Origin: Terriglobia bacterium
GTDB taxonomy: Bacteria; Acidobacteriota; Terriglobia; Bryobacterales; Bryobacteraceae
DNA: 64,000 nt
NCBI GenBank assembly: GCA_020073305.1
Contig: JAIQFK010000002.1
Span: 248,001-312,000 of the forward strand
Reading direction: 5' to 3'
Made by a program: the position numbers and the translations under genes
Notes under the pieces: generated by a model
Told to the model about the DNA's origin: nothing
The model's database searches: none
What the model saw: the letters and a program-made list of their open reading frames with translations, nothing else
In this document: positions 1 to 64,000 of the stretch, in pieces
Numbering within the stretch: the stretch's first letter is position 1
Layout: every line of letters begins with the position of its first letter

Positions 1-1
1 G

Positions 2-877
2 CCGGAATCGATCATGCGGCGCGCGCGCGAATCGATGAGCGATCGCGAGCGCGACATCGCGAGATTCTTGAGCGAACTGCATCGCAGAAGTGAAGAGGCG
101 GCCGCGCGCGAGCGCCGGTTGGACGAGATGCAGGCCGCGCTCGCCACGCGTGAGAAGGAATTGGCGCACGAGTGGGAAAAGCGAGAGTCGGCCAAGCTGA
201 AAGAGTTGGAGCGGCGCTGTGAGCTGGTGATCGCGAACTTCGAATCGCAGGCGCGCGACACCATCGACCGCATCGCGCAGTCGGGGGAGCGCAAGAAGGC
301 CGTCGAACTGGGGCAGCGTAGCATCGCCAAGGCCAAACGCGAGCTGCGTGAAGAGTTCGAGACCACGGTGCTGGCCACGCACGACGACGCGCGCCAGGGC
401 GAGCTGGGCCGGCGGCCCAAAATCGAAGAAGGCGTGCGCGTGCGTCTCAAGGGCATCCGCGATCTGGCCCGCGTGCGGCGCGTCATGGGCGAGGACCGCA
501 TTGAGGTGGAAGCCGGATTCATGAAGTTGCAGGTGCCGGTGGATGATGTGATCGAGGTGCTGCCGGAAACCGATGCCGGCGTCAAACTACCCAAAAATGT
601 GAGCTTCCGTCCGGCGCCGCAGCTCAATCCCATGGCGCAGGAAATCAACGTGATTGGCGAGCATGCGGATGAGGCGTGCGACCGCGTGGAAAAGTTTCTG
701 GATAGCGCCGTGATGGCCACCGCCAGCCGCGTGCGGATCGTGCACGGCCACGGCATGGGCATTCTGCGGAAAGCCATCTCGAAGTTGCTGGCCGAAAGCC
801 CGCACGTCGAGAAGTACTATCAGGCACCGCAAAGCGAAGGCGGCGCCGGCGCGACGATTGTTGAGCTAAAGAGCTGA
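2..877 (+). CDS. mutS2: MutS2-type protein, C-terminal part (5' end outside window)
   Basis: The reading frame is open to the left edge, so only the last ~291 residues are present. The segment begins with the helical linker that follows the MutS2 ATPase (PESIMRRARE), then a long charged coiled coil (about residues 15-115), a KOW-like beta region (RVRLKGIRDLARVRRV) and a C-terminal Smr domain (about 215-290). Smr domains act as nucleases in MutS2 proteins linked to suppression of recombination or rescue of collided ribosomes. Here the HGHG loop is kept (IVHGHGMGILRKA), but the usual LDLHG/LDLRG strand reads INVIGE, so nuclease activity is doubtful. The MATPase core cannot be judged. Confidence 0.88.
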   Translation, partial: PESIMRRARESMSDRERDIARFLSELHRRSEEAAARERRLDEMQAALATREKELAHEWEKRESAKLKELERRCELVIANFESQARDTIDRIAQSGERKKAVELGQRSIAKAKRELREEFETTVLATHDDARQGELGRRPKIEEGVRVRLKGIRDLARVRRVMGEDRIEVEAGFMKLQVPVDDVIEVLPETDAGVKLPKNVSFRPAPQLNPMAQEINVIGEHADEACDRVEKFLDSAVMATASRVRIVHGHGMGILRKAISKLLAESPHVEKYYQAPQSEGGAGATIVELKS

Positions 878-898
878 TTTTCGTGAGCCCGGTGGCGA

Positions 899-927
899 TT
901 GGCAATCTTTGCTATCCATGATACGAT
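899..927 (+). promoter_or_regulatory. putative sigma70-type promoter of parDE
   Basis: TTGGCA (899-904) and TACGAT (922-927) are separated by 17 bp and match the -35/-10 consensus at 5/6 and 4/6 positions. The expected transcription start lies only a few bases before the ATG at 941, so the mRNA could be nearly leaderless. Seen in sequence; promoter activity is inferred. Confidence 0.4.
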
Positions 928-940
928 GGGCCTGGATGCC

Positions 941-1198
941 ATGCCAACCCGCAATGTCAATTTGACCGACAAACTCGACCGCTTCGTGCTGAAAAAGGTC
1001 GCAAGCGGCCTTTACGAAAATGCCAGCGAGGTTGTACGCGCAGCGCTGCGGACATTGGAACGTGAGGAACAGGAGCAGGCGGCGAAGCTTGCCGCGCTGC
1101 GGACGGCGATCGACGACGGCGACGCCAGCGGCATCGCCAAGGGCAGGGCTTTTGAGCGTGTCCGGAAAACGCTCCATCTTCCCGCGACGCGGCGCTAG
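941..1198 (+). CDS. parD: ParD-family ribbon-helix-helix antitoxin
   Basis: 85 residues. The N-terminal MPTRNVNLTDKLDRFVLKKV and the following SGLYENASEVVRAALRTLE are the ribbon-helix-helix core of ParD antitoxins; the acidic, Ala-rich tail is the region that normally wraps the toxin. In the family the protein represses its own promoter and neutralises ParE. I chose ATG 941, which starts the conserved MPTRN, rather than an in-frame upstream start at 899. The toxin gene starts 4 nt after the stop, as expected for a co-transcribed pair. Confidence 0.88.
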   Translation: MPTRNVNLTDKLDRFVLKKVASGLYENASEVVRAALRTLEREEQEQAAKLAALRTAIDDGDASGIAKGRAFERVRKTLHLPATRR

Positions 1199-1201
1199 GC
1201 C

Positions 1202-1534
1202 GTGCCTTCGTTTCGTCTCTCGCGTCGCGCCGAAGTTGACCTGCTAGGCATCGGCGCTCATACCCTTCGTACCTGGGGCGAAGACCAGACAGTCCGCTAC
1301 CTTGACGATCTTGAGGCCTGTTGCCAGATGCTTGCCGATAATCCTGCGTCGGGCCGAAATTGCGATGATGTTCGCCCCGGCCTGCGTCGCGTGGAGCGCG
1401 GCCGGCATGTCATCTTTTACCGGGAGACGGCCGAGGGTATTCTGGTTTCCCGCATCCTCCACCAACGCATGCTGCCCGAAAAACACGCCATCGACGACGA
1501 TGACAATGGGCCACAGGAGAAGATCCGCTCCTAA
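1202..1534 (+). CDS. parE: ParE/RelE-superfamily toxin
   Basis: 110 residues, GTG start 4 nt after parD. The pattern FRLSRRAEVDLLGIGAHTLRTWGEDQTVRYLDDL, then NPASGRNCDDVRPGLRRV, HVIFYRE and ILVSRILHQRM, is typical of ParE toxins, which poison DNA gyrase. An acidic tail (AIDDDDNGPQEK) extends past the usual end of the family. The stop codon overlaps the end of the convergent peroxiredoxin gene. The subfamily, and hence the target, is inferred from the ParD partner; a RelE-like ribosome-dependent activity cannot be excluded. Confidence 0.88.
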   Translation: MPSFRLSRRAEVDLLGIGAHTLRTWGEDQTVRYLDDLEACCQMLADNPASGRNCDDVRPGLRRVERGRHVIFYRETAEGILVSRILHQRMLPEKHAIDDDDNGPQEKIRS

Positions 1535-1986
1535 TTCAGGACGGACAGCACTTCCGCGGCGTGCCCGGCGGCCTTGACGTTGGAGAAAATCTTCTCGATT
1601 TTTCCGTCCGCGCCGATCAGAAACGTGGAGCGCACGATGCCCATCACCTTTTTCCCGTACATATTCTTTTCCTTGAAGACGCCGTAGGTGTCGGCTACTT
1701 TTTTGTCGACGTCGCAAAGAAGGGTGAAGGGCAAATTGTGCTTGGCTTTGAATCGCGCCTGAGCGGACGGAGTGTCGGGTGAAATGCCAAGCACCACGAC
1801 GCCTTTCTTGCTGAACTGCTTGATCGCATCACGAAACTCGTGAGCTTCTGTGGTTCAGCCCGGGGTGTCGGCGCGCGGATAGAAATACAGCACCACCTTC
1901 TGGCCTTTTAGCTTCGAGAGCTGGAAGGGTTCGCCGGTGTCGGTCTGTAGCTTGATTTCAGGAGCTTTGTCGCCTTCTTTGAGCAT
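1531..1986 (-). CDS. bcp: Bcp-type peroxiredoxin with in-frame TGA at the catalytic position (probable selenoprotein)
   Basis: Read through one TGA, the frame gives 151 residues, the usual length for Bcp/PrxQ thiol peroxidases. Start MLKEGDKAPEIKLQTDTGEP; core VVLYFYPRADTPG then TGA (1857-1855, codon 44), then TTEAHEFRD; the rest continues in frame to GVVVLGISPDTPSAQ, the Thr/Arg region GIVRSTFLIGADGKI and the stop. In the family, DTPGC carries the peroxidatic cysteine, so TGA replaces exactly the catalytic residue. The usual second Cys, five residues on, is His here, suggesting a one-Cys type enzyme. Lies 35 bp downstream of gatB, same strand. Alternatives: sequencing error or a TGC-to-TGA nonsense mutation. 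Confidence 0.82.
1829..1843 (-). promoter_or_regulatory. putative bacterial SECIS hairpin
   Basis: On the mRNA strand the sequence TCACGAGTTTCGTGA folds into a 6-bp perfect stem (TCACGA/TCGTGA) with a GTT loop. The loop begins 18 nt after the TGA of codon 44. Bacterial SECIS elements that recruit SelB lie inside the coding sequence shortly downstream of the UGA and have a small apical loop with G among its first bases; spacing and loop both fit. Seen directly; function is inferred. Confidence 0.6.
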
Positions 1987-2021
1987 GGAGCTTAGATTCT
2001 ACCGCTGCGGCGTCGAGGGCG

Positions 2022-3500
2022 CTATTCCAGTTTCTTCCGTAGCAGTTCATTAACCGCTGCCGGATTGGCCTGGCCGCGCGAGGCCTTCATCACTTGTCCG
2101 ACGAAGAATCCGAGCACGGTCGCTTTGCCCGCACGATATTGTTCAACCTGTTTGGGATTGGCGCTGATTACGTCGTCGACGATTTTCTCGAGCGCGCCCG
2201 AATCGCTGACTTGCTTCAGACCCTCGCGCTCCACGATGGCGGAGGGGGCGTCGCCCGTGGCAATCATCTTGGCAAAAACTTCTTTTGCCTGCTTGCCAGT
2301 GATGTCCCCCTTCGCTTTCAATTGAATCAGCTCCCCAAGATGCCGCTCCGTGACCGGAGATTCGCTGATCTGCTTATCCGCCGCCTTCAACGCAGCCGCA
2401 AGATCGCCCATGATCCAATTGGCTGCGGCCTTCGGGTCGCCAGCCGCAGTGGCCGTTCCTTCAAAATACTCACTGACCGCGCGGTCGGCGGTGAGCCAAT
2501 TGGCATCGTACTCAGACAGTTTGTAATCGACAATAAACCGCTCGCGCTTCTTTGCCGGCAGCTCCGGCATCGCCGCACGGACCCGCTCCCGCCACGCCTC
2601 GCTAACGTGCAGCGGCACCAGGTCGGGCTCGGGGAAATAGCGGTAGTCGTGGGCGTGTTCCTTGCTCCGCATACCCACGGTTTCGCCGGTCGCGACGTTG
2701 TAAAGGCGGGTCTCCTGCTCAACGCGCCCACCGGCTTCGAGCACAGAAACCTGGCGCGCGATCTCGTAATCCAGCGCCATCTTCAAAAACCGGAACGAGT
2801 TCAGGTTCTTGACTTCCGCCTTGGTGCCGAACTTCTCGGCGCCCTTCAGCCGCACTGATACATTGGCGTCGCAGCGCAACTGGCCTTTCTCCATGTCGCA
2901 GGCCGACACTTGGACGAACTGCATCACCTGCTTCAGCTCGGTCAGAAACGTGTAGGCTTCGTCCGAGCTGCGCATGTCCGGCTCGGTTACGATTTCAATC
3001 AGCGGCGTGCCGCAGCGGTTGAGATCGACGTACGTGTAGCGGTCGGAATCGCTGAAGCCCTCGTGAATGCTCTTGCCGGCATCATCTTCCATGTGGACGC
3101 GCGTGATGCCGATGCGCCGGGGCGCGCCGTCGATTGAGATGTCCACCCGGCCGTGCTCGGCGAGCGGCTCGTCGTACTGAGAGATCTGATAGCCCTTGGG
3201 CAGGTCCGGATAGAAGTAGTTCTTGCGCGCAAAACGCGACACCGGGCCAATGGTGCAATTGAGCGCCATACCCGCGCGCATGGCCATCTCCACAGCTTCG
3301 CGGCTCAGCACGGGCAGTGCGCCCGGCAGGCCCAGGCAAACCGGGCATACGTTGGTGTTGGGCGGCGCGCCGAAACTGGTGGGACAGCCACAGAAGATCT
3401 TGCTGGCGGTGGCCAGTTGCACGTGCACTTCCAGGCCGATGACCGGTTCGTACTTGGAGATTACTGCAGGCGGAACCAGTTCCGCGGCCGGGGAAGACAT
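2022..3500 (-). CDS. gatB: Asp-tRNA(Asn)/Glu-tRNA(Gln) amidotransferase subunit B
   Basis: 492 residues. The GatB signature YEPVIGLEVHVQLATASKIFCGC is at the N-terminus, with further conserved blocks (TNVCPVCLGLPGALPVLSREAVEMAMRAGMALNC, RKNYFYPDLPKGYQISQYD, LIEIVTEPDMRSSDEA) and the C-terminal GatB/YqeY tail ending NELLRKKLE. It is the kinase/tRNA-binding subunit of the GatCAB complex, which amidates misacylated Glu-tRNA(Gln) and Asp-tRNA(Asn). GatA and GatC are not in the window. Start placed at ATG 3500 (MSSPAAELV); an ATG at 3509 is also possible. The next gene on this strand is the peroxiredoxin. Confidence 0.96.
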   Translation of the reverse strand: MSSPAAELVPPAVISKYEPVIGLEVHVQLATASKIFCGCPTSFGAPPNTNVCPVCLGLPGALPVLSREAVEMAMRAGMALNCTIGPVSRFARKNYFYPDLPKGYQISQYDEPLAEHGRVDISIDGAPRRIGITRVHMEDDAGKSIHEGFSDSDRYTYVDLNRCGTPLIEIVTEPDMRSSDEAYTFLTELKQVMQFVQVSACDMEKGQLRCDANVSVRLKGAEKFGTKAEVKNLNSFRFLKMALDYEIARQVSVLEAGGRVEQETRLYNVATGETVGMRSKEHAHDYRYFPEPDLVPLHVSEAWRERVRAAMPELPAKKRERFIVDYKLSEYDANWLTADRAVSEYFEGTATAAGDPKAAANWIMGDLAAALKAADKQISESPVTERHLGELIQLKAKGDITGKQAKEVFAKMIATGDAPSAIVEREGLKQVSDSGALEKIVDDVISANPKQVEQYRAGKATVLGFFVGQVMKASRGQANPAAVNELLRKKLE

Positions 3501-3633
3501 TGAAACCATTATAAGAGAGCCGGGAGTGCACGCCAATGAAAGCGAATTGTATACTGGAACTTCAGCATGAACATGTGAATTTTCTCGCGCGCGTGGTGCG
3601 CTCGATCCTTGTTCAGCATCAGAGGAATTGGAA

Positions 3634-4328
3634 ATGAGCTCCATCGCGATCGACAGTCATCTGCACAAGGCGATCCGGTTTTATCAGGCGTCCATCGGGA
3701 AAAAGGCCGTCATGGCCGTGACCGGCGTGGTCCTGTTCGGCTATCTGGTGGGCCACCTTGCGGGAAACATGCAGGTTTATCTCGGCGCTGAGCAGATGGA
3801 CAAGTATGCAGCATTCCTGCATTCCATGCCCCTGTTGCTGTGGTCGGTGCGCGCGCTGCTGGTGGCCTCGGTAGTTTTGCACATTACGGCCTCGCTCCAG
3901 CTTCAGAAGCTCAAGCTGGACGCCCGGCCTGCGGGCTACGTGAAGAAGGAAGCAGTCGACTCGAGCCTGGCATCGCGCTCGATGATATGGAGCGGCTTGA
4001 TGATTGCCGCGTTTGTCATTTATCACATCCTGGATCTCACAACCGGCGCCGCCGGCGCCGTGCAGTTCCGCGAGCTGCGCGCGTACGAGAACCTGGTCTA
4101 CAGCTTCCGGCGCGTTCCAGTTTCGGGGTTCTATATCCTGGGAATGGTTCTTCTGGGGATGCACCTCTACCATGGACTCTGGAGCATCTTCCAAACCGTG
4201 GGCTTTAGCCACCCGCGCTACACGCCGGTCATTAAGCGCTTGGCGGCCTGGGTGGCGATTCTGATGGCAGCGGGTTTCATTTCGATTCCGATTGCCGTAT
4301 GGACGGGCCTGGTGGGCTCAAACCTCTA

Positions 4329-4329
<1 letters not shown>
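3634..4329 (+). CDS. sdhC: succinate dehydrogenase cytochrome b subunit
   Basis: 231 residues with five hydrophobic segments, of the SdhC b558 type that needs no separate SdhD. Candidate haem ligands include His in [25 protein letters not shown] and [10 protein letters not shown]. It anchors the SdhAB catalytic dimer in the inner membrane and passes electrons to quinone. Start: ATG 3634 is preceded by AGAGGA with 7 nt spacing; a TTG at 3628 is less likely. The stop overlaps the sdhA start (TAATG). Confidence 0.94.
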
Positions 4330-6242
<1,913 letters not shown>

Positions 6243-7019
6243 ATGCGCCTTACGCTACACGTCTGGCGGCAGAAGAGCGCGAGCGATCCCGGCCGCATGA
6301 TTCAATACGAAGCCCGGAATGTGAACCCGGACATGTCGTTTCTGGAAATGCTGGACGTGGTGAATGAAGAGTTGACGGTGAAAGGCGAGGATCCCATCGC
6401 GTTTGACAGCGATTGCCGCGAAGGCATTTGCGGGATGTGCGGCTTCGTCATCAATGGCGTGGCGCACGGGCCGCGGCGCGGCACCACCGTCTGCCAGCTT
6501 CACATGCGCAAGTTCAAAGATGGCGACGTCCTCTATCTTGAGCCATGGCGCGCGCGGGCGTTTCCGGTGATCAAGGACCTGGTGGTGGATCGCGGCGCGT
6601 TCGACCGCGTCATCGCGGCGGGCGGTTACATTTCAGTGCCGGCGGGCAGCGCCCCCGACGGCAACGCGATCCAGGTGCCCAAACAGAATGCCGATCTCGC
6701 CATGGATGCCGCCGCGTGCATTGGCTGCGGCGCGTGCGTGGCGGCGTGCCCCAATGCCTCCGCTTCCCTGTTTACCGCCGCGAAGATTACACACCTGGGC
6801 GTGCTCCCGCAAGGACAGCCCGAGCGCGCTGATCGCGCCATGCGCATGGTGGCGCAGGCTGCGGCCGAGGGCTTTGGAAGCTGCACCAACATCGGCGAGT
6901 GCGAAGCGGTGTGCCCCAAAGAGATCAAGCTCGAGGTGATCGCGCGCATGAACCGGGACTTTATCAAGGCGGCCTGGACCAACCGTGGAACGTCGAGTGC
7001 CACGGGCGGCGCTGGGTGA
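6243..7019 (+). CDS. sdhB: succinate dehydrogenase/fumarate reductase iron-sulfur subunit
   Basis: 258 residues. The 2Fe-2S domain has [20 protein letters not shown] and a later Cys (TTVCQLHM); the C-terminal ferredoxin-like domain has [15 protein letters not shown] and [15 protein letters not shown] for the 4Fe-4S and 3Fe-4S clusters. It carries electrons from the SdhA flavin to the SdhC haem/quinone site. The ATG follows the sdhA stop directly (TAAATG), consistent with translational coupling. Confidence 0.96.
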
Positions 7020-7064
7020 GTGTGGCAGCGCGATTGGATTGGATACAGACTGAACGGAGCCGCA

Positions 7065-7787
7065 ATGGACTACAGCTATCCCGATATCGCCAAGATGATC
7101 GATCACTCGCTGCTGAATCCCACGCTGACGCGCGACGATCTCGACCAGGGCATTCAACTTGCGCTCGCCTACAACGTCGCCAGCGTTTGCATCCTGCCTT
7201 ATTACCTGAAACGCTGTGCGGAGTCGCTCGCGGGAAGTTCGGTGAAGGCCAGCACGACCATCGGTTTTCCGCATGGCGGGCATACGACCGCGGTCAAAGT
7301 GGCTGAAGCCCGCCGCGCGCTCGCCGATGGGGGCGAGGAACTGGACATGGTGGTCAACATCAGCAAAGTGCTGAGTGGGGATTGGGATTACGTCCGCGGC
7401 GACCTCGGCGCCGTGATCGAAGCCGCGCATGAGGCTGGCAAAAAGGTCAAAGTGATTTTCGAGAATTGCTACCTGAAAGACGATCAGAAGATCCGGCTCT
7501 GCGAGATCTGCGGCGATCTGAATGCCGACTGGGTGAAAACTTCCACCGGCTATGGCTCCGGGGGCGCCACTTTGGAAGACCTGCAATTAATGCGGAAGCA
7601 CGCGCCCGCGCACGTCCAGGTGAAAGCTGCGGGCGGCGTCCGCGATCTGGACATGCTGCTACGCGTCAGAGAGATCGGAGTAACGCGCGTGGGCGCAACG
7701 CGAACCGCTGCCATGCTGGACGAATGCCGGCGCCGGCTTGGACTAGCGGTGATTCAGGCCGCTCCCGCGGTTGTTCCAGGCTATTGA
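7065..7787 (+). CDS. deoC: deoxyribose-phosphate aldolase
   Basis: 240 residues, a class I aldolase TIM barrel. Family landmarks: IDHSLLNPTLTRDDL at the N-terminus, GFPHGGHTTAVKVAEARRAL, EELDMVVNISKVLSGDWDYV, KVIFENCYL and WVKTSTGYGSGGATLEDLQLM, the last carrying the Schiff-base lysine. It cleaves 2-deoxyribose 5-phosphate to glyceraldehyde 3-phosphate and acetaldehyde. The ATG at 7065 is 45 bp downstream of sdhB on the same strand, so co-transcription is likely. No other nucleoside catabolism gene is nearby. Confidence 0.94.
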   Translation: MDYSYPDIAKMIDHSLLNPTLTRDDLDQGIQLALAYNVASVCILPYYLKRCAESLAGSSVKASTTIGFPHGGHTTAVKVAEARRALADGGEELDMVVNISKVLSGDWDYVRGDLGAVIEAAHEAGKKVKVIFENCYLKDDQKIRLCEICGDLNADWVKTSTGYGSGGATLEDLQLMRKHAPAHVQVKAAGGVRDLDMLLRVREIGVTRVGATRTAAMLDECRRRLGLAVIQAAPAVVPGY

Positions 7788-7792
7788 GCCGT

Positions 7793-9796
7793 CTAATTCG
7801 AGCTGTGCCAAGTCAACGCAATGAAGATCGATCTTCCGGGTACAGGCAGGGTTTCCACCGCGTCATAGAGCGCAATGGGGTCGGCGTATTTGATACCGGC
7901 GAGGTTGCGGACACCCGCCTGAAAGTCGAGATTGGACGTCAGGCGCGAGGTGTTCACCGTGAGATCGGTAAGGAAGAGAGACGGCAGCGTAGCGCCATCC
8001 AGCGTCTGCCGCGATCCCAGATACTGCGAACCGCTGGCCAGTGAAAGCCGGTGCGTGAACAGCGGCACAGAAAGGCGCAGCTTGCCGATCTGGCCGGGTG
8101 AATTGGCCAGCGGATAATTGTGGTCAGTATTGACGGCACGCTGCACCGCCAGACTGGCCACCATCTCCAGCCATGGAAACGGGTGGCCATTCAGTTCCAT
8201 CTCCAGACCTGAGGAACGATCGCGGCCGGCGTTGCGATACTGGAATTCACCGCCGGCAGTGTACTCTCCAACCAACAGATCGCGGACGTCATATCGGTAT
8301 GCTGACAAGAGCGCATTGAGCCGGCGTGTGAGCTTGCGTTCGACGACGAACTCAAATGTTGTTTCTTTCTCCGGCCGCGCCGATGGGTTGGCGAGCGTTG
8401 CCACTGTTGGATCGTTGTAGAACAACTCAAAAGCGGTGGGATTTCGGAAGGCCCGTCCATAAAGAAACTTGTAAGAAACTCGTGTGGACGGCTGATAGAT
8501 CAACGCGGCGCGTGGCGAGACGGAGCTATTCCGGTATGCGGAATGATCGAGCCGCGCCCCCAGATCCAACTTCCACGCGCGCGTCAGGTCCCATTCGTCC
8601 TGTGCAAAGATGCCCAAATACCGGTCGCGTTTGTCGATGCTGAGAGATGGCCCTTGGTCCGCCTGGTCGTATACGGCCTTTTGCAGAGTGCGCAGGTCGA
8701 ACCGCCCTTCTCCACCCACAGTGAGCGAGCCGAAATGAGGGACTGAAAAGCGGTAGCTCAACTGTGTGCCCGCCCAGTCTCCGTAGAAGAAGTCGCGGTT
8801 GTCGGCGATATCGTCTGGTGTCTGAGAGCGGAAGATGCCCAGGAAGCGGTAATTGTCGTAGTACATTCGCCACTGCAGGCTCCGGGACTCGTCAAAGTTG
8901 TGGGTATAGGTGGCGTCAATGAAATTTCGGCTGTCAATCGCCCGGCTGCCGCGATCGTTGAAAACGGTCGGACCCCAGGAGACGGGCTGGATCTTCGGCC
9001 GGGCGTCGAACACCGCCAGAACACTCCAGTCGCGCCAGGTGAGGTTCGCGAACAGGTGATATCCCTTCTCCCCATCCATGTCGATGGCGCGCCCAAAGTT
9101 CGTAGCCGGCGAATCCTCTGCGGGAATGTACATCGAGTGTACGCCAGCATCGTTAAATAACGCTCCGGACAGCAGCAGCGTCGCTCCATGGCCGAGTGGT
9201 ATGGAGGACGCTGCCTGCAGTTTCTTCTCGCCGAAAGTGCCCGCCTCGGCTCGCACCTGAGTCCCGCCGAATTCCTCGGGAGCGATGGTCACGACGTTGA
9301 TCGTGGCGAACATTCCATCGCTCCCATACAGCGAAGAGGAAGGCCCGCGAATGATCTCAATACGCTTCACCAGCGTCATGTCCACCGGGAAATCCTGCCC
9401 GAAATACGTCGTCTGGCTGAGAATGTTGTCGGCTATGTTGTGTCCATTCACCATCACCAGAAAGTGCGTCCCGTAATCTCCAGGCGTCGACAGACCCCGC
9501 ACTCCGAGAAAGTGATAGGTGTGGTCATACGTAACGAACATCCCGCGGACGTAGCTGAGCGCCTCGCCCAGCGTGCGGTATCCATACCTGCGGATCTCAT
9601 CCTGAGTAATCACGGTGACGCTGGCCGGCGCGTCTTCGAGACTCTGCTCATGCAGCGAGGCCGCCTCCACCTTGATCTGCATCAACTGCTCGAGGTCCAG
9701 ATTGGAGAGATCCTGCTGGTCCGGTGCGTTGTCCTTCGCCTGCACAGAGCCCGCCGTCAACACCAGGCACACCACCATTGCGAGCCGCAGGTTCAT
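7793..9796 (-). CDS. TonB-dependent outer membrane receptor (copy 1)
   Basis: 667 residues. Signal peptide MNLRLAMVVCLVLTAGSVQA; plug domain about residues 40-160 ([71 protein letters not shown]); then a long beta-barrel ending FIALTWHSSN. Receptors of this COG4771-like type import siderophores, cobalamin or sugars across the outer membrane. The substrate cannot be read from the sequence. It is a tandem duplicate of the gene at 9987-11990, of identical length; the copies have diverged most in the barrel, which suggests different ligands. Confidence 0.92.
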   Translation of the reverse strand: MNLRLAMVVCLVLTAGSVQAKDNAPDQQDLSNLDLEQLMQIKVEAASLHEQSLEDAPASVTVITQDEIRRYGYRTLGEALSYVRGMFVTYDHTYHFLGVRGLSTPGDYGTHFLVMVNGHNIADNILSQTTYFGQDFPVDMTLVKRIEIIRGPSSSLYGSDGMFATINVVTIAPEEFGGTQVRAEAGTFGEKKLQAASSIPLGHGATLLLSGALFNDAGVHSMYIPAEDSPATNFGRAIDMDGEKGYHLFANLTWRDWSVLAVFDARPKIQPVSWGPTVFNDRGSRAIDSRNFIDATYTHNFDESRSLQWRMYYDNYRFLGIFRSQTPDDIADNRDFFYGDWAGTQLSYRFSVPHFGSLTVGGEGRFDLRTLQKAVYDQADQGPSLSIDKRDRYLGIFAQDEWDLTRAWKLDLGARLDHSAYRNSSVSPRAALIYQPSTRVSYKFLYGRAFRNPTAFELFYNDPTVATLANPSARPEKETTFEFVVERKLTRRLNALLSAYRYDVRDLLVGEYTAGGEFQYRNAGRDRSSGLEMELNGHPFPWLEMVASLAVQRAVNTDHNYPLANSPGQIGKLRLSVPLFTHRLSLASGSQYLGSRQTLDGATLPSLFLTDLTVNTSRLTSNLDFQAGVRNLAGIKYADPIALYDAVETLPVPGRSIFIALTWHSSN

Positions 9797-9879
9797 ATAG
9801 CTAACATCGGCACCTCAGTGCAAGACTGTAGAGACGCGAAACCGGCTGACTCACTCCCTGTGGCCTACTGATCCCGACA

Positions 9880-9926
9880 ATGAAATTCGGATCGTAAGCG
9901 CGATTTTACCGGACTTGACGCTTGAC
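9880..9926 (+). pseudogene. decayed 5' fragment of the isomerase gene at 12070
   Basis: The stretch from about 9857, including CTACTGATCCC before the ATG and the bases after it (CGATTTTACCGGACTTGACG), matches the start region of the isomerase gene at about 12053-12115 (CATACTGATCCC; CAATCCTGCCGGATTTGGCG). One base has been lost early in the frame and a TAA now follows the fifth codon. It is the right-hand end of the segment that was duplicated together with the TonB receptor gene. Not expected to encode anything. Confidence 0.7.
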
Positions 9927-9986
9927 ACTGAGCCGCGCGCTAAGCAAGCGGTTTCGCCCGTGCTAACGAATTCACGGCGCACTCTG

Positions 9987-11990
9987 CTAGTTCGAGGTGT
10001 GCCAGGTCAGAGCCACGAAGAGCGATCTCCCAGGGACGGGCATGGTGTCAACTTTCTCATAGAGCGCGATCGGGTCTGAGTATTTGACTCCGGATACGTT
10101 GCGCACGCCCGCCTGAAAATTGAGATTGGGCGCAATCCGCGTGGTGCCGACGGTGATGTCCGTGAGAAAGAGAGGGGAAAGGGTGGCGCCGTCCAGCGTC
10201 TGCCGCGATCCCATGTACTGTGAAGCACTGGCGAGCGAAAGCCGGTTCGTGAAAAGGGGCACGGAAAGCCGTAGTTTGCCAATCTGGCCGGGAGAATTCG
10301 CTAGGGGATAGTTGTGTGAAAAATTGACGGCACGTTGCATGGCCCAACTGGTTACGAACTCCAGCCGGCGGATTAGATGGCCGTTGAACTCGATTTCCAC
10401 TCCGGACGCGCGGTCTTTATCTTGGTTTTGATACTGGGCTGCACCGCTGGGCAGGTATTCCACAACCAACATATCGTTGATCCGGTATTGATACGCAGAT
10501 ACCAGGGCATTGAGCTGGCGGTTGAGCTTGCGCTCGACGCTGAACTCGAAGGTATCTGCCTTTTCCGGGCGAGCCGTGGGGTTGGCGACCTCGGTTAGGC
10601 CGCCGTCGTCGTAGAACAACTCATAAGCGCTGGGATTGCGGAAGGCCCGGCCATAAAGGAACTTGTACGATGTCCGTGCGGAAGGCTGATAAATCAACGC
10701 GGCGCGCGGGGAGACAAAACCATCCCGGTAATTGGAACGATCGAGCCGCACTCCCAGGTTCAGCTTCCACGTGCGCGTCAGGTCCCATTCATCCTGCGCA
10801 AAAATCGCGAATGACTTGTCGCGTTTGTCGACGCTCAGAAACTGTTTATCCTGCGGCTTGACGTCGATGTCCTGCTGAAGCGCGCGCAAATCGAGCCGGC
10901 CCTCGGCGCCCACGGTCAGCCAGCCGAAGCGGGGCACCGGGAACCGGTAACTAAGCTGGCTTCCGACCCAGTCGCCGTAGTAGAACGAGCGGTTGTCCTC
11001 AATGCCGTCACCGTCCGGATAGCGGAAAACACCGCGGAAACGGAAACTGTCGTAATACGTGCGCCACTGTAGGCTGCGCGACGAATCGAAGCTGTGCGTG
11101 TAGGTGGCATCGATGAAATTGCGGCTGTCCAGGCCCCGGGTGCCGCGGTCGTTGAACACGGTCTCACCCCACGAGATGGGCTGAATTTTGTCGCGAGCGC
11201 CGAGCAGCGCGATCACGCTCCAGCCGCGCCAGCTCAAATTGCCGAACAGGTGATATCCTTTTTCGCCATCCATGTCGATGGCACGCCCGTAATTGGTGGC
11301 CGGGGAATTGAATTGGGGAAGGTAAATGGAGTGTTCGCCGCTGTTGTTGAACACGGAGGCCGACAGTAGAAGGGTGGCGTCGTGGCCGAACGGTATGGAA
11401 GAAGCCGCTTGGATTTTCTTCTCGCCGAAGCTCCCCACCTCCATCCGCACCTCGGCGGCCTTAAACTCCTCGGGAGCGATGGTTACCACGTTAATCGTGA
11501 TGAAGATGCCGTTGCTCCCGTACAAGGCGGAGGACGGCCCGCGGATGATCTCAATCCGCTTGACCAGAGTCATGTCCAGCGGGAAATCCTGCCCAAACCA
11601 AGCAGTTTCGCTGAAGACATTGTCGACCATGTTGTGACCGTTCACCATGACCAGGAGGCGGGTACCATAATCGTCCGGCAACGAGAACCCTCGCACGCCC
11701 AGGAAATGATAGCTCCGGTCGTAGCTGGAGTAGATGCCCCGCGCAGAGCTCAGCGCTTCGCCCAGCGTCCGCCATCCGTACCGGCGAATCTCGTCCTGCG
11801 TGATCACGGTCACGCTGGCGGGCGCATCTTGGAGGCTCTGTTCATGCAGCGAGGCCGCCTCCACCTTCACTTGCATCAACTGCTCGATATCCAGGTTGGA
11901 GAGATCCTGCGGGTCCGGCGCCTTGTCACGCGCCTGCACAAAGCCCACCGTCCACACTACGCACAACGCCACAGCGATCCGCAGCTTCAC
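9987..11990 (-). CDS. TonB-dependent outer membrane receptor (copy 2)
   Basis: 667 residues, same length and domain order as its neighbour at 7793-9796. Signal peptide [20 protein letters not shown], shared linker [44 protein letters not shown], plug with [27 protein letters not shown], and a barrel ending [10 protein letters not shown]. Near-identical blocks ([32 protein letters not shown] against YADPIALYDAVETLPVPGRS) show tandem duplication. Probably a high-affinity uptake receptor using TonB-ExbBD energy. The intact sugar isomerase-like gene lies divergently 79 bp away, so sugar-related substrates are possible but unproven. Confidence 0.92.
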
Positions 11991-12069
11991 AGAGGAAATA
12001 TCGACCGCTCAGGGTAAAACTTTAGACAGCCAACCTGACGGTCCCGCCCCCTGTGGCATACTGATCCCC

Positions 12070-12987
12070 ATGGTGAAACTGGGATTCGTCAGCGCAATCC
12101 TGCCGGATTTGGCGCTCCATGAAGTAGCCGCATTCGCCGCCGCCAACGCGTACGACTGCGTCGAGCTGATGTGCTGGCCCAAAGGCAAAGCCGAGCGGCG
12201 ATACGCCGGCGTCACGCATGTCGACGTGGTCGGATTCACCGCGGACGACGCCCGGCGTGTCAACGAAACCATGAAGAAAGCCGGCGTCGCCATCAGCGGG
12301 CTCGGCTACTATCCCAATCCGCTCACGCCTGATCCGGCCGAGGCGCGCGTCTATGTGGAGCACATCCGCCACGTCATTCAGGCCGCAAAGCTGCTCGGCG
12401 TCGGCGTCGTCAACTCGTTCGTGGGCCGCGACTGGACGAAATCCGTCGATGACAACTGGCCCCGCTTTCTCGAAACCTGGCGGCCGCTCATTAAGTTCGC
12501 CGAGGATCAAGGCGTCAAGATCGGCATCGAGAACTGTCCCATGGCGTTCACCAAAGATGAATGGCCCGGCGGCAAGAACCTCATGACTTCGCCCCGTATC
12601 TGGCGGCGCGCTTTCGAGGATATCCCCAGCCCTAACTTCGGCCTCAATTTCGATCCGTCGCACTTCATCTGGCAGCGCATGAATTACCTGAAACCGCTGC
12701 GCGAATTCCGCGACCGCATGTTCCACGTTCACGCCAAGGACGTGCGTCTCGACCAGGGCCGGCTCAACGACGTCGGCATCATGGCCGTTCCGAACGATTT
12801 CCACACACCCAAGCTCCCCGGCCTGGGCGACGTGAACTGGAGCCGGTTCTTCTCGGTCCTCACCGACACCGGCTACGACGGCCCCGTGTGCGTGGAAGTC
12901 GAGGATCGCGCCTACGAAGGTTCGCTCGAAAAGCGCAAGGCGTCGCTCACGCAGAGCGCCCGTTACCTGCGGCAGTTTATGCCGTAA
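12070..12987 (+). CDS. sugar phosphate isomerase/epimerase (xylose isomerase-like TIM barrel)
   Basis: 305 residues. The protein has the AP_endonuc_2/xylose-isomerase-like TIM barrel fold with conserved metal-ligand positions: Glu in [11 protein letters not shown], His in [13 protein letters not shown], His in [14 protein letters not shown] and Glu in [15 protein letters not shown]. Enzymes of this group (IolE, IolI, Hyi and relatives) isomerise or dehydrate sugars and inositols. The exact reaction is unknown. ATG 12070 starts [16 protein letters not shown]. The last codon overlaps the next gene (TAATG), so the two are translationally coupled. Confidence 0.85.
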
Positions 12988-14753
12988 TGATGCTGCGTCC
13001 CCGGGTTTGGACAATCGCGACGGCCGCGTTGGTGGCATCGGCGTTTTGGTGCTCATGTGCGAAGCCCCCAGTAACGAAGTTTGCGATCTACCCGCCGGAA
13101 AACGTCGCATTCGCCGGCCTCGAAGTCGCAGGACCAGCAGCGATCTCCCCGGATGGCAGGCGGCTGGCTTTCATCGGTGTGGACGATACCGGAAAAAGCC
13201 AGCTCTGGGTGCGGCCGCTGGATGGGGCAACCGCACAACCGTTAGCCGCCACGGCGAATGCCACCTATCCGTTCTGGTCGCCTGACAGCCGATATCTGGC
13301 GTTCTTCGCCGATGGACAGTTGGAGAGCGTTCCCGCGAGTGGTGGGCCGCCCAAAACCCTTTGCCCTGCGCTCGACGGCCGCGGCGGCTCGTGGGGGGCG
13401 TTAGGGACCATCATCTTCGCTGCGGGCAGTGCGGCCGGACTGTCGCAGGTCCCGGCCGCCGGTGGCACACCGGTCCAGGCCACCGCTCTTGACCCGGGGC
13501 GCCAGGAGGTTTCGCATCGGCAACCCGAGTTCCTCCCCGACGGACGCCACTTTCTCTATGTGGCGATCAGTAACCGGGCGGAAAACAGCGGTATCTTCGC
13601 CGGAGACACCAGAGCCGGACAGGACGCAAGGAATGCCCGCCGCCTGATGAGCGGCGATGCACGCGTCGCTTACGCCCCGCCCCGATACCTGCTGTACCCA
13701 CTCGGTGGAAACCTGGTGGCTCGGGCTTTTGATTCGCAACGATTGGTATTCACCGGTGAGCCGCTCATCGTTGCTGATCACATCGGCCGCGGGTTCAACA
13801 GCCATGCCAGCGATCTTTCCGTGTCCGCCAACGGTGCGCTGGCGTGGCGCAGCCAGCCCATAGCTCCGCGGCAGCTAGCGTGGTTCGACCGCAGCGGCAG
13901 GCAAATCGAGGGCCCCCGAGGACCATACTTCAATCCCAGTCTTTCGCCGGATGGCAAGCGGGTCGCATTGAGCAGGTTGGAATCGCTGGCGCCGCCCACC
14001 GGGAACATCTGGCTGTTGGATTCCGTCAGCGGCTCGAGGTCGCAACTCACGGTTGGATCCGGCGCTCAGTTGTTACCCGCATGGTCGCCGGATGGGCGGC
14101 GGATCGCTTACGGTTTGGTCAGACCGCCGGATTACGGCCTGTACCTGAAGAACGCCGGTGGTGAGAGCGGCGACGAACTGCTACTGAAAACGGCTCATGT
14201 GGCGGTTCCCATGGATTGGTCGCGCGATGGGCGGTTCCTTCTTTACGCCGAACTGGAGCCGAAGACGAAATGGGATCTTAAGGTGCTGCCTCTCGGTGGC
14301 AACAAGAAACCCATGTCGGTTATCCAGACCGAGTTCAATGAGGGCGACGGGCGGTTTTCTCCCGACGGGCGCTGGATCGCGTTCTGGTCCGACAAATCGG
14401 GGCGTTACGAGGTCTACGTGCGATCCTTCCAGGGCGCACGCGCAACCGGCTCGGCGGAGACATGGCAAGTCTCAACCGTCGGCGGCACCTGGCCGCGATG
14501 GCGTTGTGATGGCAAGGAGCTGTTCTTCAAATCGCTCGACAACAAGATGATGGCGGTCCCGGTGTACGCGGGCTCAACATTTCAGGCTGGTGTCCCCCTC
14601 GCGCTCTTCGACACGCATGATCTGGAGCCGGACAATCTGACTTATGATGTGCGCCCGGACGGACAGCAGTTTCTGATCAGCGGCGTGTTCGAGGGGCGCC
14701 GGGCCCGCCCGGTGAACGTGTACCTGAACTGGCTAGCTGGGGTCAAGCGATAG
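12987..14753 (+). CDS. PD40 (TolB-like) beta-propeller lipoprotein
   Basis: 588 residues. A hydrophobic N-terminus ending WCSCAK gives possible lipobox cysteines. It is followed by PD40 blades: ISPDGRRLAFIG, WSPDSRYLAFFAD, LSPDGKRVALSR, WSPDGRRIAYG, WSRDGRFLLYAE and FSPDGRWIAFWSDKSGRYEVYVRSF. In acidobacteria such propellers often form the C-terminal half of membrane Ser/Thr kinases; here no kinase domain is present. Function is unknown; protein binding in the periplasm is a fair guess. Start overlaps the isomerase stop; a second ATG lies at 12990. Confidence 0.8.
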   Translation: MMLRPRVWTIATAALVASAFWCSCAKPPVTKFAIYPPENVAFAGLEVAGPAAISPDGRRLAFIGVDDTGKSQLWVRPLDGATAQPLAATANATYPFWSPDSRYLAFFADGQLESVPASGGPPKTLCPALDGRGGSWGALGTIIFAAGSAAGLSQVPAAGGTPVQATALDPGRQEVSHRQPEFLPDGRHFLYVAISNRAENSGIFAGDTRAGQDARNARRLMSGDARVAYAPPRYLLYPLGGNLVARAFDSQRLVFTGEPLIVADHIGRGFNSHASDLSVSANGALAWRSQPIAPRQLAWFDRSGRQIEGPRGPYFNPSLSPDGKRVALSRLESLAPPTGNIWLLDSVSGSRSQLTVGSGAQLLPAWSPDGRRIAYGLVRPPDYGLYLKNAGGESGDELLLKTAHVAVPMDWSRDGRFLLYAELEPKTKWDLKVLPLGGNKKPMSVIQTEFNEGDGRFSPDGRWIAFWSDKSGRYEVYVRSFQGARATGSAETWQVSTVGGTWPRWRCDGKELFFKSLDNKMMAVPVYAGSTFQAGVPLALFDTHDLEPDNLTYDVRPDGQQFLISGVFEGRRARPVNVYLNWLAGVKR

Positions 14754-14778
14754 CCCCCGCCCAGTCAAATATACTTGG

Positions 14779-15492
14779 ATGATCATGCTAGCCTATAAAC
14801 AACTTGAGGACCGGTTTGCCGGTCCGCTAACCCTGGGGCGAAGGCCCGTGGCCGTGACGTTCCGCGACAGCCCGCCACCCGGTGTTCCGAAATTCACTGG
14901 CACCGTACCCTCGGGATGCAGCTTCTGGCGGATCGCCGCCGAAGGACGGACGTTCTACACCGTCCCTTCGGATCACTTCAACTGCCCGGTTGGAGGTTAC
15001 ACACACAATGTCCCTCTGCCGGAGAATCGCGCGGCCGAACTCGAGCAGACTCTCGGGCTGATGGCCGGCGTCGGCTACATCCGTATGGAGGACATTCCCG
15101 GCGTTTTTCGACTCCCGAGCACACCGGCCGCGGTGATCTACGCGCCACTGGCCGACACGCCGGTCGACCCCGACGTGGTCCTGTTCTCGGGCCGGCCTGC
15201 GTCTTTGATGTTGCTCGAAGAAGCCGCCATGCGCGCTGGTGTGGCCGCGCAGTTGCCCATGCTGGGACGCCCCACCTGCATGGCGATTCCAGCGGCTCTC
15301 GCTCAGGGCGTCGTGGCCAGCGCGGGGTGCATTGGCAATCGCACGTACACCGGGCTGGGCGATGACGAGATGTACGTCGCGATTCCCGGCAGGGATCTCG
15401 ATCGAATCGCCGCCGAAGTCGAAACCATCGTCGCGGCCAACCAGAAATTGGCTGCCTATCACCGGGAACGGCGGGAACTGCTGACCAGCTAA
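14779..15492 (+). CDS. DUF169-family protein
   Basis: 237 residues resembling DUF169 proteins. Recognisable features are RPVAVTFRDSPPPGVP, the Cys positions in GTVPSGCSFWRIAAEG and FNCPVGGYTHNVPL, and the C-terminal GRPTCMAIPAALAQGVVASAGCIGNRTYTGLGDDEMYVAIPG. The function of the family is not established; conserved cysteines could bind metal or a cluster. ATGs occur at 14779 and 14785 with no obvious ribosome binding site, but TATACT at 14769-14774 could be a -10 of a nearly leaderless transcript. Confidence 0.75.
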   Translation: MIMLAYKQLEDRFAGPLTLGRRPVAVTFRDSPPPGVPKFTGTVPSGCSFWRIAAEGRTFYTVPSDHFNCPVGGYTHNVPLPENRAAELEQTLGLMAGVGYIRMEDIPGVFRLPSTPAAVIYAPLADTPVDPDVVLFSGRPASLMLLEEAAMRAGVAAQLPMLGRPTCMAIPAALAQGVVASAGCIGNRTYTGLGDDEMYVAIPGRDLDRIAAEVETIVAANQKLAAYHRERRELLTS

Positions 15493-15507
15493 ACACGTAC
15501 TTCTAAC

Positions 15508-17943
15508 ATGCGAACTTTCCTGCAGGACCTCCGCTACGGACTCCGTATGCTGGCTGCCCACCCTGGTTTCACCGCCGTGGCCGTGGTCTCGCTGGCCGTC
15601 GGCATCGGGGCCAACACGTCAATGTTCAGCCTCGCGGACGCCATGCTCCTGCGCCCTCTGCCGGTCGAGCGGCCAGGCGAGGTCGTGCGCGTCCTCAGCA
15701 CGGCGCGCGGTGACGACTCTGGCTCTTGTTCTTACGCGGACTACACAGACTTCCGGAAACAGACGCGGAGCCTGGCCGGTCTCTCAGCATTCGCTCAAGT
15801 CCTGGTTGGCTTCCGGGCCAACCCTGCGGCGCCCGCACAGGTCAAGCTTGGTTCGGCGGTGACCACCGACTTCTTCGATGTCTTGGGTGTGAGGCTTCCA
15901 CTGGGACGGGGTTTCCGGGCGGACGAGGACCAACAGCCGGTCGCCGTGCTGAGCCATGCTGCATGGCAATCCCATTTCGCAGGCGATCCGTCTGTCATCG
16001 GCCGGCGGATTCGTTTGAATAACATCGACTTCACCGTGATCGGCATCACGCCAGCGAGCTTCACGGGCTTGCAGCTCTTCGTCCACGAAGAAATGTACCT
16101 GCCCATGGGAATGTGGCCCCGGGTGTCAGGAGCGGAGAAGGATCCGCTCGACCGTCGCGACCACAGGAACCTGGCTGTCTATGGACGGCTGCGGCCGGGC
16201 CTCGCTGCCCGCGACGCCCAGTCGGAGTTCGCCACCATCGCACGGAACCTGGAACAAGCCTACCCGGACACCAATCGCGGGCGTAGTGTTTTGGTGCTGG
16301 CGGAGATCGAAGCTCGCAAGCACAATGACTCGTCACTGGTTCCGCTGGTGGCTCTGCTTCTCTCCATCGCCGGCCTGGTGCTGCTAATCGCCTGTGCCAA
16401 CGTCGCGAATCTGCTGCTCTCGCGCGCGGGGTCGCGCTCCCGCGAAGTCGCCATACGGCTCGCCATCGGGGCCGGCCGCGCGAGGCTGTTGCGCCAGTTC
16501 CTCACCGAAAGCCTGCTGCTAGCCGTACTCGGCGGAGCCGCGGGCCTGGTGCTCGCGATGGCGTGCATGCAGTTCCTCTCTTCCATCCGTCTGCCGACCG
16601 ATTTCCCCATCAGCCTGGTCGTTCCGCTCGATGTGCGCGTACTGGCGTTTTGCGCCATCGCCTCCCTGGTCAGCGGATTGATTTTCGGCTTTGCGCCGGC
16701 GGTCCAGATGCTCAAAACGGATCTCACCGGAACGCTGAAGGCGGGCGATCGCGCCGTTTCAGGCAGGAAGCGGCGCTTTCACGTCCGCAATTTGCTGGTC
16801 GTCGGCCAGGTGACGGTGTCCACCGTGCTGCTGGTGGCGGCGGGCCTGCTCGTCAAGGATTTCGTCCAGACGCTGAACTTCCGCCCTGGGTTTCGCACCG
16901 ACCATATCCTGCTCATGACGTTCGATCCCGCCGCCCTGCGCTATGACGAGTCACGAACACGCGAATTTTACAGGCAGCTCATCACGCGGGTCAAAACGCT
17001 TCCCGGGGTCCGTTCAGCGGCTCTGGGCCAGAACGTTCCTCTGGGAGTTACCCATTCGATCCGAGTCGTGACCATCGAGGGGTACGAAACGCAGCGGGAT
17101 CAGCAGGGCTTCTCCACTTATTTCAACACGATCGACGAGAACTACTTTGCGACCATGCAGATTCCCCTGGTCAGCGGGCGTGACTTCGACAGCCGTGACA
17201 TGGCTTCCTCGCCGCCGGTGGTGATTGTGAATCAGACTATGGCACAACGCTACTGGCCCAATCGCAACGCTCTGGGTGGGCGGATCACAATCGAAGGAAA
17301 GACCCTCCAGGTTGTCGGTATCGTCAAAGACATGAAATATAACGACGTTTCCGAGCCTCCGACGCCGTTTTTCTTCCTGCCCTTTTCCCAGCACTACACG
17401 CCGCCGATGACGCTGCACCTTGAGACAGTGGGCGATCCGGCCTCCTTCGCGGCGCCCGTGATGGCCGAGGTGCGTCGGCTCGATCCGGACCAGCCCGTGC
17501 AAGAAGTCATGACCCTTCATCACTTTTTCCAGCAAGGGGCGCTCTTTGCTAACCGGCTCATTGCACAGCTCGTGACTACGATCGGCCTGTTCGGATTGCT
17601 GCTCGCGACCGTCGGCCTTTACGGCGTCATCGCTTACTCGGTCAGCCGCCGCACGCGGGAAATCGGGATACGCATGGCCGTCGGCGCGGATCCTGGCGAG
17701 GTCTTGCGGCTGATTCTGCGCCAGGGAGCCGCACTCACCCTGATTGGGGTCGCGCTTGGCTCAGGCCTTGCCATCCTGATTTCTCCGGTGCTTCGCAGCC
17801 AACTGGTGGGCGTTAACCCCAGGGATCCGCTGGTCTTTCTGGCCGTTCCCATCCTGCTCTCCGGCGTCAGCCTGCTGGCCTGTTATGTGCCCGCTCGTCG
17901 CGCCGCGCACGTCCAGCCGGTCAGCGCACTACGCCAGGAATAA
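15508..17943 (+). CDS. duplicated FtsX/MacB-type ABC transporter permease (ADOP)
   Basis: 811 residues. It starts MRTFLQDLRYGLRMLAAHPGFTAVAVVSLAVGIGANTSMFSLADAMLLRPLPV, the hallmark of acidobacterial duplicated orphan permeases. There are two copies of a periplasmic core domain plus four-helix FtsX domain: helices near residues 285-400, then a second unit after VRNLLVVGQVTVSTVLLVAAGLLV, ending with helices at about 675-800 (GLYGVIAYSVSRRTREIGIRMAVGADP). No ATPase gene is adjacent, as is usual for this class. Substrate unknown; MacB-like proteins act in export or mechanotransmission. Confidence 0.9.
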   Translation: MRTFLQDLRYGLRMLAAHPGFTAVAVVSLAVGIGANTSMFSLADAMLLRPLPVERPGEVVRVLSTARGDDSGSCSYADYTDFRKQTRSLAGLSAFAQVLVGFRANPAAPAQVKLGSAVTTDFFDVLGVRLPLGRGFRADEDQQPVAVLSHAAWQSHFAGDPSVIGRRIRLNNIDFTVIGITPASFTGLQLFVHEEMYLPMGMWPRVSGAEKDPLDRRDHRNLAVYGRLRPGLAARDAQSEFATIARNLEQAYPDTNRGRSVLVLAEIEARKHNDSSLVPLVALLLSIAGLVLLIACANVANLLLSRAGSRSREVAIRLAIGAGRARLLRQFLTESLLLAVLGGAAGLVLAMACMQFLSSIRLPTDFPISLVVPLDVRVLAFCAIASLVSGLIFGFAPAVQMLKTDLTGTLKAGDRAVSGRKRRFHVRNLLVVGQVTVSTVLLVAAGLLVKDFVQTLNFRPGFRTDHILLMTFDPAALRYDESRTREFYRQLITRVKTLPGVRSAALGQNVPLGVTHSIRVVTIEGYETQRDQQGFSTYFNTIDENYFATMQIPLVSGRDFDSRDMASSPPVVIVNQTMAQRYWPNRNALGGRITIEGKTLQVVGIVKDMKYNDVSEPPTPFFFLPFSQHYTPPMTLHLETVGDPASFAAPVMAEVRRLDPDQPVQEVMTLHHFFQQGALFANRLIAQLVTTIGLFGLLLATVGLYGVIAYSVSRRTREIGIRMAVGADPGEVLRLILRQGAALTLIGVALGSGLAILISPVLRSQLVGVNPRDPLVFLAVPILLSGVSLLACYVPARRAAHVQPVSALRQE

Positions 17944-18009
17944 GCGCCGCTCCTGTTTTTCCCTAGCCCATTCGCACGGGAAAATTGCTGAAATTTCGAG
18001 CATTCTGAG

Positions 18010-18018
18010 TGGTATACT
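18010..18018 (+). promoter_or_regulatory. possible extended -10 promoter element before the PIN-TRAM/ispDF block
   Basis: TGGTATACT (18010-18018) fits an extended -10 (TGnTATAAT, 5/6 in the hexamer). No convincing -35 is seen at the normal distance, which extended -10 promoters tolerate. The leader to the GTG at 18101 would be about 75 nt. Confidence 0.35.
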
Positions 18019-18100
18019 TCTCCAACGATCTTTCTAGCCGGTGATCGGGGTGAAGACAGTTTACCTGCTCAGTCTAAGATCCACCCGGAGGTGGTGACTT

Positions 18101-19165
18101 GTGCTCGACCTCGCTATTGTTCGCCTCATTTTCATCCTTGTAATCAGCGCATGCGCCTATTACTTCCAGCCCTTCCATTTGCCGCCCGTTATTGCAGCCG
18201 CAGCCGGTTTAGCCGTTGGCGGTGCGATCATTCTTTTCGAACTGCGTGTCGAAAAGGTGAGTCTCAAGAGACTGATCGGGGCGGCGTTCGGGTCGGTGTT
18301 GGGCATCTTCGGCGCCTACCTGATGTCGCTCGTGCTGTCGAGGGTTAACGTAGAGAATTCAGCGACGCTTCACTTTCTGCAGCTTTTCCTTCTGCTGTGG
18401 ATGACGTACGTCGGCCTGGTGGTTGGCGCTAATAAAGGCGACATGCTGAATCTCTCGGCCCTGGGTGGCGTCTTTGGCGGCGAAAAAGGCCCGAAGAAAG
18501 CCTTCAAGATTCTGGACACGAGTGTCATCATCGACGGCCGCATCGCCGACATTGCCGAAACCGGGTTCCTCGACGGCGTGCTGGTGATCCCGCAATTCGT
18601 CCTGCGCGAATTGCAGCTCGTGGCCGATTCGGCGGATTCGATGAAACGCAACCGCGGCCGCCGCGGTCTCGATATCTTGCAGCGCATCCAAAAAATGGCG
18701 CACCTGAACGTACAGATTGTGGAAGACGATTTCCCACATGTCCGTGAAGTCGACATGAAGCTGATCGAGTTGGCTAAGGTGTATGCCTGCAAGGTCATGA
18801 CCAACGATTTCAACCTGAACAAGGTCGCCCAGCTTCACGGCGTCGAAGTGCTGAACATCAACGAGCTGGCCAATTCCCTCAAGCCCATCGTCCTGCCCGG
18901 CGAAACCATGCGCGTCTTCATTCTGAAGGAAGGCAAGGAGTACAACCAGGGCGTCGCTTACCTGGATGACGGTACCATGGTGGTGGTGGACAACGCCAAG
19001 CGCATGATTTCCAAAACCATCGACATCTCCGTAACCAGCGTGCTGCAAACCACCGCGGGTAAAATGATCTTCGGCAAGTTCGACGACCGCATGCACTCCG
19101 TAGTGGCCGAGAAGCATGAACGTGCACCGGCCCCGCGCAAAGCGGAAGCGGTGAGCGAGGGCTAA
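18101..19165 (+). CDS. YacL-like membrane protein with PIN and TRAM domains
   Basis: 354 residues. Four N-terminal membrane segments (about 5-110), then a PIN nuclease domain starting KILDTSVIIDGRIADIAETGFLDGVLVIPQFVLRELQ with acidic positions also in MTNDFNLNKVAQ, then a TRAM domain (about 265-330; ILKEGKEYNQGVAYLDDGTMVVVDNAKRM). This is the YacL/PilT-N type found just upstream of ispD in many bacteria, as here. RNase activity is plausible; the biological role is not settled. GTG start with GGAGG upstream. Confidence 0.9.
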   Translation: MLDLAIVRLIFILVISACAYYFQPFHLPPVIAAAAGLAVGGAIILFELRVEKVSLKRLIGAAFGSVLGIFGAYLMSLVLSRVNVENSATLHFLQLFLLLWMTYVGLVVGANKGDMLNLSALGGVFGGEKGPKKAFKILDTSVIIDGRIADIAETGFLDGVLVIPQFVLRELQLVADSADSMKRNRGRRGLDILQRIQKMAHLNVQIVEDDFPHVREVDMKLIELAKVYACKVMTNDFNLNKVAQLHGVEVLNINELANSLKPIVLPGETMRVFILKEGKEYNQGVAYLDDGTMVVVDNAKRMISKTIDISVTSVLQTTAGKMIFGKFDDRMHSVVAEKHERAPAPRKAEAVSEG

Positions 19166-19223
19166 GTTGAGACTGGGGGACGTCTCCCCATCAGCACAGC
19201 CGAAGACGAACGACTGAATCTAT

Positions 19224-19964
19224 ATGAAGGTAGCTGTCATCCTCCCCGCCGCCGGGCTCGGAACGCGCATGGGGCGCACGTCCGCGGAAACCGCAGGCAC
19301 CAGCCGGAAGCAGTTTATGCTGCTTGAGGGCTCACCCATTCTGCTGCACACGGTGCGCAAGTTCGCCGCGAGCGACCGCGTAAGCGAGATCGTGATTGCC
19401 TTGCGCCGCGAGGATCTCGAAGCGGTGGGCGAGCTGCTCCGCCAGGAGATCCGCAACAAACCCGTGCGCGTGGTTGAGGGCGGCAACAGCCGGCAGGAAT
19501 CGGTCGAGCGCGCTCTGGCGGCCGTGAGTCCGGATACTGATCTTGTCGCCGTACATGACGCCGTCCGGCCATTCATCGACCTCGAGATTATCGACAAGGC
19601 TATCGACGAAGCGCATGAATACGGCGCGGCCATCGTGGGCATCGTGCCCACCGACACCGTCAAGCAGGTGAGCGGCGCGCAGGCGACCGGCGCCAAAGTT
19701 CGCTCGACGATTTCGCGCGAGCGCCTGGTGCTGGCGCAAACCCCGCAGGTATTCCGCTACGATCTGCTGAAGCAGGCCTTCGAGGTCGCGCGCCGCGACG
19801 GTTTCGTCGGCACCGACGAATCCAGCCTCGTGGAGCGCCTGGAACAAGTGGAAGTGCGCGTGGTGATGGGCAGTGACCGCAACATCAAGATCACCAAGCC
19901 CGGCGACATGGACCTCGCGCGATTGTTCCTGGAACAGGAAACCGCCCGGCAGGCTCTTTCTTGA
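19224..19964 (+). CDS. ispD: 2-C-methyl-D-erythritol 4-phosphate cytidylyltransferase
   Basis: 246 residues. Nucleotide-binding motif VAVILPAAGLGTRMG at the start, VVEGGNSRQESVERAL, VAVHDAVRPFID and AQTPQVFRYDLL are IspD signatures. It makes CDP-methylerythritol in the MEP pathway to isopentenyl diphosphate. The sequence has an insert RTSAETAGTSRKQF between the glycine loop and the usual KQF block, slightly longer than in E. coli. Its TGA stop overlaps the TTG start of ispF (TTGA), so the two are translationally coupled. Confidence 0.95.
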   Translation: MKVAVILPAAGLGTRMGRTSAETAGTSRKQFMLLEGSPILLHTVRKFAASDRVSEIVIALRREDLEAVGELLRQEIRNKPVRVVEGGNSRQESVERALAAVSPDTDLVAVHDAVRPFIDLEIIDKAIDEAHEYGAAIVGIVPTDTVKQVSGAQATGAKVRSTISRERLVLAQTPQVFRYDLLKQAFEVARRDGFVGTDESSLVERLEQVEVRVVMGSDRNIKITKPGDMDLARLFLEQETARQALS

Positions 19965-20443
19965 GCGAATACCGAACCGGGCAGGGCTGGGACGTTCACC
20001 GGCTCGCCCCCCACAGGCCGCTGATCCTCGGCGGCGTGACCATCCCCTCTGAATTCGGACTCGAAGGCCACTCCGACGCCGACATTCTGTCGCACGCCAT
20101 CACCGACGCCATCCTCGGCGCCGCCGCCCTGGGCGACATCGGCATGCACTTCCCCGATACCGATCCTCAGTGGAAAGGCGCCAACAGCCTGCAATTTTTG
20201 GAGCACGCTCTCGACCTCGCGAAGCGCGCCGGATTCGCGCTGGTCAACGTCGATTCCACCGTCATTCTCGAGCGCCCCAAGCTAAAGGACTACCGCAACT
20301 CCATCCGCGAGAAACTCGCCGACACGCTCGCCCTCCCGCTCGATCGCATTTCCGTGAAGTTCAAAACGGCGGAAAAAGTAGGCCCGGTCGGCGAAGGCAA
20401 GTCCGCCGAGGCACAGGCTGTGGTGACATTGAGACGGGAGTAA
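19961..20443 (+). CDS. ispF: 2-C-methyl-D-erythritol 2,4-cyclodiphosphate synthase
   Basis: 160 residues, TTG start overlapping ispD by 4 nt. Motifs: GWDVHRLAPHRPLILGGVTIP (Asp-x-His metal ligands), EGHSDADILSHAITDAILGAAALGDIGMHFPDTDP, and the CDP-binding KFKTAEKVGPVGEGKSAEAQAVVTL. It cyclises CDP-ME 2-phosphate with loss of CMP, two steps after IspD. It marks the left border of the accessory island: the first repeat begins 12 bp after its stop. Confidence 0.96.
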   Translation: MSEYRTGQGWDVHRLAPHRPLILGGVTIPSEFGLEGHSDADILSHAITDAILGAAALGDIGMHFPDTDPQWKGANSLQFLEHALDLAKRAGFALVNVDSTVILERPKLKDYRNSIREKLADTLALPLDRISVKFKTAEKVGPVGEGKSAEAQAVVTLRRE

Positions 20444-20455
20444 GGTGAGTAGTCC

Positions 20456-20782
20456 AATAAATGCGTCTCTCTTGAAAATAGACGCGACGGATTCATTCGC
20501 TGCAAGTCGAGCCCTTCGGGGACTGGCTCCACCGTCCCTAATCGAGCCGGGTGCAAAATACCGGCCAGCCCGTCGTGGACGGTGGTGCCTGTCCCCTCTC
20601 GCACGAGCCCTCTGGGATTTTCATGCTCGCGGGTGTCGCCTCGGGCGACATGGCTCAGAACTGGACCTTTTTTCCTCGTCCCCTTTTTCCTCACGCGAGC
20701 CGAACGCAACGCGATGAAACGCCTCGTGCCAATGTTGGTCGCGGGATACCCGCCGGGCGAAAACTCCGACTGTTGGCGCACG
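20456..20782. repeat. long direct repeat, copy 1
   Basis: About 327 bp that recurs at 22738-23049 with very high identity, starting AATAAATGCGTCTCTC and ending GACTGTTGGCGCACG. Near its start GCGTCT and AGACGC can form a stem around a 11-nt loop. Copy 1 differs by an about 15-bp longer pyrimidine stretch near 20665-20690 and by scattered substitutions. The pair flanks the TPR gene. No transposase is encoded. The 415 bp from 20783 to the TPR gene hold no gene I can support. Confidence 0.85.
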
Positions 20783-21197
20783 TTTGCGGCTCCATTCCCC
20801 GGAGGAACCCTAACGCAAATAGACTATTGCTTTCTGGCCGCCAAAGAGCTAAGAAACAGCCAGGACAAGTTCCCTTCGAGGGCAGCAGAATTCTTATCAG
20901 CCCTCCTGGGTCTCAAGCATGTTCCGTGTGCTGGACTCCCGCCAATTGTGACGAGAACCCTCCCCGGTCGTGAGTAAACAGATCGGCCAAAACAGGGCAA
21001 AGAAGCCGCTGCATTCAAGCTTCCGACGTTTGGAGGCGTGCTGTCAGCCGTCCTGGTGAACGAGGCACAATCACCTGTTCGGGAAATCTCGATAATTCAT
21101 TTCGCGATTATCAAGAGTTAGGCGAATGAGTAGCACCTGACGCCTCGTATTTAGGTCCGGTCGTCGCTCCGGCTGCCAAACCGGAGAGGAGGTTGAG

Positions 21198-22631
21198 ATG
21201 CGGCGGCCAGTCATACCGGGAATGATTCTGGGTGTGCTTCTGACGCAGTCGCTCACTTTCGGGCAGCGTACTGCTTGGGAGCAGTTGATGGCATCCGGCA
21301 ACGAATTTCAGGCACAGGGGCGATACGCCGAAGCGCTGACCGCTTTTCGTGGTGCGCTGCAGAAGGCTGAAGGCCTCGGGGAACCTCCGGCGGTAGCCAG
21401 GAGCCTCAATGATCTGGCTGTGGTCTCAGTAAACTGCGGGGATTATTCTCAAGCAGAGCAACTTTACCACCGCGCGGTAGCGGTTTGGGAGGGACTCGCT
21501 GAGCCAATGAGCCTTGCGGTGACTCTCCGGAATCTGGCGCAACTCCATTGCGCCCTGGGTCGGTACGACGAGGCCGAGGCCTTGGCGCGTCGCGCCTTGG
21601 CGCTCCAATCTCAGGCGCAGGGGCCCGACGATTCCGGAGCAGCCATCTTCTTGGAGGGTCTGGGGGACATTCAGTTTGCTCGCGGTCTCTACACGGAGGC
21701 GGAGTCGAATTATCGGCGCGCTCTGGCACTCCGTGAGAGAGCGCCAAGCCCGGATGATGTGCAGCTGGCAGCGAGATTGGTCGCCCTCGGCCGGATCTGC
21801 TCCGCGCTCGCGCGTTTCCGGGAGGCAGAACGATTTTATCGGCGTGCGCTCTCGATTCGGGAAAAAGCGCTGGGAAGCCGGCACCCGGATACCGCTAGGA
21901 TCTGGAACAACTTGGCGGAAATGTATCTGTTCGAGAAGCAATACCACAAGGCCGAGCCGCTTCTCACAAAGGTAATTGAAGTTTGGAGCGCGACACTCGG
22001 GCCCGAGCATCCTGAGTTGCTCGTGGCCCTCAACAACCTGGCTAGCGTGTACCGGGGCGAGGCTCGATTTAACGATGCCGAGATGCTGTATCGACGAGCT
22101 TTGGGCCTCTGCGAGGAATCACTAGGACGCGAGCACCCCTGCGCTTCGGCACTGCTCACCAATTTGGCGACCCTTCAACGCGCAAGCCGTCACTATGGGG
22201 AAGCCGAATTGCTCTACCGTCGCGCCATCGCGATTGAGGAGACAACGCTTGGGCCGGAGCATGCGGAAGTCTTCAAGACGCTCAGTCTTCTGGCGGCAAC
22301 ATACTACTTAGACAAGCAGTACCAAGATGCCGAGCCCCTGTTCGGTCGGGCGCTGAAGATAGCCGAGCATTCCTTGGATCCCGCCCATCCTGACGTGTTG
22401 ACGACGCTGTGCAACTATGCTGGTCTGCTGCGAAAGACACACAGGAAGGCCGAGGCAACCAGAATCGAGGGGCAGGTCCGGGAGCTGCGTGCAAGATCTG
22501 ATCACGAGAATCCCGGGAAATTCGAAGTGGATTGGAGGGACCTGCAACAAAAGAGTGCGAGTAGCAAAAAGCCCGCTGGCACGCCCAGAGAGACCAGAAC
22601 TCCCCACCCGCCTGCTTCGAAGCCAAAATAG
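21198..22631 (+). CDS. secreted tetratricopeptide-repeat protein (kinesin light chain-like TPRs)
   Basis: 477 residues, ATG 21198 preceded by AGGAGG. Signal peptide MRRPVIPGMILGVLLTQSLTFGQ, then about nine TPR units of 42-residue spacing from residue 30 to 415, with the repeated pattern YxxAExLYRRALxIxExxLGxEHPD of TPR_12/kinesin light chain repeats. The tail (DLQQKSASSKKPAGTPRETRTPHPPASKPK) is basic and Pro-rich. Role is probably protein-protein contact in the periplasm. It lies between two long direct repeats, so it may have been moved as a unit. A leader hairpin TCCGGT/ACCGGA precedes it. Confidence 0.85.
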   Translation: MRRPVIPGMILGVLLTQSLTFGQRTAWEQLMASGNEFQAQGRYAEALTAFRGALQKAEGLGEPPAVARSLNDLAVVSVNCGDYSQAEQLYHRAVAVWEGLAEPMSLAVTLRNLAQLHCALGRYDEAEALARRALALQSQAQGPDDSGAAIFLEGLGDIQFARGLYTEAESNYRRALALRERAPSPDDVQLAARLVALGRICSALARFREAERFYRRALSIREKALGSRHPDTARIWNNLAEMYLFEKQYHKAEPLLTKVIEVWSATLGPEHPELLVALNNLASVYRGEARFNDAEMLYRRALGLCEESLGREHPCASALLTNLATLQRASRHYGEAELLYRRAIAIEETTLGPEHAEVFKTLSLLAATYYLDKQYQDAEPLFGRALKIAEHSLDPAHPDVLTTLCNYAGLLRKTHRKAEATRIEGQVRELRARSDHENPGKFEVDWRDLQQKSASSKKPAGTPRETRTPHPPASKPK

Positions 22632-22674
22632 TGCACGAGAAACGCTTGTGGGAGGGAGCCGCCTTCGGCTTCCC

Positions 22675-22700
22675 GGCCTAAAGGGGACAGACGCATTTTC
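22675..22700 (+). repeat. short dispersed repeat, GGGGACAG type
   Basis: CTAAAGGGGACAGACGCATT, followed by TT, recurs at 26550-26571; related forms are at 23354-23375 (AAAGGTGACAGAAGCATTTT) and 25867-25888 (AAAGGGGAATGTCCCCTTTT). Such GGGGACAG motifs resemble the REP-like sequences found near REP-associated (Y1) transposases. No such transposase is in the window; the link is inference. Confidence 0.55.
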
Positions 22701-22737
22701 CATTGGGCCCCACAGAAAACATCGCCTGCTGGAGCTG

Positions 22738-23049
22738 AATAAATGCGTCTCTCTTGAAAATAGACGCGACGGATTCATTCGCTGCAAGTCGAGCCCTTCG
22801 GGGACTGGCTCCACCGTCCCTAATCGAGCCGGGTGCAAAATACCGGCCATCTCGTCGTGGACGGTGGTGCCTGTCCCCTCTCGCACGAGCCCTCTGGCAT
22901 TTTCATGCTCGCGGGTGTCGCCTCGGGCGACATGGCTCAGAACTGTCCCCCTTTTCCTCACGCGAGCCGAACGCAACGCGATGAAACGCCTCGTGCCGAT
23001 GTTGGTCGCGGGATACCCGCCGGGTGAAACGGCCGACTGTTGGCGCACG
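22738..23049. repeat. long direct repeat, copy 2
   Basis: About 312 bp, nearly identical to 20456-20782. Its last 26 bases supply the GTG start and first eight codons of the HTH gene at 23024. In copy 1 the corresponding codon is GCG, so the start codon is private to this copy. The boundary therefore sits inside a gene. Confidence 0.85.
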
Positions 23050-23329
23050 CATCATTGAAGGACTGGAGCAGGCCATTGCTTGGACGAGGGGCCAGAACGA
23101 ACGTGTTCGCGTGACGCTGGTAGATGTTCCGGAGATCGATATTCGCGGCGTCCGCCGGAAGATGGGGCTGAGCCAAGCGCAATTCGCAACCAAGTTCGGC
23201 TTTCCGCCGGCAACCCTGAGGAACTGGGAGCAAGGCCGGTCTCACCCAGACGCACCCACTCGTGTGCTGCTGGCCGTGATCGCCAAGCACCCAGAAGCCG
23301 TGGAGGATGTCCTGCGCAAGGCGAGTTGA
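23024..23329 (+). CDS. orphan HTH antitoxin-like protein (XRE family)
   Basis: 101 residues. C-terminal helix-turn-helix: IDIRGVRRKMGLSQAQFATKFGFPPATLRNWEQGRSHPDAPTRVLLAVIAKHPEAV. The N-terminal GARIIEGLEQAIAWTRGQ resembles antitoxins that follow RelE/HigB-type toxins. No toxin is found on either side: the upstream neighbour is repeat copy 2, which also supplies the GTG start. It may be the survivor of a broken toxin-antitoxin pair, or a stand-alone repressor. Expression is uncertain because the natural 5' end seems to be lost. Confidence 0.7.
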   Translation: MKRPTVGARIIEGLEQAIAWTRGQNERVRVTLVDVPEIDIRGVRRKMGLSQAQFATKFGFPPATLRNWEQGRSHPDAPTRVLLAVIAKHPEAVEDVLRKAS

Positions 23330-23342
23330 CCGCGCCGCGCCT

Positions 23343-23425
23343 AAGCCTTTAGCCTAAAGGTGACAGAAGCATTTTCCAAGAGCCCACCATAATTGCGCCT
23401 GTCCCCTTTTCTCCCCTTTTCTCCC
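23343..23425. repeat. degenerate GGGGACAG-type repeat cluster
   Basis: The gap between the HTH gene and the nuclease operon holds a perfect inverted pair CCTTTAG-C-CTAAAGG (about 23346-23360), the diverged repeat AAAGGTGACAGAAGCATTTT, and on the opposite orientation CCTGTCCCCTTTTCTCCC with a tandem CCCCTTTTCT unit. It may end both converging transcripts; that is inference. Confidence 0.45.
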
Positions 23426-23451
23426 GAAGCCGGTGCTCGCCTGGTCCGGCG

Positions 23452-23739
23452 TCACTTGCCCTGTTCGTTGTACTTGGGCTGACTTCGCGCTATGATCCGC
23501 TGCTCCTGCGCTCGGGCTTCATCAATGCTGCTATGTTGCTCAATCACAACTTTGGCGCCCGGAACGGGGTCCTTGCCAGAGCCCAGGTGCTCCGTGACCC
23601 TGTCTTGTACACGTCCACGCTGGGCAACCCCGGTATAGTTGTTCTTGCCGCTCTCGGTCACAATCCTGTAGACGACCGGTTTGTTGTCAGGCAATTTGTT
23701 GATCCCATGCTGATTGAATGATACGGTTTTTCTCGCCAT
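23452..23739 (-). CDS. small GIY-YIG-type nuclease domain protein
   Basis: 95 residues. VVYRIVTESGKNNYTGVAQRGRVQDRVTEHLGSG matches the GIY...YIG core with the catalytic Arg helix (QDRVTEHL); EARAQEQRIIARSQPKYNEQGK supplies the helix Glu and terminal Asn. YTG replaces YIG. The protein is the bare domain without a DNA-binding module. AAGGAG lies upstream of ATG 23739. It is the last gene of a four-gene minus-strand operon with two HNH-like proteins and another GIY-YIG protein. Function unknown; nicking or cleaving DNA is the family expectation. Confidence 0.7.
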   Translation of the reverse strand: MARKTVSFNQHGINKLPDNKPVVYRIVTESGKNNYTGVAQRGRVQDRVTEHLGSGKDPVPGAKVVIEQHSSIDEARAQEQRIIARSQPKYNEQGK

Positions 23740-23829
23740 AGAGATTACTCCTTCTTACTCCTTTCAAATTCGCTGGCTCCTAACAACGCGACGCGATGGC
23801 ATCCGTCATAGCGCCCTGTTTCAACGTCG

Positions 23830-24090
23830 CTACCGGTGGCCGCGCGGCGTCACTCCGGGATTCTGGTAGTCGCCGCCGTGGCCGCAATTCAAGTGGCAAT
23901 TCTCGGGTTCTCCGGTGCAGAGAATAACAGGGCTGGAGCGGTTGCCGTGATGCGCCTCCCACTGCCCCGGGCCGGGGTTTGCGCGGCTGTTGCCCCAAGA
24001 CAGCCGTTTGTCGCAGCACTCGCACCGGCCATCCGCCAGATCGAACGCCATTTCGATTTCATCTGCTGTGAATTCGTAATCGTCGGCCAT
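23830..24090 (-). CDS. small HNH-like zinc nuclease domain protein
   Basis: 86 residues. Features: FTADEIEMAFDLADGRCECCDKRLSW with a CxxC zinc knuckle, WEAHHGNRSS (the HH of the HNH motif), then ILCTGEPENCHLNCGHGG with a second Cys/His set. This order fits a minimal beta-beta-alpha metal nuclease. The C-terminal part is unusual and would need a structure prediction to confirm the last ligand. Start ATG 24090 with AGGAA upstream; 16 bp from the preceding gene of the operon, 90 bp before the GIY-YIG gene. Confidence 0.62.
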   Translation of the reverse strand: MADDYEFTADEIEMAFDLADGRCECCDKRLSWGNSRANPGPGQWEAHHGNRSSPVILCTGEPENCHLNCGHGGDYQNPGVTPRGHR

Positions 24091-24105
24091 ATCGCCTATT
24101 CCTAA

Positions 24106-24396
24106 CTACTTCTTGCCGCAGGTCTGGCCCACATTGGCAGAAACGAGTGTGTAAGCGCCGATTTCCAGAGACTTGCCGGTCTCGCCATTGTGTTTCTTGC
24201 AGAGCGGAACGATGTACCAATTCTTGTCAGTGGTGCTGTCCTTCTGGACGTGGGCGCCCACCAAGTCCGTTTCAAGGCACTTTTCTACGGGGCAGTATGT
24301 CGGAATGGTCGAGCCACTGAATTTCTTCCAATGCTCCAACCAGCTACTGCATCTGCAGGTAGTGCCACTGGTACCGTTAACGTTGTTCACCTTCAT
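24106..24396 (-). CDS. small HNH-like zinc protein
   Basis: 96 residues. The pattern TTCRCSSWLEHWKKFSG, YCPVEKCLETDLVGAHVQKD, NWYIVPLCKKHNGETG places Cys-x4-Cys, then AHV, then C-x2-HN, the treble-clef arrangement of HNH domains. I infer a nuclease-like or zinc-binding protein; catalytic status is unclear. A good AAGGAGA ribosome site precedes ATG 24396. Second gene of the four-gene operon, 48 bp after the first gene and 15 bp before the next. Confidence 0.6.
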   Translation of the reverse strand: MKVNNVNGTSGTTCRCSSWLEHWKKFSGSTIPTYCPVEKCLETDLVGAHVQKDSTTDKNWYIVPLCKKHNGETGKSLEIGAYTLVSANVGQTCGKK

Positions 24397-24444
24397 AACG
24401 TTTCTCCTTATGCGTCGATCTCCCTCGATATCACGCGGGCGGCC

Positions 24445-24795
24445 TTAGCCACCCTCTTTCACATTGCAGCCGTTCGGCGTGTAGGCATTCGTATAGTGCG
24501 CCAGAAGATCCGCCTCCTCGTCGGTCCGCTCTTTCTCTTTCGTGTTGAGGTGGACTTGGACGTGGGTTGCACCTTTTTTCCTGATGCAGTCGGCTCGATG
24601 GTGGTTGTCGCTGATCCGGTCTGCTAGGTCACCCTGGCCTATGTAGACGGGAAGCCATTGGCCTTTGTCGTTCTTCCTTGAATAGATGTAGTTGCCATCC
24701 TGGTTGGCGTTGAAATTGACGGGGAGCGCGTAAACGAAGTACGTATACTTCGTACCGCTGGCGCCAGTCCAATTACATCTCCCAGGCTCTGCCAT
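24445..24795 (-). CDS. small GIY-YIG-type nuclease domain protein (operon leader)
   Basis: 116 residues. YTYFVYALP...NYIYSRKNDKGQWLPVYIGQGDLADRISDNHHR contains a YIG-type strand followed by the Arg helix; ERTDEEADLLAHYTNAYTPNGCNVKEGG supplies the conserved Glu helix and final Asn. The core carries an insert between the first two strands. ATG 24795 is preceded by AGGAGA. It is first in the operon and divergent from the XRE regulator 203 bp away, so that regulator may control it. Function unknown. Confidence 0.72.
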   Translation of the reverse strand: MAEPGRCNWTGASGTKYTYFVYALPVNFNANQDGNYIYSRKNDKGQWLPVYIGQGDLADRISDNHHRADCIRKKGATHVQVHLNTKEKERTDEEADLLAHYTNAYTPNGCNVKEGG

Positions 24796-24998
24796 GTCGA
24801 TTCTCCTGTTACGTATCCTTCAGTTTTGTGAGCGATTGCGGCGGGGCCCGCAATCCACCCTAAAACTCCAGCCTCAAGTTTTTGATTGTAGCACAATGCA
24901 ACTTCTCTAGCGGCCAAATTGGATGCACGATATACAAACGTATTATTACTCTGTGCAATTGAGAATCATTCATCGTATGCTGACTATGTAGTTGCTCA
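24796..24998. promoter_or_regulatory. divergent control region between nuclease operon and XRE-ImmA operon
   Basis: 203 AT-rich bp. An inverted pair ATTGAG (24958-24963) and CTCAAT (24995-25000) flanks the region just before the XRE start. On the minus strand TTGCAC then TATATC with 18 bp spacing could be a promoter for the nuclease operon, and TACAAT lies closer to its start. These are weak matches; the region is the natural place for XRE autoregulation. Confidence 0.35.
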
Positions 24999-25379
24999 AT
25001 GGAGAAGGATTTCTACCCCCGCTTTGGTCAAACGCTCCGAAAGGCGCGTAAGACCTCCGGATTGTCGCAGGAGGACCTAGCGAAGGCTGTCGGCCTCAAC
25101 AGAACATCAGTCAGCAACATCGAAAAGGGACGGCAGAAGATTCTGCTGCACACGTTCTGTGACCTATTGCGTGTATTGAACGTAGAACCACGCGACCTGA
25201 TCCCCCTCCCAATTGAGAAAAAGCCACCCGCCAATCCCGATCTAAGCGGGTACCGGCCGGCTGTGCGCGGTTTCATCTCGAGGGGCATCGGCCTGCCATC
25301 GAGAGAGGAGTCGAAGAACAAAACAAATGCCAATTCGCCGCTTCAAGATTCAGAAGCTCGTAAGCGAGTTGCTCGATGA
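24999..25379 (+). CDS. XRE-family transcriptional regulator
   Basis: 126 residues. Typical Cro/C1 helix-turn-helix: FGQTLRKARKTSGLSQEDLAKAVGLNRTSVSNIEKGRQKILLHTFCDLLRVLNVEPRDLI, residues 8-67. A Pro-rich linker and basic tail follow. It overlaps the next gene, an ImmA/IrrE peptidase, by 53 bp in another frame. Xre plus ImmA (COG2856) pairs are found in mobile elements, where the peptidase inactivates the repressor, and have been predicted as toxin-antitoxin modules. It may control the divergent nuclease operon. Confidence 0.88.
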   Translation: MEKDFYPRFGQTLRKARKTSGLSQEDLAKAVGLNRTSVSNIEKGRQKILLHTFCDLLRVLNVEPRDLIPLPIEKKPPANPDLSGYRPAVRGFISRGIGLPSREESKNKTNANSPLQDSEARKRVAR

Positions 25380-25863
25380 GTTCGAAGTGGCAGAGCCGCC
25401 CGTCCCGGTGCGGCGGATTGCACGCGGCCGTGGTGCACGCATATTCCTGGAAGACCAAGAAGGCGATCTGTCCGGGTTCCTGTTCCGTCGGGGAAGCGAG
25501 ATCATCATTGGCGTCAACACGCATCAGGCACCGGTGCGCCAGCGGTTCACGATCGCACATGAATTAGGCCACTTGCTGCTTCATGAATTGCATGAGCTCC
25601 ACGTGGACCACGGGTTCATGGTACGGCTGCGCAGCGAGGTATCCAGTCTCGGACTCGACGAGGATGAAATGGAGGCGAACCGGTTTGCCGCGGAACTGTT
25701 GATGCCGGCTCGGCTGCTAAAAGAGGACCTGGAGGGCAGAGAGCTTGACCTGACGGACGATGAGACGTTTCGGTCTCTGGCTAAGCGTTACGGCGTCAGC
25801 GCACAGGCTCTAGCCATTCGGCTTACAGGGCTAGGGTATCTTCCAACCGTGGAAACTTCGTAG
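25327..25863 (+). CDS. ImmA/IrrE-family metallopeptidase
   Basis: 178 residues. The zinc motif is RFTIAHELGHLLLHEL (HELGH), with the downstream ligand region DEMEANRFAAELLMPARLL, as in Peptidase_M78/ImmA. In conjugative elements and Deinococcus such enzymes cleave a partner repressor after a signal. Start ATG 25327 lies inside the end of the XRE gene. A C-terminal helix set (LAKRYGVSAQALAIRLTGLGYL) matches the family's winged-helix-like tail. The likely substrate is the upstream XRE protein. Confidence 0.9.
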   Translation: MPIRRFKIQKLVSELLDEFEVAEPPVPVRRIARGRGARIFLEDQEGDLSGFLFRRGSEIIIGVNTHQAPVRQRFTIAHELGHLLLHELHELHVDHGFMVRLRSEVSSLGLDEDEMEANRFAAELLMPARLLKEDLEGRELDLTDDETFRSLAKRYGVSAQALAIRLTGLGYLPTVETS

Positions 25864-25868
25864 ACCCT

Positions 25869-25887
25869 AAAGGGGAATGTCCCCTTT
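25869..25887 (+). terminator. hairpin terminator after ImmA gene
   Basis: AAAGGGGA-ATG-TCCCCTTT is a perfect 8-bp stem with a 3-nt loop, 6 nt after the stop codon, followed by TTCCCC. It looks like a Rho-independent terminator, although the T tract is short. It is also a variant of the dispersed GGGGACAG repeat and may be both. Confidence 0.5.
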
Positions 25888-25913
25888 TCCCCAACCTCTT
25901 CTTCCAAACGTCC

Positions 25914-26441
25914 TCAGAGTTTGGGGACGGACAGGATTTCGAGCACTCGAAATCCATCGTCGTCGGGAGTTCGGGTGAATGTGACTTTGGCCTTGATTCG
26001 CGCCAGCGGGGAGAAATGTTCGAGCCGGTCCTTGGGTGCGCGCGCGACATAGTCTTGTAGTTCTTCCCAGCCTTTCATTCGGGCAAGATAGAGGGTGATG
26101 CTGAGCATGCGCCTGGGACGCATGTCCGCAGGGTAGGCGGGCAAGTGCGCCAGATCCAGGGCCAGGTTCCGGCACGTGGCGACGTTCTTGGTTGTGGTGC
26201 GAATGCAAAAATCCATGGAGGCGCATTGCTGGTGGGTTTTCCCGATGCAGTATTTTACGAGCGGCTCCGGAATCCAGACCAGTTGGACGGCGCCGGGGGT
26301 GCTCTTGCCTCCCGGAAGTTGCACGAAGAGAGACGGATCGAGTTCGAGGCTGCTTTCGCCGGGACGAGGGGTCTGGGCCAGGGCGACTACAGAGAGCACG
26401 CCGGCGGCAGCCAGTTTCCGCGGCCAATGAAGAGCGTTCAT
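25914..26441 (-). CDS. secreted protein of unknown function
   Basis: 175 residues. Signal peptide MNALHWPRKLAAAGVLSVVALAQ. The mature part holds four Cys (KYCIGKTHQQCASMDFCIRTTTKNVATCRN) that could form two disulfides, and a C-terminal beta-rich half (RIKAKVTFTRTPDDDGFRVLEILSVPKL). I do not recognise the family. It is convergent with the ImmA gene across the hairpin at 25869-25887. Confidence 0.65.
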   Translation of the reverse strand: MNALHWPRKLAAAGVLSVVALAQTPRPGESSLELDPSLFVQLPGGKSTPGAVQLVWIPEPLVKYCIGKTHQQCASMDFCIRTTTKNVATCRNLALDLAHLPAYPADMRPRRMLSITLYLARMKGWEELQDYVARAPKDRLEHFSPLARIKAKVTFTRTPDDDGFRVLEILSVPKL

Positions 26442-26550
26442 GGTTTGATTATCGCGAAACGCGCGTGTGATGGACTCGATGGCTGGTTCCCACGATCATC
26501 TTGGCCGACCGATTTCCAACCACATCGCCAGAGCGCGTTCGACCGGGCCC

Positions 26551-26571
26551 TAAAGGGGACAGACGCATTTT
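26551..26571 (+). repeat. short dispersed repeat, GGGGACAG type
   Basis: TAAAGGGGACAGACGCATTT, then T, identical over 20 bases to the copy at 22678-22699. It lies just upstream of the vapBC promoter region. Confidence 0.55.
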
Positions 26572-26603
26572 TAGCAGAGCGCGGGGGCCGATACGCTATG
26601 ATG

Positions 26604-26621
26604 GTGACATCATGATGTCAC
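26604..26621. promoter_or_regulatory. perfect palindrome over the vapB start codon (operator)
   Basis: GTGACATCATGATGTCAC is an uninterrupted 18-bp palindrome that contains the vapB ATG (26612-26614). A -10-like TATGAT sits just before it (26597-26602). Ribbon-helix-helix antitoxins bind palindromes of this kind and repress their own operon. Placement over the start codon would block initiation directly. Seen directly; binding is inferred. Confidence 0.7.
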
Positions 26622-26872
26622 GCACGCAGATCACGCTCGAGCCGGAAATTCAGCGCCGCGCGCGCCAGCGTGCCAGCGATATGGGTGTGTCCCTCGCCGA
26701 ATACCTCAGGCGCCTGGTCGCGCGCGACCTGGGCGGAGCGCAGCCAAGGGCCAAGCCGTCCTTGGTTTTTGATCTAGGTGCATCCGGCGGCTCCGATGTT
26801 GCCGCGAAGAAGGACGCGATGCTCGCAGAAGCCTTTAGATCAAGCGGCCGCAAGCCCCGACGTTCTGCATGA
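26612..26872 (+). CDS. vapB: VapB-type ribbon-helix-helix antitoxin
   Basis: 86 residues. RTQITLEPEIQRRARQRASDMGVSLAEYLRRLVARDLGG is the CopG/ribbon-helix-helix fold; the tail (FDLGASGGSDVAAKKDAMLAEAFRSSG) is the toxin-binding part. Start ATG 26612; a second ATG follows at 26615. The stop overlaps vapC by 4 nt (ATGA). The palindrome at 26604-26621 probably serves autoregulation. Confidence 0.85.
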   Translation: MMSRTQITLEPEIQRRARQRASDMGVSLAEYLRRLVARDLGGAQPRAKPSLVFDLGASGGSDVAAKKDAMLAEAFRSSGRKPRRSA

Positions 26873-27282
26873 GCCTCTTTGTCGACACCTCCATCTGGTA
26901 TGCCGCCGCGGACAAATCGGATGCCAATAACAACCGTGCTAAGGCCGCCCTCTCAGGCGGCGAGCCGCTGGTTACTACCGATCACATTTTGGTTGAGACC
27001 TGGACGTTGATCCGGCACCGGCTCGGTCGCCGGGCTGCCGAGCGATTTTGGGAAGGCCTGCGATCCGGCGCCGCTATCGTTGAGATTGTGGGTGCGGCGG
27101 ACCTGGCTTCAGCTTGGGAAATCGGCAGATCTTATCGCGATCAGGACTTCTCGATGGTGGACCGAACCAGCTTCGCCGTCATGCGCCGGCTCGGCATCGA
27201 TCGCGTGGCATCGCTCGACGATGACTTCGCCATCTTTCGCTTCGGACCAGGTCGCCGATTGGCCTTTACGGTGGTTCGCTGA
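26869..27282 (+). CDS. vapC: VapC-type PIN-domain toxin
   Basis: 137 residues. PIN-domain acidic residues: Asp in LFVDTSIWYAAAD, Glu in DHILVETWTLIRHRLG, Asp pair in QDFSMVDRTSFAVMRRLG and Asp in VASLDDDFAIFRFG. Family members are Mg-dependent RNases that cut tRNA or rRNA and are silenced by VapB. Overlaps vapB by ATGA. The 210 bp after it, up to 27492, hold no gene I can support. Confidence 0.9.
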   Translation: MSLFVDTSIWYAAADKSDANNNRAKAALSGGEPLVTTDHILVETWTLIRHRLGRRAAERFWEGLRSGAAIVEIVGAADLASAWEIGRSYRDQDFSMVDRTSFAVMRRLGIDRVASLDDDFAIFRFGPGRRLAFTVVR

Positions 27283-27492
27283 AGCCCACTTTTTTGCAAT
27301 GAGCCGCAAAGATTCGTCTTCGACCTCACAGTTCTTACAATAACGTAAGCGCAACACAATTCGAGCAGCCAGCCGAAGCCTCTCATCCGCTTGATCCCCC
27401 TCGGCTCTCCAGGATGCCAGCACCCTCTTTTACACTGAGGATCGCTTTGCCGTAGGCTAAAGTCTGCAGCAATTTCGTCGAAGGTATCTCAC

Positions 27493-28242
27493 ATGAACCC
27501 ACAAAACAAGAACGATCGGGCCGCCTGGCTTCAGGGACCTTCCGCCGCGTGCTCGATGCCCGGCGATCTTGAGTCCCCCTGGCGGCTGGTCCTGCTCGGA
27601 GCGCCGGGCGTGGGCAAGGGCACCCAAGCCCTGCTGTTGAGCCAGCGCCTGGGCGCTTGCCATCTCTCCACCGGGGATGTCTTCCGTGCCCCTGGAGGCC
27701 GCCCTGAATGTGAACAAACGCCGGCCATGACGGCGGCCATGCAGCATATGCGACGCGGCGAGCTTCTGCCGGATTCCACGGTGTGGGAGATGGTCCGCGA
27801 ACGGAGCGGTTGCCTGCGTTGCCGCGGCGGGTTCATCCTCGACGGATTTCCGCGCACTCTGAGCCAGGCTGAGGCGCTGAAACAGCACATGGAGAGCGAA
27901 CGGCTCTCGCTCAACGCCGTGGTGAACTACGAACTGCCGCTGGATGAAATTGTCTCGCGGCTGAGCGGCCGCCGCACCTGCAAGCAGTGCAAAGCCGTTT
28001 TCCACGTCACGGGGCAGCCACCCAAAAGCGAAGGCGTGTGCGATCATTGCGGCGGCCCGCTCTATCAGCGCGAGGATGACCGCCCGGAATCCGTCAAGGT
28101 CCGGATGGAGGCCTACGAACGCAGCACCATGCCCCTGATCCAGTTCTACTCGGGTCTGGGCCTGCTGCTGCCGGTTGCCGCCACCGGATCTCCCGACGCG
28201 ATTTGCGAACGCACAACGGCCGCGCTCGCAGCGTGCGTTTGA
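27493..28242 (+). CDS. adk: adenylate kinase-like protein with zinc-binding lid
   Basis: 249 residues. P-loop LVLLGAPGVGKGTQALLLSQRL, AMP-site context CHLSTGDVFRA, GGFILDGFPRTLSQAEAL, and a lid LSGRRTCKQCKAVFH...GVCDHCGGPLYQREDDRPESVKVRMEAY with four zinc-type Cys. Compared with standard Adk (about 215 residues) it has a ~30-residue N-terminal extension and an extra CxxC (SGCLRCRGG) before the FILDGFPRT block. The usual adk sits in the ribosomal protein operon, so this is probably a second copy. ATP + AMP to 2 ADP is the expected reaction. The 343 bp after it (28243-28585) hold nothing I recognise. Confidence 0.85.
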   Translation: MNPQNKNDRAAWLQGPSAACSMPGDLESPWRLVLLGAPGVGKGTQALLLSQRLGACHLSTGDVFRAPGGRPECEQTPAMTAAMQHMRRGELLPDSTVWEMVRERSGCLRCRGGFILDGFPRTLSQAEALKQHMESERLSLNAVVNYELPLDEIVSRLSGRRTCKQCKAVFHVTGQPPKSEGVCDHCGGPLYQREDDRPESVKVRMEAYERSTMPLIQFYSGLGLLLPVAATGSPDAICERTTAALAACV

Positions 28243-28585
28243 GCCAGCGGCTTACCGCGACCGTAGCAAGCGGTCTTCATGATTCGTTGTTGACCGCAGG
28301 CCGTTGACTGACTCATCTGTCGCGACATTACACATCGCAGACGGGGCGACACGGCCCTTACTCACGCCGCACGCCTTCTCTTTCTACCTTCCGAATCGAA
28401 TCGCTTATGCAGCCGGCGGATCATGGCGAGGGAAGGCCGCGGTCGCCTCTCATCACCTCGTAGACCCTCGTGCGGTTCCCGATGACGCCAATCAGCGCGA
28501 GTGGAGCCAAAAATAGGTCAGATGGGCGTTGCCGTCAGTTCCATTTGCATCTGCCGTGCTTCTTGCGGAATGCTGCTGATCTTCT

Positions 28586-29918
28586 CTACTCCCCCGCCTT
28601 GCAGTGCATCTCCAGCCCCGTCGCCCAGCGCCGCTGAAATCCTTTCCAGTACGTCTTCCCGTCGCTAAACGCCGCGCCCACCGGCTCGCCCTGCTTCAGC
28701 GGCCACTTCCCGTCGTTCGATCTCTCCGCCACCGGATGCAGATACGCGCGCCGGCTCTCGTCGCCTTTCAAATACAGATCCAGAAACGCCGTAATGAAGT
28801 GCTGATTGATCGCCGTAATCCGGTCCTTTCGCCACACCGGCTCGTCGAAATGCTCGCGCGTCGTAAAATCGCCCACCACTTCCGGCGGAGGCGGGTTGCC
28901 GCCCACATTGTGGTTCGCGTTTTCGTAGACCAGCAGGCATCGTTCGGAATGGATGGCATGCTCGAACACACGCTTGGTTCCCTGCTCGTACTCGGAAACA
29001 TCGTCTTGATCGCCCGCGATGAATAACGAAGGAATGTGGATCGCCGCCAGGCTCTCGTCGTCCCACAACAGATACGGCGGTTGCGCGCCCCACGGCGCAA
29101 TCGCGACCAGCGCTTTGAGATTCTCGCGCCGGCGCGCTGCGAATTTCGGATTCCCTGCCGTCCACTCCTCGAAGTACCCTCCAGGAACGAACGTCATCGC
29201 CGGGCTTTTCCTGCGGTAACCCGCGCCGGCGCTGGCCAGCGCTCCATAGCCACCCATCGAGTAACCGACAATCGCCACTCTCGACGCATCCAGCAACCCG
29301 TGCAGAAAATCGTCCGCCTTCTGCGACTCTTGCTCGAGCGCTTGCATGGTGAACAGCTGATCGCTCGCCCGGTTGAGCAGCGTGCTCTGGAATCCGCGAA
29401 CCGCGCCATCCACCGAATCGGTGTGGTCGATCGCTGCCACCACGTATCCCTTGGACGCCAGGTTCTCCGTCAGGTAACTCAAAAACGTGCGCGACCCCGG
29501 ATAGCCGTGCGACACCACCACCAGCGGAAATCGCTCGCCCTTTGCGGGCGGCGCATCGCGCAGCGCCTTGCCCGCGATCCGAAACGTTTTGGGCATTCCC
29601 GGCGGCAGACGCTCCGGATTCCCTGGCATCGCGCTTTCATAGATCGTGCGCTCTTCCCTGCCCTGCGGGATGGTCGCGGGATACCAGACCTCGAGCGTCA
29701 GCGGACGGTCGTACTGCGGCGCTTTCCCCGTCGCTTTGTCGAAATGCAGGATGTCCGCCTGCCCCGGGTTGACGATCTCCAGCGTGCGCACGCCCACCGA
29801 GTACCGCCCGCCGCGCCAGCTCCGGCGCATCCACGCCCGGAACGCTGTAATACTCCTGTGCCGCCAGCGCCCACGCAAACAGCACCACACCACAAACAAG
29901 CCGCCTGCAAATTGGCAT
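28586..29918 (-). pseudogene. secreted alpha/beta hydrolase (PAF-acetylhydrolase/dienelactone hydrolase-like) with apparent frameshift
   Basis: The signal peptide (MPICRRLVCGVVLFAWALAAQEYYSVPGVDAPELARR) is read from 29918 in one frame, while the catalytic body (GRYSVGVRTLEIVNPGQADILHFDKATGK to the stop, about 420 residues) is in another. The join lies at about 29805-29815, a run rich in C and G. Body motifs: FPLVVVSHGYPGSRTFLSYL, nucleophile elbow VAIVGYSMGGYGALASA (Ser), HIPSLFIAGDQDDVS (Asp) and LVYENANHNVGG (His). So the catalytic triad is intact. A one-base sequencing error, a recent mutation, or programmed slippage would all fit. An internal start would lose export. Confidence 0.75.
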
Positions 29919-29976
29919 CCGACTATGATGCCATCGGTTGGGAGCTGTGCCGCGCGCCGGTGTGCCCGCTCGTACG

Positions 29977-30450
29977 CTACTGCTTCTCGTAAACCAGCGT
30001 CAGCGTCGCCGCCGCGCCAGTGGCGTCCGTACCTTTGGAGGTCGAGGTCATCGTCTTGCCGTCGCTCGAAATCACCATGCGTCCAGTCGCGTGATACTTT
30101 CCCGTCGTGTTTTTCGCTTCGTACGTGAAAGTATTGGCATTCACCTGCTTGATCGCGATGCTGTCATACGGCGCCCCCGTGCCCGCGACGGCGGTCGCCG
30201 AGCCATCGTACTTCGCCGTATAGCTGGTGCTGATCGCGGTGCCATCCGACCGTTCGCCGGTAGTCGTCACCTTCACGCCGCCCGGAGCCGCTTCCCGCAC
30301 CGCCGTCAGGCTCTTCACCGGGATCGGCCCCGGTGTGTATTTGGATTTTGCAGGGTTGACCTTCCATGTCCCAATGGAATTGTCTGCGCCTAGAGCAGCC
30401 ACCGTGGTGATTGCCAAAACGACCAGAGCCCGGCTGAACATTCTTCGCAT
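29977..30450 (-). CDS. small secreted lipocalin-like protein of unknown function
   Basis: 157 residues, ATG 30450 preceded by GAGGAG. Signal peptide MRRMFSRALVVLAITTVAALG, then a beta-rich chain (NSIGTWKVNPAKSKYTPGPIPVKSLTAVREAAPGGVKVTTTGERSDGTAISTSYTAKYDG...) ending TLTLVYEKQ. The alternating pattern suggests a small beta-barrel. Similar short secreted proteins are common in acidobacteria; no function is known. Its 260-bp upstream gap to the esterase stop (30451-30712) shows no gene. Confidence 0.7.
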   Translation of the reverse strand: MRRMFSRALVVLAITTVAALGADNSIGTWKVNPAKSKYTPGPIPVKSLTAVREAAPGGVKVTTTGERSDGTAISTSYTAKYDGSATAVAGTGAPYDSIAIKQVNANTFTYEAKNTTGKYHATGRMVISSDGKTMTSTSKGTDATGAAATLTLVYEKQ

Positions 30451-30712
30451 GTGTGTTTCTCCTCTTGAGATTCTGTTTACGGTGCTGGTAATGCCGTCTC
30501 GAAACAACTGGCGCCAGATGTCCCCGTCACGACGCCCGATTGGTGGGAAACACAAACTCGCTGACCGCCTGAACGGCATCCCCTTCGATCAGCTTCGGCC
30601 AACGATCATACCACCCTTGCCAGAGGCCAGATCCCTGCGATGAGAAACAGCGCGATCGCCGAGCCTGGCGCTGTTTGTAGGTACTTATCCTGTTGACGTC
30701 GCAGAAAGCAAG

Positions 30713-31723
30713 CTACTCCGAAATCATCCCGATCGTCCCCAGCCACGTCTCCACCAACTGAGGCCATGCGGTAATCGGAAACTTCGTGCGCCGCAGCCCA
30801 AAGGCATGCCCGCCCTGCGCATACAAATGCATTTCCACAGGAACCCCAGCCTTCTTCAGCGCAATGTAGTACGCCAGCGAGTCGTTTACGTTGTCCACGT
30901 GGTCATCCTCCGCCTGCAGCAAAAACGTAGGCGGGGTCTGGCGGGTGACGGGAATATCGGGATTCAACCCAAATTGTTTATCCGCCATCGTCTCATGCTC
31001 TGGCTTACGAATCACAAACTTTCGGGTGCCTCGCTTCGCATCCGATTCCGCCGCGGAAAGCGACAGATGCCCCGCATAAATAACCACCGCAAAATCCGGA
31101 CGGCAGCTCGCTTTGTCGGCGGCGTCTACAGCCGGATACAAACGCTTCTCAAAGTACGTACTGATCGCTGCCGACAGATGCCCGCCTGCCGAAAACCCAA
31201 GCACACCAATCTTGTGCGGATCGATGTGCCACTCCGCGGCGTGAAAGCGCACCAGCCCCACCGTCCTCTGCGCATCTTCCAACGCCATCGGTGATTCCGG
31301 ATACGGCCCCGATTTCGGATACGGCCCCACATCCGTCACGCGGTATTTCAACAGCACACACGTGATCCCCTTGGGCGTCAGCCAATCACAGACCTCCGTG
31401 CCTTCCAGATCGATGGCCAGAATCTGATAGCCCCCACCAGGGAATACGACGACCGCAGCGCCCGTATTCTTTCCCTTTGGCGAATAGACCGTCATCGTAG
31501 GCCGCGACACGTTACTCACGCCCACCGCCGGCCTGCCGGCAACCAGGAACTCCTTCCCCGACGCCTCAGCGAACTCCGGCCCAGCGACAGGCTGGGGATC
31601 GGGCACCCTCCCCGGCCATATCGGCACCTGCGTATGTCCCGGCGATGGCTGCCACACAGGCTTCTGTGCGCTCAGACCGCCAAACGCAAACACAACACAG
31701 AGAGCAAAGATCAAAGGCCTCAT
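30713..31723 (-). CDS. secreted alpha/beta-hydrolase esterase (acetyl-xylan esterase/BD-FAE-like)
   Basis: 336 residues. Signal peptide MRPLIFALCVVFAFGGLSA. Core: AAVVVFPGGGYQILAIDLEG (oxyanion loop), EDAQRTVGLVRFHAAEWHIDPHKIGVLGFSAGGHLSAAIST with the catalytic Ser in GFSAGG, PTFLLQAEDDHVDNVND with Asp, and MHLYAQGGHAFGL with His. Relatives remove acetyl or feruloyl groups from plant polysaccharides. A short internal tandem GPYPKSGPYPES sits at about residue 130. The activity is inferred from family only. It is divergent from the TPR gene at 31923. Confidence 0.85.
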   Translation of the reverse strand: MRPLIFALCVVFAFGGLSAQKPVWQPSPGHTQVPIWPGRVPDPQPVAGPEFAEASGKEFLVAGRPAVGVSNVSRPTMTVYSPKGKNTGAAVVVFPGGGYQILAIDLEGTEVCDWLTPKGITCVLLKYRVTDVGPYPKSGPYPESPMALEDAQRTVGLVRFHAAEWHIDPHKIGVLGFSAGGHLSAAISTYFEKRLYPAVDAADKASCRPDFAVVIYAGHLSLSAAESDAKRGTRKFVIRKPEHETMADKQFGLNPDIPVTRQTPPTFLLQAEDDHVDNVNDSLAYYIALKKAGVPVEMHLYAQGGHAFGLRRTKFPITAWPQLVETWLGTIGMISE

Positions 31724-31922
31724 TACAATCCCTACAGCTTATACATAACCAGTCACCGCCGGAAGCCGCTAAACCGAATCTGAGTAGGTACTGAGAACTC
31801 GGCCCGCTCCGGTGACGCGCATCCTTCCAGCCGCGGGGCTAACTCGACGCCGCGCCCGCCCCCCACTTTTCCCTGCGAACTTCCCTTCCCCGCCCCACTA
31901 TCTCTCCAAAGCAATAGCACCG

Positions 31923-33965
31923 ATGCGGCTCGTCATCCCATTCCTCTTGTTCTGCGCACTCGCATCCGCGCAGACCCCAGCACCCATTGCCGATCCGGCT
32001 TACGCCCCGCTATCCAAAGCGTACGAGTATCTTCGAACCCGGGATTACGACAAAGCGATTGCTTTCTTCGAGAAGGCCATCGAAGCCGCTCCCACTCGAC
32101 CGTCCATTCGCAAGGACCTTGCCTACACGCTCCTCAAAGTCGGTGAAAGCGAGGCCGCCCGCGATCAGTTTGGGGAGGCCATGCGTCTGGACCACAATGA
32201 CATCCACGTCTCACTCGAGTACGCGTTTCTCTGCTTCGAAACCAAGAAGCAGGTGGAGGCTCGCCGGATCTTCGACCGGATCCGCAAGACCGGCGATCCC
32301 GCCTCCAGTGTTACCGCCGAACAGGCCTTTCAGAATATCGATGGCCCTCTGCGGACCGGCATCGACCGTTGGAAGAAGGCCCTCGAACTCAACCCCGGTA
32401 ACTTCAGCGCCCATCACGAACTGGCCGAACTCGCCGAGCAGCGCGATGAGCTGGAGCTTGCCGCCGAGCATTACCTCGCCGCCTGGCGCCTGCTGCCGGA
32501 GCGCAAATCCGTCCTGCTTGATCTCGGCCGCGTTCTGAAATCGCTCAACCGCCTGGATGAAGCCAACGCGGCCCTGCTCGCCGCATCCCGAGGAGGCGAG
32601 CCGCGCGCCGCTGAAACCGCGCGCGAGCTGCTTCCCGCGCGCTATCCCTACGTCTACGAGTTCCGCAAGGCCATCGATCTCGATCCCGCCAACGTCGAGC
32701 TGCGCCGCGAGCTGGCCTACCTGCTCTTGCGCATGAATCACAAGGACGAAGCCGAGCGCGAGTTCAAAATCATCACCGAACGCGCCCCCGACGATCTGCT
32801 CTCCGCTGCGCAGCTCGGCTTTCTCTACCTGGCCCGTAACGACCGTGCGGCCGCCTTGCCCCTGCTCGAGCGCGTGATGAAGGGCAAAGATATCGAGCTG
32901 GCCAATCGCGTCCGCGCCGCGCTGCAACTGCCGCAAACACCCGGGCCGCAATCCCACAACGCGGATACGCAGCCTGAAAAGGCCGCCCTCGATGCCAAGC
33001 TCATGGCCGAGCGCAGCATCAAAGCCGGCTACATGAAGGACGCGCTCAAGTATCTCAAGATCGCTCACGAAACCGACCCGCTCGATTTCGCCGTCATGCT
33101 CCAGCTCGGCTACGCCTACAACACGCTGCACGATGACCAAGAAGCCATCCGCTGGTTCCGCCTCGCCGAGCAGAGTTCCGACGAAAAAATCTCCGCCGAC
33201 GCCCGGCGCGCCTTTGACAACCTGCGCCCCGGTCTGGCCCGTATTCGCACCACCACCTGGCTCTTCCCGTTCTATTCGACGCGCTGGCACGACATGTTCT
33301 CATACGGCCAGTTCAAGACCGAGTTCAGGCTGGGCAAACTGCCCTTCAGGCCTTATCTCTCGGCGCGTTTCGTTGGCGACACCCGGGAAACTACCGGCGG
33401 CGCGCTGCCGCAATACCTTTCCGAGAGTTCTGTCATTGTGGGCGCGGGGATCGCGACGCGCTACTGGCACGGCGTGATGGCATGGGCCGAGGCTGGCGAG
33501 GCGATCAGCTATCTGGGCAAGCACCCCGGTGTCGGCGCCATGATGCCCGACTACCGCGGTGGTGTGGCCTTCGCCCGCGGTTGGGGCCATCACATCCGTT
33601 CGGAAAAGTCCGGCTTCTTCTTCGAGACCAATGCCGACGGTGTCTTCGTCAGCCGCTTCGGCAACGATTTCCTTACTTACTCGCAGAACCGTGCGGGCTT
33701 CACTCCCGTTGCTCTCGGCGCGCTCGGCGGCCTGCGCATGCAGTTCTTGGTCAATGGAAATTTCACCATGGACGACAAACGCCAGGCCTGGGCGAATTTC
33801 GTCGAAGCCGGACCGGGAATCCGTTTTCGCTGGCCCTTCATGCCGCCCTCGCTGATGTTTTCCGTCAATGCGATGCGCGGCGCGTACACCCTCCCGCAGT
33901 ATGGCGCGCGCAAACCCAACTTCTACGATCTCCGCGCCGGATTCTGGTATGCATTTACACACTAA
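31923..33965 (+). CDS. TPR protein with probable outer-membrane beta-rich C-terminal domain
   Basis: 680 residues, start ATG 31923 (MRLVIPFLLFCALASA signal peptide). TPRs fill about residues 25-450 (AYEYLRTRDYDKAIAFFEKAIEAAP, FSAHHELAELAEQRDELELAAEHYLAAW, DFAVMLQLGYAYNTLHDDQEAIRWFRLAE). The last 220 residues (TTWLFPFYSTRWHDMFSYGQFKTEFRLGKLPFRPYLSARFVGDTRE... to FWYAFTH) are rich in alternating aromatic strands and end in an aromatic-type terminus, resembling NfrA-like outer membrane domains. Possibly part of an exopolysaccharide or surface system. Overlaps the next gene by 17 bp. Confidence 0.75.
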   Translation: MRLVIPFLLFCALASAQTPAPIADPAYAPLSKAYEYLRTRDYDKAIAFFEKAIEAAPTRPSIRKDLAYTLLKVGESEAARDQFGEAMRLDHNDIHVSLEYAFLCFETKKQVEARRIFDRIRKTGDPASSVTAEQAFQNIDGPLRTGIDRWKKALELNPGNFSAHHELAELAEQRDELELAAEHYLAAWRLLPERKSVLLDLGRVLKSLNRLDEANAALLAASRGGEPRAAETARELLPARYPYVYEFRKAIDLDPANVELRRELAYLLLRMNHKDEAEREFKIITERAPDDLLSAAQLGFLYLARNDRAAALPLLERVMKGKDIELANRVRAALQLPQTPGPQSHNADTQPEKAALDAKLMAERSIKAGYMKDALKYLKIAHETDPLDFAVMLQLGYAYNTLHDDQEAIRWFRLAEQSSDEKISADARRAFDNLRPGLARIRTTTWLFPFYSTRWHDMFSYGQFKTEFRLGKLPFRPYLSARFVGDTRETTGGALPQYLSESSVIVGAGIATRYWHGVMAWAEAGEAISYLGKHPGVGAMMPDYRGGVAFARGWGHHIRSEKSGFFFETNADGVFVSRFGNDFLTYSQNRAGFTPVALGALGGLRMQFLVNGNFTMDDKRQAWANFVEAGPGIRFRWPFMPPSLMFSVNAMRGAYTLPQYGARKPNFYDLRAGFWYAFTH

Positions 33966-36093
33966 TCCTTCAAACAGGAACGACCGTAACTCGCCCCTCG
34001 ACTCGAAACTTGCCCGCGACTCCAAACTGAGCCGCGACCAAAGGGAGCGGAATTCATTCCACACTCGCAAGAACCCACCACGATATGCCCGTCTCGCGCT
34101 CGCGTGGCTCTTCCCCGCCCTGCTCTCCGCCGGTACGGTGTCTCCATCCGGCCCCGCCCCTCTCGCCACCGGCTTCGCCGTTCTCTCCGACGACCCCGGG
34201 CCCTGGCCGCAAATTCTGTCCTCGGTTGGCTTTCGTCCGCAGCCTGCCGGCGCAGCCGATATCGTTGTGCTCCGCCCCGGCGCCCCCGCCGCTTCACAGC
34301 TCACCGAGCGCGTCGAGCAGGGTTGCTTCGTCATCGTCGAAGGCGCATCCACCGCCGCCGAACTCTTCGGATTTCGTGCGGGTAAGGATCATGTGGTAGT
34401 CGGCAGCGTCGAAGACGTGCACCGGCCCAAGTTGCCCATCATCTGGCAGAAGGCCGCCGAGTTGCCGCGCTTCGAAATCCCCAAGCAGGCGCGCGTCTTT
34501 GCGAAGGAGCGCTGGACCGGCGCGCCCCTTATCGCCGGCTATACCACCGGGCGTGGCGCCGTGCTCTGGGTGGCCACCAGCCCCGGCGAACGCGGCTATG
34601 AGCGCTTCCCCTATATATTGCAGGCGCTCAACGAACTCGGCCTGAATGCCCCGCTTCGTTCCGCCCGCCTCTGGGCGTTCTTCGATTCCGCCTACCGCGC
34701 GCGCGTCGATCTCGACTACTTCGCCGCGCGCTGGCGCGCCTCCGGAATTTCCACGCTCCAGGTCGCCGCTTGGCACAATTACGATCCCGATCCGGAGCGC
34801 GATCGCTATCTCAAAACCCTGATAGAATCCTGCCACCGCCACGGAATTCTCGTGTACGCCTGGATCGAATTGCCGCACGTCAGCGGTCAGTTCTGGAAAG
34901 CGCATCCGGAATGGCGGGAGAAGACCGCCGTGCTGCAAGACGCGCAGCTGGACTGGCGCAAGCTCATGAACCTGGCCAATCGCGATTGCTTCCGCGCGGC
35001 GTCAACAGGAATAAAAGAGCTGATAACCCGGTTTAACTGGGATGGCGTCAACCTCGCGGAACTCTACTTCGAATCGCTCGAAGGCGTCGGCAATCCCGCG
35101 CGCTTCACGCCCATGAATGATGACATCCGGCGCGAATTCCGCGCCGCTCACGGCTTCGATCCCATCGAGCTTTTTCAGAACCGCAAAGACCCGGAGTCCC
35201 TGCGCCAGTTTCTCGATTTTCGCGCGGGCCTGGCGCGCCGCATGCAGGAAGAATGGCTCGCCGAGATCGAAAAGGTCCGCGCTTCGCGGCCCGATCTCGA
35301 CCTCGTCCTCACTCACGTGGACGATCGCTTTGATACCGGCATGAAGGACGCCATCGGCGCCGATGCGGGCCGCGTTCTCCCCCTGCTCGATTCCCACGAC
35401 TTCACGTTTCTCATCGAGGATCCGGCAACCGTCTGGAACCTAGGTCCGCAGCGCTATCCCGAGATCGCAAAGCGCTACCAGCCGCTCACTCACCGCTCCG
35501 ATAAGCTGGCCATCGACATCAACATCGTCGACCGCTACCAGGACGTCTACCCCACCAAACAGCAGACCGGAACCGAATTGTTCGAGCTCGTGCATCTGGC
35601 GTCCACCGCTTTTCCGCGCGTGGCTCTTTATTTCGAGAACTCCATCCTGGCCCCCGACCTCCCTCTCCTGCCCGCGGCCGCCGCGGTTGCGCAGCTCGAC
35701 CGTAATGCAGGCAAGCTGGCCGTGGACTCACCGCATGGAGTCGGTGTGCTGTGGAATGGCGATGCGCTGGTGGATGGAAAGCCCTGGCCCCTGGGAGATG
35801 GAGCCACCGTGTGGCTGCCGGCCGGACCGCATACGCTCGAAATGGCGCCCGCTGGCTCCGGTCCGCGCGTGCTCGATTTCAATGGCGATCTTCGCTCCGC
35901 GGAGCGCACCGGTCCATCTGGCATTGAGCTCTCGTATGAGTGTGCATCCCGCGCCCTGGCGCTCGTGGATCGCAAACCTTTGCGGCTTGAGATCGACGGT
36001 GCGGACGCGGCTCTCACGCTCCTCGACTCCGCCAACCGCTACAGCGTTCTGCTTCCTCGCGGCCAGCACCTCGTCACCATTCACACGGAGTAG
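33949..36093 (+). CDS. secreted glycosyl-hydrolase-10-like (GHL10/YngK-type) protein
   Basis: 714 residues if read from ATG 33949 inside the end of the TPR gene. A hydrophobic stretch (ALAWLFPALLSAG) about 50 residues in could be a signal peptide, so the start is uncertain and the first ~40 residues look untypical. A TIM-barrel domain spans about residues 240-580: ARVDLDYFAARWRASGISTLQVAAWHNYDPDPERDRYLKTLIESCHRHGILVYAWIELPHV, then WDGVNLAELYFESLEG and LVLTHVDDRFDTGMKD. The C-terminal 150 residues look like a beta sandwich. It may cleave cell-surface polysaccharide, matching its TPR/OM neighbour. Confidence 0.7.
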   Translation: MHLHTNPSNRNDRNSPLDSKLARDSKLSRDQRERNSFHTRKNPPRYARLALAWLFPALLSAGTVSPSGPAPLATGFAVLSDDPGPWPQILSSVGFRPQPAGAADIVVLRPGAPAASQLTERVEQGCFVIVEGASTAAELFGFRAGKDHVVVGSVEDVHRPKLPIIWQKAAELPRFEIPKQARVFAKERWTGAPLIAGYTTGRGAVLWVATSPGERGYERFPYILQALNELGLNAPLRSARLWAFFDSAYRARVDLDYFAARWRASGISTLQVAAWHNYDPDPERDRYLKTLIESCHRHGILVYAWIELPHVSGQFWKAHPEWREKTAVLQDAQLDWRKLMNLANRDCFRAASTGIKELITRFNWDGVNLAELYFESLEGVGNPARFTPMNDDIRREFRAAHGFDPIELFQNRKDPESLRQFLDFRAGLARRMQEEWLAEIEKVRASRPDLDLVLTHVDDRFDTGMKDAIGADAGRVLPLLDSHDFTFLIEDPATVWNLGPQRYPEIAKRYQPLTHRSDKLAIDINIVDRYQDVYPTKQQTGTELFELVHLASTAFPRVALYFENSILAPDLPLLPAAAAVAQLDRNAGKLAVDSPHGVGVLWNGDALVDGKPWPLGDGATVWLPAGPHTLEMAPAGSGPRVLDFNGDLRSAERTGPSGIELSYECASRALALVDRKPLRLEIDGADAALTLLDSANRYSVLLPRGQHLVTIHTE

Positions 36094-36133
36094 CCCGGTG
36101 CCCGGGTTGACGCCTTCCGCTGCATCTCGTAGC

Positions 36134-36523
36134 ATGACGGGAGGCATGTCGGAAGGCGCAGCGACCGCGAACGCACCGGAAATTCCGGATAAGCTTTTCT
36201 TCCGCATCGGCGAAGTGAGCACGATGCTGGGGCTGGAGGCCTATGTCCTGCGATACTGGGAAACCGAATTCCCAAGCTTGAGCCCGAAGAAATCCGGCAC
36301 GGGTCATCGCCTCTACCGGCGGAAAGATGTCGAGCTGCTCCTGAAAATCAAGCACCTCCTCTATGAGAAGCGCTTCACCATCGATGGCGCTCGGCAATAT
36401 TTGCAGGCGGAAGCCAAGGCCGCACACGCCAAAGAATCAAAACAAGAACAGCAGGTTTTGTTTTGCGATCCCCTGCCCGAAATCCGGCGTGAACTGGCGG
36501 AAATCTTGAAAATGCTGAAGTAG
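36134..36523 (+). CDS. MerR-family transcriptional regulator
   Basis: 129 residues. The winged HTH is at about 21-90: LFFRIGEVSTMLGLEAYVLRYWETEFPSLSPKKSGTGHRLYRRKDVELLLKIKHLLYEKRFTIDGARQYLQ. No metal-binding C-terminal motif is present. The tail is a short helix ending LAEILKMLK. ATGs at 36134 and 36146 are both in frame; GGAGG lies only 1 nt before the second, so the first is preferred. Convergent with parB, with 3 bp between stops. Confidence 0.85.
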   Translation: MTGGMSEGAATANAPEIPDKLFFRIGEVSTMLGLEAYVLRYWETEFPSLSPKKSGTGHRLYRRKDVELLLKIKHLLYEKRFTIDGARQYLQAEAKAAHAKESKQEQQVLFCDPLPEIRRELAEILKMLK

Positions 36524-36526
36524 CGG

Positions 36527-37426
36527 CTACTCGGTTTCGCCCACGATGGCCGCGTAGATCCGATCCAGATCGTCGGGTGAATAATATTCGATTTCGATTC
36601 GGCCGCGGCGGTCGTTTTTCTCGACGATCCGCACCTTGGTGCTCAGCACGCGCTCCATTTCCGCAATCGCGGCTTTCACGTTGGGATCGAGAGGATCTTC
36701 CGTCTCCGATCCCGGGTCGCGCGGCTCCATCAGTCGCTTCGTCAGACGCTCGACCTGGCGCACCGACAGACCCTGCGCCACGATTTTCTCGGCGAGCTTG
36801 CGCTGCATCTCTTCTTCGGGAAGCGCCACCAGACAGCGCGCATGCCCGGGTGACAGCCGCCGCTCCCCCACGAGCTGCTGTATGTCGGGTGGCAATTGCA
36901 GAAGCCGAATCGAATTGGAAACCGTGCTGCGGTCTTTTCCCGTCCGGTGGCCGATTTCATCCTGACTTAAGTTGAGTTCCCGCGCCATCCGGTCAAAAGC
37001 CAGCGCCAGTTCGATGGGGTTCAGGTCCTCGCGCTGGACGTTCTCGATGAGAGTGATTTCGAGCAGTTTGTCGTCCGTGATTTCCTGAACCACCGCCGGG
37101 ACTTCCTTTAGCCCAGCAATCTTCGCCGCGCGCCAGCGTCTTTCTCCGGCCACAAGCTGGTAGCGTGATCCGCTCGACCGCACCACCAGCGGTTGAATGA
37201 TTCCATGCTGTTGAATCGAGTCGGCAAGTTGACGAAGCGTGTCGGGCTGAAATACCCGCCGGGGTTGCATCGGGTTGGGATCGATGAGGTCTACGTCGAT
37301 GCGGCCGGCAGTCTCGGGAATTTCGGAAGCCATGGCAGGTGTCGCCGCCGATGTTGGGCGTGTCGGGAACAAAGCGCCAAGGCCCTTACCCAATGCTCTG
37401 CGCGGATTTTCTTGTGGCGTGGTCAC
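36527..37426 (-). CDS. parB: chromosome-partitioning protein ParB
   Basis: 299 residues. N-terminal RRALGKGLGALFP is the ParA-contact peptide typical of chromosomal ParB/Spo0J. It is followed by the ParB CTPase/nuclease fold (IDPNPMQPRRVFQPDTLRQLADSIQQHGIIQPLVVR, LVAGERRWRAAKIAGL, LIENVQREDLNPIELA) and the HTH (LSQDEIGHRTGKDRSTVSNSIRLLQLP) that binds parS. The C-terminal dimer domain ends the protein. Its start overlaps the end of parA by 41 bp; the N-terminal peptide encoded there is conserved, so the overlap is real. Confidence 0.95.
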   Translation of the reverse strand: MTTPQENPRRALGKGLGALFPTRPTSAATPAMASEIPETAGRIDVDLIDPNPMQPRRVFQPDTLRQLADSIQQHGIIQPLVVRSSGSRYQLVAGERRWRAAKIAGLKEVPAVVQEITDDKLLEITLIENVQREDLNPIELALAFDRMARELNLSQDEIGHRTGKDRSTVSNSIRLLQLPPDIQQLVGERRLSPGHARCLVALPEEEMQRKLAEKIVAQGLSVRQVERLTKRLMEPRDPGSETEDPLDPNVKAAIAEMERVLSTKVRIVEKNDRRGRIEIEYYSPDDLDRIYAAIVGETE

Positions 37427-38180
37427 GATCCAAAAGCTCCTTTGCTAGCTGAATATAGCTTTCTGCCCCCCTCGACCTCACATCGTAGGTCACGATGGGC
37501 TTTCCATGACTGGGCGCCTCTGCCAGGCGCACACTTCTCGGTATCACTGTATGTAGTACGTCGTTTCCAAAAAACTCTTTCAAGTCGGCCGCAACCTGTC
37601 GCGTCAGGTTCGTCCGGTCATCGAACATCGTGAGGAGTATGCCCTCGATTTGCAGCGGATGTTGAAGGTTGTCCCGAATTCGGTCGATCGTAGCGATAAG
37701 CTCGGATATGCCCTCCAGGGCAAAGAATTCGCACTGAATGGGAATCAGCACCGAATCCGCCGCCATCAGGGCATTGAGGGTTAGAAGATCCAGGGCAGGC
37801 GGGCAATCAATCAGGATGAAACCATAATCGGCTCTAACCGCGTCGATCTTTTGGCGAAGGCGCATCTCTCGGTGGGGAAGGTCTACAAGCTCTAAATTCG
37901 CTCCCACCAGATTCTTGTCTGCGGGTACTAAATCCAGACCATCCAATTCCGCTTTGACAATTGCGTCGCGAATCTCCAATTGCCCGAGCAGAACATTGTA
38001 AAGGCTGGGTCGGGCAGGGTCTTTCGAGATTCCGAGGCCCGTCGTCGCATTTCCCTGGGGGTCCGAGTCAATCACCAAAACTCGGATATCGCTTACAGCC
38101 AAGGACGCGGCTAGATTGATGGCCGTGGTAGTTTTGCCTACACCACCCTTCTGGTTGGTTACGGCGATGACTTTTCCCAA
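37386..38180 (-). CDS. parA: chromosome-partitioning ATPase ParA (Soj)
   Basis: 264 residues. Deviant Walker A KVIAVTNQKGGVGKTTTAINLAASLA at the N-terminus, ILIDCPPALDLLTLNALMAADSVLIPIQCEFFALEGI, and VMLTMFD-like switch region (GILLTMFDDRTNLTRQVAADLKEFFG). It forms dimers on the nucleoid and moves ParB-parS complexes in chromosome segregation. 25 bp downstream of rsmG, in the common order mnmG-rsmG-parA-parB. The mapped parS-like sites lie immediately upstream. Confidence 0.96.
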   Translation of the reverse strand: MGKVIAVTNQKGGVGKTTTAINLAASLAVSDIRVLVIDSDPQGNATTGLGISKDPARPSLYNVLLGQLEIRDAIVKAELDGLDLVPADKNLVGANLELVDLPHREMRLRQKIDAVRADYGFILIDCPPALDLLTLNALMAADSVLIPIQCEFFALEGISELIATIDRIRDNLQHPLQIEGILLTMFDDRTNLTRQVAADLKEFFGNDVLHTVIPRSVRLAEAPSHGKPIVTYDVRSRGAESYIQLAKELLDRDHATRKSAQSIG

Positions 38181-38201
38181 TTTGGATCTATGTTAGCACG
38201 G

Positions 38202-38217
38202 CGTTTCACGTGGAACG
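38202..38217. promoter_or_regulatory. parS-like site 1
   Basis: CGTTTCACGTGGAACG matches the ParB-binding parS consensus (TGTTTCACGTGAAACA) at 13 of 16 positions, with the central CACGTG intact. It overlaps the rsmG stop codon. It is the exact reverse complement of site 2. Confidence 0.85.
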
Positions 38218-38790
38218 TGTGCGAATTCCAAGCCACAAGTATCTCTGGTGACCCCAAGGCAGTCGGACAGGGTCGTTCCACGTGAAACGCGAGGCTGGAG
38301 GGCGATCCTTTCCACCGAGAACCGACACGGATCCGGAGATGTCTGCCACTGATTTTTCAATATCTGAGAACTTTACAGCCCGGCAAACGGACCAATCAAA
38401 CCTCTCGGAAACTTCCTCAACTCGCCTTGCAAGCACATGTACATTTGCCAGTCCGCGAGTGGCCTCCCGCAAGAACGCGCTCTTTCGTTGATGCGACTCG
38501 ATCAAGCACACAGAGCAGTCGGGGCGCAAAACGGCAACCGGAATCCCGGGGAATCCAGGACCGGAGCCGACATCTGCGATGTTCAAATTGCCAACCGGCA
38601 GGTGAATCCCGAGGAAGATGGATTCACAGTAGTGGCGCTCGACGATTTCTTGCACGTCACGGAGGCTAGTCAGGTTTAGAACTCTATTCCATTTATTGAG
38701 AAGGAGGAAATGGTCTTCAAGTTTGTTGATTTGAATGGGGGAGAGCTGAACTAGTGAGGTGAGTCGCTGGGACAGAAGCTCAGCAAACAC
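38206..38790 (-). CDS. rsmG: 16S rRNA (guanine-N7) methyltransferase
   Basis: 194 residues. [37 protein letters not shown] and the SAM motif [38 protein letters not shown] identify GidB/RsmG, which methylates G527 in the 530 loop. The C-terminal 30 residues are encoded over parS-like DNA, and RFTWND comes from the second site. Start overlaps the mnmG stop by 11 bp. In this cluster rsmG lies between mnmG and parA as in many chromosomes. Confidence 0.93.
38274..38289. promoter_or_regulatory. parS-like site 2
   Basis: CGTTCCACGTGAAACG, 14 of 16 to the Bacillus form TGTTCCACGTGAAACA. It lies within the rsmG coding region, 72 bp from site 1 and in inverted orientation. Two close sites next to parAB are typical of the ParB loading centre near the origin. 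Confidence 0.85.
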
Positions 38791-40588
38791 GGGCCATGCT
38801 CAAATAGACGTCCAATATCGCGATGGCGGCCGGAGTGACACCTGGGATTCTGGCTGCCTGGCCTAGAGTTGACGGCTGAACTTTTTCCAGCTTTTCGCCG
38901 ACCTCTCTGGATATGCCGGGAACTCCTCGAAACATAAAGTCTTCTGGAATGCGGCGAGATTCCGCGTTCCTCAGACGCTCGATCTGGCGCTCCTGCTGGG
39001 CAATATAACCGGCGTATTTTGTTTCGGTTTCAATCGTGGTCAGGAGTCCGCGGACGGGTTCTTCACCCAGGCACTGCCGGACCCAAGCTTCGATCTCGCC
39101 GATTGCAGCCTCTGGACGCTTGAGCCACTGTCCATAGTGGTGTTCCTCAAGAGCATGCCGCAGCTTGGCCCTCTGCTTCTGCTTGGCAGTGAAGAGTTGC
39201 CAGCGATGATCAGAAGTGAGCCCTACCCGCCGACCGATCGGAGTGAGCCGCTCGTCGGCGTTATCGATGCGCAAATGGAGGCGGAACTCTGCACGCGAGG
39301 TGAACATGCGATACGGCTCATCAGCACCCTTCGTGATTAGGTCGTCGATGAGGATTCCGGTGTATCCTTCGGTGCGGGGAACGACGACGGGATCCTGACC
39401 GGTCAACTTGCAGGCGGCGTTGATTCCGGCGATGAGACCTTGGCAGCCGGCCTCTTCGTAGCCGGAAGTTCCGTTGATCTGGCCAGCCAGAAACAAGCCA
39501 TGGATCGTCTTAACTTCAAGCGTATGAAGGAGTTCTCTGGGGTCGACGGCATCATATTCAATGGCATAGCCGGGCCGGATCATTTCGGCATGGTCGAGCC
39601 CAGGAATCGAGGCCACCACGGCTTCCTGGACATCGATGGGCATGCTGGTGGACATGCCGTTGACGTAGACCTCGTTGGTATCTAAACCTTCTGGTTCCAA
39701 GAAGATCTGGTGAGTGGGCTTGTCAGGGAACTTGACAATCTTGTCTTCAATGGAAGGGCAGTATCGCGGTCCGATCCCCTCGATCTGGCCGCTGTATAAC
39801 GGGGAACGATGAATATTAGCTTGCAGAATCTTGCGTGTTTCGGCCGTGGTGTGACCGAGGTGGCACGAAATCTGGGGCCGGTCGATTTTTTCGGTCAAAA
39901 ACGAGAATGGAGTGGGTACCAAGTCGCCGGGCTGAGGTTCGAACCGAGACCAATCGATAGTGCGGCCGTCGAGGCGGGGCGGGGTACCGGTTTTGAGACG
40001 CTTCCATTGAAGCCCGAGCGTGCGCAACTGATCGCCGAGCAAGTTCGACGGCGCCTCTCCGTTGCGGCCGCAACTGTAGGTCATCTCGCCGACGTGCGCC
40101 AGGCCGTTCAGAAAGGTTCCGGTGGTGATGACAACAGCGTCGGCGCGTAAAGTCCGGCCGTCGCGGAGTTTCAAGCCTGAAATTCTCTGAATGCCGTTCG
40201 ACTCGATCAGCAGCTCCGCAACCTCGGCCTGCTTGATGCGAAGATTCGGTTCGCGCTCGAGCACTTCGCGCATCTTCACGCGGTACATCTTCTTGTCGCA
40301 CTGGGCGCGGGGGGACCAGACTGCGGGGCCGCGGCTGGTATTCAACAGGCGGAACTGAATTCCGACGGCATCGGTGACCTCGCCCATCACGCCGCCCAGC
40401 GCATCGATCTCACGTACGAGGTGTCCTTTGGCAATTCCGCCGACCGCCGGATTGCAGGACATTTGCGCGATGAGGTCGAGATTCATCGTGACCATGGCGG
40501 TTTTCAGGCCCATGCGCGCACACGCACGGGCAGCCTCGCAACCGGCGTGGCCAGCGCCCACCACCACGACGTCGTATTTTTCCTGCAT
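38780..40588 (-). CDS. mnmG: tRNA uridine 5-carboxymethylaminomethyl modification enzyme
   Basis: 602 residues. FAD motif [28 protein letters not shown], conserved [33 protein letters not shown]-like [17 protein letters not shown], and [21 protein letters not shown] identify GidA/MnmG. With MnmE it modifies U34 of several tRNAs. The C-terminal helical domain ends [18 protein letters not shown]. Only 19 bp separate its start from the divergent purD start. Confidence 0.96.
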
Positions 40589-40607
40589 TGGATATGATTG
40601 TAGCGCT

Positions 40608-41843
40608 ATGCGAATTTTGGTTATTGGCTCGGGAGGGCGCGAGCACGCCCTGGCGTGGAAACTGAGCCAAAGCGCGGAGGTGAAGAAGGTTTATGCGGCG
40701 CCGGGGAATCCGGGAATGGCGCAATGCGGGGAGTGTGTCGCGGTCGCGGGTTCGTTTTTGGAAGTCGCGGAGAAGGTGAAGGCGGATCTGACGGTGGTGG
40801 GGCCGGAGGCGCCGCTGGTGGCGGGAGTGGTGGATGAGTTTCGCGGGGCGGGGAAGTTGATTGTGGGGCCGTCCGCAGAGGATGCGCGGCTCGAGGGGAG
40901 CAAGATTTTCGCCAAGGATTTTTTCCGGCGGTATGGGATTCCGACGGCGGAGTTTGTGGCGGCCGATAATCACGACGAGGCGCGGCGGGCGCTGGGGCGA
41001 TTTCGCTTTCCGGTGGTGATCAAAGCGGATGGGCTAGCGGCGGGGAAGGGAGTCGTCATTGCGGAAGATCGTGCGGCGGCGGAGCGGGCGGTGGAGGAGC
41101 TGGGGCCGCGGCTGGTGATCGAAGAATATCTGGAAGGCGAAGAGGTCAGCTTCATCGCATTGTGTGATGGACGTGATGTTCTGCCGTTTGCGCCGACGCA
41201 GGATCACAAGCGTGTGAATGACGGCGACACAGGGCCGAATACGGGAGGGATGGGCGCGTACTGCGACTCACGGATTCTGACCGAGACCGAGACGGAGCGA
41301 GTGCTGGACACGGTGATGCGTCCGGCGGTGGAGGCGACGGGGTTCACGGGATTCTTGTACGCGGGGCTGATGATGACGGCGGAAGGGCCGAAAGTGCTGG
41401 AGTTCAATGTGCGGCTGGGAGATCCGGAGACGCAGCCGCTAATGCATCGCATGACGACGGACTTTGCGCCGGTGCTGGAGTCGGCAGCGCGGGGGGAACT
41501 GGGGCGGCACCGGCTGGAATGGCGGCGCGGGGCGTCGGTGTGCGTGGTGCTGGCTTCGGGCGGATATCCAGGGTCGGTTGCGACGGGCGTGGCGATTCGT
41601 GGGATTGCAGACGCCGAGGCGGCGGGGTCGACGGTGTTTCACGCGGGGACGCTGGTGGGCGCGCAAGGGCTCGAGACGGCGGGCGGGCGGGTGCTGGGCG
41701 TGACGGCGGCGGGCGACGATTTGCGGAGCGCGATCGAGAAGGCGTACGAGGGAGCAGGGAAGATCGAGTTCGCGGGGATGCATTACCGGAGAGATATCGG
41801 GCGGAAGGGGTTGAGGAGGTACGGGGTGGGGGGAACGGGTTAG
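40608..41843 (+). CDS. purD: phosphoribosylamine-glycine ligase
   Basis: 411 residues. N-terminal [39 protein letters not shown]-grasp core [29 protein letters not shown] and metal/ATP part [17 protein letters not shown] are diagnostic. It makes glycinamide ribonucleotide in purine synthesis. The start at 40608 is chosen because [10 protein letters not shown] opens every PurD; the in-frame ORF upstream is antisense to mnmG. C-terminal half is unusually G-rich in codon use. Confidence 0.96.
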
Positions 41844-42291
41844 TCTTTCGGGATGCTGTGCTAGGGAGGCCCCGGGGCGTGGAGCGGCGTTGCATATGGC
41901 AGAAGGGAAGTAAACGCCTCGACTGGAAGATGTGAAAAAATCGATTTCATTCCGACTGTGAGGGCAATTCTGGCCGAGCGGGAAGCGTGGGATTTCCCCT
42001 GAAATGGCCGTCAGGTTGTCTAAGGTGTTCGGAGGCAGGGCAGCAAGCTGGCTTACGCAGCAGGCGCACTACGATCTCGCACACGTCCGTGCCGGCCGTA
42101 TCAAACTTAAGCGGCTGCAATTGGTTTAAGAGATTGAAGCGAAGGAAGGAAGTGGAGCGAAATTCCCGGGTGTGGGAGAGTTCTTTGTGGCGGGTACTTT
42201 GTCCAGATGCCGGGAAAAGAGCGATTCCGCAAGCTGAGTCGAAATCGGGATTTGAGTCTCCGTCCCTGGTTTTCGTGCTGGAGGTGCTGCC
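41844..42291. other. gene-free stretch with a short repeat
   Basis: About 450 bp with no gene I can support. At 42242-42271 lies AATCGGGATTTGAG-TCTCCGTCCCTGGT, which recurs at 42981-43010 just before tRNA-Arg. Confidence 0.5.
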
Positions 42292-42645
42292 ATGAATGGG
42301 AACAAACGCCCCCTCTCTGTGACGATCCTTGGATGCGTGTACCTAGCGGTGGGGACAATCGGCTTTGCCTACCATTTCACCGAGTTGCTGGCGTTTCAAC
42401 ACGACGTCGTCTGGGAAGAACTCGTCCGGCTCTTAGCGATTATCTGTGGAGCGTTTATGCTCCGAGGCCACAACTGGGCGCGCTGGGTTGCGCTCGCCTG
42501 GATCACATGCCACGTAATCCTGAGCGCCTTTCACGCGTTCAGTGAATTCGCCGTCCACTGTTTATTCTGTGCAGTGATTGCCTGGATTCTTTTTCGTCCC
42601 GAGGCTGCGCGGTATTTTCGCGGTGCGCGAGTCGAACCAGCGTAG
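42292..42645 (+). CDS. small integral membrane protein
   Basis: 117 residues with four predicted membrane helices (LSVTILGCVYLAVGTIGFAYHF, VRLLAIICGAFMLRG, WARWVALAWITCHVILSAF, FAVHCLFCAVIAWILF). No domain name is recognised with confidence, but small proteins of this sort occur widely in acidobacteria. ATG 42292 is preceded by a purine-rich GGAGGTG. It stands alone between two copies of a short repeat. Confidence 0.7.
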   Translation: MNGNKRPLSVTILGCVYLAVGTIGFAYHFTELLAFQHDVVWEELVRLLAIICGAFMLRGHNWARWVALAWITCHVILSAFHAFSEFAVHCLFCAVIAWILFRPEAARYFRGARVEPA

Positions 42646-42690
42646 ATACGGGAGTCCTGCCACCTGTTCACGGCGACCTGGGGTATGAGC

Positions 42691-42735
42691 AAAAGGCCGC
42701 AGGTCCCCGCAAAATGCGCGTGAACCTGCGCTACA
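42691..42735 (+). repeat. dispersed REP-like palindrome, copy A
   Basis: AAAAGG-CCGCAGGTCCCCGCAAAA then GCGTGAACCTGCGCTACAG. CGCAGGT (42698-42704) pairs with ACCTGCG (42724-42730). About 46 bp of it matches copy B at 51353-51398. Orientation in both is the same. Confidence 0.6.
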
Positions 42736-42980
42736 GGTACACACGCACGGGGATGTAACTGGCAGCGAGCTACAAGAGTGAACGACGACCGTGGTGCTGA
42801 CGTGTCAAGACTCGAGTCAAGGCGCATCAACACAGAGGGCGAATGCCAACGCCTATTCGGTCGCGGCTCGGTAAGCACTAACGACACTATACTGGCGAGG
42901 CCCGGAAGAGTGAACGAAGATGAACGATATGGAACCAGTACACGGTCATCGCGCGCGGCGGCTGGAAGACGGTCCGGTTG

Positions 42981-43010
42981 AATCGGGATTTGAGGTCTCC
43001 GTCCCTGGTT
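42981..43010 (+). repeat. short repeat upstream of tRNA-Arg, second copy
   Basis: AATCGGGATTTGAGGTCTCC then GTCCCTGGTT, one base longer than the copy at 42242-42271. It ends 20 bp before the tRNA. Nature unknown. Confidence 0.5.
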
Positions 43011-43030
43011 TGCCACAATGGGGGTGGTGG

Positions 43031-43107
43031 GGGGACGTAGCTCAGATGGATAGAGCGGTCGCCTCCTAAGCGACAGGTCGGCAGTTCGAATCTGCCCGTC
43101 CCTACCA
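43031..43107 (+). tRNA. tRNA-Arg (anticodon CCT)
   Basis: Cloverleaf by eye: acceptor GGGGACG/CGTCCCT, D arm GCTC...GAGC, anticodon stem GTCGC/GCGAC with loop CTCCTAA (anticodon CCT, reading AGG), T arm GGCAG-TTCGAAT-CTGCC, and an encoded CCA at 43105-43107. Confidence 0.95.
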
Positions 43108-43119
43108 ACACTCATTGCG

Positions 43120-43740
43120 GTGAGATATCTGGCGCTATTTCTCGGGGTAGTGGCTCTTGGGGCGGACGATCCTACCCAACACGTCTTAAAAGAGGTGGAG
43201 CGGCGGTACAACCGGGCGGAGACGCTGCAAGTCGGGTTCACGGAGACTTACAACGCGCCGAACCGGGCCGTGCGCAGCGAGAGTGGCACGCTTTACCTTC
43301 GGAAACCGGGGCGGATGCGATGGGATTACACGTCGCCGCCGGGCAAGTTTTTCGGCTCGGATGGGAAGAAAGTATACCTATACGTGCCGAGTTCGAACCA
43401 GTTTCAGAACATGAAGCTCAAAGAAACCGAAGACATGCGGGCGCCGCTGGCCTTTCTGTTGGGCAAGCTGAATTTCGAGAAGGAATTTCAAAACATCCAG
43501 GCCAAGCCGGAAGGCGACGCTACGCGAATTACGGCCGAGCCGAAGACGGGCAATCTGCCGTATTCCAAAGTGGAGTTTGTGGTTTCGCCGGCGTTTGAGA
43601 TTCGCAAGCTGCGGATTTACAACCTGGACCAATCGGTGCTGGATTTCGTTTTTGAGTCGGAAAAGCTGAACCCACCGCTGGAGAACGGGTTGTTCCGCTT
43701 CCGGCCCCCGGCGGGGGCTGAAGTGGTGGAGGGCGGTTAG
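43120..43740 (+). CDS. lolA: LolA-like outer membrane lipoprotein carrier
   Basis: 206 residues, GTG start 12 bp after the tRNA. Short signal peptide MRYLALFLGVVALGA, then LKEVERRYNRAETLQVGFTETYNAPNRAVRSESGTLYLRKPGRMRWDYTSPPGKFFGSDGKKVYLYVPSSNQ, the LolA/LolB-like concave sheet that shields lipoprotein acyl chains. The Pro-rich end differs from E. coli LolA. LolA proteins ferry lipoproteins through the periplasm. Confidence 0.9.
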   Translation: MRYLALFLGVVALGADDPTQHVLKEVERRYNRAETLQVGFTETYNAPNRAVRSESGTLYLRKPGRMRWDYTSPPGKFFGSDGKKVYLYVPSSNQFQNMKLKETEDMRAPLAFLLGKLNFEKEFQNIQAKPEGDATRITAEPKTGNLPYSKVEFVVSPAFEIRKLRIYNLDQSVLDFVFESEKLNPPLENGLFRFRPPAGAEVVEGG

Positions 43741-43782
43741 GGGCGGCTGGCCGGAGGCCAGCGTGTGCGAAAATGTAAGCAC

Positions 43783-44001
43783 ATGGATATCGACCAGCGA
43801 TTGGATCGGTTGACCGAACGGCACGAAGCGCTAACGCAAAGTGTGGAGTTGCTGACCCATGATGTGCACGCGCTGGCGGGCACCGTGGAGAAGCTACGGG
43901 CGGCTGTCAGCGAATCTGCAGGTTTCATCAACCAGCTGGCGCGCATTGCCGAGATTCATGAGCGAAGGATTACGGATCTCGAAGGCGGCGAACCCCAGTA
44001 A
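43783..44001 (+). CDS. small coiled-coil protein
   Basis: 72 residues (MDIDQRLDRLTERHEALTQSVELLTHDVHALAGTVEKLRAAVSESAGFINQLARIAEIHERRITDLEGG). Heptad pattern over most of its length, no membrane segment. I infer an oligomerising helper protein; a conserved short acidobacterial family is possible. ATG 43783 fits the start of the heptads better than the in-frame upstream start at 43765. Confidence 0.65.
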   Translation: MDIDQRLDRLTERHEALTQSVELLTHDVHALAGTVEKLRAAVSESAGFINQLARIAEIHERRITDLEGGEPQ

Positions 44002-44076
44002 ACCAGGCAAATTCTGATCCACGGTCTCATGATCCCCGGCGTCATTCCAGCCAGGGGGACCTTTCTCTAGAGGGCC

Positions 44077-45294
44077 ATGTCTGACTGGGTGCTGAAGTAC
44101 GCCGATGCGCGGGGGGAGATTCACCAGCAGGTGGCGCAGGCCACGACCGAGCAGGAGGTGCGCGAGCGGTTCGCGCAGCAGGGGTACCTGATTTATTCGA
44201 TCCGGCCGCGGCGGATCGCGCGGGGCCTCGCGACGGAAGTCTCGTTGCTGGGCCGGCGCAAGAAACTCAACCTCGAAAAATTTCTGATCTTCAACCAGCA
44301 GTTTGTGACGCTGATCCGGGCGGGGCTGCCGATTCTGAAAGGGCTCGACCTGCTGGCGGACCGGCTGACGGATCCGAAGCTGGGCGTGCACGTCAAAGCG
44401 GTGCGCGACGAAGTGAGGAAGGGGACGCTGCTTTCGGAAGCGTTTCGCATGCAGGGCGTGTTTCCGAAGATCTACGTGACGTCAGTGATGGCGGGAGAGA
44501 AGAGCGGCAGCTTGGCGGAGGTGCTGGACCGCTATATCACGTATCAGAAGCTGTCGCTGGCGGTGCGCAAGAAGATCCTGGTTTCGCTGCTATATCCGTC
44601 GGTGCTGATTTTTCTGGTGCTGTGCCTGATCGTATTCCTGGTGACTTTCGTGGTGCCGAACTTCGCGCAGCTTTACTCCAGCATGTCGGCGAAGCTCCCC
44701 GCCATCACGCAGATTCTGATTGCGGTGGGCACCACGGCGCGCAACTACGTGCTGGTGTTCTTCGCGGCGCTGGTGGGCGGCATTTTCCTGTTCACGATGT
44801 GGTCGCGGAAGGAATCGGCGCGGGAGAAGCTGGATGCGGTCAAAATGCGCACGCCGGTGCTGGGCGACATCTGGCTGAAGTATCAGGTGGCGCAGTTTTC
44901 AAGAGTGTTGAGCACGCTGCTCACGGGCGGTATTCCGCTGGTGCAGGGGCTGGAGACGGCGGCGGATTCACTGGGCACGGCGCTGCTGCGGCGCACGCTG
45001 GAGAAAGCCGGCAAGATGGTGCGGGAAGGGCAGGCGCTTTCGGGGTCGCTGACGTCCACGGGAATTTTTCCGCCGCTGGCGATCGACATGATCGAGGTGG
45101 GGGAATCGACGGGCGCGCTGCCGGTGATGCTAACGAGCGTGGCGGAGTTTTACGAAGACGATGTGAGCACCAAGATGACGGCGGCGCTCTCGCTGATTGA
45201 GCCGGCCATCATGATTTTCATGGGGATCTTCGTGGCGTTCGTGCTGATCGCGCTGTACATGCCGATTTTCTCGCTGGCGGATACGATCCACTAA
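44077..45294 (+). CDS. pilC: type IV pilus/type II secretion inner-membrane platform protein
   Basis: 405 residues. Two T2SSF domains: LEKFLIFNQQFVTLIRAGLPILKGLDLLADRLTDPKLG and VAQFSRVLSTLLTGGIPLVQGLETAADSLG, with membrane helices near 170-190, 225-245 and 375-400 (LIEPAIMIFMGIFVAFVLIALYMPIFSLADTIH). It is the core platform protein of pilus and T2SS machines. The rest of the pilus-like genes (PilB, M, N, O, P) are 10 kb downstream rather than adjacent. Confidence 0.93.
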   Translation: MSDWVLKYADARGEIHQQVAQATTEQEVRERFAQQGYLIYSIRPRRIARGLATEVSLLGRRKKLNLEKFLIFNQQFVTLIRAGLPILKGLDLLADRLTDPKLGVHVKAVRDEVRKGTLLSEAFRMQGVFPKIYVTSVMAGEKSGSLAEVLDRYITYQKLSLAVRKKILVSLLYPSVLIFLVLCLIVFLVTFVVPNFAQLYSSMSAKLPAITQILIAVGTTARNYVLVFFAALVGGIFLFTMWSRKESAREKLDAVKMRTPVLGDIWLKYQVAQFSRVLSTLLTGGIPLVQGLETAADSLGTALLRRTLEKAGKMVREGQALSGSLTSTGIFPPLAIDMIEVGESTGALPVMLTSVAEFYEDDVSTKMTAALSLIEPAIMIFMGIFVAFVLIALYMPIFSLADTIH

Positions 45295-45354
45295 GAAAAC
45301 AGGCGCCAGGGTGCCAGTTGTCCCGCGGCGTGCATGTAGGAGTGCGCGCCTGCT

Positions 45355-45699
45355 TTAAGTCAGGATTTGCCTTTTATCGGGACGGGGAGGAGCGTCACGG
45401 TTGAAGCGATTCCGATTGTTGGGACGCGGACCACTGCCGCGGCCACCGCCGGCCGTTTTCGGACGGGCTTCGTTGACGGCCAGGGTTCTGCCGTTCACGT
45501 CTCTTCCATTCACAGCGGCCATGGCTTTCTCCGCTTCCGCGTCATTGGGCATTTCGACAAAGGCGAAACCTTTGGGTTGGCCCGTTTCCCGGTCCGTCAC
45601 GATGTTCACACGATCCACAGCGCCGTAGGGCTCAAAGAGCCCGCGGATGGTCTGTTCGGTCGAGCCAAAACTAAGATTACCCACGTAGATATTTTTCAT
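45355..45699 (-). CDS. RRM-type RNA-binding protein
   Basis: 114 residues. A single RRM: RNP2 IYVGNL, RNP1 KGFAFVEM, and the usual VNGRDVNGRTLAVNEARP. The tail is Arg/Gly/Asn/Pro-rich (GGGRGSGPRPNNRNRFNRDAPPRPDKR), like the bacterial Rbp proteins found in cyanobacteria and others, which act in cold or RNA metabolism. Monocistronic; a GGAAC-type Shine-Dalgarno lies before ATG 45699. Confidence 0.9.
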   Translation of the reverse strand: MKNIYVGNLSFGSTEQTIRGLFEPYGAVDRVNIVTDRETGQPKGFAFVEMPNDAEAEKAMAAVNGRDVNGRTLAVNEARPKTAGGGRGSGPRPNNRNRFNRDAPPRPDKRQILT

Positions 45700-45744
45700 T
45701 GTTTGTTCCTTTTCTCGATTAGCGGCAGGTTCATGGCGGGCCGC

Positions 45745-46053
45745 TCACAGCCGCCGAAAGGCAGTTTCCCCATGTGTTAACGCCGAAAGCCGGTCTCGAT
45801 CCCTCATCGCGGCCAGCATCGCTCGAACATGAGGCATCGCCCGATTCACCTTGTCCGCAACAGGGCGGTGAACATAGCGTGAAGCCGATCCCTTCATCGC
45901 ATTACCATTCGGTTCCGATAGATCCGCCATCTCCGTCAGGCATGCCTGGGTGAGCTCAGTTTGAGCTTGCCACGAAGCTTCGTCTTGAGGGTCTTCGTTC
46001 TTTAGCCACCGGACGATGCTGTCCAGCAGGCTTTTTGTGCTGCCGTAAAACAT
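45745..46053 (-). CDS. hypothetical protein, paralogue of the upstream gene
   Basis: 102 residues. MFYGSTKSLLDSIVRWLKNEDPQDEASWQAQTELTQACLTEMADLSEP aligns with the start of its neighbour (MLYDSTKILLQSILRSLEKVDEAEWDDLNESGKQCLYEMHAMSKP), and VNRAMPHVRAMLAAMRDRDRLSAL with AHRAIPHGKAMVHAIRRKDRAAAL. No known domain. Its first 98 bp overlap the 3' end of the neighbour in another frame. AAGGAAG precedes the ATG. Confidence 0.65.
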   Translation of the reverse strand: MFYGSTKSLLDSIVRWLKNEDPQDEASWQAQTELTQACLTEMADLSEPNGNAMKGSASRYVHRPVADKVNRAMPHVRAMLAAMRDRDRLSALTHGETAFRRL

Positions 46054-46429
46054 TGGAGACTTCCTTGCTTTCTACTTTTGGCTCGGCCGAATGAACCGGA
46101 GAACGCGAAACAGCGGTTCCGTTCATCTCCGCAATAGCCGCCCGGCCGCTCTCCAGAGCCGCGGCCCGATCTTTCCGGCGGATCGCATGGACCATGGCCT
46201 TCCCGTGCGGAATGGCCCGGTGGGCGTTCTCAAAGACCGGAGCGAGCACGGCCGCTCTACCTTTCGGCCCTTCGGTTCGATAGCCCTTGTACAGCGGTTT
46301 GGACATGGCGTGCATCTCGTAAAGACATTGTTTGCCGGATTCGTTCAGATCGTCCCATTCAGCCTCGTCTACTTTTTCCAACGAGCGAAGGATGCTCTGC
46401 AACAGAATTTTCGTACTGTCATATAGCAT
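45956..46429 (-). CDS. hypothetical protein, paralogue of the downstream gene
   Basis: 157 residues, with the same N-terminal about 105 residues as the gene at 45745-46053, then a basic tail (VLRQHKKPAGQHRPVAKERRPSRRSFVASSN) encoded across the start of that gene. The fold appears helical. Unknown function. Only a weak ribosome site is present before ATG 46429. It is divergent from 46556. Confidence 0.62.
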   Translation of the reverse strand: MLYDSTKILLQSILRSLEKVDEAEWDDLNESGKQCLYEMHAMSKPLYKGYRTEGPKGRAAVLAPVFENAHRAIPHGKAMVHAIRRKDRAAALESGRAAIAEMNGTAVSRSPVHSAEPKVESKEVSNVLRQHKKPAGQHRPVAKERRPSRRSFVASSN

Positions 46430-46555
46430 AGTCGGGTCTCATTTATCTATAGGCCCTGGTGTTGGAACTGGGCGATAGAATTTTGGGCTAGATTGACGGA
46501 TATCTATAGGATAACACACAGTCACCTGTGTTACATTAGAGCCACCCCCAAAAAC
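46430..46555. promoter_or_regulatory. divergent intergenic region with repeated motifs
   Basis: TATCTATAGG occurs twice in the same orientation (46444-46453 and 46501-46510), and ACACAG-TCAC-CTGTGT (46516-46531) is a 6-bp inverted repeat with a 4-bp spacer. These are good candidates for an operator controlling the divergent pair. Confidence 0.45.
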
Positions 46556-46825
46556 ATGACGACCAAAACGGTTCGCTCCCGATTCAATCATGAAGTAGGC
46601 GAGCAGGTGGAAGGCTGCACGATTGTTGAAAAGCGGATCATCGCCCCCCCGAACCCGGCTGAAGCGCGGCGAGGAATTTACGATTACCTGGTGGAAGTGC
46701 GACCGACAGCCGTGAATGCCTCTGCTTCTGAAAGAGCGGACCCGGCTCCCACGAATGGGTCTTTCACACGAGCGACTCCCGACGAGATGAGCGGCGGCCG
46801 GATTCGGCGAATCCCTTCACGATAA
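46556..46825 (+). CDS. small hypothetical protein
   Basis: 89 residues from ATG 46556 (MTTKTVRSRFNHEVGEQVEGCTIVEKRIIAPPNPAEARRGIYDYLVEVRPTAV); an in-frame upstream start at 46493 would overlap the putative operator. No domain recognised. The basic C-terminal tail (SGGRIRRIPSR) may contact nucleic acid. No membrane segment or signal peptide is apparent. Divergent from the paralogue pair. Confidence 0.45.
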   Translation: MTTKTVRSRFNHEVGEQVEGCTIVEKRIIAPPNPAEARRGIYDYLVEVRPTAVNASASERADPAPTNGSFTRATPDEMSGGRIRRIPSR

Positions 46826-46871
46826 GAGATTAGCAACTGGCCGAGCACATGTCCGGCCACTACAATCCGCA

Positions 46872-47348
46872 CTAGCGGGCCAGGGCGGTTCCGCAGGCGG
46901 CGCAGTGGGACCAGTCGGGTTCCACCGCTCTGCGGCATTGCGGGCAGGCTCTGGCCACGGCGGTTCCACACTTCGGACAGAAGGCGAAGCCGTGTTTTAC
47001 GAGCGTTGCGCACTGGGGACACGGCGACATGAGCGGGTCGCGCAACACAAAGTACAAAATGATGCCGAGCGCGTTGGGGATGAAGATGGCGAGCAGCATC
47101 CACACTACGTAGCGCATGCCGCGGCGGCGGGCGTCGGCGTACACATAGCCGACCAGGGCCACGTAGGGGATCACCAGGAGCGGCATCAGTCCGAAGAATA
47201 GGGCTCTGCCCCACGAGGGCCATTCGCGCATATTCGGATCATGGTGGGAGACATAGATCGAAAAGGCGCCCAACCCCAGGTAGGCCAGCGCGCCTATCAA
47301 CCAGGCCACGCGCGGTACGATGCGCAACGCTTCCATAAACCGTTTCAT
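46872..47348 (-). CDS. membrane protein with C-terminal zinc ribbons
   Basis: 158 residues. Three membrane helices (VAWLIGALAYLGLGAFSIYV, ALFFGLMPLLVIPYVALVGYVYA, YVVWMLLAIFIPNALGIILYFVL) then two zinc ribbons, SPCPQCATLVKHGFAFCPKCGTAVARACPQCRRAVEPDWSHCAACG. It is the last gene of an operon with a sigma factor and anti-sigma factor; its start overlaps the anti-sigma stop by ATGA. It may sense or localise the stress response, but no data support that from sequence alone. Confidence 0.78.
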   Translation of the reverse strand: MKRFMEALRIVPRVAWLIGALAYLGLGAFSIYVSHHDPNMREWPSWGRALFFGLMPLLVIPYVALVGYVYADARRRGMRYVVWMLLAIFIPNALGIILYFVLRDPLMSPCPQCATLVKHGFAFCPKCGTAVARACPQCRRAVEPDWSHCAACGTALAR

Positions 47349-47818
47349 AACATCCTCCTCACTGCCCGGCGCTGGCTGCCGAGCATCACCGCCGCCACAG
47401 CCGCGGTCAACCACGCGAACAAAGTGGAGGCCCCAGACCAGATCACAATCCTCACGAAGCCGAACTCCAATACCGACAGCATGCCGCCGGTGAAGAGACG
47501 AAACACGATCCAGGTCACCAGTGTCATGGTCCAGCCGAACAGCACCAGAACGGCCAGCACGATGTCGTCCCAGCGTTTCTGAGCCACGGCGGCGCGCTGC
47601 TCGAGGACACGGGCGCGGGTTCGCTCAGCCAGGTGCCTGGGCGCAGCGGGCGCCGGGAGCCGCACCAATTCGCGGCTGTAGCTCTGCCACACTTCGAGCT
47701 GGCGCCGGCAGGCGTCGCAGACGGCCGCGTGCTGCTCGACGCGGCGCTGGTCATCGGGCGCCAGCACGCCGGCCGCGGCCAGACTTAACAACTCGCGAAT
47801 GGATTCGTGTTCGCTCAC
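47345..47818 (-). CDS. anti-sigma factor with zinc-finger (ZAS) domain
   Basis: 157 residues. N-terminal zinc motif EQHAAVCDACRRQLEVW (H-x3-C-x2-C), typical of ZAS anti-sigma factors, followed by two membrane helices (IVLAVLVLFGWTMTLVTWIVFRLF and VRIVIWSGASTLFAWLTAAVAAVML). It overlaps the ECF sigma gene by 4 bp and would hold it at the membrane until a signal comes. No other catalytic domain. Confidence 0.85.
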   Translation of the reverse strand: MSEHESIRELLSLAAAGVLAPDDQRRVEQHAAVCDACRRQLEVWQSYSRELVRLPAPAAPRHLAERTRARVLEQRAAVAQKRWDDIVLAVLVLFGWTMTLVTWIVFRLFTGGMLSVLEFGFVRIVIWSGASTLFAWLTAAVAAVMLGSQRRAVRRML

Positions 47819-48405
47819 GGGTTCCCTTTCGGCCGAAACTGGTGGTCCAGTCTGTTCCGCAACCCTTCGAGGGCGCGATGCAGGCGGCTCTTCACCGTGG
47901 ATAGCGGAATCTGCGCGATCTCGGCCATCTCCTCCAACTTCAGATCTTCTTCAAAGCGCAAGGTCAATACTTCGCGATGAATCGCCGGCAACTCGAGCAA
48001 GGCAGCCGCAACGGCTGCGGCGCGTTCCCATTCGAGCACCTGCTCGAGTGCGTCCGGTTGAGGCCCAGCCACTTCGTCTCCGCGCAAACGGCCCGAGGGC
48101 AGGACGTCGTCAAGACTGTCCGGCCGGGACTTGCGCAGGTGATCGATGGCCAGGTTGTGCGCCACCGAAAAGAGCCAGGCATCGAAACTTCTCCGCGCGT
48201 CATAGCGGCGCAGGTTTTCCATGACGCGCAACCAGGTCTGCTGGAACAGGTCCTCGGCGGTGGATGGATCGCCGGAGAACCGCAGCAGATAGCGATACAG
48301 CCGATGCTGGTAGCGCGAGATGGCGGCGGCCAACGCATCGGGATCGCCGCGCCGCAGCCTGGCGGCCTCATCGTCCACCGCGGAGAGTGCGGATTCCGAG
48401 CTCAT
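47815..48405 (-). CDS. ECF-type RNA polymerase sigma factor
   Basis: 196 residues. Region 2: RYLLRFSGDPSTAEDLFQQTWLRVMENLRRYDARRSFDAWLFSVAHNLAIDHLRKSRP; region 4: LPAIHREVLTLRFEEDLKLEEMAEIAQIPLSTVKSRLHRALEGLRNRL. ATG 48405 (MSSESALSAVD) is preferred; ATGs at 48423 and 48465 are alternatives. Heads a three-gene operon with its cognate anti-sigma factor and a zinc-ribbon membrane protein. Confidence 0.93.
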   Translation of the reverse strand: MSSESALSAVDDEAARLRRGDPDALAAAISRYQHRLYRYLLRFSGDPSTAEDLFQQTWLRVMENLRRYDARRSFDAWLFSVAHNLAIDHLRKSRPDSLDDVLPSGRLRGDEVAGPQPDALEQVLEWERAAAVAAALLELPAIHREVLTLRFEEDLKLEEMAEIAQIPLSTVKSRLHRALEGLRNRLDHQFRPKGNP

Positions 48406-48472
48406 GAGGGCTGCCAGGATCATACTCCATAGCGGTATACGAACGAGGGCGGGGAAAAGACCCATGAACGGC

Positions 48473-48510
48473 CAGGTGCCAGGTGTTAGGTGTCAGGTGT
48501 CAGGTGTTAG
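48473..48510 (+). repeat. tandem heptamer repeat
   Basis: About five copies of a 7-nt unit (C/T)AGGTG(T/C) between the sigma factor and the DinB-like gene. Such AGGTGTC tandems are common between genes in several phyla. Confidence 0.7.
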
Positions 48511-48541
48511 ACTTGGAGGCGCAGAGCAGGAGAGATCACCC

Positions 48542-49099
48542 ATGACTTACTACGGAGCCCGAGATCTGGCAGAGAGTTTTCGCACGGTGCGGAAGAACAC
48601 GATCATCATCGCCGAGGAGATCCCGGAGCAGCACTACGGATTCCAGGCGGCGCCGGAGACGCGCACGGTGGCGCAGACACTGCTCCATGTCGCGGCGGCT
48701 CCGAAGGTGCAGGAACAGATCCACGCCATCGAGCGGCGCAGCACGCTCGAAGGATTCGACTTTCCGGGGCTCATCCAGCGTTTGATGGCCGAGGAGCAGA
48801 CGCCGCGAGACAAGGCGCAGATTATTGCGCTCCTGCGCGAGGAGGGGGAGCGGTGGGCCAAGTGGCTGGAGAGCCAGTCCGACGAATTTCTCGCCGAGCG
48901 CGTGCAATTTCCGGCGGCCATGCCGCTGGCGAGCAAGACTCGCTTTGAGATGCTGATGGGGACCAAGGAACACGAGATGCACCACCGCGCGCAACTGATG
49001 CTGATCGAGCGGATGCTGGGCATGGTGCCGCACCTGACGCGCCAGATGCAGGAGCGCCTGGCGGCGGCAGCGGGCAGCAAAGCGACAGGGTCTTCGTAG
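48542..49099 (+). CDS. DinB-like four-helix protein
   Basis: 185 residues. The sequence MTYYGARDLAESFRTVRKNTIIIAEEIPEQHYGFQAAPETRTVAQTLLHVAAAP places a His in a helix-bundle metal position; EHEMHHRAQLMLIERMLGM supplies two more His. This matches DinB/YfiT-like metalloproteins, thiol-dependent transferases for bacillithiol, mycothiol or similar. The substrate is unknown. The ATG follows GGAGAGATCACCC. An upstream ORF extension overlapping the tandem repeat is spurious. Confidence 0.85.
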   Translation: MTYYGARDLAESFRTVRKNTIIIAEEIPEQHYGFQAAPETRTVAQTLLHVAAAPKVQEQIHAIERRSTLEGFDFPGLIQRLMAEEQTPRDKAQIIALLREEGERWAKWLESQSDEFLAERVQFPAAMPLASKTRFEMLMGTKEHEMHHRAQLMLIERMLGMVPHLTRQMQERLAAAAGSKATGSS

Positions 49100-49501
49100 A
49101 GGTAATAGCAGACCCTTGAGCTTGCGCGCCGAGTTGTCCGATCAGGTCAGGCGTGTGGGATCGCTTCCGAGTGCGCCCTGATCCAGGATCAACAGATCCG
49201 CCGGAATCGGCGCATTTTCCGATAGCCCCACTGATCGGCAGGAACGACCACCCTGAAAGCGATTCTGGTATCCTGACGCGGGGAAGCGTCATGCTCGACT
49301 TCGAGTCGCTGTCATCCGGTAAACCCGTACCCCCCGTGGACGCAAGGGATCGTATTCCAGACCCTCGCGACTTTCCCGCTTCCTGAAGGTATTCAGCGTT
49401 TTCGTCCCGACGAGTTCATTGACACATTGCGGAAAGCGCAGTAAAGCCCACTCCGGATTTTTGCAGTTCGCGGAAATCGGGTGATAAACCGGAATCCACA
49501 C
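49100..49501. other. gene-free stretch with possible decayed reading frame
   Basis: No intact gene. In two frames between 49291 and 49443 lie MLDFESLSSGKPVPPVDARD and, after a shift, IVFQTLATFPLPEGIQRFRPDEFIDTLRKAQ before a stop. This looks like a decayed or frameshifted small gene. I cannot name its parent. Confidence 0.3.
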
Positions 49502-51283
49502 TCACCAGCCCGTGGGCTCGCCTTTGTTCTGCTCGGCGAGCCATTTTTCGAGCGGGGCGAAGTACTCGCGGATAGCGGTGGCGTCCATCTGGCGCTGGCC
49601 GGTGAGGGCCTCCAGGGCGTCGGGCCACGGGCGGCTCTGGCCCATGGCGAGCATGGCGTTCAACTTCCGGCCGGCTTCCTTGTTGTCGAAAATCGAGCAG
49701 CGGTTCAACGGCTGGGTGCAACCCGCGGCTTGCGCCAAGGCGCGGTGAAACTGAAACTGCAGAATGTCGGCGAGGAAGTATCGCATGTAAGGAGTGTTGG
49801 CGGCTACGTGGTATTTGGCGGCGGGATCAAAATCGTTCTCTCCGCGGGCGACGGGAGGGGCGACACCCTGATACTTACGCCGGAGCTCCCACCACGTCTG
49901 GTTGTACTTTTCCGGCGGAATCTCTCCTGAGAAAACCTTCCAACGCCACTGGTCGATGACCAATCCAAACGGCAGGAATGCGATCTTCTCGAGGGCTTTG
50001 CGCAGCAGCAGGCCGATGTCCTTCGATGCGTCCGGCGCCTGATGCAGAAGGCCGATCTTGACGAGGTAATCGGGGGTAACGGAGAGCGCAATGGTGTCGC
50101 CCACTGCCTCATGGAAGCCGTCATGGGCGCTTTCGCGGAACAGGAAGGGCTGGTGGTTGTAGGCGCGCTGGTAGAAATTGTGGCCCAGCTCGTGGTGAAT
50201 GACGTCGAAATCTTCACCGGTGATATCGATGCACATTTTGAGCCGCAGGTCGTCGGCGGAATCCACGTCCCAGGCGCTGGCGTGGCACACCACGTCGCGG
50301 TCACGCGGTTTGACGAACAGGGAACGCTCCCAGAAGGTCTTGGGCAACGGATCGAAGCCCAGAGACGTGAAGAAGCGTTCGCCATAGCGCGCCATGTCGA
50401 GGGGGCCGGTGTTGCGTTCGCGCAGGATGCGGGTCAGATCGAAGCCAGGGTCGGCGTCTTTGGGAGCGAGGAGCGGATAGATGTTGTCCCAGGTCTGGGC
50501 CCACATGTTTCCCAGCAGATGCGCGGGGATTGGGCCGTTGCGAGGGACCACCTGCTCGCCGTAGGTCTCGCGCAGTTTTTTGCGGACGTAGGTGTGCAGC
50601 GCCAGGTACAGAGGGCGGACCTGCTCCCAGAGCCGGCCGGTTTCTTTGGCGAAGGCTTCGGGGGACATGTCGTACTTGGAGCGCCACATGGCGCCGTCGT
50701 CGGCGAACCCCAACTCGCGCGCGCCTTTGTTGGCAAGCTCCACGTAACGGACGTAGTCTTTGCGCATGGGCGCCGCGGTATCGTGCCAGCCGCGCCAGGC
50801 GTCGAGGAGGTCGGTCGGGTTGCGGCTGTTGGCCATGATGCGGGTGAGATCAGGCTCGAGTTCCAGGCAGCGGCCGGGCTCGGGACAGTACTTGGCCCTT
50901 CCGTACGCACCGCCCATTGACGCGACGATGCGCGTGAGTTGTTCGCTCTCTCGGGGGTCGGCGGGCGTGGCGAGATTGAGCGAGAGTTTCAGCAGCTTGA
51001 TCTTGCGAGCGACGTCGTCGGGCAACTGCATCTTGTCGAAATGCGCGGATTGCTTGACGAGATCGACGGTGGCGTTGATGAGCCGCTCGTCGGCGTGGGC
51101 CGCCAGGAATTCGGTATCGGAGGTGATGAAGTTTGACTTGACCCAGTCGGCGCGGCTGCTCTCGACGGACAGAGTGAGGAGCCGGGCCTCGGCGTCATCG
51201 ATGAATTTGCTGGCGTCCCGCGGGGAAGTTGCGGCGGGAGCCAACAGGCAGAGGGCGAGAGCGGAAATGTAAAGACGGTGCAT
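49502..51283 (-). CDS. M2-family peptidyl-dipeptidase (ACE-like), secreted
   Basis: 593 residues. Signal peptide MHRLYISALALCLLAPAATS. Catalytic HEXXH in FDVIHHELGHNFYQRAYN, Glu ligand in SAHDGFHEAVGDTIALS, and conserved WVKSNFITSDTEFLAAHADERL and WDVDSADDLRLKMCIDITGEDF. Bacterial homologues of angiotensin-converting enzyme release C-terminal dipeptides. It probably degrades peptides in the periplasm. Start ATG 51283; the open frame continuing upstream is antisense to the ceramidase gene. Confidence 0.92.
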   Translation of the reverse strand: MHRLYISALALCLLAPAATSPRDASKFIDDAEARLLTLSVESSRADWVKSNFITSDTEFLAAHADERLINATVDLVKQSAHFDKMQLPDDVARKIKLLKLSLNLATPADPRESEQLTRIVASMGGAYGRAKYCPEPGRCLELEPDLTRIMANSRNPTDLLDAWRGWHDTAAPMRKDYVRYVELANKGARELGFADDGAMWRSKYDMSPEAFAKETGRLWEQVRPLYLALHTYVRKKLRETYGEQVVPRNGPIPAHLLGNMWAQTWDNIYPLLAPKDADPGFDLTRILRERNTGPLDMARYGERFFTSLGFDPLPKTFWERSLFVKPRDRDVVCHASAWDVDSADDLRLKMCIDITGEDFDVIHHELGHNFYQRAYNHQPFLFRESAHDGFHEAVGDTIALSVTPDYLVKIGLLHQAPDASKDIGLLLRKALEKIAFLPFGLVIDQWRWKVFSGEIPPEKYNQTWWELRRKYQGVAPPVARGENDFDPAAKYHVAANTPYMRYFLADILQFQFHRALAQAAGCTQPLNRCSIFDNKEAGRKLNAMLAMGQSRPWPDALEALTGQRQMDATAIREYFAPLEKWLAEQNKGEPTGW

Positions 51284-51352
51284 GGAGACGTTATATGACG
51301 GTGTCAGGGCCGGGGGCAAGGCGGATGGGGTGAGCCGCGGCGACGGGTTCGG

Positions 51353-51398
51353 CAAAAGGGCGCAGGTCCCCGCAAAAGCAGCGTGGGCCTGCGTTACA
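51353..51398 (+). repeat. dispersed REP-like palindrome, copy B
   Basis: GCAAAAGGGCGCAGGTCCCC then GCAAAAGCAGCGTGGGCCTGCGTTACAG. CGCAGG (51361-51366) pairs with CCTGCG (51388-51393) and CCC with GGG inside it. It ends 8 bp before the ceramidase-like start, unlike copy A. Confidence 0.6.
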
Positions 51399-51406
51399 GT
51401 GAAACG

Positions 51407-52831
51407 ATGCGACGGAGGGAATTTCTGGCCCTGGGCGCGGCGGCGCCTCTTGCGGCCCAGTCGAACCCGGTAACTCTGAAGGCGGGGACGGCGAAGGTGG
51501 ATATTACACCGGACCGGCCGCGGCTGTGCGCCAGCGGCGACAAGCCCGATCCGCCGGTGGCGTATGCGCGGCTGCATTCGCGCGTGCTGACTGTGTTTGA
51601 CGGCACGAGGCGGATGGTTTTCGTCAATTACGATCTCAACTGCCTGGACGTGGCGACGCCGATCTTGCGGGAACGGGTGGAGCGGGAACTGGGGATCCCG
51701 CCGGCGTACCTGGTGCTGCTGGCTACGCACAATCATCAGGGGCCGATTCAAATTGCCGCGGAAAATTTCGACTATGGACGCGAGCTGGCGGAGAAAATCT
51801 TCGCAGCCATCCGGGAGGCAATGGCTAGCGAGGACGGGCCGGCCGAGCTGCTTTTCGGCAACGGCTACGGAACGTTCACGCGCGCGCAGCTCAGCCATCC
51901 GCCGGATTATGAGATGCAGTTGCTCAAAGTCATTCGCAATGGCAAGGTGGCGGCGCTCCTGTTCAATTACCCGACGCACCCGCAACTGGGTCCGCGCAAG
52001 ATGTATGGGGCGTCGCATCCGGGCTTCGCCATGGAGGAGCTGGAAGAAAGACTTCCCGGAGCGGTGGCGATTTATGCGGATGCCTGTGGAGGGAACCAGT
52101 ACACTCTGGCTCCCGCCGGCACCACGGATTTCCTGGCGGCGTGCCAAGCGCGGGGACACGAAGTGGCGCAGGCGGCGCTCGAGATCGCGGCTGGAAAGCT
52201 CGAGGAAGTATCCGGGCCGATCCAAAGCCACATGCAACTGATCAGTCTGCCCCTGGCGGACCCGATCCCCTATAAGCAGGCGCTCGAACTGGCGCGAGAT
52301 GTCCCCATGGATATCGGCTTCAAGGCGTTCCCGGACCCGCGCCGCGACACGAACTGGATCCGCGCGCTGGTTCAACACTATAAAGACGGAGTTCCGTTTC
52401 CAAAGCGCATCTCGGAGTACGTCTGCACCGACGAGGAGTTTCTGGTGAAGAAGCTCGACGCGCCGCGCAAGTATCCGTGCCGGTTCGTTGAGGTGCTCGG
52501 CGCGCGGATCGGGCGCCTGACGCTGTTGGCGATTCAGGGCGAGCCGCTGGCTGGAATCGGGATGCGCATCAAAGAGGCGCTGCGGCAGCGAGGGCCGGCC
52601 ATGGTGTTCGGCTACTTCGCCGAGCACAACCTGTACATACCGACGCGAGAGAATGTGCGGCTGGACTTGTATCAGGCACAGGCACTGCGCGTGCAGTATA
52701 CGTGCCCAGTGGGCTGGTCGTTGGATGTGGAAGAAGAGATGGTCAGGGGCGCGCTGGGAGTGGTGGGAGCCGAGCCGTGGATCGATCCACGCGAGCAGAA
52801 GTCTTATCCATTGCGCCGGCGGGAGACGTAA
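51407..52831 (+). CDS. neutral ceramidase-like secreted hydrolase
   Basis: 474 residues. Short twin-arginine-like leader MRRREFLALGAAAPLAAQ, then LKAGTAKVDITPDRP, typical of neutral/alkaline non-lysosomal ceramidase-type N-terminal domains, with conserved LLATHNHQGP (metal His) and FNYPTHPQLG. Other positions include DACGGNQYTL and FGYFAEHNLYIP. Ceramidases split ceramide; the acidobacterial homologues may act on other N-acyl compounds. Start ATG 51407 just after the REP-like element. Confidence 0.82.
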   Translation: MRRREFLALGAAAPLAAQSNPVTLKAGTAKVDITPDRPRLCASGDKPDPPVAYARLHSRVLTVFDGTRRMVFVNYDLNCLDVATPILRERVERELGIPPAYLVLLATHNHQGPIQIAAENFDYGRELAEKIFAAIREAMASEDGPAELLFGNGYGTFTRAQLSHPPDYEMQLLKVIRNGKVAALLFNYPTHPQLGPRKMYGASHPGFAMEELEERLPGAVAIYADACGGNQYTLAPAGTTDFLAACQARGHEVAQAALEIAAGKLEEVSGPIQSHMQLISLPLADPIPYKQALELARDVPMDIGFKAFPDPRRDTNWIRALVQHYKDGVPFPKRISEYVCTDEEFLVKKLDAPRKYPCRFVEVLGARIGRLTLLAIQGEPLAGIGMRIKEALRQRGPAMVFGYFAEHNLYIPTRENVRLDLYQAQALRVQYTCPVGWSLDVEEEMVRGALGVVGAEPWIDPREQKSYPLRRRET

Positions 52832-52937
52832 AAGCGGTGACAGGCATTTGTCCCGTTGCTCTGCCGGATGTGGCTTTTAACCAAAGTAAGTATTCTACTT
52901 TCGAGCGCACATCAGTTATCTTCTGTATAGGAGCAAT

Positions 52938-53495
52938 ATGGCAACGCGATGCTTATACTGCGGCGGATCATCCTGGCGTCCGTTCCGCTGGCTAAGCGAT
53001 CAGGAATTCTGCAGCAACAAGCATAAGGAACTTTACCGGGCGCGCTTGCAGAGAGTCGTGGGCGAGCTGACCAAAGACGCCGCTCTCGCTCCGGCGCAGG
53101 AGATGCAGGCTTCCCCGCCGAAGGATGATTCGCGATTGCTCGCGGATGTTTTGCCGTCCATGACTGCCGGGCTTCCTGAAGCGGCACCCGCCGAAGTAGA
53201 GATGGCGCCGTCGATCGTGGTGAGCGACCGCGCGGTGGCGCAGGAGTTGACCGAGATCCTGCACCTGGAGAAAGAGGGTCCAACCACCGTGTGGCTCCCG
53301 CCCGACATTTTCGGGGGCGGCCTGCAGCCACGCGAAGGGCAAACTTACAAACAGACCCCCGCGACCATCGCACCCGTTCCAGGGGCAGGCGCGCGTGCGT
53401 CGATCCGCCACATGGCGGATGCGCTTCCTCCGACGATCGAGAGCCGCGTGCAGATCAAGCGCTGGGGCCTGAAGATCCAGTTTCAGAAGTCCTGA
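52938..53495 (+). CDS. hypothetical protein with N-terminal zinc finger
   Basis: 185 residues. Zinc knuckle MATRCLYCGGSSWRPFRWLSDQEFCSNKHKELY (C-x2-C...C-x3-H), then a linker rich in Ala/Pro and a C-terminal part (IESRVQIKRWGLKIQFQKS). No further domain recognised. AGGAG lies before ATG 52938. I consider it a real but unassigned gene. Confidence 0.7.
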   Translation: MATRCLYCGGSSWRPFRWLSDQEFCSNKHKELYRARLQRVVGELTKDAALAPAQEMQASPPKDDSRLLADVLPSMTAGLPEAAPAEVEMAPSIVVSDRAVAQELTEILHLEKEGPTTVWLPPDIFGGGLQPREGQTYKQTPATIAPVPGAGARASIRHMADALPPTIESRVQIKRWGLKIQFQKS

Positions 53496-53656
53496 GAACC
53501 GCTTTCTATCCTAAAAATTTATTCCCCGCGATGATACGTACGCTCGGTGTGCCGTTCGATGCGCGAATCATGCGGCGCCGGCAGCCAGGAGTGTTGATGC
53601 AAATTTTCCGGCACGTTGCCGCCAGGACATTCTGCCGGTAAACTCGAAGACTTCCC

Positions 53657-54526
53657 ATGCCGGAAAATACGGCCGCCCGAGAATACATCCTGCCGGTATC
53701 CCCGGCCCGATTCGTGGTGCTGCACTATCACATTTTCAAGAATGCGGGCAGCACCGTCGAGTATGCGTTGCAGCGCACTTTTGGGAACCGGTTCGCGACG
53801 CTGCACGGTCCGGACGCGAATGCAATTCTGAGCAGCGGGGATGTAGCTCCTTTTCTGCTGAACCATCCGAAAATCGTGGCGATCTCCAGCCACCATCTGA
53901 AGTATCCGAAACCGGTGGCGCCGGGGATCATCGTATTCGACCTGTGCATGCTCCGGGAGCCGCTCGACCGGCTGTGGTCGATGTACCAACATTTCCGGCG
54001 AGCCGATCCGGTGGACGACCTCAGCAGAAAAGCGCAGGAGATGGACGCCCGATCGTTCTTCGATTTTCTGCTTGAGAACCACCCGCACCTGGTGAATGAC
54101 GTGCAGGTGAACGTTCTGGCGAACGGGGCGGCATACACACGGCCTCCGGACTCGGTGGATCTCGCCGCAGCGCTCAAGGTTGCGCGCGAGATGTCCGCTA
54201 TCGGGGTTGTCGATTTGTTTGACGAGAGCCTGGTGGCCGCGGAATATTTCCTGTGTCCGGCATTTCCGGGGATCCGGCTGGAGTATGTCAAACAGAACGT
54301 CAGTCCGCCGAGGGGCCCGGAGGAGCGGTTTCGCGAGGCGGTGGGCGACTGCATCTACCAGCAGCTCAGCAAGATGAATCAGCTCGACGCCGAACTGGTT
54401 TCATGGGCTACGGGCGAAGTGCGCCGGCGCTTCGATCTGGCGCCGAACGCGCTCGAAAGGCTGGCGGCCTTCCGCGAGCGCTGCGAGGAACTCAGAGCGG
54501 CGACAGAGCCGGCGCCGGACGCCTGA
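53657..54526 (+). CDS. sulfotransferase-like protein
   Basis: 289 residues. FVVLHYHIFKNAGSTVEYALQR resembles the 5'-phosphosulfate loop of PAPS-dependent sulfotransferases (family 2 type), and VFDLCMLREPLDRLWSMYQHF supplies the 3'-phosphate-binding Arg/Ser (REPLDRLWS). The remaining helices include DARSFFDFLLENHPHLVNDVQ. It may modify a carbohydrate or lipid with sulfate. No PAPS synthesis genes lie nearby. It precedes the pilus-like operon by ~120 bp, with no clear link. Confidence 0.75.
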   Translation: MPENTAAREYILPVSPARFVVLHYHIFKNAGSTVEYALQRTFGNRFATLHGPDANAILSSGDVAPFLLNHPKIVAISSHHLKYPKPVAPGIIVFDLCMLREPLDRLWSMYQHFRRADPVDDLSRKAQEMDARSFFDFLLENHPHLVNDVQVNVLANGAAYTRPPDSVDLAAALKVAREMSAIGVVDLFDESLVAAEYFLCPAFPGIRLEYVKQNVSPPRGPEERFREAVGDCIYQQLSKMNQLDAELVSWATGEVRRRFDLAPNALERLAAFRERCEELRAATEPAPDA

Positions 54527-54643
54527 AGGCGTCGATTCGGAGCGGCCGGGGGAAGGGTGCTGCCCCGCCAAAAAAGCCTGCACGCTGCCACCCTGTCCTG
54601 CGTCAATGAAGATGAAGGGCTAATTCCGTCTTTTCAATCATTT

Positions 54644-56266
54644 ATGGGCAGTGAACGGCTAAAACTCCAGGATCCAGCCACGGAAGCGGCTGACACCAAG
54701 GCGATTGCGGCGCGGTACCGCTGCGAGTACGTCGATCTGCGGGAGTCGGCGATCGACCATGACCTGTTCCGCTCGGTGCCGGTCGATTTGATGTTCCGTT
54801 ACAACTTCGTGCCGATGCACGCCGAGAACGGCCTGCTCGAGATCGCGGTGGCCGATCCGCGCAATCTCAACATGATCGACGAGCTGGCGCTGCTGCTCAA
54901 CAAGAAGCTGCGCATCAAGGTGGCCACGCTCTCGCAGATTTCCGAGCTGCTCAAGAAAACCGAACAATCGCAGCGCGTGCTGGAGGAGGTCACCGAAGGA
55001 TTCACGCTGGACGTGGTGGCGGACGAGGAGAACTCCGACGAAACGCTCTCCATCGACAAGCTGTCGGCGGTGGACAGCGACATCGCGCCGGTAATCAAGC
55101 TGGTGGATACCACGATTTTCAACGCCTTGGAGCGGCGTGCCAGCGACATTCACATCGAATCGCGGGACCAGGAAGTGGCCATCAAGTACCGGATTGACGG
55201 CGTGCTGCATTACGCCATGCCGCCCATCGCCAAGGACTGGCACCAGACCATCCTTTCGCGCATCAAGGTGATGAGCGAGCTGGATATCGCCGAGCGGCGC
55301 GTGCCGCAGGACGGCCGCTTCCGCGTGCGCTACAAAAACCGGCTGATCGATTTCCGCGTATCCATCATGCCCACCATTCATGGCGAGGATGCCGTGCTGC
55401 GCGTGCTGGATAAGGAATCGATGAGCGAGAAGTTCGCCAAGCTCTCGCTCGAAGTGGTGGGTTTCTCGGAAGCCGATCTGACGAAGTTTCGCCGCTACAT
55501 CATGGAGCCGTACGGCATGGTGCTGGTGACCGGGCCAACCGGGTCGGGCAAAACCACCACGCTCTATGCGGCGCTCAGCGAGATCAAGAACGACGAGGAC
55601 AAAATCATCACCATTGAGGATCCCGTCGAATATCAGATCAAGGGCATCACGCAGATTCCGGTGAACGAGAAGAAAGGCCTGACGTTCGCGCGCGGGTTGC
55701 GCTCCATTCTGCGCCACGACCCGGACAAGATCATGGTGGGCGAGATTCGCGACCAGGAAACCGCGCAGATCGCCATCAACTCGGCGCTCACCGGCCACCT
55801 GGTATTCACCACGGTGCACGCCAACAACGTGCTGGACGTGCTGGGGCGGTTTCTGAACATGGGTGTGGAACCGTACAATTTCGTCTCGGCTCTGAATTGC
55901 ATTCTGGCCCAGCGCCTGGTGAGGGTAATCTGCGAGTTCTGCCGCAAGCCGGTGCACTACCCGGACTCGTACCTGGTGGAGAGCGGGCTTCACCCAGCGG
56001 AATGGCGCGACGCACCGTTCTACGAAGGCGCGGGCTGTTTTGAATGCGGCGGCACGGGCTTCCGCGGCCGCACCGCCATCCACGAGCTGCTGGACCTGAC
56101 GGAGCGCATCCGGGAGATGATCCTGGACAAGCGGCCGACGTCGGAGATCAAGCGTCTGGCGCGCGAGGAAGGGATGACGTTTTTGCGAGAATCGGCGATC
56201 CTCAAAATGAAAACGGGCATAACCACGCTCAAAGAGATCAATAAGGTCACCTTCATTGAGGGCTAG
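54644..56266 (+). CDS. pilB: PilB/GspE-type type IV pilus or T2SS assembly ATPase
   Basis: 540 residues from ATG 54644; a GTG at 54557 gives 569. Walker A GPTGSGKTTTLYAALSEIKN, Asp box ITIEDPVEYQI, Walker B MVGEIRDQETAQIAINSALTGH and His box LVFTTVHANNVLDVLGRF. Near the end a tetracysteine zinc site (CEFCRKP...CFECGGTGFRGR). The N-terminal PilB domain (about residues 25-110) is short. It powers pilin assembly. Followed closely by pilM-like, N, O, P genes. Confidence 0.93.
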   Translation: MGSERLKLQDPATEAADTKAIAARYRCEYVDLRESAIDHDLFRSVPVDLMFRYNFVPMHAENGLLEIAVADPRNLNMIDELALLLNKKLRIKVATLSQISELLKKTEQSQRVLEEVTEGFTLDVVADEENSDETLSIDKLSAVDSDIAPVIKLVDTTIFNALERRASDIHIESRDQEVAIKYRIDGVLHYAMPPIAKDWHQTILSRIKVMSELDIAERRVPQDGRFRVRYKNRLIDFRVSIMPTIHGEDAVLRVLDKESMSEKFAKLSLEVVGFSEADLTKFRRYIMEPYGMVLVTGPTGSGKTTTLYAALSEIKNDEDKIITIEDPVEYQIKGITQIPVNEKKGLTFARGLRSILRHDPDKIMVGEIRDQETAQIAINSALTGHLVFTTVHANNVLDVLGRFLNMGVEPYNFVSALNCILAQRLVRVICEFCRKPVHYPDSYLVESGLHPAEWRDAPFYEGAGCFECGGTGFRGRTAIHELLDLTERIREMILDKRPTSEIKRLAREEGMTFLRESAILKMKTGITTLKEINKVTFIEG

Positions 56267-56278
56267 GGAATTCTACGC

Positions 56279-57172
56279 ATGAGTCTGCTCCACTCGCTCA
56301 CATCGCTTTGGAAGGACCCGCCGCCGGCGCTGGCTTTCGAGCTCTCGGAAGCCGGGGTGGCGATGGCGCGAACCGGCAAAGAACCGGATATCGACTTTCG
56401 CCCGCTCGAGAGCGGCGTGCTTTCGGTCTCGCCGCTGCGCGACAACATCACCGACGTGGATAAACTGGCCGCGGTCGTGCGCTCGATGGTTCCGCCAAAC
56501 GGAAGCCGCAAACGGCGCGAGGCCGCGCTCATTCTGCCCGACTCCTGCGTGCGGGTCGCCATCCTGGATTTCGATAGTTTCCCGTCCGATGCCAAGGAGC
56601 AGTTGTCGCTGGTGCGGTTCCGGATGAAAAAAAGCGTACCGTACGATGTGGAGTCGGCCATGCTGAGCTACCACGCGCAGAGCGCCGGCGGAGATGGGAA
56701 AAAGGTCGACGTGGTGGTTGCGGTGGCGCCGCTCGAAATCGTCTCGCGCTATGAAGCGCCGTTTCGCGCGGCCGCGATCGAGCCGGGCTTCGTCAGCCTG
56801 TCCGCGCTGGCATCGCTGGAGCTGATTGCCGAACCCGGAACGGTGGTGGTGGCCAAACTGAGCGGCCGCATGCTGACGATCATGGTGGTATCCGCAGGCG
56901 TGCTGAAGCTGGTGCGATCCCTGGAGCTGAGCCAGCCGGGCGTCGCGGAGATTGCGTCCGATCTCTATCCGACATTCGTGTATACGGAAGACAACCTGGG
57001 TGTGAAAGCGGAAAAGCTGCTGCTTGCCGGTTTCGGAAAGATGGCGGCGGAGGCGCAGGATCAGTTTGCGCGGGAATTGCATTTGCCCGTGGAACTGGTT
57101 CGGGCCGCCGCGGGCCAGGCAGCAGACTATAGTCTGGGCCTGGTGGGTTACCTGAAGTCTCTGGCGGCATAA
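56279..57172 (+). CDS. pilM: PilM-like pilus assembly protein
   Basis: 297 residues. ALAFELSEAGVAMARTGKEPDIDFRPLESG at the start resembles the actin-like fold of PilM, which binds the N-terminus of PilN on the cytoplasmic side. The sequence is diverged, and the ATP-binding Gly-rich loop is not obvious. Position between pilB and a pilN-like gene supports the assignment. Confidence 0.78.
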   Translation: MSLLHSLTSLWKDPPPALAFELSEAGVAMARTGKEPDIDFRPLESGVLSVSPLRDNITDVDKLAAVVRSMVPPNGSRKRREAALILPDSCVRVAILDFDSFPSDAKEQLSLVRFRMKKSVPYDVESAMLSYHAQSAGGDGKKVDVVVAVAPLEIVSRYEAPFRAAAIEPGFVSLSALASLELIAEPGTVVVAKLSGRMLTIMVVSAGVLKLVRSLELSQPGVAEIASDLYPTFVYTEDNLGVKAEKLLLAGFGKMAAEAQDQFARELHLPVELVRAAAGQAADYSLGLVGYLKSLAA

Positions 57173-57174
57173 GC

Positions 57175-57741
57175 ATGAAATTTCCATTGAATCTCGCGAC
57201 GCAGCCGTTCCGTAAGGATCGACCCATCCTGGTTGCATCGGCTGCGGTCGGGCTGCTGATGGTGGCGTCGCTGGCCCTGCTGGTTTCGCTGGCGGTGGCC
57301 GATCACCGGCGCTCGGCCGATACGCGGCGTGTCATCGAGCGGCTGGACCAGCAGCTCGCGCGCGTGGCCAAAGAGCAAGCCCGCCTGGATGGGGTGCTGC
57401 GGCAGCCGGACAACGCCGAGGTGCTCGAGCGCAGCCTGTTTCTGAATGCGCTTCTTTACCGCAAGGGGATCAGTTGGACGAAAGTGTTTTCGGATCTCGA
57501 GAAGGTGCTGCCGCCGAATGTGCGCCTCATCAACATCCGGCCCACGGTGGTCTCCGAGAACCAGGTCTACCTGGAGATGACGCTGGGCTCGGAATCGCTC
57601 CCGCCCGTGATTGAAACCCTCACCCGCTTCGAGTCTTCGGAGGTGTTTGGCGCCACCACGCTTTACAGCACGGTGCCGCCGTCGCAGAGCGAACCCCTTT
57701 ACCGCTGCCGCGTGAGCGTAAACTATGCTCAAAGACTTTGA
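57175..57741 (+). CDS. pilN: PilN-like pilus assembly protein
   Basis: 188 residues. KFPLNLATQPFRKDRPILVASAAVGLLMVASLALLVSLAVAD shows the PilN N-terminal NLATxPF motif and one membrane helix (about 20-42), then a coiled coil (VIERLDQQLARVAKEQARLDG) and a periplasmic ferredoxin-like domain (LPPNVRLINIRPTVVSENQVYLEM). Starts 2 bp after pilM; overlaps pilO by 17 bp. Confidence 0.82.
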   Translation: MKFPLNLATQPFRKDRPILVASAAVGLLMVASLALLVSLAVADHRRSADTRRVIERLDQQLARVAKEQARLDGVLRQPDNAEVLERSLFLNALLYRKGISWTKVFSDLEKVLPPNVRLINIRPTVVSENQVYLEMTLGSESLPPVIETLTRFESSEVFGATTLYSTVPPSQSEPLYRCRVSVNYAQRL

Positions 57742-58309
57742 TCTTCGCGCGCAACTGAAAGACCGGCGCATGGTGGTGCGCGCGGGACTTGGCGCCCTTT
57801 TGGCGGTAAATCTGGTAGCCGGGGTTTTCGTGTTTCACCCATTGGGCGGCTCCGCCGAAGACCTGGCGCAACAGTTGGACGCCAAGCAGCGCGGCTTGGC
57901 GCAGCAATTGCAGCATCTGGAGCGCACGCGCAACGTGGGGGAGAAAGTGAAGCAGGCCAAAGTAGAGGGCGACAAGTTTCTCGCCGACTACATTCTCAGC
58001 CGCCGGAAAGCTTACTCCACCCTGCTCGCGGAAGCCAACCAGCTAGCCGTCGAATCCGGGCTGAAACCGAGAGAATCGGCTTACGCCCCGCCGGAACCGG
58101 TCGAGGGTAGCGAAACCATCGAACAATTGAGCATCTCGGCGAACTACGAGGGCAATTATCAGAGCCTGACGAAGTTCGTCAACTTGCTGGACAAATCGCC
58201 GCGGCTGATCCTCGAGGCCATGCAGGCTTTGCCGCAAGCGAACGGCGTGTTGACCGTGACCATCAAGCTGGACACGTTCATTCAGGAGGCGTCCGGCGCC
58301 AAGTTATGA
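57725..58309 (+). CDS. pilO: PilO-like pilus assembly protein
   Basis: 194 residues. One N-terminal membrane helix (RAGLGALLAVNLVAGVFVFHPLGG), a coiled coil (LAQQLDAKQRGLAQQLQHLERTRNVGEKVKQA), and a periplasmic region (IEQLSISANYEGNYQSLTKFVNLLDKSPRLILEAMQAL) with the PilO-like fold. Forms a heterodimer with PilN in known systems. Overlaps pilN by 17 bp and pilP by 4 bp. Confidence 0.82.
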   Translation: MLKDFDLRAQLKDRRMVVRAGLGALLAVNLVAGVFVFHPLGGSAEDLAQQLDAKQRGLAQQLQHLERTRNVGEKVKQAKVEGDKFLADYILSRRKAYSTLLAEANQLAVESGLKPRESAYAPPEPVEGSETIEQLSISANYEGNYQSLTKFVNLLDKSPRLILEAMQALPQANGVLTVTIKLDTFIQEASGAKL

Positions 58310-59013
58310 AGGTGGGAGCCGATCGCCGGAAGGTTGGCATTCTCGTCGCGCTGACGGGGATGGCGGTGTACCTTTTGTACACGAACCTGGCTTCGACGCC
58401 GGCAAGATCCGTTGAGGCGCGCCAGACGCGCCTGGCACCGGCTGATCCGGCCGTGGCCACTGCGGTAGCGTCAGCGGCGGCAGCGCCGAGCCGGAGCAGC
58501 ACCAGCCGCAGTGCCAACCGCCAGGAGTTTCGACCGTCATTCAAACACAAAGGCGGGATAGATTCGAGCACTATCGATCCCAAGCTGCGGCTCGACCTGC
58601 TGGCCAAAGTGCAGGCCGTGGAACTGGCGCCGGCGGAGCGCAACCTGTTCCAATTTGGCGCGGCGGCTCCGGTGGCATCCGTCAGTGAGCCGGGCAGGAT
58701 CATTCCAAAAACCCCGGCCCAGGTTCAGCAGCAGATCCAGGAGGAACAGGCCAGGCAGGCTGCTGCAGGGCCTCCCCCGCCGGCTCCTCCTCCGCCCATC
58801 ACGTTGAAGTACTACGGTTACGCCGCTCAGCGCGCGGATGGGCACAAGCGTGCGTTCTTCCTGGACGGAGATGATATCTTCGTGGCGGCGGAAGGCGATT
58901 TGATCAAGAAGCGATACAAGGTGGTCCGCATCGGCGTCAACTCGGTCGAGGTGGAGGACACGGAGTTCAACTACACGCAAATGCTGCCGCTGGCGGCGGA
59001 GGCGGCGGGATGA
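58306..59013 (+). CDS. pilP: PilP-like inner-membrane lipoprotein-type pilus protein
   Basis: 235 residues. A membrane helix (VGILVALTGMAVYLLYTNLA), an Ala/Pro/Ser-rich linker (about 40-165) and a C-terminal beta domain (ITLKYYGYAAQRADGHKRAFFLDGDDIFVAAEGDLIKKRYKVVRIGVNSVEVEDTEFNYTQMLPL), matching the GspC/PilP type homology region. It would connect PilNO to a secretin, which is not encoded in the window. ATGA overlap with pilO and the next gene. Confidence 0.78.
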   Translation: MKVGADRRKVGILVALTGMAVYLLYTNLASTPARSVEARQTRLAPADPAVATAVASAAAAPSRSSTSRSANRQEFRPSFKHKGGIDSSTIDPKLRLDLLAKVQAVELAPAERNLFQFGAAAPVASVSEPGRIIPKTPAQVQQQIQEEQARQAAAGPPPPAPPPPITLKYYGYAAQRADGHKRAFFLDGDDIFVAAEGDLIKKRYKVVRIGVNSVEVEDTEFNYTQMLPLAAEAAG

Positions 59014-60398
59014 CCCCCACCGGCACGGCGAAAAACGGCGAATCGGGCTATGCGCTGCTGCTGATTTTTGCCATGGCGGCGGCAGTCGCAGTGATGCTGT
59101 ACCTCGAGTTGCCGCGTGTATCTTTCGAACGGCAGCGTACCCAGGAACAGATTCTCATCGAACGCGGCGAGCAATACAAGCGCGCGATTCAGCTTTACTT
59201 TCGAAAGTTCAAAACCTATCCGGCGTCGATCGAAGCCCTGGAGGGCACAAACAACGTCCGATTTCTGCGGCATCGTTACGCGGATCCGCTCACGGGCAAG
59301 GACGAATGGCGGTTGATTCACGTGGGCCCGGGAGGCGTTTTCCTCGACTCCCTTACACGCAAGTCCGAGAAGGAGAAGAAGACGGAAGCGAACCGAAACA
59401 CCTTCATCACGGAAGGCCCGGCAATCGGATCGGCGCTTCCCGACCCGCAGCGTGGAGGCCCGGGTTTACCGCGCCGAGCCAGTGAGGGCGGGCAGCCGCA
59501 GCCCGGAACGGAGGGCGGTGGTTCCGCGGCGCTCCCAGGCCAACTTCCGGGTATGTCGGGCGATCCGTCACAGCAAGGCCCAGGCGGCACGCAATCTCCC
59601 GTTCCATCGATTCCGGGTGTGCCAGGTGCGCCGAGCGCCGCGTTCGGACAGCCCGGAATAACAGGACAGCCGTCCGCCGATCCCTCGCAACCTAACATGC
59701 CCGGGAACGCAACATATCCAACCGGCGCGGATCCGAATCAGCAGCAGGGCATGTCGCCGGCTGACCTCATCGGCAATCTGCTCAGGCAGCCCAGACCCGT
59801 TCCGACGCCTGCGGCACCCGGCGGGGCTATCCCCGGCATGATGGGGACCGGGGCGCAAGTTGGCGGGGGAATCGCCGGTGTGGCCAGTAAAGTCGAGAAG
59901 GTGAGCATCAAGATCTACAACGACCACGAAAAATACAACGAGTGGGAGTTCATCTACGATTTCAGCAAAGACCGCACCGGAGCCGGGCGGTTAGCTGCGA
60001 TGACCCCCCAGTTGAATGCGGCACCCGGAGCTGGGGGACAACCCGGCACGGGACAACCGTCGGCTTTTGGTATGCAACCTGGGCTCGGCGGACAGTCGGG
60101 ATTCGGTGCACAGCCGGGCTTTGGAGCGCAGCCTGGAGCGGCAGGCGGCTTCGGGAGCAACAGCTCGGCATCCAGCGGCTCGGGTAGCGGAAGCACTGGG
60201 GGCGTGGGCTCGGGATTCGGTGGAAGCGTGGGCTCGGGATTCGGACCGCCGGCGCCGACTACGCCAGGCCAGCCTCAGCCCCAGCAGCCGCCAAACCCGG
60301 TTCAACAACCCGCGCCACAGCCTGCGCCACAACCTGGACCGATTCCCGCGCCGCCACCAACGCCGCCGCCGGACCAGAACGCGACTCCGCCAGAATAA
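59010..60398 (+). CDS. pseudopilin-like protein with long Gly/Pro/Gln-rich tail
   Basis: 462 residues. The start, KNGESGYALLLIFAMAAAVAVMLYLELPRVSFERQRTQEQILIERGEQYKRAIQLYFRKFKTYPASIEALEG, resembles a type II pseudopilin (GspG-like) hydrophobic helix and 'YP' segment but the prepilin peptidase site is Gly-Glu-Ser-Gly-Tyr, not canonical. From about residue 140 on, low-complexity Gly/Pro/Gln/Ser blocks (GQPGxxGQPG) include a structured island (SKVEKVSIKIYNDHEKYNEWEFIYDFSKD). The tail is unlike known pseudopilins. Last gene of the pilus-like operon. Confidence 0.7.
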   Translation: MTPTGTAKNGESGYALLLIFAMAAAVAVMLYLELPRVSFERQRTQEQILIERGEQYKRAIQLYFRKFKTYPASIEALEGTNNVRFLRHRYADPLTGKDEWRLIHVGPGGVFLDSLTRKSEKEKKTEANRNTFITEGPAIGSALPDPQRGGPGLPRRASEGGQPQPGTEGGGSAALPGQLPGMSGDPSQQGPGGTQSPVPSIPGVPGAPSAAFGQPGITGQPSADPSQPNMPGNATYPTGADPNQQQGMSPADLIGNLLRQPRPVPTPAAPGGAIPGMMGTGAQVGGGIAGVASKVEKVSIKIYNDHEKYNEWEFIYDFSKDRTGAGRLAAMTPQLNAAPGAGGQPGTGQPSAFGMQPGLGGQSGFGAQPGFGAQPGAAGGFGSNSSASSGSGSGSTGGVGSGFGGSVGSGFGPPAPTTPGQPQPQQPPNPVQQPAPQPAPQPGPIPAPPPTPPPDQNATPPE

Positions 60399-60435
60399 AC
60401 GGGCGAGCCCGCCGTCATGTAATAGGGAGGGCCAC

Positions 60436-60537
60436 ATGTTCAGAGCGATTGCGCTGCTGGTCGCACTCCAGCCGCTTCCCGCCTTTCACAAAGGGTACAT
60501 TTATTGGATGGGTCTCGAAAACATCCTTAAGAGCTAG
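60436..60537 (+). CDS. possible small membrane-associated peptide
   Basis: 33 residues, MFRAIALLVALQPLPAFHKGYIYWMGLENILKS. The only support is a strong ribosome site (GGGAGGG, 4 nt before the ATG) and a hydrophobic N-terminus. It lies in the gap between the pseudopilin-like gene and the MarR gene. Confidence 0.35.
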   Translation: MFRAIALLVALQPLPAFHKGYIYWMGLENILKS

Positions 60538-60538
60538 C

Positions 60539-60567
60539 TTTCCATTAATATCGCTATGCGATATAAT
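60539..60567 (+). promoter_or_regulatory. sigma70-type promoter with MarR operator palindrome
   Basis: TTTCCA (60539-60544) and a perfect -10 TATAAT (60562-60567) are 17 bp apart. Within it, ATATCGC-TAT-GCGATAT (60548-60564) is a perfect 7-bp inverted repeat with 3-bp spacer, overlapping the -10. This is the typical size and place for a MarR-family operator, directly before the MarR gene. Binding is inferred. Confidence 0.75.
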
Positions 60568-60575
60568 GTGAATAA

Positions 60576-61001
60576 GTGCCTCTACTTGAAACGATTACAG
60601 ACTCAGATTACCAGGCTTTAGCGGAAGTTCGGTACCAGATCCGGCGGTTTCTCCACTTCAGCGAACAGGCGGCGCGCGCGGCCGGTCTTGAACCGCACCA
60701 GCATCAGTTGTTGCTGGCGGTACGGGGCCACGACAAGCGCAGCATCGGCATTTTGGCTGAACGGCTGCAGATCCAGCATCACAGCGCGGTTGAACTGGTG
60801 GACCGGCTGGAGGAGCGGGGATTCGTTGCGCGGTCGCGGGCGCCATCGGACCGCCGGCAGGTAATGGTGCAACTGACGCCGAGGGGAGAAGAGGAATTGA
60901 AAAAGCTCACCACTTGCCATCTCGCAGAATTGCGCGATACAGGCCCGGCGCTCGTAAGCGCGCTCGAAGCCGTGATTGGGAGGGCAAATGGCAGTAACTG
61001 A
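60576..61001 (+). CDS. MarR-family transcriptional regulator
   Basis: 141 residues, GTG start. Winged-helix MarR domain: LHFSEQAARAAGLEPHQHQLLLAVRGHDKRSIGILAERLQIQHHSAVELVDRLEERGFVARSRAPSDRRQVMVQLTPRGEEEL. The conserved Asp-Arg wing is DRRQVMVQLT. It probably represses its own operon with the ClC channel gene, which overlaps by 14 bp, and responds to a ligand. No Cys sensor like that of OhrR is visible in the first helices. Confidence 0.92.
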   Translation: MPLLETITDSDYQALAEVRYQIRRFLHFSEQAARAAGLEPHQHQLLLAVRGHDKRSIGILAERLQIQHHSAVELVDRLEERGFVARSRAPSDRRQVMVQLTPRGEEELKKLTTCHLAELRDTGPALVSALEAVIGRANGSN

Positions 61002-62847
61002 AGGGAAGCGCCCGGTGCGGGCATCGAGCAAGCTGGGCGATTTCACGGTTACACCGCGGACCCTTACGATCTCGGCGCTGGCGGTGGTGATCGGGGCGAT
61101 CAGCGCGTTTGTGGCACTGGGCCTGTTGAAACTCATCGGCGTGTTCACGAACCTGTTCTTCTTCCAGCGGTGGAGCACGGCCCTGGTGTCGCCGGCGGGG
61201 AACCATCTGGGAGCGCTCGAGATTCTGGTACCGGTGGGCGGCGCGGTGATCATCGGATTCATGGCGCGATACGGGTCAGAGCGCATCCGCGGGCACGGGA
61301 TTCCGGAAGCCATCGAATCGATCCTGATCAACGGCAGCCGCGTGGAGCCGCGTCTGGCGATCCTGAAGCCGCTCTCTTCGGCCATCTCGATCGGCTCGGG
61401 CGGTCCGTTCGGCGCCGAGGGACCGATCATCATGACGGGCGGAGCGTTCGGCTCGATGATCGCGCAGTTTTTCCACCTGACAAGCACGGAGCGTAAGACG
61501 CTGCTGGTGGCCGGCGCGGCGGGTGGCATGTCGGCGACGTTTGCCGCGCCGCTAGCGGCGGTGCTACTCGCGGTTGAATTGCTGTTGTTTGAATGGAAGC
61601 CGCGGAGTTTAGTCCCGGTGGCGCTGGCCAGCGCGACGGCGGGCGCGTTGCGGCGGTACATCATCGGCCTCGGCCCACTGTTTCCGACTCCTCCGCACAG
61701 CGTGTTTATCGGGCCGGAGGGCCTGGCCGGTTGCGTAGTGGCGGGAGTCCTGGCCGGCGGACTCTCGGCGTTGCTCACGCTCGCGGTCTACGGGGCCGAG
61801 GACCTGTTTCAGAAACACATGCGGATTCACTGGATGTGGTGGCCGGCCATCGGTGGACTGGCCGTGGGTTTGGGCGGGTTGGTGTTCCCGCAGGCGCTCG
61901 GGGTGGGCTATGACACGATCGGCGCGCTCTTGCAGGGCAGCGTTCCGATTAAAGTGATCTGGGGCATCCTGCTGGTGAAATCGTTCATCTGGGCGTTCTC
62001 GCTGGGATCGGGTACTTCGGGCGGAGTGCTGGCGCCCTTGTTGATGATGGGCGGCGCGCTAGGCGGCCTCGAGGCCATGGTGCTGCCCAACGAGGGCGCG
62101 GGCTTCTGGCCGCTCATCAGCATGGGCGCGATTTTGGGCGGAACGATGCGCTCGCCGTTCACGGGAATCGTCTTCGCGTTCGAACTGACGCACGACATGA
62201 ACGTGATTCTGCCGCTGCTGGTGGCATCCGTCATCGCGCACGCCTTCACGTCGCTGACGTTGAAGCGCTCCATTCTTACGGAGAAGGTCGCCCGGCGCGG
62301 TTATCACTTGAGCCGCGAATACTCTGTGGATCCGCTGGAAATTCTTTTCGCGCACGAGGTAATGCGCACGAACCTGGCGGTACTCCCAGCCACACTCAGT
62401 GAGGCGCCGCATTCGAAGCACAGCGTCCGGCGAGGCCAGCGGCTGTACCCGGTGGTGGGCTCAGACGGCATGCTCGCCGGGGTGGTCACGCGGAGAGATT
62501 TGACTCAGCCTGCATCCGGCAACGGATCGAGCAAGCTCGGCGACGTGATCCGGAAAAACCCTGTCGTGGCCTATGCCGATGAACCCCTGCGAGTGGTGGT
62601 CTACCGCATGGCGGAAACGGGCGTGACGCGTATGCCGGTGGTGGAAAGCGAGGGGTCGCGCAAGCTGGTGGGCATGATTTCACTGGAAGATCTGTTGCGC
62701 GCACGTGTGCGCGACCTGGAGGAAGAACGCCGGCGCGAACGCGTGCTGCGGATTCATTTGCCGTTCGGAGAAGAGCGCGAAGACGAGGGTCAGGCTTCGG
62801 GGGTTTCGGGCGGGTCCGTGCGGGATTCTTCCGGTGTCGTAGACTGA
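60988..62847 (+). CDS. ClC-family chloride channel/antiporter with CBS domains
   Basis: 619 residues from ATG 60988 (GGGAGGG ribosome site, in the end of marR). ClC core: helices 30-440 with GSGGPFGAEGPIIMTGGAFGS (gating Glu in GAEGP, where the canonical residue before it is Arg/Lys), GTSGGVLAPLLMMGGALG (GxxGGVFAP-like), and GGTMRSPFTGIVFAFELT. Two CBS domains follow (about 465-590; VVGSDGMLAGVVTRRDL, VVESEGSRKLVGMISLEDLLRARVRDLEEE). It may exchange chloride, fluoride or nitrate; the fluoride-specific motif is not apparent. MarR control is likely. Confidence 0.92.
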   Translation: MAVTEGKRPVRASSKLGDFTVTPRTLTISALAVVIGAISAFVALGLLKLIGVFTNLFFFQRWSTALVSPAGNHLGALEILVPVGGAVIIGFMARYGSERIRGHGIPEAIESILINGSRVEPRLAILKPLSSAISIGSGGPFGAEGPIIMTGGAFGSMIAQFFHLTSTERKTLLVAGAAGGMSATFAAPLAAVLLAVELLLFEWKPRSLVPVALASATAGALRRYIIGLGPLFPTPPHSVFIGPEGLAGCVVAGVLAGGLSALLTLAVYGAEDLFQKHMRIHWMWWPAIGGLAVGLGGLVFPQALGVGYDTIGALLQGSVPIKVIWGILLVKSFIWAFSLGSGTSGGVLAPLLMMGGALGGLEAMVLPNEGAGFWPLISMGAILGGTMRSPFTGIVFAFELTHDMNVILPLLVASVIAHAFTSLTLKRSILTEKVARRGYHLSREYSVDPLEILFAHEVMRTNLAVLPATLSEAPHSKHSVRRGQRLYPVVGSDGMLAGVVTRRDLTQPASGNGSSKLGDVIRKNPVVAYADEPLRVVVYRMAETGVTRMPVVESEGSRKLVGMISLEDLLRARVRDLEEERRRERVLRIHLPFGEEREDEGQASGVSGGSVRDSSGVVD

Positions 62848-63134
62848 GCGTCGGCGGGAGGCCAGGCGTTCTCCACGGGTTGGGGCTCGATGCCGGAGGG
62901 TAACTCCCCGGAGGTCATAGCCTCGGCGGTTACAGCCTCCGCCGGCGGCTCGGCGTGATGCTCAGGCGGCGCTTCCGCGTGGCCATGCACCGGCTCATCG
63001 AGCGGGACCTCGCACTGGCAACAATCGCTGCAGCAACCGCATCGCTCGCAAATGTGATTGTCGCAGGCGTCTTTGGTGCAGAACGCGCAAATCCGGGTGG
63101 ATTCCTGCTCGCAGATGCTGCACGCAAAGGGCAC
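62790..63134 (-). CDS. Cys-rich zinc-binding-like protein with acidic Pro/Ala tail
   Basis: 114 residues, GTG start. N-terminus CSICEQESTRICAFCTKDACDNHICERCGCCSDCCQCEVPL has nine or more Cys and a His in B-box/zinc-ribbon spacing; the rest is low-complexity Glu/Pro/Ala. Its 3' end overlaps the ClC gene by 58 bp tail to tail. Function unknown. The upstream gene's TAG overlaps the GTG by one base, so the two are coupled. Confidence 0.68.
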   Translation of the reverse strand: MPFACSICEQESTRICAFCTKDACDNHICERCGCCSDCCQCEVPLDEPVHGHAEAPPEHHAEPPAEAVTAEAMTSGELPSGIEPQPVENAWPPADAQSTTPEESRTDPPETPEA

Positions 63135-63700
63135 TAGTGCTTCTCCGGTTGGGGTGCGCTATCGCGGACGGTCTGCCGCGAAAGCGACTGGCGGCAACGT
63201 TGCGCTTCCTCATCGGCCACGTGGCACTCCTGTTCCTTAGCGGTGGCAAGCTCCAAGGCGTATTGCTGCAGATGATCGCGGTTACCGGCGTTTTCCGAAA
63301 TCGCACCATTCAGCATGTCCGCCATGGGGGGATTCTGGTACTTGCGGAGACCCTCGCCGAGCGAACCGAGCATTGATTCGAGCGTACGGATGCGGAACAG
63401 CAACTGCAAAACGCCCGTCAGCTTTTCAGGAGTCCGGTTCAGATCGCGCGCGGAGGCGGCAATCGCTCTCACTTCACTACGGCAGGTCTTGGCTTGAGCG
63501 ACGTAGGCCTCGGGTGCGCCGGCCGCGATCCAGTTTTCAGGATGGATTTGATCGACAAACGGCGCCAACCGGTCGGCGTGCAACGCGAGAGCGTCCAACG
63601 TTTTGCGGATGTCCCAGTCGTTCTGCATGGTCGGCTGTTGCGCCCGGACGGACCAGGCCCCAGCCATCAAGAATAGAACTCCGCTCGCGAGAATCCTCAT
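63134..63700 (-). CDS. secreted protein of unknown function
   Basis: 188 residues. Signal peptide MRILASGVLFLMAGAWSVRAQ; mature part is helical (DWDIRKTLDALALHADRLAPFVDQIHPENWIAAGAPEAYVAQAKTCRSEVRAIAASA) with conserved-looking Cys positions. I do not recognise the family. It is the first gene of a pair with the Cys-rich protein. Confidence 0.7.
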   Translation of the reverse strand: MRILASGVLFLMAGAWSVRAQQPTMQNDWDIRKTLDALALHADRLAPFVDQIHPENWIAAGAPEAYVAQAKTCRSEVRAIAASARDLNRTPEKLTGVLQLLFRIRTLESMLGSLGEGLRKYQNPPMADMLNGAISENAGNRDHLQQYALELATAKEQECHVADEEAQRCRQSLSRQTVRDSAPQPEKH

Positions 63701-63794
63701 GCCGCTCTTCCCAATCTAGCAGACTTGGCTGAAAGCAGTTCGGTAGTGCACTAAATCCTGGTTGATTGGGATTCAGTCGCCATTCGGGGTGAGG

Positions 63795-63998
63795 CTATAT
63801 TTTCTTGGCTGGTTCTGCCGTTGGTTCCGTGGGTGGAGAGGGGATCTTGCCGAATCGGTTCTCATATTCATTGATGTTCGTGCTCAGGACTCCCAGCATG
63901 GCCTTGGCGTGCTGGGGAGACATCGAGATACAAGCGGACTCCTCGATGAACGGCTTGGGGCCGCCGCCCAGTACAAGTTCTCCAAAAAAAATCTTCAT
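63795..63998 (-). CDS. DUF3467-like protein, C-terminal part (5' end outside window)
   Basis: 67 residues visible (ISMSPQHAKAMLGVLSTNINEYENRFGKIP is the signature block of DUF3467 proteins, normally about 100 residues). MKIFFGELVLGG is probably internal, since the family has another 20-40 residues upstream, which would lie past the right edge. The C-terminal tail is Pro/Thr-rich. Function unknown. Confidence 0.65.
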   Translation of the reverse strand: MKIFFGELVLGGGPKPFIEESACISMSPQHAKAMLGVLSTNINEYENRFGKIPSPPTEPTAEPAKKI

Positions 63999-64000
63999 GT

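What the first reader, a model, noticed from the sequence alone, without database searches (positions are those of the whole stretch)
1531..1986. Probable selenocysteine peroxiredoxin: TGA in place of the peroxidatic Cys, with SECIS-like hairpin 18 nt on
The Bcp frame is complete (151 residues) except for a single TGA at codon 44, which is exactly the Cys of DTPGC. Twelve to 26 nt after the TGA the mRNA can form a perfect 6-bp stem with a GTT loop, at the spacing required of bacterial SECIS elements. A random nonsense mutation would be unlikely to hit the catalytic codon and keep the rest intact. Sec-containing peroxiredoxins are known in a few bacteria. The His in place of the usual second Cys makes a one-Sec mechanism plausible.
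Basis: partly seen in the sequence, partly recalled or inferred. Interest (0 to 1): 0.88.

Follow-up and report, generated by a model that had tools for sequence, protein, structure and literature searches.

The report
Selenocysteine peroxiredoxin in an acidobacterium
A peroxide-destroying enzyme of an acidobacterium is written with a stop codon where its reactive cysteine should be, and the evidence says that the cell reads this stop as selenocysteine, the selenium amino acid; such enzymes are a known kind, but close relatives here have switched between sulfur and selenium several times.

Summary
Window 1531-1986 (minus strand) encodes a 151-residue Bcp/PrxQ peroxiredoxin with one in-frame TGA, at the peroxidatic Cys (codon 44), and a 6-bp GUU hairpin 12-26 nt on. 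The genome carries selA, selB, tRNA-Sec(UCA) and selD, and selD has a TGA at its Sec site. A strict DNA pattern found the same TGA in 20 of 650 genomes of the phylum, this one included; all 20 encode AhpC-TSA proteins. Five more loci came from a named collection (one probably a duplicate). RNA after the TGA folds more strongly in Sec than in Cys homologues, beyond synonymous shuffles. The hairpin alone is weak evidence: 6 of 200 shuffles fold as well, and its -7.3 kcal/mol just misses the published cut-off. The two closest homologues carry TGC without a comparable hairpin, so Sec and Cys have alternated: 10 changes on a quick tree, at least 6 on its well supported branches. The resolving Cys is missing in 11 of 25 Sec forms against 4 of 102 Cys forms, so a one-Sec mechanism is plausible but unproven. 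Sec-peroxiredoxins of the COG1225 kind are in print; this is a new member. The same genome holds two further candidate Sec peroxidases.

The parts
1531..1986 (-). Bcp/PrxQ-type peroxiredoxin gene, 151 residues with Sec at 44, stop included
   Evidence: AF2 model pLDDT 95.4, nearest solved folds Bcp/PrxQ
1855..1857 (-). UGA codon at the peroxidatic Cys position, read as selenocysteine
   Evidence: same codon TGA in 24 further loci
1826..1845 (-). SECIS-like hairpin, +10 to +29 after the UGA: 6-bp upper stem, GUU loop, bulged U on the 3' side, 2-bp lower stem, -7.3 kcal/mol
   Evidence: Sec versus Cys homologues
1835..1837 (-). apical loop GUU (starts +18 after the UGA)
1840..1842 (-). His49 codon CAC at the place of the resolving Cys (Cp+5)
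2022..3509 (-). gatB-like gene just upstream on the same strand, possibly one transcript with the peroxiredoxin gene (context only; start codon not settled)
   Evidence: a similar frame ends just before the homologue in L031 and L033; named by eye, no family search

Best explanation
It is a selenoprotein gene. Ribosomes reach UGA44; a SelB-tRNA-Sec complex held by the hairpin just downstream delivers selenocysteine, so that a full-length PrxQ/Bcp-type peroxiredoxin with Sec as peroxidatic residue is made. The Sec selenolate, set by Pro37, Thr41 and Arg119, reduces hydroperoxides. Because the Cys at Cp+5 is missing (His49), the selenenic acid is probably resolved by an outside thiol (thioredoxin, glutathione or another small thiol) or by Cys91. 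Shown by sequence: frame, TGA position, sel genes, conservation across genomes, selection on RNA folding. Inferred: actual Sec insertion, SelB binding, peroxidase activity, the reductant.
For: Complete Sec machinery: tRNA-Sec 76.5 bits, ARAGORN tRNA-SeC anticodon tca; selB, selA, selD with its own TGA in AAGUASKLSP. Pattern for TPG-TGA-T..EA: 11 of 257 genomes of the order and 10 of 396 of the phylum (own genome in both), 0 matches for the reversed pattern; 20 of 20 open as one frame through the TGA and all score as AhpC-TSA. In the 19 other such genomes selB passes its cut-off in 17 and tRNA-Sec exceeds 60 bits in 16; each has at least one. RNA +10..+37 folds at mean -9.8 kcal/mol in 25 Sec genes against -4.7 in 102 Cys genes, P 1e-12; within the order -10.0 (n=11) against -6.2 (n=28), P 9e-6, although that Sec set has lower G+C. 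Synonymous-shuffle z, mean -1.89 against -0.29. The Phe codon co-varies with the stem partner in Sec genes (P 3e-4), not in Cys genes (P 0.78). Paired cells, cells changed on both sides and covariation score each beat all 500 shuffles and all six slid versions. After the TGA dN 0.17, dS 1.8 against G211. Thr41 and the U column are invariant in all 25 Sec rows, Pro37 in 24.
Against: The window's minimal hairpin is -7.3 kcal/mol, just short of the -7.5 that the published bSECIS model asks; my scan by that model rejects it while passing 21 of 25 Sec loci, and it also passes 22 of 102 Cys loci (criteria). RNAalifold finds no consensus structure on the 25-row alignment. In one search two of five measures are ordinary: pairs changed on both sides (48 of 500 shuffles reach it) and pair types (99 of 500), and slid versions equal or exceed both. 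Nearest homologues G106 and G212 have TGC. selA is common in the order (206 of 257), so its presence does not discriminate; 2 of 11 Sec-Prx genomes of the order lack it above cut-off. The 102 Cys loci include 74 from the named collection, part of them from other phyla, and overall G+C is 0.58 in Sec and 0.54 in Cys loci. Related sequences are treated as independent. No protein or read data.
Confidence: 0.95

Rival explanations
1. Nonsense mutation or sequencing error in an ordinary Cys peroxiredoxin gene (pseudogene or artefact).
For: The two closest homologues carry TGC, one base away; the hairpin alone is near chance.
Against: TGA at the same codon in 24 other loci, one in the same genus; rest of the frame intact and under purifying selection; in the listed rows of the order search the stops inside are all TGA (list cut); sel genes present.
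Confidence: 0.02
2. UGA is read through, but with another residue: Cys, Trp or Ser put in by near-cognate or mischarged tRNA, with or without the hairpin.
For: No peptide data exclude it. Insertion of Cys at Sec UGA under low selenium is recalled from animals, not from a call.
Against: tRNA-Sec with UCA anticodon, SelA, SelB and Sec-type SelD are present; folding is selected just after the UGA; Trp or Ser at Cp should disable a peroxiredoxin (general knowledge).
Confidence: 0.03
3. The hairpin reflects only the conserved protein sequence EFRD and base composition, and Sec insertion uses some other signal.
For: Part of the stem lies in codons for the conserved E/G-F-R-D; 22 of 102 Cys genes also have a stem of 5 or 6 bp at this place, against 16 of 25 Sec genes with 5 or more; RNAalifold gives none; six Sec loci have 0-1 bp at this place.
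Against: Against shuffles that keep the protein, all 25 Sec rows have negative z and 15 are reached by at most 5% of shuffles; synonymous sites co-vary only in Sec genes; Sec genes of the order have lower G+C than the Cys genes compared; five of the six loci without this stem pass the bSECIS scan with another hairpin, loop at +22 or +23.
Confidence: 0.08

Closest known systems
Bacterial Sec-containing peroxiredoxin (Prx), COG1225 (Bcp), motif TxxU
   Same: Same kind of domain, Sec at the peroxidatic place, PxxxTxxU motif, downstream bSECIS-like hairpin; listed in PMC9312934 and PMC13188914 (passages seen), 43 genes in the Sargasso Sea set of PMC1088965 (passages seen), 12 proteins and 5 Cys-to-Sec events in PMC1794560 (passages seen)
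   Different: Carriers in Acidobacteriota; many lack the Cys at Cp+5; short hairpin, often with a GUU loop. I did not compare with the sequences of the published members
PrxU of Eubacterium acidaminophilum (NF040737)
   Same: Peroxiredoxin with Sec (title seen in the reference lists of PMC9312934 and PMC8533274)
   Different: Another peroxiredoxin subfamily: 44.5 bits against a cut-off of 270
Thiol peroxidase Prx-SUH (NF045827)
   Same: Sec peroxiredoxin (table entry seen in PMC13188914)
   Different: 35.9 bits against a cut-off of 298
Cys-type PrxQ/Bcp, for instance Xanthomonas PrxQ
   Same: Fold: TMq 0.97 to 9a4d_B (ACKA-BCP model) and 0.80-0.92 to 11 Xanthomonas rows; catalytic Pro, Thr, Arg
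   Different: Cys instead of Sec; these use a Cys at Cp+5 or in helix 3 as resolving residue (recalled; C48S and C84S mutants are named)

Membership tests
Sec-containing peroxiredoxin, COG1225/TxxU | AhpC-TSA / Bcp-type peroxiredoxin domain | tested here: met
   PF00578 140 bits; NF006960 162.6 against 140
Sec-containing peroxiredoxin, COG1225/TxxU | In-frame UGA at the peroxidatic position of PxxxTxxU | tested here: met
   P37...T41..U44
Sec-containing peroxiredoxin, COG1225/TxxU | Sec-decoding machinery selA, selB, selC, selD in the genome | tested here: met
Sec-containing peroxiredoxin, COG1225/TxxU | TGA-containing and Cys-containing homologues aligned at the same column | tested here: met
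   25 TGA and 102 Cys loci
Bacterial SECIS (bSECIS model quoted in PMC13188914) | 3-9 nt apical loop on a 4-16 bp upper stem, G in the first two loop positions | tested here: met
   GUU loop, 6 bp
Bacterial SECIS (bSECIS model quoted in PMC13188914) | 16-37 nt between UGA and apical loop | tested here: met
   17 nt lie between them; loop starts at +18
Bacterial SECIS (bSECIS model quoted in PMC13188914) | Free energy at or below -7.5 kcal/mol | tested here: inconclusive
   -7.3 for the minimal hairpin, scan misses it; -9.0 for +10..+37; -19.7 for a 63-nt stretch in which the UGA itself pairs
Sec-containing peroxiredoxin, COG1225/TxxU | Selenium at the residue in the purified protein | not testable with these tools
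   needs mass spectrometry
PrxU (NF040737) | Score above the curated cut-off of 270 | tested here: not met
   44.5 bits

The most novel reading that the evidence does not exclude
In this phylum the swap of Cp from Cys to Sec repeatedly frees PrxQ from its resolving Cys, giving a one-Sec peroxidase, in some lineages (7 of 20 pattern loci, one of them cut by the contig end) with no cysteine at all, whose reductant must be an outside thiol; it is also a lineage in which Sec and Cys alternate often enough to follow the switch, perhaps in both directions.
Probability: 0.45. Interest if true: 0.6.

Novelty: new member of a known kind. Interest (0 to 1): 0.42.

Why it matters
Read by the standard code the gene ends as a 43-residue stub. 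PMC1794560 (passages) links Sec forms, peroxiredoxin included, with anaerobes and calls Sec/Cys replacements mostly unidirectional; here one tree of the family needs 10 changes, and the window, its congeners G211 (Sec) and G212 (Cys) and the near G106 (Cys) differ among themselves. Loss of the resolving Cys next to Sec gives a direct test of why an enzyme keeps selenium. Three further UGA genes in the same genome (SelD and two peroxidase-like proteins) suggest a partly selenium-based peroxide defence.

Tried and rejected
Hairpin as sole proof: rejected, since 6 of 200 shuffles reach it and the window misses the -7.5 cut-off.

Lower stem in which UGAAC pairs with GUUCA: weak; TTCA downstream in 9 of 25 Sec and 14 of 102 Cys loci, P 0.018, four words tried, two of them at P under 0.05.

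RNAalifold consensus: none found.

Link of C_R loss with Sec by independent pairs on the tree: same direction in 2.5 of 6 pairs on average, opposite in 0.1, no difference in 3.4, median p 0.5. The simple Fisher tests, P 1.7e-6 (25 against 102) and 9e-4 (order only, 11 against 28), ignore kinship.

Co-occurrence with selA as evidence: not discriminating, 206 of 257 genomes of the order have it above cut-off.

FdhA as a further selenoprotein: a search of the own genome with Molydop_binding gave 4 matches, none with a stop inside; I do not think that this domain holds the Sec site (recalled), so it does not exclude one.

Papers: Acidobacteriota + selenocysteine + peroxiredoxin found 0; selenocysteine + peroxiredoxin + resolving cysteine + bacterial selenoprotein 0; soil + selenoproteins + UGA + Acidobacteriota 0; the first ten of selenoprotein/Bryobacter/selenocysteine, two of three terms, were not to the point by title. 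One search (Acidobacteria + selenoprotein + selenocysteine) listed 13; of these I looked at passages of PMC1794560 only, whose table gives Acidobacteria 4 selenoproteins of 3 families, not named in the passages I saw. Supplements could not be searched.

Full report
What is there. On the minus strand at 1531-1986 a 151-codon frame has one TGA, at codon 44 (1857-1855), in the motif ADTPG-U-TTEAHEFRD. It is a Bcp/PrxQ-type peroxiredoxin by Pfam and by NCBIfam above cut-off. An AlphaFold2 model from nine Sec homologues has mean pLDDT 95.4, and its best Foldseek matches are Bcp and PrxQ structures, TMq 0.97 to 9a4d_B.

Organism. I infer a member of Bryobacterales, Acidobacteriota. Its habitat is not known from any call.

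Sec machinery. The window's genome (G000, 6.98 Mb, 99.9% complete, 5% contamination) has selA 508 bits, selB 359 bits and selD 368 bits, all over the curated cut-offs, and a tRNA-Sec of 76.5 bits which ARAGORN calls tRNA-SeC with anticodon tca. One search gave eight weaker matches; the six that I checked are Ser, Gly or Tyr tRNAs, one of them over Rfam's own cut-off. So in other genomes I count only matches above 60 bits, a limit of my own. selD itself has a TGA in AAGUASKLSP, the catalytic site of Sec-type SelD (recalled), followed by a hairpin with GGU loop starting at +21.

Conservation of the TGA. A protein search of 257 genomes of the order found a homologue in all; in the listed rows (the list is cut) nine have a stop inside, and all nine are TGA. 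I then used a strict DNA pattern: 11 of 257 genomes of the order match and 10 of 396 sampled over the phylum, the own genome in both; three genomes are in both sets, so 20 of 650. The reversed pattern matched none. All 20 matches run as one frame through the TGA, one cut by its contig end, and all are AhpC-TSA proteins. The pattern demands TPG-U-T..EA and so misses other variants. Of 109 further homologues, 78 have TGC, 24 TGT and 7 TGA; two of the 7 are already among the 20. That gives 25 Sec and 102 Cys loci. L098 and L155 give identical proteins and may be one species in two collections; so do the Cys loci L034 and L071. The named TGA loci are MAGs called Bryobacterales, Terriglobia, Acidobacteriales, Pyrinomonadaceae (two) and Chloracidobacterium.

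Machinery in these relatives. In the 19 other genomes with the pattern, selB passes its cut-off in 17 (not G104, G311) and tRNA-Sec exceeds 60 bits in 16 (not G010, G137, G282); each genome has at least one of the two. Of the 11 in the order, 9 have selA over its cut-off (not G010, G056; for G104 and G236 I judge by E-value, their rows being off the list); but so do 206 of all 257.

The RNA element. The window hairpin (+10..+29) has a 6-bp upper stem, a GUU loop starting at +18 and a bulged U. It meets the loop, stem and distance rules of the bSECIS model quoted in PMC13188914 (passages) and misses the energy rule by 0.2 kcal/mol. In my scan by that model 21 of 25 Sec loci pass against 22 of 102 Cys loci; within the order 10 of 11 against 11 of 28. 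The window is one of the four Sec loci that fail (with L168, L170, L108). The stretch +10..+37 folds at -9.8 kcal/mol on average in Sec and -4.7 in Cys loci; within the order at -10.0 and -6.2. Shuffling synonymous codons gives mean z -1.89 in Sec and -0.29 in Cys loci; all 25 Sec rows are negative, 15 reached by at most 5% of shuffles. Where codon +6 has A or G as second base, the Phe codon after it is TTT or TTC to match in 19 of 21 Sec loci; in Cys loci there is no such link. On the 25-row alignment paired cells, cells changed on both sides and the covariation score beat all 500 shuffles and every slid version; the other two measures do not, and RNAalifold finds nothing. Six Sec loci have 0-1 bp at this place; five of them pass the scan with another hairpin whose loop starts at +22 or +23.

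History. A quick tree of 127 proteins (SH-aLRT only, 48 of 123 inner branches weak, long branches L162/L163 and L166/L167 joined) needs 10 Sec/Cys changes, at least 6 on starred branches. The window groups with a Cys form (G106) at support 90, near a Cys (G212) and a Sec form (G211) of its own genus. The two Cys neighbours fold at -0.4 and -4.2 kcal/mol where the window has -9.0. G106's protein has Asn at the C_R place, which would fit a return from a Sec form without C_R; this is a guess. The direction of the changes is not settled.

Mechanism. Thr41 is invariant in 25 Sec rows and Pro37 in 24 (Leu in L162); Arg119 is seen in all but the cut row L170. C_R at Cp+5 is missing in 11 of 25 Sec forms and 4 of 102 Cys forms. 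In the window His49 stands there and Cys91 is the only Cys; 7 of the 20 pattern loci show no Cys at all, one of them cut short (start codons not settled). I infer a one-Sec cycle with an outside thiol. Related sequences are not independent, and the pair test on the tree is not significant.

Selection. Against G211 the part after the TGA has dN 0.17 and dS 1.8, so it is kept as protein. Of the four rows compared there, L151 crosses an indel in that part and is not used; L154 and L153 give dN 0.23 and 0.31 with dS 1.1 and 1.6.

Wider selenoproteome. The own genome has eight matches to this protein at E 0.001, the best paralogue 39% identical without a TGA. Two others have one TGA: a second AhpC-TSA protein with FTGG-U-TKEM (L172) and one with a hydrophobic N-terminus and RGYW-U-PFC (L174). 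L172 has a hairpin with GGC loop at +24; L174 an 11-bp hairpin whose CCG loop starts at +14 and has no G in its first two places, so it breaks two rules of the bSECIS model. Neither reaches an NCBIfam cut-off. I did not test their TGA in relatives.

Literature. Sec peroxiredoxins of COG1225 or TxxU type are listed in PMC9312934 and PMC13188914 and counted in PMC1088965 and PMC1794560, and peroxiredoxin selenoproteins in PMC5029168 (passages seen in each). PMC1794560 gives 5 Cys-to-Sec events and none the other way for peroxiredoxin and links Sec forms with anaerobes. I therefore call this a new member of a known kind.

Noticed in passing
L174 (own genome, C5:112915-113298): AhpC-TSA protein with TGA at RGYW-U-PFC and an 11-bp hairpin right after (CCG loop at +14, outside the bSECIS rules): candidate UxxC selenoprotein.
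   Followed up: partly
L172 (own genome, C9:109766-110158, minus): Second peroxiredoxin-like protein with TGA at the Cp place (FTGG-U-TKEM) and a hairpin with GGC loop at +24 and bulged U: candidate selenoprotein.
   Followed up: partly
L067 (own genome, C36): selD has TGA at its catalytic site with a GGU-loop hairpin at +21: Sec-type SelD.
   Followed up: yes
window 941-1534, plus strand: ParD/ParE toxin-antitoxin pair lying between a mutS2-like gene (named by eye) and the peroxiredoxin gene and overlapping the latter's 3' end by 4 bases; in G106 (L030) a similar mutS2-like frame runs right up to the peroxiredoxin gene.
   Followed up: partly
L030 (G106): Closest listed homologue (82%) has Cys at Cp but Asn at the resolving place and no comparable hairpin, in a genome 72% complete with selB above cut-off but no selA match.
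   Followed up: partly
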